Shown here in pieces: positions 1 through 23,411 of a DNA stretch of 23,411 nt; position 1 is the first letter of the stretch; every line of letters starts with the position of its first letter. A program made the translations under genes and the position numbers. Under the pieces are notes generated by a model. The model did no database searches. It was not told where the DNA came from and saw nothing but the letters and a program-made list of their open reading frames with translations. Origin of the DNA: a virus. The stretch lies in the IMG/VR virus record IMGVR_UViG_3300042379_000314, positions 1 to 23,411 of that record; one strand, written 5' to 3'.

Positions 1-1
1 A

Positions 2-103
2 ATAATTCTATTTGATAGGACTCAAGGAATTAAAATACAAGGAGGTATAACTCAAGGAATTGTATCTTTACATTTTGAGGGTTCATATAAAGTAGCAAAC
101 TAA
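2..103 (+). CDS. C-terminal end of a phage tail/structural protein (partial)
   Basis: An open frame enters from the left edge and stops at TAA 101-103, giving 33 codons. It contains a small internal repeat: the 12-base string ACTCAAGGAATT occurs at 20-31 and 50-61, exactly 30 bases apart, encoding TQGI twice at a 10-residue interval. Such short-period repeats suit a beta-structured tail or fibre protein, and the next genes are a beta-rich protein and a tail fibre. The family cannot be named from so short a piece. Confidence 0.6.
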   Translation: MILFDRTQGIKIQGGITQGIVSLHFEGSYKVAN

Positions 104-115
104 AATTAAATAAAA

Positions 116-1123
116 ATGGCAATAGACGCAATTTTAATACAACAACAAGAGGCAAGAGCTTCTGAAAATATTTTTAATCCGTTTTTAACTTTAAACACAC
201 CTTATACTTACACTATAACTGATGGTGTAGGAGTTGCTGAGATAAGTAACACTGATGAATTTTCATTAAGTGGAAATGGGTGTTTAAAAATACGTTTTCT
301 TACTGCTGGAGATAATATTAGTTTTAATGCTGATGTTCAAACAAACTCAGTTATAAGAAGTACTGGTATTCATTACATACAATATGCGGTTTATAAAAAC
401 AATCCAAGTGCCGATGTAAACCTAACTGTTAGCGTTTATATTAATGATGTTTTCTCTAGCAATAGAGCAATTGCACAAAACATTTATAATGCTAGTGGAT
501 TTGTAGATGGGAATTGGAATATTTACTATCAATCATTCAATGCAAATGAGGATGATGTTATTTCTTTGTCTTGGTCTTGTGATAGCGATGATGAAACAGC
601 TATAATTTATATGGATAATTTTAAATTGGAACGCGCTAATCAAAATATATTTGCACCTACTTTTTACACAAATCCCGATTTCTTAGTAAATAAGTGGTCT
701 AGGGTTTATGACTTTGATAATACACAAGAATTAGCAGAAGATACAGCCTATAACTTTAGTTTATTTGAGGGCGTTTTTGAAAGTAATTGTGGAAGTGAAA
801 TATTAGTTGAGGGATTAGGATTTAAGCCTACGAGATTAAATAGTTTCTTTACGGTTAATTGTAACTTTTTAGCAAAAGTACCAACTGGAACAACGCCACA
901 TATTGAAGCTGAATTAAACATTAATGGAACGACATATTATGGCGATTGTAAGTTTTTATTAAAGCCTGTTGATGCATTAGAATATATAAACTTTTCTTTT
1001 CAAATACCTTGCAATCAAGAGTTTTTAGACAATGAAGGAGTGGTTGAAATAACACCTAAAGGAAACGATATTGTAATAAGCAGACGAGTTTTAACCATTT
1101 CAGAAACAGTAAATTCAAACTAA
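116..1123 (+). CDS. Beta-rich, two-domain putative tail-associated protein
   Basis: The product is 335 residues. No catalytic motif is visible. Residues about 20-175 read like a jelly-roll carbohydrate-binding module: alternating hydrophobic strands, a GNG...LKI segment near 53-60, and a closing YMDNFKLE segment (about 168-175) of the kind that ends CBM4/9-like and similar jelly-roll domains. A second beta-rich region (about 178-335) starts with NIFAPTFYTNPDF, which echoes NIFNPFLTLNTPY at 18-30, so the protein may be two diverged copies of one domain. The gene ends directly against the start of the tail-fibre gene with no gap, so the two are almost certainly cotranscribed. I infer a baseplate or fibre-associated, possibly glycan-binding, role. 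The domain assignment rests on pattern only. Confidence 0.75.
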   Translation: MAIDAILIQQQEARASENIFNPFLTLNTPYTYTITDGVGVAEISNTDEFSLSGNGCLKIRFLTAGDNISFNADVQTNSVIRSTGIHYIQYAVYKNNPSADVNLTVSVYINDVFSSNRAIAQNIYNASGFVDGNWNIYYQSFNANEDDVISLSWSCDSDDETAIIYMDNFKLERANQNIFAPTFYTNPDFLVNKWSRVYDFDNTQELAEDTAYNFSLFEGVFESNCGSEILVEGLGFKPTRLNSFFTVNCNFLAKVPTGTTPHIEAELNINGTTYYGDCKFLLKPVDALEYINFSFQIPCNQEFLDNEGVVEITPKGNDIVISRRVLTISETVNSN

Positions 1124-4100
1124 ATGGACTTTATAATTAGAAAAGATATTTACGGCAATTGGTGGCACGACTTTAACAACAACGCAACAAAGGTAAGTAT
1201 TAGCGACTTTGAGTGTGTTATTGATGAAGTCGCCAATACGTTTATAATTCAAAATAAAAACGGTTCAAATGTACCTAGCAAAGCTGTTAGCATAGCCGAT
1301 GTAAAAGTAATAGACCAAAATATATCTGAAACACCTATTGCGTTTAGCGGCGCAATTGGACTTAAAAACTTATTGACTGCAAAACAATATCCACCATATC
1401 GTGAAAGCTCAATAGTTTATGACCAAAAGATAATTTGGAGAAAAGGACACGCTATTGTTTGGAATGAAACGCAAGAGTTTTTTAATGCAAACTTTGATTC
1501 AAATGGCTTAGGTATAAATTTAGCTTTAGGTTGGGGATTGTGTAATGGGAACGGAGGAAGAAAAGATTTTAGAGATAGAACAGTTGTAAGTAAAGGGGCA
1601 AACTTTAGCACTTTATACAATACTGGAGGTAGTGCTAATGCCGTATTAATAGGACACAAACATACATTTAGCGGGAGTGCTGCTGGAGCAACTGGAGGTG
1701 GAGCTATGTCAACTGGTAATGTTGATGAAGGAGCTGGTAGTTTTTTAATGACTAATACTGGTCTTAGTGAAAACGGAGCAAGTGTGCCAGACCAAAGTGG
1801 GGAAGGTAAAAATATGCCTCCTTATATTATTGCTCAATGGGTTGAAAGGGTTAGCGATTTAATTGTTTACTATACGGGTTCAGAGGGTGGTGGCGCAGTT
1901 GATTCTGTAAACGGTCAAACTGGCGTTGTTATTATTCCTTTAGACTATTTGCCTTTAGCGGGTGGCACAATGGATGATGGTGCTGATATATTCTTTGATA
2001 ATGGTTCTAAATTATCAGAGGGTTTATATGATGAGGGTACATTTGGAAACAAAGGTATTGCTAGAACTTGCGCAGTTGGTTATGAGGATAAATGGGAAGC
2101 GGGAGAGCAATATATTACTGAAACTGGTAGTGGTATAATTCAATTTAGAAGATTTGCTTTTAACGTACCGACAGTTGATGACGATACTAGTAAAAGATAT
2201 GCGATAGGCAGTTATTGGCAAATGCGAAATAGCGATATTTACATTTGTACAGATGCAACAGAGGGCGCAGCAGTTTGGGAAATTTATAGCGTTGCTGGTA
2301 TTCCTACACTTCAAGAAGTATTAGACAATAACCACGATTTAGTTAATGATAATTTCTTTGCTGGAACTAGTGCTGGATTTGATAATTCAGGTATAAACGT
2401 AAATGCTTTTGGCAATAATTCAGCTGCTTATAATAGTAGTTCAAATATCAATGCTTTAGGAAGTCAAGCTGCCACTAGTAATACTGGAGAGAATGTCAAT
2501 GCTTTAGGTAACTCAACAGCAATTGCTAACATTGGTTCAGATGTTAACGCTCTAGGATCCAATGCTGGATATAATAATTACGGTTCAAAAGTAAATGCTT
2601 TTGGGAATCAAGCAGCTTATGTTAATTTGGGTGATAATGTTAATGCTTTAGGTAACAATTCAGCAAACTCAAATATTGGTTCAAATGTAAATTTTTTAGG
2701 TGAAGGCACAGGGGGGGGTAATAATGGAACTAATGTAAATGCTCTAGGTTCTTATGCTGGAGGATCTAATTATGGAGATAATGTCAATGCTTTAGGTCGT
2801 AATGCTTTAGACCGAAATACTGGAAATGATGTTAACGCTTTTGGAAATAATGCTGGTGGAGTCGCTAATACTTTCAACAACGTAAACCTATTCGGAGAAA
2901 GCGCAACTGCCGATGAAAATGGTCAAACAGTACTATCAAAAGATGGCACTATTATGGCACGTATTTCAACTACTGAATTAACAGATAGTAGAAAATATAC
3001 TTTACAAGATGCAGATGGAACTTTAGCTTTTTTAAGTGATATTACTGGCGGTGGTACAGTTACTTCAGTTGGATTAACAATGCCAAGTGCTTTTACGGTA
3101 ACAAATAGTCCTATTACATCAAGTGGAGATATAGCAGTTACAGGGGCAGGAGCAGTATCTCAATACGTTCGTGGCGATGGTAGTTTAGCTAATTTTCCAA
3201 CTTCAAGCGGTGGCGGTTCTTCATTATCATTTTATCTTAATGGTTCAGTTTCACAAGGCACATTTGGAGGAGTTGCATTTAAAGAAATGGACAGAACGCC
3301 AATTCTAGGTGCGGGTACTGATTTTACAATAAATGCAAATGGTTATATTCAATCGTTTATTACAGATGCAGGAGTACCTAATTTATTAGAGATACCTGCT
3401 GGAAATTGGAATTTTGAAACCTATTTTAGCGCTTCAAGTGGTGGTGGAAGTCCATCATTTTACGTTGAGTTATACAAATGGGATGGTGCAACTCTATCTT
3501 TAATAGCAAGTAGCTCTGCAACGCCTGAGAATATAACAGGAGGTACAAGTATAGATTTATACGTTAGTGCTTTAGCAGTTCCACAAACTACATTATTAGC
3601 AACTGATAGACTAGCAATAAGGATTTATGTTACACATAGTGGAAGAACTATTACACTTCACACAGAGAACAGCCATCTTTGCCAAGTAATAACAACTTTC
3701 TCAACTGGTTTAACTGCATTAAATGGACTTACAGCGCAAGTACAGAATTTAGCAGTAGGAACAACAGGAACTGATTTTGCTATTAACTCTAATACAGCAA
3801 CTCATACATTTAATTTACCAACAGCATCTGCTGCAAATAGAGGAGCATTATCTTCAGCAGATTGGACAATATTTAACAATAAACAAAATAATTTTATACT
3901 AGGAAGAAAAGCAAGTGCTTCAAGTACGCTAACAGGCACAACTACCGAAACAATTTTAGAAAGCATTTTTGTACCTGCTGGAAGTGTTGCAGTTGGAGAT
4001 GTAATTTATATTCGAAATAGAGTTTTTAAAACTGGTGGTCTTGGAGGTTTTAGTTACCGATATAGAATTAACAGTTCAAATTCAATAAGTGGAAGTAGCG

Positions 4101-4357
4101 TTTTAGGATTAGTTAATTTGGCTGTTGGTTCTGTAAGATCGCAAGGTAGTGAAAGAACTTTAAATTTAAGAACTGGAAATGTTATAGAAGTAATTGATAA
4201 TACGACCTCATATGCCTACGAAAATAGTAGTCCATTAAATGCAAATACAAATATCACACTTACATATACTTCTGATTTTTGGATATTAATTACTGCAACA
4301 TTAGTTAACGGAGCAGATAATATTGTTAATTCTAACTACATAATACAAAAATTCTAA
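1124..4357 (+). CDS. Large tail fibre protein with collar domain and 16-residue repeats
   Basis: The 1077-residue product is modular. Residues about 105-245 resemble a phage tail-collar domain: GWGLCNGNGG, then DFRDRTVVSKGANF, then GHKHTFSG, ending NMPPYIIAQWV. The motif VNGQTGVV (262-269) and a segment rich in GIAR...YEDKWEAG (311-327) follow. Residues 426-591 hold eleven VNALG-like repeats. Next come GTVTSVGLTMPSAFTVT (644-660), YVRGDGSLA (681-689) and RGALSSADWTIFNNKQ (906-921), all stretches I know as recurrent in Bacteroidota phage fibres. The C-terminal third (about 700-1077) is beta-rich and probably makes up the distal receptor-contacting parts. The gene follows its predecessor without a gap and shares one base with the next gene. 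Role: host recognition at the tail tip, by inference from domains and position. Confidence 0.9.
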   Translation: MDFIIRKDIYGNWWHDFNNNATKVSISDFECVIDEVANTFIIQNKNGSNVPSKAVSIADVKVIDQNISETPIAFSGAIGLKNLLTAKQYPPYRESSIVYDQKIIWRKGHAIVWNETQEFFNANFDSNGLGINLALGWGLCNGNGGRKDFRDRTVVSKGANFSTLYNTGGSANAVLIGHKHTFSGSAAGATGGGAMSTGNVDEGAGSFLMTNTGLSENGASVPDQSGEGKNMPPYIIAQWVERVSDLIVYYTGSEGGGAVDSVNGQTGVVIIPLDYLPLAGGTMDDGADIFFDNGSKLSEGLYDEGTFGNKGIARTCAVGYEDKWEAGEQYITETGSGIIQFRRFAFNVPTVDDDTSKRYAIGSYWQMRNSDIYICTDATEGAAVWEIYSVAGIPTLQEVLDNNHDLVNDNFFAGTSAGFDNSGINVNAFGNNSAAYNSSSNINALGSQAATSNTGENVNALGNSTAIANIGSDVNALGSNAGYNNYGSKVNAFGNQAAYVNLGDNVNALGNNSANSNIGSNVNFLGEGTGGGNNGTNVNALGSYAGGSNYGDNVNALGRNALDRNTGNDVNAFGNNAGGVANTFNNVNLFGESATADENGQTVLSKDGTIMARISTTELTDSRKYTLQDADGTLAFLSDITGGGTVTSVGLTMPSAFTVTNSPITSSGDIAVTGAGAVSQYVRGDGSLANFPTSSGGGSSLSFYLNGSVSQGTFGGVAFKEMDRTPILGAGTDFTINANGYIQSFITDAGVPNLLEIPAGNWNFETYFSASSGGGSPSFYVELYKWDGATLSLIASSSATPENITGGTSIDLYVSALAVPQTTLLATDRLAIRIYVTHSGRTITLHTENSHLCQVITTFSTGLTALNGLTAQVQNLAVGTTGTDFAINSNTATHTFNLPTASAANRGALSSADWTIFNNKQNNFILGRKASASSTLTGTTTETILESIFVPAGSVAVGDVIYIRNRVFKTGGLGGFSYRYRINSSNSISGSSVLGLVNLAVGSVRSQGSERTLNLRTGNVIEVIDNTTSYAYENSSPLNANTNITLTYTSDFWILITATLVNGADNIVNSNYIIQKF
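2399..2896 (+). repeat. 48-bp coding repeat (11 copies) inside the tail fibre gene
   Basis: The core V/I-N-A-L/F-G recurs at fibre residues 426, 442, 458, 474, 490, 506, 522, 538, 554 and 570, exactly 16 residues (48 bases) apart, with an eleventh copy at 587 after a one-residue insertion. The unit reads roughly NVNALGNNAAxxNxGx. The DNA copies differ at many synonymous positions, so the repeat is old and kept at the protein level. A fixed period with small hydrophobics and Asn/Gly turns suggests a beta-roll or beta-helix rod, similar in idea to the YadA head repeat but with a longer period. Confidence 0.92.
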
Positions 4358-4650
4358 TGAAAACAATAATTGATAAAAATACTGGAGAGGTTTTATTTGC
4401 TACTTTGAATGAAGTTGATTTGAAACAAAACGAAATAGCAATAGATAACTTATTGCAAGATAATTTTGTAAGTGCTTATTGGAGTTTTGAAAATAGCACC
4501 TTTTACGAAAACGCAACAGCAGAAGAAATAGCACAAGCGACAGTACCAACTTTAACGGTTAACGAGGTTATAATCGACCTAGTTACAAAGCAAGTTGAAA
4601 CGATGACCGATGAAGAAAAAAACGATTTGTTAACTCTTTTAAATACGTAA
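4357..4650 (+). CDS. Hypothetical 97-residue protein downstream of tail fibre
   Basis: The start codon overlaps the fibre stop by one base (TAATG), implying translational coupling. The product begins MKTIIDKNTGEVLFAT and has an acidic C-terminal helix-rich part (about 66-97). There are no cysteines, membrane segments or catalytic motifs. Small proteins immediately after a fibre gene are often fibre-assembly chaperones or accessory tip proteins, and the acidic helical tail would suit that, but I do not recognise the family. Confidence 0.8.
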   Translation: MKTIIDKNTGEVLFATLNEVDLKQNEIAIDNLLQDNFVSAYWSFENSTFYENATAEEIAQATVPTLTVNEVIIDLVTKQVETMTDEEKNDLLTLLNT

Positions 4651-4651
4651 T

Positions 4652-4996
4652 ATGAAAGACTTAATTAAATCAATCCTAACCGACGTTAAAAGTTGGAATA
4701 GAATATTAGTTAACCGTTGGCATTTACACGCACCAATCGCTTTAATTGCGGGTTGCTTTATGTTTTGGCTGTTAAAAGACACAATAAGCGACACTTATGT
4801 ATCAACAGAAATAGCGTTTAAGATATTTGTACCTACATTTTTAGGAGGCATTTGCCTTTGGTTGTTTGAAGCGTGGCAAAAGAAAGGGCGCATAATTGGA
4901 GAACTAGAAATGTTTGAGAGCAATAAGGACTTTATTGTCGGTTTATTTTTCTTACTTTGTGGAATAGTAATAACTTTTTTTTATTTTTATGTATAG
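4652..4996 (+). CDS. Holin-like membrane protein, three predicted membrane segments
   Basis: The product has 114 residues with hydrophobic stretches at about 28-42, 57-75 and 93-113. The N-terminal 25 residues are basic and amphipathic. Length, three membrane spans and position two genes before the lysozyme suit a class I-type holin, which would open the inner membrane at the end of infection. It lies one base beyond the previous stop and overlaps the next gene by eight bases. Holins share little sequence identity, so the call rests on topology and neighbourhood. Another membrane protein of the lysis cassette is possible. Confidence 0.7.
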   Translation: MKDLIKSILTDVKSWNRILVNRWHLHAPIALIAGCFMFWLLKDTISDTYVSTEIAFKIFVPTFLGGICLWLFEAWQKKGRIIGELEMFESNKDFIVGLFFLLCGIVITFFYFYV

Positions 4997-5384
4997 TTTT
5001 TTTCAAGAATACTGGCAAACTATTATAGCTACATTAACTGCTCCGATTATGTGGTTTTTTGGTGGTAGAGCAAAACAAAAGCAAGACGCAGTTAGTACTA
5101 TGAAAGTTATGTATGATGACTTTCTAACGGTTTATAAAAATAGAATGGATGATGTTATGCAGGAAGTTACTGATATTAAAAAACACAATCTTACTTTACA
5201 AACAGACTTTAATAATATTCAAATGAGTTACGCCAAAGAAGTTGAAAAGTCGCAGAACTGGGAAAAGTTACATAGACAATTAACGGACAAATATAACGAA
5301 CTAGCAAAAGATTACGAAAGTTTAAAAGGTTTATATTCTAAGTTAAAAGAAGATTTTGACAAACATAAAAAGTTAGCAAAATGA
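4989..5384 (+). CDS. Membrane-anchored coiled-coil protein of the lysis region
   Basis: The 131-residue product has one N-terminal hydrophobic segment (about 8-26) followed by a charged, heptad-rich region (about 35-128) predicted to form a long coiled coil. The gene overlaps the holin-like gene by eight bases and the lysozyme gene by four (ATGA), so it is part of the same translated cassette. An N-terminal anchor with a periplasmic helical rod is the shape of an inner-membrane spanin subunit. However, a better one-protein spanin candidate lies at 7136. A holin partner or lysis-timing protein is equally possible. Confidence 0.75.
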   Translation: MYSFFQEYWQTIIATLTAPIMWFFGGRAKQKQDAVSTMKVMYDDFLTVYKNRMDDVMQEVTDIKKHNLTLQTDFNNIQMSYAKEVEKSQNWEKLHRQLTDKYNELAKDYESLKGLYSKLKEDFDKHKKLAK

Positions 5385-5830
5385 ACAAGCTAGACGAAAA
5401 CGGATATAGGTTAATTCAAGGCTTCGAGGGATTGTCTTTAGTTCCTTATAAATGCCAAGCAGGAATTAGCACAATAGCGTACGGAGCGACTTTTTATCCT
5501 AGCGGTAAAAAAGTAACAATGCAAGATGCTCCGATAAGTTTAGCCACAGCGAAATGGATGTTTAAAGAAACTGCCGATAAGTTTGCTGCCGATGTAGATA
5601 AAATGATTAAAGCAAATATCAATCAAAACCAGTTTAACGCTATTGTATCTCTAGCTTATAATATCGGACTTGCTGGACTTGCTAAAAGTTCATTATTGAA
5701 AAAAGTAAATGCTAATCCTAGCGATCCGACAATTACAAACTCCTTTATGATTTGGAATAAAGCAGGTGGCAAAGTATTAAACGGACTTACTAAAAGACGT
5801 GCTATTGAAGCTAAATTGTATTTTGCATAG
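5381..5830 (+). CDS. Endolysin, T4-type lysozyme (GH24 muramidase)
   Basis: The enzyme cleaves the beta-1,4 bond between N-acetylmuramic acid and N-acetylglucosamine in peptidoglycan. The 149 residues show the GH24 active-site pattern E-x8-C/D-x5-T: Glu16 in GFEGL, Cys25, and Thr31 in STIAYGAT. Further family segments are the helical QFNAIVSLAYNIG (about 83-95) and GLTKRRAIEAKLY (about 135-147). The length is typical of a single-domain phage endolysin. No signal peptide or SAR anchor is present, so it should need the holin for release. The start overlaps the preceding stop as ATGA. Confidence 0.93.
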   Translation: MNKLDENGYRLIQGFEGLSLVPYKCQAGISTIAYGATFYPSGKKVTMQDAPISLATAKWMFKETADKFAADVDKMIKANINQNQFNAIVSLAYNIGLAGLAKSSLLKKVNANPSDPTITNSFMIWNKAGGKVLNGLTKRRAIEAKLYFA

Positions 5831-5847
5831 ATAAAAGGGTATATTTG
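5816..5847 (+). promoter_or_regulatory. Bacteroidota-type promoter for the phosphoesterase gene
   Basis: TATATTTG at 5840-5847 fits the TAnnTTTG -7 box, and TTG at 5816-5818 lies 21 bases upstream. The box sits between the lysozyme stop and the ATG at 5869. It overlaps the more upstream in-frame TTG codon at 5845, which argues that translation starts at the ATG. Confidence 0.7.
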
Positions 5848-5868
5848 TTGAAACTAAACAACAAAATT

Positions 5869-7020
5869 ATGCAATCAAAATGGAGTGTTTACGATAATAA
5901 AGTACTAGAAATAGTAAATGATTCAAATAGAAATCTTAAAAAAATTGAAATCATAAGACGCATAAATGACGATTTATGCGATGCAGATAAAAAAACTTTC
6001 AGCAAATATTTAGAAAGGAATTTAAAAAGAATTTGCGACAATTACGAGGGAGTTTATAACGCTTCCAATAAATTAGATATAGACTATACAACTATTAAGC
6101 ATCTTTGGGTAAAGGATAAAGATGCTAGTGTGTTTGTAAAAAATCCTAACTACGTTGAGCAAGACAAAAAAGAGTTAGATGAACTACGAACAAAGTTAAT
6201 TGATAGCTTAAAAGACTACACTCCAAAATACCCAAAGATTGAAAGGTCTAAAAATCAACAAAAAAGACTATTTGTGTTTTCTCCTGCTGATATTCATATT
6301 GGAAAACTTTGTAACGCTTTTGAAAGCGGAGAAGATTATAACAATCAAATAGCAGTTAGACGTGTTTTAGAGGGTTGTAATGGACTATTAGCCGAACTAC
6401 CAACAGATAGCATCGATAGGATATTATTTGTTATAGGAAACGATATTTTGCACATAGATAACGCAAAGAGAACAACAACAAGCGGAACACCACAAGATAC
6501 AGACGGTATGTGGTTTGAAAATTTTATGATTGCCAAACAGCTTTATGTAGATATTATTGAAATGATGATGCAAGTAGCGGATGTTCACGTAGTATTTAAT
6601 CCTAGCAATCACGATTATACAAATGGATTCTTTTTAGCGCAAATAATACAAACGCATTTTAAAGATTGTAAAAACGTTACCTTTGATTGTAGTATTTCAC
6701 ATAGAAAATATTACAGGTATGGTAATAACATTATAGGTACAACTCACGGAGATGGCGCAAAAGAAACTGATTTGGCTTTACTAATGGCGCACGAAAGTAA
6801 AGACTGGCAAGATTGTAGCCATAGGTATTTTTATATTCATCATTTCCATCATAAGATTAGTAAAGATTATATGAGTGTATGTGTTGAGGCTTTACGTTCT
6901 CCTAGTGGCACAGATAGTTGGCATCACAGAAATGGATACCAGCACTCGCCAAAGGCAGTTGAAGGATTTATACACGATTTTAATTACGGTCAAACATCAC
7001 GTTTAACACATTTATTCTAA
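5869..7020 (+). CDS. Calcineurin-like metallophosphoesterase
   Basis: From ATG 5869 the product has 383 residues. I prefer this start over TTG 5845, which lies inside the promoter box. Residues 1-60 form a basic helical region with a helix-turn-helix look; about 133-383 form the catalytic domain. Metal-ligand motifs occur in the family order: DIH (141-143), GND (190-192), NHD (247-249, with Ser where GNHD has Gly), H293 in GTTHGDG, and HHFHH (324-328) in place of GHxH. The fold is shared by nucleases such as Mre11 and by phosphatases, so the substrate is open. A DNA-end or nucleotide-processing role seems more likely than lysis. It has its own promoter although it sits among lysis genes, and overlaps the next gene by one base. 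Confidence 0.82.
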   Translation: MQSKWSVYDNKVLEIVNDSNRNLKKIEIIRRINDDLCDADKKTFSKYLERNLKRICDNYEGVYNASNKLDIDYTTIKHLWVKDKDASVFVKNPNYVEQDKKELDELRTKLIDSLKDYTPKYPKIERSKNQQKRLFVFSPADIHIGKLCNAFESGEDYNNQIAVRRVLEGCNGLLAELPTDSIDRILFVIGNDILHIDNAKRTTTSGTPQDTDGMWFENFMIAKQLYVDIIEMMMQVADVHVVFNPSNHDYTNGFFLAQIIQTHFKDCKNVTFDCSISHRKYYRYGNNIIGTTHGDGAKETDLALLMAHESKDWQDCSHRYFYIHHFHHKISKDYMSVCVEALRSPSGTDSWHHRNGYQHSPKAVEGFIHDFNYGQTSRLTHLF

Positions 7021-7139
7021 TGAGCCAAACACACTACCAACGGATTAAAAGAGTAATGCAGTTTTATTACAATAGAGGACAAAACCGAGAAAACGTAAAC
7101 GAAGTATATCGTAAAATAATTAAAACAAAATTAAAATGA
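7020..7139 (+). CDS. Small basic 39-residue protein
   Basis: The ORF is joined to both neighbours: its ATG overlaps the phosphoesterase stop as TAATG and its stop overlaps the spanin start as ATGA. The product (begins MSQTHYQRIK) is very basic and probably helical, with no recognisable motif. The two tight junctions are the main argument that it is translated. It may serve mainly to couple spanin translation to the upstream gene. Confidence 0.65.
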   Translation: MSQTHYQRIKRVMQFYYNRGQNRENVNEVYRKIIKTKLK

Positions 7140-7633
7140 AATATTTACTACTTGCATTTCTTATTGTTTCCTGCGGAGCAAAAACAGTTAACAAAGAGGA
7201 AAAGAAAACTGACAGCATCGCTACAACTATTGCAGTAGTGAAAACCGATAGCACTTCTATTGATAAAAAGGTATTGGTTTATGATGTTGAAACGGATGAA
7301 ATTGTAATCGAAGCAGTTGACACAACCCAGCCAATCGAGATAACCAATAACGAGGGGAAAGTAACTAAATACAAAAACGCTCGTTTAAGCACGAAAAAAC
7401 GAAAAGACAATACAATAGTAGTAAGTGAAAAGATTGTGGCTAAAATCGTTGTTGATTCAGTTACAAACGAGATTGAAGTTAATAAAGTTGAAAGTACAAA
7501 GATAGTTTATAAGGAGCAGTTTAATTGGGGAACGTTTATTTTGCAAACTTGGTATTGGTGGTTCTTATTAATTATAATCATTTACTTAATTTATAGATAT
7601 AAAAAAGGATTGTTTAAATTTCCATTATTATAA
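7136..7633 (+). CDS. Predicted unimolecular spanin (u-spanin)
   Basis: The 165-residue product begins with a lipoprotein signal (MKYLLLAFLIVSC) whose Cys13 would be lipidated and sorted to the outer membrane. It ends with a strong hydrophobic segment (about 136-153, WYWWFLLIIII) followed by YRYKK, an inner-membrane anchor with cytoplasmic positive charges. The 110 residues between are rich in V, T, K and E and probably beta-stranded. Outer-membrane lipid at one end and inner-membrane helix at the other is the topology of T1 gp11-type u-spanins, which fuse the two membranes in the last lysis step. The gene is 1.3 kb past the lysozyme. No sequence similarity is claimed; the call rests on topology and position. 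Confidence 0.78.
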   Translation: MKYLLLAFLIVSCGAKTVNKEEKKTDSIATTIAVVKTDSTSIDKKVLVYDVETDEIVIEAVDTTQPIEITNNEGKVTKYKNARLSTKKRKDNTIVVSEKIVAKIVVDSVTNEIEVNKVESTKIVYKEQFNWGTFILQTWYWWFLLIIIIYLIYRYKKGLFKFPLL

Positions 7634-7642
7634 AAAAAATTG

Positions 7643-7650
7643 TATATTTG
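7643..7650 (+). promoter_or_regulatory. TAnnTTTG -7 box upstream of the HNH-AP2 gene
   Basis: TATATTTG lies nine bases after the spanin stop and 94 bases before the endonuclease start. I see no TTG at the expected upstream distance. It would give the inserted endonuclease its own transcript beginning with the structured leader. Confidence 0.5.
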
Positions 7651-7661
7651 TTAATCTAAAA

Positions 7662-7735
7662 GTGCAATTTTAGAAATTAAAAAATTTAACTTAATTCAAT
7701 CCTTAGTAGTGTTGCACCACGAAACGGATTGAATT
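7662..7735 (+). promoter_or_regulatory. 5' leader with interleaved helices (pseudoknot type), ahead of HNH-AP2 gene
   Basis: Helix A pairs GTGCAA (7662-7667) with TTGCAC (7712-7717), 6 bp. Helix B pairs AATTCAATCC (7693-7702) with GGATTGAATT (7726-7735), 10 bp. The order A-B-A'-B' makes a pseudoknot possible. Helix B is followed by a T run (to 7739), so by itself it also resembles an A+T-rich intrinsic terminator, nine bases before the ATG at 7745. The architecture matches the leaders at 10660, 11208 and 12046. Confidence 0.55.
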
Positions 7736-7744
7736 TTTTGTATT

Positions 7745-8233
7745 ATGGAAGTTTGGAAAAAAATTAATGATTTTCCTGATTATTTTATTAGTAATTTAGG
7801 AAACGTAAAAAGTTTAAAAAAAGGTAAAGAAAAAATTTTAAAAGGAGGCACGAATAAAGATGGATATATTTATTTTATTTTAAGCTATAAAAATATTCAA
7901 ACAACAAAAACAGCGCATCAACTTGTTGCTCAATCATTTTTAAATCATAATCCTTGTGGAAATAAAATAGTTGTAAATCATATTAATTTTATTAGAACGG
8001 ATAATAGACTTGAAAATTTAGAAATAGTTACTAATAGAGAAAATACCAATAAAAAGCATATTAAAAGTCGTAGTAAATATATTGGAGTTGGATGGAATGT
8101 CAATTCTAAAAAATGGATTTCAAGAATTTATATAAATGGAAAAAGAAAGCATTTAGGATGTTTTGTTTCTGAAAAAGAAGCTAGTGATGCTTATCAAAAA
8201 GAATTATCAATGCTCAAATTTCCTTTGCTTTGA
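7745..8233 (+). CDS. NUMOD4-HNH-AP2 homing endonuclease
   Basis: The 162-residue product has three domains typical of phage mobile endonucleases. NUMOD4 lies at about 2-45 (WKKINDFPDYFISNLGNVKS). The HNH domain is at about 55-103, with VVNHINFIRTDNRLENLEIVT holding the NH pair (Asn78-His79) and the conserved Asn residues. An AP2-like DNA-binding domain is at about 111-155 (YIGVGWN...KKWISRIYING...HLGCF.SEKEA). It nicks or cuts DNA at a recognition site and spreads by homing. The last five residues, KFPLL, are the same as the last five of the upstream spanin, with different codons. The gene is strongly A+T-rich and has its own promoter and structured leader, all consistent with an inserted mobile gene. 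Confidence 0.9.
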   Translation: MEVWKKINDFPDYFISNLGNVKSLKKGKEKILKGGTNKDGYIYFILSYKNIQTTKTAHQLVAQSFLNHNPCGNKIVVNHINFIRTDNRLENLEIVTNRENTNKKHIKSRSKYIGVGWNVNSKKWISRIYINGKRKHLGCFVSEKEASDAYQKELSMLKFPLL

Positions 8234-8352
8234 AAACTCAATACGAATGGATAAAAAAGGGGAGTGATTGGGTGCGAGTTGAGAAAGTAGTCAACAAATG
8301 GAATAGTACACCACCGATTGAAGATGAAATAAAAAAGCCACTAGATGAATAG
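8230..8352 (+). CDS. Small 40-residue protein with TTG start, last gene of the late unit
   Basis: The frame starts at TTG 8230, overlapping the endonuclease stop as TTGA, and ends at TAG 8350. The product (core KTQYEWIKKGSDWVRVEKVV) has a protein-like composition with three Trp and an acidic tail. No ATG is available in frame. Other junctions here use ATGA overlaps, so the TTGA may be a relic of an ATGA junction with the spanin gene before the endonuclease inserted. The stop codon lies within the terminator hairpin. Function unknown. Confidence 0.55.
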   Translation: MKTQYEWIKKGSDWVRVEKVVNKWNSTPPIEDEIKKPLDE

Positions 8353-8360
8353 TGGCTTTT
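8333..8360. terminator. Bidirectional intrinsic terminator between converging units
   Basis: AAAAGCCACTA (8333-8343), loop GATGAA, TAGTGGCTTTT (8350-8360): an 11-bp perfect stem with T runs on both strands. It ends the plus-strand late unit and the minus-strand unit that runs toward it from 9611. The stem core GCCACT/AGTGGC is the same as in the terminator at 11971. Confidence 0.88.
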
Positions 8361-8404
8361 CTAATCTATCAAACATCAAACATTATGAAAGGCAAATGTA
8401 TGAA

Positions 8405-8473
8405 TTAGTTTTTAATTATCATCCTTTTTTGTTGTTTTGGTTGTATAGGGGAAAGTTTATCAGTTGTAGCCAT
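8405..8473 (-). CDS. Possible 22-residue peptide at the end of the minus unit
   Basis: An ATG at 8473 lies three bases after the stop of the preceding minus gene and opens a 22-codon frame starting MATTDKLSPI and ending in basic residues. Position and spacing suit a last operon gene, but the length is too small for codon evidence. It could be untranslated trailer. Confidence 0.3.
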   Translation of the reverse strand: MATTDKLSPIQPKQQKRMIIKN

Positions 8474-8476
8474 TAG

Positions 8477-8659
8477 TTAGTAACAATATTGCTTAATGTA
8501 GTCTTCCAAGCAAAGTAAAGGTAGTTTTTCACGGTCGCACCTTACACAAAATTCAGCGTATTCAATCGCAATACTATTACTAACACTATGTAAGCGTAAT
8601 TGCTCACTTTGTTCTTTAATGATACTTTTCAGTTGTTCAATTTCTTCATCCTTATCCAT
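8477..8659 (-). CDS. Small coiled-coil protein with C-terminal cysteines
   Basis: The product has 60 residues: an N-terminal charged heptad region (about 3-25) and a C-terminal part with four Cys (CVRC near 38-41, Cys50 and Cys59). The Cys residues could bind a metal, though the spacing matches no finger I know. It follows the HNH gene after 44 bases and has an A-rich stretch before its ATG. Function unknown. Confidence 0.65.
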   Translation of the reverse strand: MDKDEEIEQLKSIIKEQSEQLRLHSVSNSIAIEYAEFCVRCDREKLPLLCLEDYIKQYCY

Positions 8660-8703
8660 AATATTTGTTTTAATTTATACACAACTACGCTTACACCTAT
8701 CCG

Positions 8704-9129
8704 TTATCGGCAACTGCTACCTACACGTTCAAAATGAAATTTCCCATCCCATAAAGTGTGCTTAATTGAACCCATATTCATAGCCACTTGCATTTTAGTT
8801 TTGCTTTTGAATAAGTATTCTAATTTTTCATTCAGCATTTTGTGGAGTTGTTTCCGATACCCTTCTAAGTCTGTATGACATTTATAATTGTTGCAATCTT
8901 TACAGCTCGGATTAAGGTTTTCCAAATCATTTGTTCCACCAAAAATCTGTGGTTTAATATGGTCAACATTCCAACCCTTAACCAAATCAACTCCACAATA
9001 AGCACACTTGCCACCGCACTTATCATAGACTATCGCTCGAATTTTAGCTTTCGATAACTTAACCGCAGCAGCCGATAACACGGGTTTTGCGTCATTGGGG
9101 CTGTGGTATTTCAAATCAAGTTCTATCAT
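8704..9129 (-). CDS. HNH endonuclease with zinc-binding cysteines
   Basis: The 141-residue product carries the beta-beta-alpha-metal HNH motif: Cys42-x2-Cys45, then WNVDHIKPQIFGGTNDLENL (Asp56-His57 catalytic pair, Asn67 and Asn71), and Cys76-x2-Cys79 followed by Asn. The two CxxC pairs should hold a structural zinc, as in the McrA/5-methylcytosine-type HNH family. It lies in an early-looking minus unit of small proteins rather than beside the terminase, so a packaging-associated HNH role is less likely. Host DNA degradation, homing or competition with other phages are possible. It lacks the NUMOD and AP2 domains of the HNH gene at 7745, so the two are not recent copies. Confidence 0.88.
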   Translation of the reverse strand: MIELDLKYHSPNDAKPVLSAAAVKLSKAKIRAIVYDKCGGKCAYCGVDLVKGWNVDHIKPQIFGGTNDLENLNPSCKDCNNYKCHTDLEGYRKQLHKMLNEKLEYLFKSKTKMQVAMNMGSIKHTLWDGKFHFERVGSSCR

Positions 9130-9153
9130 AAGTTCAAATTTTGTTTTTCAAAT

Positions 9154-9215
9154 GAGCTTTAGTGCTGGTAATCCCCAACGAACGCAAAGCCCGAAAACGT
9201 TATAAGCCATTACCA
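9154..9215 (-). promoter_or_regulatory. Possible interleaved-helix leader ahead of the minus-strand HNH gene
   Basis: Read on the minus strand, TGGTAAT (9215-9209) can pair with ATTACCA (9172-9166), and GGGCTTT (9192-9186) with AAAGCTC (9160-9154) using one G-U pair. The arms interleave as in the four plus-strand leaders. The helices are only 7 bp each, the first arm overlaps the upstream stop codon, and no promoter is visible here, so this is the weakest candidate of the set. Confidence 0.25.
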
Positions 9216-9293
9216 ACAAACTAAAACGCCATAAGTTATTGCTACTAATAGAATGACTATTAAAAGCACTAATCCCTCGTTATTTTCTTTCAT
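9210..9293 (-). CDS. 27-residue membrane peptide
   Basis: The frame from ATG 9293 to TAA 9210 encodes a charged start (MKENNEG) and one hydrophobic segment (LVLLIVILLVAITYGVLV). Its start lies inside the end of the preceding gene (overlap 14 bases), typical of the coupled genes here. It may modulate a membrane process, but no function can be assigned. Confidence 0.55.
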   Translation of the reverse strand: MKENNEGLVLLIVILLVAITYGVLVCW

Positions 9294-9429
9294 TGTATTT
9301 TGTAGTCAAATATTCGTAAGCCAATCGGTTACATTCCTTAGTACCTCCGATAACTTCGATCTTATACTTTTCTAATTTACCGTTATACGGTTCTCTTTTC
9401 TCTATTCCTTTTTTTGGTCTGCCTGCCAT
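9280..9429 (-). CDS. Small basic 49-residue protein with AT-hook-like start
   Basis: The product begins MAGRPKKG, containing the GRP core with flanking basic residues seen in AT-hook peptides that bind the minor groove of A+T-rich DNA. The rest (KREPYNGKLEKYKIEVIGG and a helical end) is unrecognised. Overlaps with both neighbours support a real operon gene. DNA binding is an inference from the first eight residues only. Confidence 0.6.
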   Translation of the reverse strand: MAGRPKKGIEKREPYNGKLEKYKIEVIGGTKECNRLAYEYLTTKYNERK

Positions 9430-9611
9430 ACTGTATTGTTTAGTTGTTTATATTCCTTTGGTATTTTATCGATAATCCGCACACGCCAGCAACCGATTGC
9501 ATCTTCCTCAACTACTCTAAATTCACTCGGTAAAGTTACAATAGAATTATTATACTGCCGAACTATTATAAACTTCGGATTTTGGATTGTTTTAATGTGT
9601 GATATTTTCAT
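9402..9611 (-). CDS. Hypothetical 69-residue protein, first gene of the minus unit
   Basis: The frame runs from ATG 9611 with no other Met, so this start is the only ATG choice. The product looks beta-rich (KFIIVRQYNNSIVTLPSEFRVV, then CWRVRIIDKIP). The -7 box at 9623-9616 lies only four bases before the ATG, so the message would be leaderless or nearly so. It overlaps the next gene by 28 bases. Function unknown; first position in an early unit hints at an early host-directed role. Confidence 0.65.
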   Translation of the reverse strand: MKISHIKTIQNPKFIIVRQYNNSIVTLPSEFRVVEEDAIGCWRVRIIDKIPKEYKQLNNTVWQADQKKE

Positions 9612-9615
9612 TTCG

Positions 9616-9623
9616 CAAATCTA
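9616..9623 (-). promoter_or_regulatory. TAnnTTTG -7 box for the minus unit (divergent)
   Basis: On the minus strand the sequence is TAGATTTG. It is immediately upstream of the first minus gene and lies back to back with the plus promoter at 9671. The 47 bases between them are nearly pure A+T. No clear TTG is seen at the -33 distance. Confidence 0.5.
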
Positions 9624-9670
9624 CAAATAAACTTTTATATAAAAAAATTTTTTTATTACAATTTAGATTC

Positions 9671-9678
9671 TATATTTG
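9671..9678 (+). promoter_or_regulatory. TAnnTTTG -7 box for the plus replication unit
   Basis: TATATTTG is followed by a short unstructured A-rich leader and ATG 9706. It starts the run of coupled small genes up to 10629. A TTG at the -33 position is not evident. Confidence 0.6.
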
Positions 9679-9705
9679 CCTCATCAAACTTTAAAAAATA
9701 ACATT

Positions 9706-9795
9706 ATGAACAGATTTCAAAAAAACGATTGGCAGTATTTAATTGCGTTTGGTGCAGCAGTATGGTTTCTAACTCAAATAATATTTAGATACTAA
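9706..9795 (+). CDS. 29-residue membrane peptide
   Basis: The frame opens at the ATG 28 bases after the promoter box, with the local A-rich start context ACATTATG. The product (MNRFQKNDWQ, then a hydrophobic YLIAFGAAVWFLTQIIF) has one membrane segment. Its stop overlaps the next ATG (TAATG). First place in the unit and the coupling argue that it is translated. Function unknown. Confidence 0.6.
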   Translation: MNRFQKNDWQYLIAFGAAVWFLTQIIFRY

Positions 9796-10046
9796 TGAGC
9801 AATTACGATCACAATGTGTTAGGAGTTGGTAACTCACTACACCCAGCGAACCAAGAGGAAACTGAATTGGAGTTGACTATTGAGGAGCAAATGGAAAATG
9901 AGATTTGCGATTTAGAACGCAAAATCAGAGATTTAACAAACCGCATCAAATACCGAGAAGCGGTTAACAAGAAAATAGTTGAACTTTGCCAAGCGGTGTG
10001 TGGCGACAATACTTATATTTTTAACAAACTAAAAGAGATAAAATAA
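9795..10046 (+). CDS. Acidic 83-residue coiled-coil protein
   Basis: The product has an acidic N-terminal half (residues about 20-35 rich in Glu) and a helical region about 28-65 with heptad-like spacing. It shares TAATG with the previous gene and is two bases from the next, also a coiled-coil protein, so the two may act together. No known domain is recognised. Confidence 0.7.
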   Translation: MSNYDHNVLGVGNSLHPANQEETELELTIEEQMENEICDLERKIRDLTNRIKYREAVNKKIVELCQAVCGDNTYIFNKLKEIK

Positions 10047-10047
10047 A

Positions 10048-10275
10048 ATGGAAGATTTAATCAGATTTCAAGCGGAACAACTAAACGCATTAAGACAAGA
10101 AAACGAGCGTTTAAACAACGAACTCAAACAAGCTAGGGAATTAATGCAAGCACTTATTAACGATTGGGAGGTGCAAGATGCAGAAGTTTTAAACACTCCA
10201 CAACTGGACCAAGCGACTAAAGTGTTTGACGAGATATTTCAAAACCCTATTGAGCAACTTAACAACTTATTCTAA
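10048..10275 (+). CDS. 75-residue leucine-rich coiled-coil protein
   Basis: Residues 4-42 form a clear heptad pattern (IRFQAEQLNALRQENERLNN and onward), a leucine-zipper-like coiled coil. The C-terminal part is acidic and hydrophobic (VFDEIFQNPIEQLNNLF). The stop overlaps the next ATG as TAATG. A multimerising regulator or scaffold is possible, but nothing identifies it further. Confidence 0.7.
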   Translation: MEDLIRFQAEQLNALRQENERLNNELKQARELMQALINDWEVQDAEVLNTPQLDQATKVFDEIFQNPIEQLNNLF

Positions 10276-10430
10276 TGGACTACATAGCAGAAAACATCGT
10301 AGTACTTAGCTTTGTAGCTGTGTACTTACTTCTTTTGATTGTGTTTATCGTTTGTATTTTATTATTCCCCGATGAAATGATACAAGATATTGATTGGGAG
10401 GATAGATTTAAAGATAAAGACAATGGATAG
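10275..10430 (+). CDS. 51-residue single-pass membrane protein
   Basis: The frame starts at the TAATG junction at 10275. Residues about 8-31 are strongly hydrophobic (IVVLSFVAVYLLLLIVFIVC), followed by an acidic cytoplasmic-type tail (PDEMIQDIDWEDRF). It overlaps the next gene by eight bases. Function unknown; it is one of several tiny membrane proteins in the window. Confidence 0.6.
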   Translation: MDYIAENIVVLSFVAVYLLLLIVFIVCILLFPDEMIQDIDWEDRFKDKDNG

Positions 10431-10629
10431 GAGAAAAGATTACAGCAGATTCAAAATAACCATCATCGAGTTATGGTTTAGATTCGAATACTTTGGTAGG
10501 CAAACATTTATTAATCGAATGGCGATTAGTTCTAAAAAGATTAATAGAATTTTAGACGAATGGGAAGATAACGACGAGTGCATTTTAGTTGAAAGTAAGT
10601 TAAATTATACCGCAAAAACTTATTTATAG
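10423..10629 (+). CDS. Small basic 68-residue protein, possible helix-turn-helix
   Basis: I choose ATG 10423 over the upstream TTG 10390 because it gives the usual short overlap with the preceding gene. The segment FINRMAISSKKINRILDEWE (about 29-48) has the length and hydrophobic pattern of a helix-turn-helix, and the N-terminus is basic. It closes this first set of plus genes; a new promoter follows 13 bases later. A regulatory role is a guess. Confidence 0.6.
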   Translation: MDRRKDYSRFKITIIELWFRFEYFGRQTFINRMAISSKKINRILDEWEDNDECILVESKLNYTAKTYL

Positions 10630-10641
10630 AAAAAAAGTTTT

Positions 10642-10649
10642 TATATTTG
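10642..10649 (+). promoter_or_regulatory. TAnnTTTG -7 box ahead of the 10736 gene
   Basis: TATATTTG lies 13 bases after the previous stop and directly before the structured leader. No clear TTG occurs at the -33 distance. Confidence 0.6.
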
Positions 10650-10659
10650 CAAAAGAAAT

Positions 10660-10719
10660 CCGCCAAGATTGAATTTATAACTAACTCACTCTTTGCACTT
10701 GGCGGTCATTGAGTGGGTT
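10660..10719 (+). promoter_or_regulatory. 5' leader with interleaved 8-bp and 9-bp helices (pseudoknot type)
   Basis: Helix A pairs CCGCCAAG (10660-10667) with CTTGGCGG (10698-10705). Helix B pairs AACTCACTC (10683-10691), lying in the loop of A, with GAGTGGGTT (10711-10719), lying beyond A, with one G-U pair. The order A-B-A'-B' is a pseudoknot. Helix B ends in a T run (10717-10722) and the start codon is 17 bases later. A also contains the only GC-rich stretch in this neighbourhood. An alternative pair TGCAAA (10648-10653) with TTTGCA (10692-10697) competes. Confidence 0.65.
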
Positions 10720-10735
10720 TTTTAATTTAAACATT

Positions 10736-11179
10736 ATGAGTAAAGATTTATTTCAATTAATGAGGGAGCAAGAAATTCAAACAAGCAATTTCCTGCCAAA
10801 CAAAAAAGAGATCCAGCTATCTGCAAAAACATTCATTAAAGAAGTGTTAGATGCTGGAGAAATAGACAAAATTGAACTATTAGCACAAGCCAAAAGAATG
10901 GGCGAAGCGTTGGATGTTATTAACGCTGAACTTATTAAAGTTCTCCCACAAGAGAACTTCGAGGGTTACGGACTTAAAGGTACATTTAGAAGCGGTGGCG
11001 AAACAATCAACTACAAAGATTGCGAAGTTTGGAGCGACATTAACCGAGAACTTAAAGAACGTGAGGAACTTCTTAAAATAGCTTTGAAATCGCATAATGA
11101 AATATACGATGCGGCTGGAGTACAGGTGCCAAAAGTATCAACAACGCCACGCAAAAGTAGTTTGGCAATATCATTTTAA
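10736..11179 (+). CDS. Hypothetical 147-residue protein upstream of the SSB-like gene
   Basis: ATG 10736 is chosen over the upstream in-frame TTG at 10709, which lies inside the leader structure. The product is mostly helical (about 25-60, LSAKTFIKEVLDAGEIDKIE, and about 95-125, REEREEL-type), with a Gly-rich turn RSGGETINYKDC (about 84-95) and a basic C-terminus. Pairing with an SSB-like gene resembles loci of recombination or nuclease-inhibitor (Gam or Gp157-like) proteins, but I cannot confirm the family. It is set off as its own unit by a promoter and a structured leader. Confidence 0.8.
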   Translation: MSKDLFQLMREQEIQTSNFLPNKKEIQLSAKTFIKEVLDAGEIDKIELLAQAKRMGEALDVINAELIKVLPQENFEGYGLKGTFRSGGETINYKDCEVWSDINRELKEREELLKIALKSHNEIYDAAGVQVPKVSTTPRKSSLAISF

Positions 11180-11192
11180 ATTACTATATTTA
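11162..11192 (+). promoter_or_regulatory. Promoter for the SSB-like gene
   Basis: TTG (11162-11164), 20-base spacer, TATATTTA (11185-11192): one mismatch from TAnnTTTG. The -33 box lies within the end of the preceding gene. It feeds directly into the compact pseudoknot leader. Confidence 0.5.
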
Positions 11193-11207
11193 CATTTCAT
11201 AATTAAC

Positions 11208-11240
11208 AGCTCGAAGGTTTCACGAGCTTCTATTGAAACC
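11208..11240 (+). promoter_or_regulatory. Compact H-type RNA pseudoknot ahead of the SSB-like gene
   Basis: Stem 1 pairs AGCTCG (11208-11213) with CGAGCT (11223-11228). Stem 2 pairs GGTTTCA (11216-11222) with TGAAACC (11234-11240). Loop 1 is AA, no base separates stem 2's first arm from stem 1's second arm, and loop 3 is TCTAT. All 13 pairs are Watson-Crick, and the loop sizes allow coaxial stacking as in classical H-type pseudoknots. An 18-base A-rich unpaired linker then leads to ATG 11259. The layout is that of the T4 gene 32 translational operator. Confidence 0.7.
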
Positions 11241-11258
11241 ATAAAAAAATATAAAATT

Positions 11259-11948
11259 ATGACAACAACTTCAAACCGCAGACAAGCGTTTGCACAACCA
11301 CAAAGCAATCCAGCCACTAAATTTATCGAGTGGAAATCAAATGACAAGTGTTTCAACTATTATGACAAGGATGCACAGAAAAATGTAGAAATACCTTTGC
11401 CTTTTAAGTTCTTAGTACTAGACGAACTACATTGCATTAAAGGTTGGAATGATGCAAGTTCAAGCAATATTTACTCCAACGAAGTGAAATTCATTTCAAA
11501 AGAAGTAATGACAGTTAAACCTTTTAAAGGAAACGAGATTGCTAAAGGGTATTACAAGGATATTAAAGAGAAAGTTGTAGCTGCTGGAGGGCATTACACC
11601 AAGTCTATTTATGTAATGCTAGAAGATGGTTCACTAGCAAACATATCACTAAAAGGTTCTGGCGTTCAAAAGTGGGGAGATTTCACGCAGAAAACTAGAA
11701 ACAGACTTGCAGACGAGTGGGTAATAGTTGCATCAGCAGAAGATGGTAAAAAAGGAGCAGTTAAGTTCTCAACACCAAGTTTCTCTTTTGCAAACTCTAT
11801 TTCAGATGAAGAAGCTAATATGGCAGACGAAGCCTTCAACATATTGGAATCGTATCTTAAAACATACTTAGCAAAAGCAGAGCCAACTATTGTTGAAGAA
11901 GAAGAAGATGACTTAGAGCCGACAGTAGATGATGGATTAGACTTCTAA
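11259..11948 (+). CDS. Putative single-stranded DNA-binding protein with acidic tail
   Basis: ATG 11259 gives 229 residues; the frame is open further upstream, but only across the leader. The N-terminus is basic and polar (MTTTSNRRQAFAQ), the middle (about 25-180) is beta-rich with aromatic and basic residues (KCFNYYDKD, KGYYKDIKEK, KKGAVKF). The end is very acidic (about 212-229), finishing DDGLDF. An acidic tail ending in a hydrophobic residue is the partner-binding tail of SSB, T7 gp2.5 and T4 gp32. With a primase-helicase gene downstream, an SSB role is likely, but no OB-fold signature can be proven by eye. A terminator follows, so it is a single-gene unit. Confidence 0.6.
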   Translation: MTTTSNRRQAFAQPQSNPATKFIEWKSNDKCFNYYDKDAQKNVEIPLPFKFLVLDELHCIKGWNDASSSNIYSNEVKFISKEVMTVKPFKGNEIAKGYYKDIKEKVVAAGGHYTKSIYVMLEDGSLANISLKGSGVQKWGDFTQKTRNRLADEWVIVASAEDGKKGAVKFSTPSFSFANSISDEEANMADEAFNILESYLKTYLAKAEPTIVEEEEDDLEPTVDDGLDF

Positions 11949-11970
11949 ACGCCAAACAACACAACTAATT

Positions 11971-11997
11971 AAAGCCACTTATTTGAGTGGCTTTTTT
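11971..11997 (+). terminator. Intrinsic terminator after the SSB-like gene
   Basis: AAAGCCACT (11971-11979), loop TATTTG, AGTGGCTTT (11986-11994) followed by further Ts to 11997: a 9-bp stem. The core of the stem repeats that of the terminator at 8333. Confidence 0.88.
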
Positions 11998-12010
11998 ATT
12001 TAATAATTTT

Positions 12011-12040
12011 TTTGATATGTTGTATTTTTTTGTATATTTG
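12011..12040 (+). promoter_or_regulatory. Promoter for the primase-helicase unit
   Basis: TTTG (12011-12014), 18-base spacer, TATATTTG (12033-12040). It lies just after the terminator and just before the structured leader. Confidence 0.65.
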
Positions 12041-12045
12041 TTGTG

Positions 12046-12121
12046 CTGCAACAATTTAAGAAAACATTAATCTAAAAGGGATAATGAAACCAACGTTGCA
12101 GTAGGTGGATTTATCCCTTTT
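12046..12121 (+). promoter_or_regulatory. 5' leader with interleaved 7-bp and 11-bp helices (pseudoknot type)
   Basis: Helix A pairs CTGCAAC (12046-12052) with GTTGCAG (12095-12101). Helix B pairs AAAAGGGATAA (12074-12084) with TTATCCCTTTT (12111-12121), a perfect 11-bp match. A' lies within the loop of B and A lies outside it, so the helices interleave. A T run follows B (to 12124), and ATG 12139 is 17 bases after B. Since a promoter precedes it and a separate terminator already closes the previous gene, this is not just a terminator. Confidence 0.65.
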
Positions 12122-12138
12122 TTTAATTTATTTTATTT

Positions 12139-12393
12139 ATGAAACTATTTATTACCAACAAAGAGTATTTCGAGGAAATGTTTACTCTAGATGATTACAG
12201 AGATGGGTTTTATCTTACACCCAAACAAATCCACCAAAAAGCATTTAACGAATTAAAACTATCTTTAGATGTAGAACATTCTATTCCTATATGTTTAACT
12301 CCAGAATATAAAGATTTGGGAAACGCTATCTTTGATTTTGTAACCAAAAAGGGAGATGTTTATTATTACGAATTTACAACAACAGCTTCGTAA
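12139..12393 (+). CDS. Hypothetical 84-residue protein coupled to the primase gene
   Basis: The product (MKLFITNKEYFEEMF onward) is aromatic- and acid-rich without a recognised motif. Its TAATG junction with the primase-helicase gene, one base of overlap, suggests cotranslation and perhaps a partner role in replication. It follows the structured leader at 12046. Confidence 0.75.
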   Translation: MKLFITNKEYFEEMFTLDDYRDGFYLTPKQIHQKAFNELKLSLDVEHSIPICLTPEYKDLGNAIFDFVTKKGDVYYYEFTTTAS

Positions 12394-14681
12394 TGGAAAA
12401 AGATAAACTAAAGTTATTTTGGGAAAACTTTTCTCTAATAACAGTATCAGACAATAAGATACCTAACTTTCCTTGGAAATCTTGTCAAACAGAAAAACAA
12501 AGTTTTGAAAAGTTTATTAAAAACTACGACTACAAAGGCGGTATTATAAAAAAAGATGGAACAGAAATACCTCCAACAGATAACTTTGGTATTGTTACAG
12601 GCTTTGAATATTTAGAAGTAATTGATATAGACCTAAAAGTTTTATCGACAGCTAAAGAGCAAGTGGCTTTTTGGGATGAATACTTAAAATATTTAAAAGA
12701 TAACATACTAGATTTTGACGACAAGTTTGTAGTTTATAAAACTAAAAATGCTGGTTATCATATACTTTATAAATCTAAAAGAGTACAGGGTAATTTAAAA
12801 CTATCAAAGTTAAAAGGACATAGTGAAGCTATTATAGAAACTAGAGGTGTTGGAGGTTATGTATTTACTTATCCAGACAATAAAGTTTCTAAGAAAAATT
12901 ATCATCAAGTAGATTTTATTTCAGATGATGATAGAGAAATAATTATGAGTTTCTCTAAAATGTATAACTACATTGATGAAGAACCTATACAGCCGATTAA
13001 AGACAAAAAAACTTACAAAGAGGGCGATATTACTCCTTGGGATGATTACAACAGTAAAACGAGTATTTTTGATGTTATAGGAACGGAATTTTCTATTGTA
13101 GCAAATCAGAATAAAAGATATGTTATAAAAAGACAAGGAGGTACTTCTCCTCACTCTGGATATATTTTTAAAGATACGGGTTGTATGTACTTATTTTCAA
13201 CTGGTACAGAATATCCACACGAAAAACTTATAACTCCATTTACTGCTTATGCTTTCAAAAATCATAGAGGAAACTTATCTGAAGCATCTAAATCACTTTA
13301 TGAACTTGGTTTTGGAACTCGATTTGTTAAAAATGAATTAGATTCAGAAAAAAAAACAATATTAGAGAAAGAAGAAAGTTTATACATCAACAAAGATGAT
13401 TTACAATTTCCTTTAGATATATTCCCCGATTCAATACAGGCTTACATTTTGGAGTGTAATAAAACCTTAGATAGTTCTATCGATTATATGGGTTGTGCTG
13501 TTTTGTGGCTAATATCTTTAAGTATTGGTAATAGTATGCAGATTGAAGTAAAAAGAGGTTGGAACGAAATTGCAACCTTATGGCTTTCAATAGTAGGTAA
13601 AGCTGGTATAGGTAAAACGCCATCTATTTCAAATATTATATTTCCGCTAGAGAAAATTAATAATAGAGAAATAGCTAACTACATAAAAGAATATGAGAAG
13701 TTTGATTTTTACGACAAGCTATCTAAAAAAGAACAAGAAGAATATCCAGAAGTTACAAAGCCTAAGAAAAAACAATTTATTGCAAATGATATTACTTTAG
13801 AAGCATTGGTTGACTTGCATCAAGAAAGCGATAATGCTGTCGGTGTTTTTAAAGATGAATTAGCTGGTTGGTTTAAAGATATGAATAAATATAAGCAAGG
13901 ATCTGATTTAGAGTTTTGGCTTTCTTGTTGGAGTGGAAAGTCTGTTAATTTGAATAGAATAACAAGAGCTGGTTCTTTTGTTTCTAAGCCGCTTATATCT
14001 GTGCTGGGAGGTATTCAACCTACTATCTTTAATACTTTTTATACTGATGAAAATAAAGAAAACGGTTTTATGGATAGGATGTTATTATCTTATCCAGAAC
14101 TTACAGTTGAAAGTTACAATGATAGAGAAATGGATTATAATACTATTCAATGGTATAGCGATACAATAATTTCATTTTTTGAAACTGTAAAGAATAAAAT
14201 AATTAAGAGGGATGAAGAACAAAATATTCAACCTATTTTAATAAAGTTTGGAAAAGAAGCAAAGATAGAGTGGATTAGAATCTTTAATAACATTACAGAA
14301 ACTCAAAACTCTGATTTAGAAAACGAGTATATGAAGTCAATGCTTCCTAAGCAAAAATCTTACATTCCTAGATTTGCACTCTTAATACACGCTTTTAATG
14401 CGATAGGTCAAACAAATTATAATTTTGAAGAAGTATCAAAGGAATCAATTTTAAAGGCTGAAAAGCTATCTAAATACTTTATTGCGATGGCTAAAAAAGT
14501 AAAGTTAGATAGTGTAGAAGTATCAGACTTAAAACAATCCATTAAAACACAAAATGGCAAAACAACATTTGAAAAGCTAAAAGCTATCAATGAAAGTAAT
14601 CCAGAATTTAATAGATTGAAAACTGCTGAACTTTTAGGAATATCTAGGCAACAAATCTATAATTTGATTAAAAAACTGTAA
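12393..14681 (+). CDS. Primase (AEP/Prim-Pol type) fused to DUF3987 helicase
   Basis: The 762-residue product combines two replication enzymes. Residues about 20-185 form an archaeo-eukaryotic-type primase domain: DID (78-80) as the metal-binding DxD, GYH (121-123) as the sxH-type motif, and an IIETRGVGGYV segment (148-158). Residues about 340-700 match a DUF3987 helicase-like domain: Walker A GKAGIGKTP (402-410), an acidic Walker B-like VGVFKDELAGW (483-493) and ISVLGGIQP (535-543). The C-terminus (742-762) is a short helix-turn-helix, TAELLGISRQQIYNLIKKL, that may bind DNA. It would unwind the origin and make primers. The gene ends at the edge of the repeat-rich region at 14675, the presumed origin, which its HTH might recognise. 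Confidence 0.88.
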   Translation: MEKDKLKLFWENFSLITVSDNKIPNFPWKSCQTEKQSFEKFIKNYDYKGGIIKKDGTEIPPTDNFGIVTGFEYLEVIDIDLKVLSTAKEQVAFWDEYLKYLKDNILDFDDKFVVYKTKNAGYHILYKSKRVQGNLKLSKLKGHSEAIIETRGVGGYVFTYPDNKVSKKNYHQVDFISDDDREIIMSFSKMYNYIDEEPIQPIKDKKTYKEGDITPWDDYNSKTSIFDVIGTEFSIVANQNKRYVIKRQGGTSPHSGYIFKDTGCMYLFSTGTEYPHEKLITPFTAYAFKNHRGNLSEASKSLYELGFGTRFVKNELDSEKKTILEKEESLYINKDDLQFPLDIFPDSIQAYILECNKTLDSSIDYMGCAVLWLISLSIGNSMQIEVKRGWNEIATLWLSIVGKAGIGKTPSISNIIFPLEKINNREIANYIKEYEKFDFYDKLSKKEQEEYPEVTKPKKKQFIANDITLEALVDLHQESDNAVGVFKDELAGWFKDMNKYKQGSDLEFWLSCWSGKSVNLNRITRAGSFVSKPLISVLGGIQPTIFNTFYTDENKENGFMDRMLLSYPELTVESYNDREMDYNTIQWYSDTIISFFETVKNKIIKRDEEQNIQPILIKFGKEAKIEWIRIFNNITETQNSDLENEYMKSMLPKQKSYIPRFALLIHAFNAIGQTNYNFEEVSKESILKAEKLSKYFIAMAKKVKLDSVEVSDLKQSIKTQNGKTTFEKLKAINESNPEFNRLKTAELLGISRQQIYNLIKKL

Positions 14682-14926
14682 AGTGTACACTAAAAAGTGT
14701 ACAGTTAGTTTACAGTAACTTTGTAGCATTGACAGTACTTAACAAGGAAAAGTGTAAACTGTTTACACTTTACACTAAAAATAAATTAAAAAAATATTTA
14801 TCAAAAAATATTTTATAAATAAAAAAAAGTGTACACTTTACAGTAAAAACGTTGTTAAGCCTTGTTATCATTGAAAAGTTACTGTAAACTACCACTGTAA
14901 ACTACTTTACACTTGTGTACACTTTT
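14675..14926. other. Putative replication origin: iterons around an A+T-only core
   Basis: The stretch between the primase-helicase and the next gene has no coding frame. It holds about ten copies of a 10-base family AGT(G/T)TA(C/A)A(C/G)T in both orientations: for example AGTGTACACT 14682, AGTGTACAGT 14696, AGTTTACAGT 14707, AGTGTAAACT 14751, AGTGTACACT 14828, and ACTGTAAACTA at 14881 and 14894. A near-perfect palindrome, AAAGTGTAAAC-T-GTTTACACTTT, spans 14749-14771. Between the two repeat clusters, 14777-14827 is almost pure A+T with several poly-A tracts. The left and right clusters are themselves rough inverted copies (TAGTTTACAGTAACTTT left; its complement right; ACAAGG left, CCTTGT right). 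Iterons plus an unwinding-prone core next to a primase-helicase is the usual form of an initiator-dependent origin. A repressor operator array is an alternative. Confidence 0.65.
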
Positions 14927-14941
14927 AAAAAGTAATAATTT

Positions 14942-15136
14942 ATGAATCCATTTGAAAATATTAATACAAATATCGATGAACAATCAAGAATCAGAGGAAC
15001 AATTGAAAGTGAAATTAGAATCTTTGAAAATAGAGTTTTATCAGTTAAAAGAGAAATCGATAATATTGAAGGACTTATTAAAATCAATGCCTTCTATTCG
15101 GACAAAAAAACGGACGATTTCTTATGGATTAACTAA
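14942..15136 (+). CDS. Small 64-residue coiled-coil protein
   Basis: The first gene after the origin-like region. The product (MNPFENINTNIDEQ onward) has a helical, heptad-rich middle (about 18-50, EIRIFENRVLSVKREIDNIE). First codon positions are rich in G and third positions are mostly A or T with few G, as in the neighbouring genes, which favours this frame over the overlapping frame from 14976. It ends 12 bases before the helicase gene. Function unknown. Confidence 0.65.
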   Translation: MNPFENINTNIDEQSRIRGTIESEIRIFENRVLSVKREIDNIEGLIKINAFYSDKKTDDFLWIN

Positions 15137-15148
15137 TGATTTAAACTA

Positions 15149-16423
15149 ATGGAACTTAGAGATTATCAAGTAAAGCTATCAAATGAAGCCACCGATATTT
15201 TAAAACGTAAAGGATTGGTTATATTGTGCCTAGCCGTAAGAACTGGAAAGACATTAACATCTTTGCAGACAGCTGAAAATTATGGAGCAAAAAATGTTTT
15301 GTTTGTTACAAAGCTAAAAGCGTTTAGCTCTATTCAATGGGATTATGACCAGATGGACTATAATTTTAAGATAACAATTATAAATAAAGAATCGTTACAT
15401 AAAGTCGATGATAGTTTTGATTTAGTTATTTTTGATGAATTTCACGGCTATTCAGCATACCCAAAGCCATCTGTATATCAGAAGTTAGCTAGGAAAAAAT
15501 ATAGCCATCTACCAATGATTTTATTATCAGGCACACCTACTCCAGAGAGCCATTCACAATGGTTTCATAGTTTGCAATTATCAGATAACAGTCCTTTCAA
15601 GGAATACAAAAACTTTTACAAATGGGCAGCCGATTTTGTTAATGTAAAGCAGAAGAACTTAGGCTTTACAAAAATTAATGATTATTCAGATGCAGACATT
15701 AAACATATCCAAAGACGTATTAAGTATTTTATTTTAACTTTTACACAAGCTGAATCAGGTTTTAAGACTGAAATTTCAGAAATGGTAATTGATGTTGAAA
15801 TGAAAGCAATTACTTATCAAATAATTGAAAGACTTAGAAAGGATTTAGTTGTAAAAAATTCACAAGGGCAAATAATATTAGCAGACACAGCAGTAAAATT
15901 GCAACAAAAACATTTACAGTTAGCAAGTGGAACTTGTAAGTTTGAAGATGGTAGTAGCAAAGTAATTGACTATTCAAAGGCTGAATATATTAGAGATAAT
16001 TTTAAAGATTATAAAATAGGAATATTTTATAAATTCAAAGAAGAATTAAATATGCTAAAAGAAATTTTAAAAGATAAACTCACAACAGATTTGGATGAAT
16101 TTAATGAAACCGATAAATGGATTGCGCTCCAGTTTCAATCAGGCAAAGAAGGGATTAGTCTTAAAGCAGCTAATTATATTGTTGCATTAAATATTGATTT
16201 CAGTAGCTCAACTTACTGGCAATTCAGGGATCGTATGTCGACTTTAGACAGAAAAGAAAATCAAATATTTTGGTTATTTTCAAAAGATAATGGCAAAACA
16301 AAGTCTATTGAAAGAATGGTTTACAAGAGTTTGATGAATAAAAAAGACTTCACTCTTGATTTGTACAAAAAAGATTTTGGAATTTCAGAAAAAATAAAAA
16401 AAACATCTTATGCTAGAAAGTAA
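15149..16423 (+). CDS. SF2 (DEAD/SNF2-like) DNA helicase
   Basis: The 424-residue product has the superfamily 2 motifs in order: LRDYQ (3-7) as a Q-like motif, Walker A AVRTGKT (29-35), LFVTK (51-55) as motif Ia, DEFH (96-99) as motif II, LLSGTPTPE (125-133) as motif III, and in the second RecA domain QSGKEGISLKAANYIVALN (motif V region) and YWQFRDRM (motif VI region with the Arg fingers). The compact size and SGTP motif resemble phage SNF2/UvsW-like helicases. It should act on the phage's replicating or recombining DNA. It overlaps the VRR-NUC gene by 14 bases, a pair found in many phages. Confidence 0.9.
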   Translation: MELRDYQVKLSNEATDILKRKGLVILCLAVRTGKTLTSLQTAENYGAKNVLFVTKLKAFSSIQWDYDQMDYNFKITIINKESLHKVDDSFDLVIFDEFHGYSAYPKPSVYQKLARKKYSHLPMILLSGTPTPESHSQWFHSLQLSDNSPFKEYKNFYKWAADFVNVKQKNLGFTKINDYSDADIKHIQRRIKYFILTFTQAESGFKTEISEMVIDVEMKAITYQIIERLRKDLVVKNSQGQIILADTAVKLQQKHLQLASGTCKFEDGSSKVIDYSKAEYIRDNFKDYKIGIFYKFKEELNMLKEILKDKLTTDLDEFNETDKWIALQFQSGKEGISLKAANYIVALNIDFSSSTYWQFRDRMSTLDRKENQIFWLFSKDNGKTKSIERMVYKSLMNKKDFTLDLYKKDFGISEKIKKTSYARK

Positions 16424-16673
16424 GATCCAAAGCAAAATAATTAAAAAGTTAGAGTTAAATGGTTATTTTGTAATAAAATTAATATCTACAAACAAAAACG
16501 GCATTGCTGACATTATAGCCTTAAAAGCTGGCAAGACAATTTTTATAGAAGTAAAGCAGCCAAATGGCGTTTTATCTGAATTGCAAAAGCTAAGAATTAA
16601 GCAATTAACCGATTTAGGCTTTGATTGCAAGGTATGGACAGATTACGAAGTCGATTTTATGTTAAATAATTAG
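16410..16673 (+). CDS. VRR-NUC domain nuclease
   Basis: The 87-residue protein is a stand-alone VRR-NUC domain of the PD-(D/E)xK superfamily. Visible motif residues are Gly31 and Asp34 in NGIADIIAL, Glu47 and Lys49 in FIEVKQPNG (the ExK pair), and Gln59 in SELQKLRIKQL. Length matches the phage mini-VRR-NUC proteins. It probably cuts branched or flapped DNA together with the SF2 helicase whose gene it overlaps. No DNA-binding extension is present. Confidence 0.92.
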   Translation: MLESKIQSKIIKKLELNGYFVIKLISTNKNGIADIIALKAGKTIFIEVKQPNGVLSELQKLRIKQLTDLGFDCKVWTDYEVDFMLNN

Positions 16674-16724
16674 TTTAATAAAAAAATTCTTTTAATCTTT
16701 GTTGAAACATTTAAATATAACATT

Positions 16725-16862
16725 ATGAGAAAACAATTTTACATCTGGAGAGAACAAGACCATCACTCTGAGAATTATTACAGAACAGAAGAACACGCTA
16801 AATTAAGAGCCGAGTTGAAAGGTTACGAGAATTACGAAATTAGAGAAGTTTATACAAGATGA
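16725..16862 (+). CDS. Small 45-residue aromatic, charged protein
   Basis: The frame starts at ATG 16725 in the recurrent context AACATTATG and ends by overlapping the next start as ATGA. The product begins MRKQFYIWREQDHH and is rich in E, R and Y. Both the start context and the coupling support translation. Function unknown. Confidence 0.65.
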   Translation: MRKQFYIWREQDHHSENYYRTEEHAKLRAELKGYENYEIREVYTR

Positions 16863-17113
16863 AACCATCTGAATTAAATTTATCAATTACGCCAAAACTT
16901 TCAAAGTTAGGCAGACCATACAGATTATTAAGTATTGGTAAAAATTTACAAGTTTCTTGCAAATGGATAAATAAAGTTGAACATTGGCACTGGTACTACT
17001 TTTTTATTTACACCGACGATTTGAGTTTATTCGGATTTGAATTTGATTACAACGATAATTTTGTACAGAAGTTTAACCACGAGGCAACTCGTAAAATATT
17101 AGATAATTTATGA
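16859..17113 (+). CDS. Hypothetical 84-residue aromatic-rich protein
   Basis: The product is rich in W, Y and F (HWHWYYFFIYTDD about 43-55) and probably a small beta-sheet protein. ATGA overlaps join it to both neighbours. There are no known motifs. It belongs to the run of small coupled genes after the VRR-NUC gene. Confidence 0.75.
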   Translation: MKPSELNLSITPKLSKLGRPYRLLSIGKNLQVSCKWINKVEHWHWYYFFIYTDDLSLFGFEFDYNDNFVQKFNHEATRKILDNL

Positions 17114-17358
17114 GCGACATTTCAAAATGTAACGACAACCTTTGCCCATCAAAAGAAATTTGTTATCGGTTTACTGCGCCAGTAAATGAATATAGACAAG
17201 CGTACATTAACACAAACCGAGAGGCGGATGCGTACAACTGCGATTTTTTTTGGCATAATGGAATTTGTAAATATTGCGGACAAAAAGAGGGAGTTCATAA
17301 AATGAGTTGTGAAACACATAAACAACAAATTAACCTTTCACCACAAGATAAACCCTAA
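17110..17358 (+). CDS. Cysteine-rich 82-residue protein, probably zinc-binding
   Basis: Cys residues come in clusters: CNDNLCPSKEICYRF (7-21), Cys45, CKYCG (53-57) and Cys69, plus His residues. The first cluster, C-x4-CP-x4-C-x-R, followed by a later Cys before FFWHN, is a pattern I associate with short phage proteins of unknown function. The second (CKYCG) is a zinc-knuckle half-site. One or two zinc sites are likely. Role unknown. Confidence 0.75.
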   Translation: MSDISKCNDNLCPSKEICYRFTAPVNEYRQAYINTNREADAYNCDFFWHNGICKYCGQKEGVHKMSCETHKQQINLSPQDKP

Positions 17359-17372
17359 ATTTTGGGGTTTAT
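17348..17372 (+). other. Hairpin over a stop codon, not a clear terminator
   Basis: ATAAACCC (17348-17355) pairs with GGGTTTAT (17365-17372), loop of nine bases. It spans the stop at 17358 and lies 18 bases before the next ATG. There is no T run, so it may stabilise or separate messages rather than end transcription. Confidence 0.4.
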
Positions 17373-17390
17373 GTAACAACAAAAAGTAAG

Positions 17391-17627
17391 ATGACACTAA
17401 AAGAAAAGTTTGATTGGTATTTATCTGGAGGAGAAAATTGTCCAGAAGCTAGTGAATGCGAAAAAATAGCAGATGAATTTGCTATTGGATTTGCAGAGTG
17501 GTTAACAAACGAACAATCTCCTTATTCTATTACGTATGGCAATCAAGAGGTAAGATTTTCAGATTTTCGAAAAGATTATACAATTAAAGAACTATTAGAA
17601 ATTTATAAAAAGGAAAAAGGATTATGA
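17391..17627 (+). CDS. Hypothetical 78-residue protein, related to the N-terminus of the next gene
   Basis: The product ends with FRKDYTIKELLEIYKKEKGL, very similar in form to ETYLYHELLEIFKKE in the next protein, and both have a preceding W-L segment (EWLTNEQ and TWLDDNY). The two therefore share a small helical module. It overlaps the next gene by four bases (ATGA). No known function. Confidence 0.75.
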   Translation: MTLKEKFDWYLSGGENCPEASECEKIADEFAIGFAEWLTNEQSPYSITYGNQEVRFSDFRKDYTIKELLEIYKKEKGL

Positions 17628-17977
17628 GTTTTGAAACTTGGTTAGACGACAATTATCCGTACAGAAATAGAAATTACAGAAATGAAAGATTATACGGTAA
17701 AAGCAAATATGATGAAACTTATTTATATCACGAACTATTAGAAATTTTTAAAAAAGAAACTATGACACCATTACATTACGATTCAGGACACGATTACGAC
17801 CTTATCGATGTTGCACTTAATTACAACCTTAATTTTTTCCGATTTAATGTACTTAAATACATTTGCAGAGCTGGAAAAAAACAAAACGAATTACACGATT
17901 TAGAAAAAGCAGTTGACTACCTACAACGAGAAATTAAAAATATTAGAGAAAACGAACTTAAAATTTTAGAAAAATGA
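17624..17977 (+). CDS. DUF3310 (T7 gp1.7-like) protein with N-terminal extra module
   Basis: Residues about 52-112 match DUF3310: H-Y-D..., then FNVLKYICRAGKK (74-86), then DLEKAVDYLQREI (92-104). The family includes T7 gp1.7, a nucleotide kinase acting on dGMP and dTMP, so a nucleotide-metabolism role is plausible but unproven. Residues 1-46 are a separate module shared with the preceding gene, and an internal ATG at 17762 (Met47) could start a DUF3310-only protein. ATGA overlaps join it to both neighbours. Confidence 0.82.
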   Translation: MSFETWLDDNYPYRNRNYRNERLYGKSKYDETYLYHELLEIFKKETMTPLHYDSGHDYDLIDVALNYNLNFFRFNVLKYICRAGKKQNELHDLEKAVDYLQREIKNIRENELKILEK

Positions 17978-18177
17978 TAGCAGTACTAACAACAGACCAA
18001 AAAATTTATCAACTTTACCTTTTACAAAATTCCTTAACTTTTATGGATGCTAGACAAATTTGTAGAAAATCCGATTTAGATGGAACAATTTACGATGATG
18101 TTATAGATTTAGATCCAAAGCAAAATGTTACCGACTGGGTGCGAGATAGAATAAAAAGTAAAACATTAGAATTATGA
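17974..18177 (+). CDS. Hypothetical 67-residue protein
   Basis: A small acidic protein (MIAVLTTDQKIYQLYLLQNS onward) joined to both neighbours by ATGA overlaps. The segment about 22-48 could be two helices. There are no known motifs. Similar short proteins are common in the early regions of phages. Confidence 0.7.
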   Translation: MIAVLTTDQKIYQLYLLQNSLTFMDARQICRKSDLDGTIYDDVIDLDPKQNVTDWVRDRIKSKTLEL

Positions 18178-18422
18178 AAAAAATTTTTACATTATTAGCA
18201 ATTACAATTTTTTTAAGTTGTAGCACAGAAAATTCAGAAAATACAAATAATAACGTACCAGAAGCAGATTGTTTATGCTATACAATTTTAGAAGCAAATG
18301 TTTTTACAATAGTTACTGGCAACCAATTTACCGCTGGGGTTATGGAAAACGATTGTACTGGAGTTCAAAAAAATTTTAATAGACCTGGAATTTATAGAGC
18401 AGGAGAAAAAATTTGTAATTAA
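18174..18422 (+). CDS. Small secreted lipoprotein
   Basis: The 82-residue product starts with a lipoprotein signal, MKKIFTLLAITIFLSC, with Cys16 as the lipidated residue, followed by a Ser/Asn/Glu-rich linker (17-31). The mature part has four Cys (33, 35, 58, 81) that may form two disulphides in the periplasm. It is the last gene of the replication unit, just before the terminator. Phage lipoproteins expressed early often block superinfecting phages at the receptor (for example T5 Llp); that is a reasonable inference here, not shown by sequence. Confidence 0.8.
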   Translation: MKKIFTLLAITIFLSCSTENSENTNNNVPEADCLCYTILEANVFTIVTGNQFTAGVMENDCTGVQKNFNRPGIYRAGEKICN

Positions 18423-18424
18423 AA

Positions 18425-18451
18425 AAAAAGCCTCAATTAAGAGGCTTTTTT
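18425..18451. terminator. Bidirectional terminator between plus and minus units
   Basis: AAAAAGCCTC (18425-18434), loop AATTAA, GAGGCTTTTT (18441-18450) plus one more T. The 10-bp stem has T runs on both strands. It is three bases past the lipoprotein stop, and the stop codon of the minus gene at 18433 lies inside it. Confidence 0.9.
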
Positions 18452-18624
18452 AATTTTCTGTAAATAAATAACATCGAGATCGGAATTTTTCCTAATTTTT
18501 TCTTAGGGTTGCTGTGGTTTCTAATATTTTGTTCGCTGCAATTTAATAGCTCCGAAATATCTTTATTATTAATTTTTAAAGCTTTCTTCATTTCCTTAAA
18601 TTCTTCGTGAGTGTAAACTTCCAT
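18433..18624 (-). CDS. Small helix-turn-helix protein
   Basis: The 63-residue product contains MKKALKINNKDISELLNCSE (about 12-31), followed by QNIRNHSNPKK: the second and third helices of a XRE-like helix-turn-helix. Length and basic C-terminus suit a minimal DNA-binding regulator. It is the last gene of the minus unit, and its stop codon lies inside the shared terminator. It may regulate the nearby promoters, but no operator can be assigned. Confidence 0.65.
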   Translation of the reverse strand: MEVYTHEEFKEMKKALKINNKDISELLNCSEQNIRNHSNPKKKLGKIPISMLFIYRKLKKPLN

Positions 18625-18689
18625 TTTTTTGCTGTTTTTATTAGTTTTAAGCGATTATTTTCTATTTTAGGTATGTAGATATAGTTTTG

Positions 18690-18806
18690 TTATTTATAAG
18701 CCTTAAAAAAGCTATTTAATAACCCAATTTCCAAAATACTTAATTCGGATAATTCTTTTCCGTTTACAGTCCATTTGCCGTTAATCTTTTCTATTATTGC
18801 TTTCAT
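18690..18806 (-). CDS. Small 38-residue protein
   Basis: The frame from ATG 18806 encodes MKAIIEKINGKWTVNGKELS and a hydrophobic-helical end. The start of the sequence has a balanced, folded-protein look (KINGKWTVNGKEL), and the gene fits the spacing of the minus unit. Function unknown. Confidence 0.55.
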   Translation of the reverse strand: MKAIIEKINGKWTVNGKELSELSILEIGLLNSFFKAYK

Positions 18807-18812
18807 TTTATT

Positions 18813-18878
18813 TTAGTAATTTATGTTTAAAGGTTTTGATCCAAAAAGTAAGTAAGATATTTTTTTGTAAAGTTTCAT
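18813..18878 (-). CDS. Possible 21-residue peptide
   Basis: The frame starts at ATG 18878 with an A-rich upstream stretch and ends six bases before the next minus start. The product is basic at the start with a short hydrophobic core. Placement is operon-like, but size prevents firm support. Confidence 0.3.
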   Translation of the reverse strand: MKLYKKISYLLFGSKPLNINY

Positions 18879-18882
18879 TTTT

Positions 18883-19080
18883 TTAATTTATTTGGTTATT
18901 GTTAATTTTTTCAAATTCTGTTATAGTGTGAATACCATCAACTAAATTTTTCCAGTACTCTATTTCGTTTCTATGTTTTAAAATATATCTTAAAAATCTA
19001 TTAATTTGTGCGCTATTGGCACAAAAAACATTAAATTTTGAGCCGTTATAAAATTTTACTTCAAATAGTGTTGTTTGCAT
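18883..19080 (-). CDS. Hypothetical 65-residue protein
   Basis: Begins with beta-like MQTTLFEVKFYNGSKFNVF and continues with a helical, basic middle (QINRFLRYILKHRNEIEYW, about 25-43). It starts five bases after the stop of the 253-residue gene. No known family; one of several small minus-strand accessory proteins. Confidence 0.65.
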   Translation of the reverse strand: MQTTLFEVKFYNGSKFNVFCANSAQINRFLRYILKHRNEIEYWKNLVDGIHTITEFEKINNNQIN

Positions 19081-19085
19081 TTTTT

Positions 19086-19847
19086 TTAATTTTTATAGTT
19101 TTGAAAATAATAATTTCGCATTGATCTATTGATATATTCAGGAACGTTTGAAAACATAGTAACACGTTCAGAATTTATATTTACATTATCTTTAAACGCA
19201 TCTAAATGCAAATCGTAACCGCTTATTTCATTAGTAACACTATTAAAGAAAGGCTTTACAGTTATTAAAAAATCAAAACCAGATATTTTATATTGTTTTT
19301 TAAAATCTAAATTTTCAGATTTTTTAAAAAATTCAATAGGTTCTATATTTTCAATTTTTTTATACTCAAAACCAATTTTTTCAGGGTTGGAAACGTCTAA
19401 TAAAAAAGATTTTAAGTACTTTTTTGAAAATTCCAAATCTTTATTAAATAAAACAATTTCACGTTCAAACCTTAAATGTTTATCGTAAAAATTATAAAAA
19501 GCGCACAAATTACCATTTTTTAAAATTTCGCATTTTATTTCAAAATTTTCTTTTTTAGCTTTATTAACTTTTGCCAAAATTGATTTTAATTCCTTAAATT
19601 CTAGATCCAAAAAATAAAAGTTTTGTAAATTATTTAAAGTTGCTGCACAATCTAAACCGACATTAAAAATTGTATTTTTATCATTTTTAATTACCGCCAC
19701 ATTGACTATTGGACGGTTGCAATTGTCGCAACAAACCGCATTTTCCAAACCGCCAGTATTAAAACTGTCTACTATATCGTAAACATCATTTAAAGGCAAA
19801 TTGTAACGTATTATTTTTTTAGTTTTTGTTTTTGTTTTAGTTTCCAT
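19086..19847 (-). CDS. Hypothetical 253-residue protein with zinc-ribbon-like N-terminus
   Basis: The largest gene of the minus unit. The N-terminus has a tract of alternating K and T (METKTKTKTKK). Then residues about 38-69 contain CCDNCNRPI (39-47) and VGLDCAATLNNL (63-74), a Cys-x2-Cys plus a distant Cys that could form an incomplete zinc ribbon. The rest (about 80-253) is helical and basic, then beta-rich. I do not recognise the family. The gene is markedly A+T-rich, with long T runs on the plus strand. A nucleic-acid-binding role is a guess. Confidence 0.75.
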   Translation of the reverse strand: METKTKTKTKKIIRYNLPLNDVYDIVDSFNTGGLENAVCCDNCNRPIVNVAVIKNDKNTIFNVGLDCAATLNNLQNFYFLDLEFKELKSILAKVNKAKKENFEIKCEILKNGNLCAFYNFYDKHLRFEREIVLFNKDLEFSKKYLKSFLLDVSNPEKIGFEYKKIENIEPIEFFKKSENLDFKKQYKISGFDFLITVKPFFNSVTNEISGYDLHLDAFKDNVNINSERVTMFSNVPEYINRSMRNYYFQNYKN

Positions 19848-19853
19848 TTTTTT

Positions 19854-20138
19854 TTAGTTTTTAATTTTAACAAAGTTTTTTTGTAAACCAGTATATTTTC
19901 TGTGGGTTGGTATTTTATCGGATCTTAGTTCTATAAATTCGCCAGCGTTTAATGTAAATATACTTTTGTCGTTAAATTTTAAGGTTATACCACTAAATGC
20001 AGCGCAATAAAAGTTAGTTACTATTTCGCCCGTTTTTTCGTTTCTTAGATCCCTAGTATCGTTAATATCGTTGTAATACATTACAAATCGTTGGTTCGTT
20101 TCAATATTTGTATAAATTCGTTGGGTTGGTCGTTTCAT
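19854..20138 (-). CDS. Hypothetical 94-residue beta-rich protein
   Basis: Basic start (MKRPTQRIYTNIETNQRFVM) followed by likely beta-strands and the segment TLNAGEFIELRSDKIP (about 62-77). No metal-binding or catalytic motif is seen. It lies two bases from the preceding gene and six from the next, so it belongs to a compact operon. Confidence 0.7.
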   Translation of the reverse strand: MKRPTQRIYTNIETNQRFVMYYNDINDTRDLRNEKTGEIVTNFYCAAFSGITLKFNDKSIFTLNAGEFIELRSDKIPTHRKYTGLQKNFVKIKN

Positions 20139-20140
20139 TT

Positions 20141-20377
20141 TTATAAGTTGTTTAAAATTGATTGATATTTTTTAGGCGTTTTGTTGTACATTTTAACAGT
20201 GTGAGTACTTTGCCAAGCGTTAACATAAACCTCGTTAATTATAGCGGTTTTTTTACCTGGAGCGGTTAAGATCCAATTTCCAGAACCTAAAACGCCCTCA
20301 CATATTTGAAAAGTTATACTATTTTCGAGTTCCGCATAACGTTGTATTAATTTGTCGATTTGTTGGAAGTTGTACAT
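20141..20377 (-). CDS. Hypothetical 78-residue protein
   Basis: The product starts MYNFQQIDKLIQRYAELENS (a helix), followed by a beta-rich part (GNWILTAPGKKTAIINEVYV, about 32-51). There are no catalytic motifs. It begins two bases after the stop of the small membrane peptide at 20380. Unrecognised. Confidence 0.7.
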   Translation of the reverse strand: MYNFQQIDKLIQRYAELENSITFQICEGVLGSGNWILTAPGKKTAIINEVYVNAWQSTHTVKMYNKTPKKYQSILNNL

Positions 20378-20379
20378 AA

Positions 20380-20478
20380 TTAAAGTTGTATTAAGATTGA
20401 AATGATTAAGATAAAAAAAGTTAATAAGGTAGCTTTTACCTTTGTGTTGGTTGCTGAGTGTGGTTTTTTAGGTTGCAT
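20380..20478 (-). CDS. 32-residue membrane peptide
   Basis: The frame from ATG 20478 overlaps the end of the preceding minus gene by 11 bases. The product has a basic N-terminal half (MQPKKPHSATNTKVKA) and a hydrophobic C-terminal half (LLTFFILIISILIQL), a single membrane anchor. Short membrane peptides of this layout are common in phage early regions. Function unknown. Confidence 0.5.
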   Translation of the reverse strand: MQPKKPHSATNTKVKATLLTFFILIISILIQL

Positions 20479-20623
20479 TTTTAAGTATTTTAAAAGCCTC
20501 ATTAAATTGCTTATAATTATAAAAGTCTAAATTGTAATTCCGACAAATAAAATGTAATTTGTGCAAATCAACTGTGAAAAAATAGTCGCTAATTCCGTTG
20601 GTAAAAGTTATTTTTTCGTACAT
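20468..20623 (-). CDS. Hypothetical 51-residue aromatic protein
   Basis: The frame starts at ATG 20623, two bases after the stop of the preceding gene. The product (MYEKITFTNGISDYFFTVDL and onward) is rich in Y and F and looks like a small alpha-beta fold. No known motifs. Confidence 0.6.
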   Translation of the reverse strand: MYEKITFTNGISDYFFTVDLHKLHFICRNYNLDFYNYKQFNEAFKILKNAT

Positions 20624-20625
20624 AA

Positions 20626-20973
20626 TTAATCTATTTTAGCGTTTACAACTTCATAAACATATAAAGTAAGGTTATTAGAATAAAGATCAAATTTATTTTC
20701 TTTCCAAAGTTCGATTTGGCTTGTCGTAGCTTCATAACTTTGAGCGTCAACCAAAACACTATAAAAAACTACATTTGTTTGTTCCTCATCTAATTGGCAA
20801 AAATCTTTATTAAAGTCATAACCTAAAGAGGCTAAATGTTTTTCAATAGCTTGATAAACGTCGCCAGCAATATACTTGCCGTTCGTATCGTAATTGTTGA
20901 CGTTGTCAAGTTCTCCATTTTCGTAATTGTCAACATAAATGTTGTGAGAGCATTCGATTAAAAAAGTTGTCAT
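20626..20973 (-). CDS. Acidic 115-residue protein
   Basis: The product is clearly acidic (D and E well above K and R) and aromatic, without Cys clusters or catalytic motifs. It contains TNGKYIAGDVYQAIEKHL (about 30-47), probably a helix, and a beta-rich C-terminus. The next upstream gene is also highly acidic, so the pair may be DNA-mimic-type host-defence inhibitors; this is inference from charge and location only. Confidence 0.7.
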   Translation of the reverse strand: MTTFLIECSHNIYVDNYENGELDNVNNYDTNGKYIAGDVYQAIEKHLASLGYDFNKDFCQLDEEQTNVVFYSVLVDAQSYEATTSQIELWKENKFDLYSNNLTLYVYEVVNAKID

Positions 20974-21000
20974 AATATTTGTTTTTTAGATTTGTAATAG

Positions 21001-21021
21001 ACTAGCCGAAGCTAGTTTCGG
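21001..21021 (-). promoter_or_regulatory. Intergenic RNA hairpin with UUCG loop and an alternative pairing
   Basis: On the minus-strand RNA, ACUAGC-UUCG-GCUAGU forms a 6-bp stem with the very stable UUCG tetraloop. The same bases can instead form CCGAA-ACUAGC-UUCGG. The two pairings exclude each other and their arms interleave. It lies between the 121- and 115-residue genes and lacks a T run, so it is not an obvious terminator. It may adjust message stability or translation. Confidence 0.5.
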
Positions 21022-21025
21022 ACAT

Positions 21026-21391
21026 TTAGTCCTCGTCAGTATTACTATCAAATAAGTGATCGAAGTCGCTAAAATTATCTTCGATAAAGTCCGCCATAGT
21101 TTCTGGCAATTCGCATAAGTCGGAAACTTCAAAATAATTAATACTTTCCAAATTGCCATAACCGTTAAATTTTACATAGTCATGCGAATAGTTATAGTCG
21201 CCGTAAAAAATTGCCTGAGCTACTTTTAAACCGTCACCAGGATTAGGATAAAAAGTATTGAAAAAATCTTCATCGTTATTATAAATTTCGTTATCATAAT
21301 AACCAGCAGACTGGCAATAGATGTTATTCAATTCAATTAATTGACTTTCTGAAAAACGGTTGATTTCAAATAAAATAGTTTCTGAGTTCAT
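21026..21391 (-). CDS. Very acidic 121-residue protein, possible DNA mimic or anti-defence protein
   Basis: By eye there are about 26 Asp/Glu against three Lys/Arg. The central motif YGDYNYSHDYVKFNGYGNLES (about 63-83) is a segment I associate with conserved proteins of Bacteroidota plasmids and phages, some labelled antirestriction, but I cannot confirm it. High negative charge and small size suit DNA mimics that inhibit restriction enzymes or nucleoid proteins. It is the second gene from the minus promoter, so it should be made early. Confidence 0.72.
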   Translation of the reverse strand: MNSETILFEINRFSESQLIELNNIYCQSAGYYDNEIYNNDEDFFNTFYPNPGDGLKVAQAIFYGDYNYSHDYVKFNGYGNLESINYFEVSDLCELPETMADFIEDNFSDFDHLFDSNTDED

Positions 21392-21419
21392 AATATTTAT
21401 ATTTATAGATTAATATTTA

Positions 21420-21662
21420 TTAAATTGTAAAATTGTTATGATCTAAATTGTTAATCCATTTAAACCAGGATTCAACTCGATCAACATTTAAAGACAAATA
21501 TTTATTTTCGGCTGCCCATTGCTGCCAAACTTCACCATCTTGACAAGCTAATATTATAATATATTTGTCTCCATCTTCATAATGAAATGACACATCCGCG
21601 CCAGATAATTTTTGAGATTCGGTAACGTTTAAAAAACATCCTAAATACTTAATAGTTTCCAT
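21420..21662 (-). CDS. Hypothetical 80-residue acidic protein, first gene of the minus unit
   Basis: First gene after the minus promoter at 21715. The product (METIKYLGCFLNVTESQKLS and onward) has several Trp (VWQQWAAEN, SWFKW) and an acidic middle (FHYEDGDKY). No known family. First place in the unit suggests early, strong expression. Confidence 0.7.
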   Translation of the reverse strand: METIKYLGCFLNVTESQKLSGADVSFHYEDGDKYIIILACQDGEVWQQWAAENKYLSLNVDRVESWFKWINNLDHNNFTI

Positions 21663-21707
21663 AATTGTAATTTGTTTTTAGATTAAAAGATTTTTTTATT
21701 TGATATT

Positions 21708-21715
21708 CAAATGTA
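21708..21715 (-). promoter_or_regulatory. TAnnTTTG -7 box for the minus unit
   Basis: On the minus strand TACATTTG, the same octamer as the plus promoter at 21800. The two point away from each other across about 85 bases of A+T-rich DNA. Confidence 0.6.
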
Positions 21716-21750
21716 CAAAAACATGTATTAATAATAATATTTGCTAATTG

Positions 21751-21771
21751 ACTTTAACATAACTTTAACAC
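21751..21771. repeat. Direct repeat between divergent promoters
   Basis: ACTTTAACA occurs at 21751 and 21762, 11 bases apart (about one helical turn), in the middle of the divergent promoter region. This spacing suits two sites for one regulator on the same face of the DNA. Confidence 0.5.
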
Positions 21772-21799
21772 AATTAAGGTATTAAATATATTTTATTTA

Positions 21800-21813
21800 T
21801 ACATTTGTACAAA
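21800..21813 (+). promoter_or_regulatory. Terminase promoter with overlapping palindrome
   Basis: TACATTTG (21800-21807) is the -7 box. The perfect palindrome TTTGTACAAA (21804-21813) overlaps it and covers the likely transcription start. The minus promoter has TTTTTGTACATTTG, so the core TTTGTACA is present at both. Confidence 0.55.
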
Positions 21814-21829
21814 CTAATAATAAAAACTT

Positions 21830-22381
21830 ATGGGAAAGAAAAAACAAATACAAGTGACATCGGCTGGATCTACATTGACAAAAGAACCTGAAAGGAGAGG
21901 AACGCCAGAAGTAAGAGCAAAGCTATTAAATAGAGCGCTTGACATCATCCGAGATATACAGGAGAACGGCGCAACGTTAACCCAAGCGTGCAAAGATCAA
22001 GATATAACACGGATGCAGTTTATAGACTATATCGAGAAAGATATACGACTAGTTGACGCATATGCGCGAGCCGTCGAATATCGTAACGACTTGAAAGCGG
22101 AAAACATCATAAGGTTAGCACATAGCAGGGTAAACGACTTCTATACAGACAAAGACGGCAACATACGTCCCAACCCAGTCGCAGTACAAAGGGATCGACT
22201 TATAATTGATAGCGAAAAATGGTTATTAAGTAAGTTAGCGCCGAAGAAGTATGGCGACCGTATCCAGATAGACGCCGAAGTAAAACACACCGCGCCGCTT
22301 AGCATTGACCAGGTAAACGACATCTTAAAGCAGCTAGACAATAACACTATTGATATAACACCAGAAGCGGAAGCGGAATAG
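21830..22381 (+). CDS. terS: Terminase small subunit
   Basis: The 183-residue product has a basic N-terminus, a helix-turn-helix-like DNA-binding part (about 47-68, GATLTQACKDQDITRMQFID), and WLLSKLAPKKYGDR (131-144), a segment typical of phage small terminases. The large terminase gene follows, as expected. It selects phage DNA for packaging and regulates the large subunit. The gene uses many CGN and GCG codons and is noticeably richer in G+C than the genes around it, so it may have a different recent origin. The end (PEAEAE, stop at 22381) leads into a repeat that continues the same theme in the +1 frame. Confidence 0.88.
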   Translation: MGKKKQIQVTSAGSTLTKEPERRGTPEVRAKLLNRALDIIRDIQENGATLTQACKDQDITRMQFIDYIEKDIRLVDAYARAVEYRNDLKAENIIRLAHSRVNDFYTDKDGNIRPNPVAVQRDRLIIDSEKWLLSKLAPKKYGDRIQIDAEVKHTAPLSIDQVNDILKQLDNNTIDITPEAEAE

Positions 22382-22382
22382 T

Positions 22383-22487
22383 GCAACCGTTGAAGCGGAA
22401 GCCGTTAACGCTGCAACCGTGAGAGCGGAAGCCGTTAACGCTGCAACCGTTGGAGCGAGAGCCGTTAACGCTGCAACCGCTGAAGCG
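22383..22487 (+). repeat. 30-bp tandem repeat, 3.5 copies
   Basis: Three units start at 22383, 22413 and 22443 with a half unit at 22473. Each starts GCAACCG and ends GCCGTTAACGCT, and differs at a few central positions. It is G+C-rich in an A+T-rich genome. The +1 frame encodes a 10-residue unit ATVEAEAVNA. Confidence 0.9.
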
Positions 22488-22574
22488 AACCAACCCAAAG
22501 CGGAGGCGGTGAAAACGTTTGAACTTTTGAAAGCCAGAGGCGGGCGGGGATATAAACACCAAAAAAATTTTTAG
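22383..22574 (+). pseudogene. Possible frame-shifted C-terminal extension of the small terminase
   Basis: In the +1 frame relative to terS, the region after its stop is open to TAG 22572 and reads as protein: repeats of ATVEAEAVNA, then QPKAEAVKTFELLKARGG and a basic end. The terS frame itself ends in EAEAE, the same theme. No ATG starts this frame. Either a single-base change truncated an ancestral longer terS, or a +1 shift at GAA-TAG joins them, or the region is untranslated. Confidence 0.4.
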
Positions 22575-22608
22575 CAATTTTGAGCCATATCTTTTTTTAC
22601 TTTTTCCA

Positions 22609-22638
22609 TTGTTATAACAAATATTATTTTTATATTTG
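22609..22638 (+). promoter_or_regulatory. Promoter ahead of the large terminase gene
   Basis: TTG (22609-22611), 19-base spacer, TATATTTG (22631-22638): the best full match to the Bacteroidota consensus in the window. About 90 bases of very A+T-rich leader follow; a second weaker match (TTG 22687, TAAATTTA 22712) lies inside it. Confidence 0.75.
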
Positions 22639-22735
22639 CACTTTAACTTTACTAATAATAGTAAGGGGATATTTCTATTGAGTAAATTGGTCTTTTTAAA
22701 ATTTTTTTTTATAAATTTACACCAAATATTTTTTT

Positions 22736-23411
22736 ATGCTAAATGGTCTAAGTCCTTTACAAATACTGCAAGCTAGATTAATGGGGGATAGTTTGGCTTT
22801 TACTAAGTATTTCTTTCAGAAACGGTTTAATAGGAGTTTTGTTGTAAATAGTCATCACGAGATTATTTGCAAGGCTATGGATAGAATATTGCGGGGAGAG
22901 TTAAAAAGGGTTTGTATAAGTATAGCACCGAGATATGGCAAGACTGAATTGGCTGTTAAGAATTTTATCGCTTTGGGATTGGCACATAATCCAAGTAGCA
23001 AGTTTATTCATTTGAGTTATAGTGGTAGTTTGGCTGAGGACAATAGTGAGAGTGTAAGGGATTTTGTTGATAGTGAGGATTATAGTGCTATATTCCCTTA
23101 TGTTGAGTTGAGTAAGAGTAGTGCTAGTAAAAGTAAGTGGGCGACTACTGTTGGTGGTGGTGTTTATGCAACTGCGACTGGAGGACAGATTACAGGGTTT
23201 GGTGCTGGAGAGGTTGATAGGGATATTTTGGGTGCGATGCCAGATGAGAAGAAAAATAGCTTTGCGGGTGCGATTATTATTGATGATGCGTTAAAGCCTG
23301 ATGATGCGTTGAGTGATTTGAAAAGGCAGAGGGTTAATGAAAGGTTTGAGAATACGATTAGGTCAAGGACTAACAGTAGAGATACGCCTATTATAGTTAT
23401 TGGTCAAAGAC
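22736..23411 (+). CDS. terL: Terminase large subunit, N-terminal ATPase part (runs off the window)
   Basis: From ATG 22736, 225 complete codons are visible. The packaging ATPase motifs are SIAPRYGKTE (62-71) as Walker A, IHLSYSGSLAEDNS (91-104) as an adenine/coupling-region landmark, ATATGGQITGFGAG (145-158), and AIIIDDALKP (179-188) as Walker B. The segment RQRVNERFENTIRSR (198-211) followed by TPIIVIGQR (217-225) is typical of the Terminase_6 type. The C-terminal nuclease domain lies outside the window. The enzyme pumps DNA into the prohead and cuts the concatemer. The gene has its own promoter and favours AGT, GAG and AGG codons, unlike the small terminase. Confidence 0.93.
   Translation, partial: MLNGLSPLQILQARLMGDSLAFTKYFFQKRFNRSFVVNSHHEIICKAMDRILRGELKRVCISIAPRYGKTELAVKNFIALGLAHNPSSKFIHLSYSGSLAEDNSESVRDFVDSEDYSAIFPYVELSKSSASKSKWATTVGGGVYATATGGQITGFGAGEVDRDILGAMPDEKKNSFAGAIIIDDALKPDDALSDLKRQRVNERFENTIRSRTNSRDTPIIVIGQR

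Follow-up and report, generated by a model that had tools for sequence, protein, structure and literature searches.

Two kinds of structured leader RNA in a phage genome: candidate kissing-loop terminators and a pseudoknot tied to one gene

The phage DNA of IMG/VR virus record IMGVR_UViG_3300042379_000314 (positions 1–23,411; the whole analyzed stretch, hereafter the window) carries four structured leaders within positions 7,662–12,121, which fall into two kinds. Between promoter and start codon, leaders 1, 2, and 4 combine a loop–loop pairing with a stem and U tract; leader 3, by contrast, forms a compact, gene-specific H-type pseudoknot without a U tract. A first-pass annotation had grouped all four into one family, a view that did not hold; its proposal that selection acts on architecture rather than sequence is borne out by covariation between relatives, with covarying pairs present in both kinds of RNA. 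The preservation of folds whose letters are rewritten in related viruses suggests that the leaders may be undescribed phage switches tuning individual genes, and the sequence comparisons lend good support to the structures being genuine RNA features. The joint reading that leaders 1, 2, and 4 act as kissing-loop intrinsic terminators or attenuators and leader 3 as an autogenous translational operator has, in our estimate, a probability of about 0.5.

The arms of all four leaders lie where the annotation had placed them, with helices of 6+10, 8+9, 6+7, and 7+11 base pairs (leaders 1 to 4), and the distances to the ATG (9, 16, 18, and 17 bases, respectively) span exactly the claimed range of 9–18 bases. 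The promoters of leaders 1, 2, and 4 read TATATTTG, in agreement with the claimed TAnnTTTG type, which is the promoter consensus of Flavobacterium (PMC9723704); that of leader 3 reads TATATTTA, and several of its homologues read TATATTTG.

Leaders with a loop–loop pairing

The leaders of the first kind and their genes comprise the following features:

7643–7650, plus strand: promoter box of leader 1, TATATTTG
7655–7674, plus strand: hairpin P1 of leader 1, TCTAAAA[GTGCAA]TTTTAGA, seen in the nested fold
7662–7667, plus strand: arm A of leader 1, the loop of P1
7693–7735, plus strand: terminator-like stem of leader 1, with a T run after B′
7693–7702, 7705–7708, and 7709–7711, plus strand: B, junction AGTA, and P2 (GTG) of leader 1
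7712–7717, 7718–7720, 7721–7724, and 7726–7735, plus strand: loop A′, P2′ (CAC), GAAA, and B′ of leader 1
7745–8233, plus strand: gene of leader 1, a NUMOD4-HNH homing endonuclease of 162 aa (Pfam NUMOD4, 4.2e-12; HNH_3, 7.8e-8)
10642–10649, plus strand: promoter box of leader 2, TATATTTG
10660–10667, plus strand: arm A of leader 2, CCGCCAAG, with AAT/ATT on its flanks
10683–10719, plus strand: B (10683–10691), A′ (10698–10705), and B′ (10711–10719) of leader 2, directly followed by a T tract
10736–11179, plus strand: gene of leader 2, 147 aa, not matched to any family
12033–12040, plus strand: promoter box of leader 4, TATATTTG
12044–12052, plus strand: arm A of leader 4, TGCTGCAAC
12074–12084, 12089–12091, and 12095–12103, plus strand: B, P2 (ACC; preceded by a UGAA junction), and A′ of leader 4
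12104–12106 and 12111–12121, plus strand: P2′ (GGT), GGAT junction, and B′ of leader 4, directly followed by a T tract
12139–12393, plus strand: gene of leader 4, 84 aa
12393–14681: primase/helicase gene after the 84-aa gene (DUF3987, 2e-54; Prim-Pol, 6.3e-6)

The interleaved helices are GTGCAA/TTGCAC and AATTCAATCC/GGATTGAATT in leader 1, CCGCCAAG/CTTGGCGG and AACTCACTC/GAGTGGGTT in leader 2, and TGCTGCAAC/GTTGCAGTA (seven Watson–Crick pairs, nine with G-U) and AAAAGGGATAA/TTATCCCTTTT (11 pairs) in leader 4. The common layout begins with a TAnnTTTG promoter and with arm A, which lies at the 5′ end or close to it and usually occupies the loop of P1, and continues through an A-rich linker to stem B, which encloses hairpin P2 with loop A′ pairing with A; B′ is followed by 8–9 U-rich bases and the start codon. 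Since the A arms usually lie in hairpin loops, the most fitting description of A:A′ is that of a kissing loop within a terminator-like stem. In leader 2a, P1 and P2 are only weak, a point against the terminator reading. Requiring the nested fold alone to predict fully complementary loops proved too strict (9 of 41 pass), because many GTCGTCG loops self-close in the energy model.

In an alignment of 39 sequences of one subtype, the HNH type, 99.0% of the cells are paired, both sides have changed at 12 of 22 pairs, and covariation reaches 0.386 (0.098 in shuffles). A homologue of leader 1 (L033) has P1, A, B, and P2 altered in step. The kissing helix of leader 4 also covaries, with four pair types at one position; the pairs were counted on a homogeneous subset (A7), because A′ is shifted by one base in a joint alignment of two leader-4 subtypes (A6). 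At the site of leader 2, relatives carry different sequences in the same architecture. An unsupervised consensus fold yielded P1, B, and P2 as its only helices, and the loops are complementary.

The T tract behind the second helix, reported by the annotation for three leaders, is a feature of the class: in structures picked without regard to T, the nine bases after B′ are T-rich and the following ones A-rich, and the plain leaders of the window are A-rich. In some members (L021 and L030, TTTCTTATTTT) the U tract is interrupted, a point against termination. Offset from the promoter is fixed and a strand bias is present; arm A or P1 begins at about +1 to +10, and arm A never before about +1. Most leaders abut the start codon at a fixed distance (9–17 bases from B′ to AUG in the HNH type, mostly 11), and three (L107, L130, and L160) have no ORF directly behind them. 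The junctions vary by subtype (AGUA/GAAA, UGAA/GGAU, and UGAU/UGAU), and the helix sequences are free.

The class occurs also in isolated, named Flavobacterium phages with known hosts, which makes it accessible to bench tests. It is nearly absent from bacterial genomes, where one of two matches, on a MAG contig from Bacteroidetes, is a genuine leader and the other lacks the leader structure; among plasmids, the HNH-type leader had no match. Searches with model R1 did not find leaders 1–3 of the window and found leader 4 only at E 1.4, so the link between the subtypes rests on shared architecture rather than sequence-based homology.

A pseudoknot tied to one gene

Leader 3 and its gene comprise the following features:

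11185–11192, plus strand: promoter box, TATATTTA
11208–11240, plus strand: H-type pseudoknot, consisting of A (11208–11213), AA, B (11216–11222), A′ (11223–11228), TCTAT, and B′ (11234–11240)
11241–11258, plus strand: A-rich tail that starts with AUAAA and reaches the start codon
11259–11948, plus strand: gene of a 229-aa candidate single-strand-binding protein with an acidic tail ending in DDGLDF

The helices AGCTCG/CGAGCT and GGTTTCA/TGAAACC form a pseudoknot that recurs in 103 of 114 loci, in 34 versions, and is tied to this one gene. Among 19 sequences, 98.7% of the positions are paired and 10 of 12 pairs have changed on both sides; covariation is 0.590 (0.172 in shuffles) and extends to both helices. 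The tails contain one to three UAAA (mean 2.0, vs. 1.2 in shuffles), the first of which belongs to the search pattern; UAAA repeats exceed composition only mildly.

The 229-aa protein corresponds to PHROG 6706, to which no function is assigned there; sequence searches found no family, and a profile search against the PDB gave only a weak phosphorylase match (E 0.002–0.011), judged to be chance. One homologue adjoins a polymerase/primase gene. A first AlphaFold model from 23 close homologues (pLDDT 47) gave meaningless matches; after addition of a Gaia homologue and more relatives, pLDDT rose to 84. This predicted structure weakly resembles the gp32 cores of RB69 and T4, which rank second and third with Z 5.7 and 5.2, below the decisive Z 8 and behind the phiC31 RDF. 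Even for the improved model, Foldseek found nothing in the PDB at E ≤ 0.001, and among viral models it retrieved mostly unnamed phage proteins.

Origin and role of the folds

It is hardly credible that the folds are inverted repeats that arose by chance in AT-rich DNA, or structures at the DNA level, as considered for the single-stranded DNA of the STAXI motif (PMC2864571). A promoter-free scan of the window for interleaved helices with T runs was not significant, because AT-rich shuffles score equally high, and by itself proves nothing; chance is contradicted by the covariation, the strand bias, the fixed promoter offset, and the polarity of the U tract. Only 8, 0, 1, and 0 of 2000 dinucleotide shuffles equaled the scores of leaders 1, 2, 3, and 4, respectively, and when the scan was anchored at TAnnTTTG, 38 sites across the window plus 33 relatives scored at least 36, whereas shuffled versions of those 906 segments gave 0–3. 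Within the window, the promoters at 5840 and 9671 precede plain leaders without such a fold, which is therefore not a by-product of promoter regions.

The long leaders might instead act on translation, if a fold about 11 bases before the AUG blocked or delayed the ribosome until opened by a factor and the U-rich stretch were only an unstructured spacer. The distance between B′ and AUG and the independence of Flavobacteria from Shine-Dalgarno sequences (PMC9723704) favor this doubtful but still plausible reading, whereas a simple spacer would have no need of U-richness, and about nine bases of the tract are specifically rich in T before the sequence turns A-rich, unlike the plain leaders of the window. 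A constitutive 5′-end cap that shields phage mRNA from decay without any switch is unlikely; it would agree with the start of arm A or P1 close to +1 and with a conserved fold of free sequence, as a purely structural role permits, but requires neither a U tract by the start codon nor a nested P2, and plain promoters of the same phage do without the fold. Even less probable are trans-acting small RNAs with incidental downstream genes: promoter, structured body, and U tract do look like a small-RNA gene, and the three leaders without an adjacent ORF would fit, but for most leaders a start codon follows closely at a constant spacing, and the freely varying loops offer no conserved seed.

In the preferred reading, the 5′ arm A of leaders 1, 2, and 4, usually presented in P1, would pair during transcription with loop A′ of the weak P2; this contact would keep P2 closed and nucleate stem B/B′, and the U tract immediately behind it, shortly before the start codon, would stop many transcripts as RNAs of about 75–95 nt. 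The downstream gene would be expressed through read-through, which may increase when A:A′ is loosened or outrun, be it through an RNA-binding protein of phage or host or through the state of the infected cell. The switch between termination and read-through proposed by the first-pass annotation is compatible with the U tract; its classical two-state form stays hypothetical, since the folds displayed no conserved helix that would compete as an antiterminator. In leader 3, the 229-aa protein, if its function and RNA binding follow the analogy with gene 32, would first bind at the pseudoknot, nucleating there, and then extend along the A-rich tail, so that the beginning of its own mRNA would be covered when the viral single-stranded DNA is saturated. 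More speculative, and rather improbable, is a shape-only RNA code in Flavobacterium-type phages, in which the helices of kissing-loop terminators are rewritten between phages and differ mutually within a genome, and one fold-reading factor of phage or host times replication and homing-endonuclease genes together.

Relation to known regulatory RNAs

Literature searches turned up no account of regulatory RNAs of this kind in Bacteroidota phages, and, in line with the annotation, none of the 4227 families of Rfam 15 reached its gathering threshold in the window or seven relatives; a permissive search of positions 7600–12200 placed nothing on the leaders. The class, with its strong covariation, precedes replication genes and homing endonucleases and, if the proposed mechanism is true, would represent natural terminators gated by a tertiary contact in cis whose sequence can change freely.

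A ligand-binding riboswitch is not indicated, as the members have no binding core in common, their junctions differ by subtype, and the helices are free. The STAXI motif (RF01728) shares the location of pseudoknots near genes for single-strand-binding and other DNA-handling proteins but occurs in tandem, in Enterobacteriales and with UUCG loops, whereas the present leaders are single copies at promoters, without a tandem array or an Rfam match. In type III toxin-antitoxin systems, tandem pseudoknot repeats (ToxI) precede a ToxN-like gene. A pseudoknot with a terminator placed before a gene is the common feature, but the leaders lack tandem repeats and no toxin-like gene was recognized downstream: the gene of leader 1 encodes an HNH endonuclease, and the operon of leader 4 includes a primase/helicase.

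Loop–loop contacts in intrinsic-terminator attenuators are known from pT181-type antisense attenuation and from purine riboswitches. Leaders 1, 2, and 4 resemble these systems in the loop–loop pairing beside a terminator-like stem and U tract in the interval between promoter and gene; they differ in that the contact is made in cis, without antisense RNA or a conserved ligand core, and in that the helix sequences are free.

The closest counterpart of leader 3 is the autogenous translational operator of gene 32 in T4 and RB69, made up of a pseudoknot and UUAAA/UAAA repeats; the pseudoknot-plus-UAAA layout of leader 3 resembles that of T4 (PMC535899). RNA and protein sequences are unrelated to those of T4 and RB69, the tail is shorter (about 18 vs. 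>40 bases), a Shine-Dalgarno sequence is lacking, and the leader RNA begins immediately after a promoter of its own. In common are the 5′ pseudoknot, the A-rich, UAAA-containing stretch up to the start codon, and the candidate single-strand-binding protein gene behind it in a replication region, suggesting that the T4 circuit, in which a single-strand-binding protein reads a pseudoknot in its own mRNA, may exist or have re-arisen in distant phages, which renders the generality of that circuit testable.

The phage and its leaders

The 23.4-kb virus record carries tailed-phage genes and promoters of the TAnnTTTG type, as used by Bacteroidota. Its close relatives are metagenomic viruses; local similarity extends to isolated phages, among them Flavobacterium phages of the hosts LMO6 and LMO9. 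Structured leaders are present between promoter and gene at four positions, and plain leaders at two other promoters of the window:

Leader 1: ahead of a gene for a NUMOD4-HNH homing endonuclease
Leader 2: ahead of a gene for a 147-aa protein
Leader 3: ahead of a gene for a 229-aa protein (11259-11948)
Leader 4: ahead of a gene for an 84-aa protein, with a primase/helicase gene behind it

Repeats occur elsewhere in the window. A noncoding stretch behind the primase gene (14675-14930) contains dense AGTGTACACTTT and TTTACAGT repeats and perfect inverted 17-mers and is a candidate replication origin; related loci have different repeat words behind the gene of the 229-aa protein. A 30-bp tandem repeat (3.5 copies; 22382-22487) lies directly behind the terminase small subunit gene.

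The arms, loops, and distances reported in the first-pass annotation are all correct, and shuffling rarely reproduces the helix scores (8, 0, 1, and 0 of 2000 trials for leaders 1, 2, 3, and 4, respectively). Because the DNA is AT-rich, interleaved helices ahead of T runs have a high background across the whole window; single leaders are therefore unconvincing alone, whereas the comparative evidence is convincing. The proposal of one family of four with helices interleaved as A-B-A'-B' holds only in part: leaders 1, 2, and 4 form a kissing-loop class, but leader 3 is a different device, a compact H-type pseudoknot without a U tract. The view that the architecture is kept while the helix letters are free is borne out by covariation in the alignments of leader 3, leader 4, and the HNH type (one subtype of the kissing-loop class), and by the leader 2 position in relatives, where the same architecture is built from very different sequences. 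No Rfam family matches the leaders, as had been surmised, and a description of such leaders was not found in open-access literature.

Architecture, covariation, and distribution of the kissing-loop class

The scan covered 906 promoter-like sites from the window together with 33 related loci; 38 interleaved structures reached the cut-off score of ≥36, compared with 0-3 in shuffles. Side-by-side comparison adds a detail beyond the original description: the loop of a small 5' hairpin (P1) mostly contains arm A, and stem B encloses a second hairpin (P2), whose loop carries A'. Ordinary nested folding is blind to the A:A' pairing; for leader 1, it yields two hairpins whose loops, GTGCAA and TTGCAC, are perfect complements. 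The unsupervised consensus fold of the HNH-type family comprises P1, B, P2, and two A-U pairs flanking B, and leaves two complementary 7-base stretches, one per loop.

In the HNH-type alignment (39 sequences), 99.0% of the cells are paired, and both partners have changed at 12 of the 22 pairs; covariation scores 0.386, versus 0.098 for shuffles and ≤0.043 for a slid partner. Pairing in the kissing helix is 100%, and three of its positions covary, one of them with three pair types. Six leader 4 sequences, including that of the window, keep one B stem, with the A/A' helix changing in step (four pair types at one position); in other relatives of leader 4, B is altered too. In a homologue of leader 1 (locus L033), P1, A, B, and P2 have changed in step around a conserved AGTA/GAAA junction. 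The HNH-type sequences come from an independent test, a pattern search of IMG/VR in which P2 and its junction were the only fixed elements (GATAAAGA-N7-CTTTTGA). It matched 110 distinct contexts; 44 of these contain the exact arm A complement of N7 and the adjoining B stem, and all but one of the 44 (43/44) also have TAnnTTTG.

When bacterial and archaeal genomes (257 Gb) were searched with a 22-base HNH-type loop pattern, the only genuine leader was on a MAG contig of Bacteroidetes. A similarity search found no HNH-type leader in plasmids, and the leader is present in 34 isolated Flavobacterium phage records; the class is therefore essentially viral in the collections searched. In phage mumin, the gene behind an HNH-type leader is annotated as a NUMOD4 endonuclease, and another leader stands ahead of the helicase region. 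Among the proteins encoded behind HNH-type leaders are NUMOD4-HNH and GIY-YIG types, as assigned by N-terminus, and one 79-aa protein that recurs but has no assigned function. Three loci (L107, L130, and L160) have no ORF directly behind the HNH-type leader and carry a TATAACG... stretch instead, possibly a rearranged or decayed cassette. In Polaribacter phage P12002L (about 2860-2950), the leader of an HNH gene contains a hairpin with AAGCGTTTA in its loop; T10 and then two copies of TAAACGC come next, and the loop could pair downstream rather than upstream.

RNA-level placement and proposed attenuation

The structures of the kissing-loop class are features of RNA, not DNA. They occupy the plus strand of oriented loci at 65 of 72 distinct sites, and several minus-strand sites are pattern-fetched loci stored in reverse. 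Distances between the -7 box and the first base of arm A cut off sharply below 3-4 bases and peak at 4-5 and 9-12. In Flavobacterium psychrophilum, the promoter box is located at -12 to -5 (PMC9723704), which puts +1 at the fifth base past the box and the arms just inside the transcript. The nine bases past B' are 55-86% T, followed by an A-rich stretch, in structures picked without regard to T, and thus resemble an intrinsic terminator.

An attenuator is the most economical reading of leaders 1, 2, and 4; beyond the existence of the contact, we infer every step. The A:A' contact would be made before B' is transcribed, stabilizing the short P2 hairpin and speeding the closure of B, and closed B would stop transcription at the U tract; transcription would go on if the contact were prevented. 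The main rival is a block of translation, which is favored by the end of B' about 11 bases upstream of the AUG in the HNH type. Copies within one genome have different helices, and subtypes have different junction motifs (AGUA/GAAA, UGAA/GGAU, UGAU/UGAU), which makes recognition by a common ligand or a common antisense RNA unlikely; a protein that reads the fold, or simple kinetics, is more likely. The kissing-loop sequences always differ in the seven genomes that carry two HNH-type or closely similar copies (L022, L025, L162, G014, G025, G033, and G037). Since p is about 0.03, as estimated from loop frequencies, and some of these genomes are interrelated, this difference is only a hint that two leaders in one genome avoid cross-pairing. 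Precedents exist for structured phage leaders, for attenuators, and for pseudoknot operators; to our knowledge, a cis-acting kissing-loop terminator with free helix sequence has not been described.

Leader 3 and the 229-aa protein

The pseudoknot of leader 3 has loops of 2, 0, and 5-6 bases. It is present at 103 of 114 loci, which carry 34 different versions of it. An alignment of 19 versions has 98.7% of its cells paired, both-side changes at 10 of 12 pairs, and a covariation score of 0.590 (vs 0.172). AA-GG is constant between the helices, and CC-AUAAA is constant downstream of them.

The 229-aa protein, a candidate single-strand-binding protein, has an acidic tail with a terminal DDGLDF. 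Comparison of its model (pLDDT 84) with PDB chains ranks a phiC31 integrase-RDF fusion first (Z 7.0), above the gp32 cores of RB69 (rank 2; Z 5.7, rmsd 4.4, 134 residues) and T4 (rank 3; Z 5.2, rmsd 4.3, 139 residues), for which Z alone is not decisive; other OB-fold single-strand binders rank below the gp32 cores. Many phage proteins without a name have the same fold, with matches to 38 viral models at E ≤ 0.001. Mycobacterium phage Gaia encodes a distant homologue, whose gene lies between those for a DNA-binding protein and a polymerase/primase. In the operator of T4 gene 32, a pseudoknot of ~28 nt comes first; the region behind it is less structured and holds UUAAA/UAAA repeats as well as the ribosome site (PMC535899). 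The parts of leader 3 are arranged in the same order.
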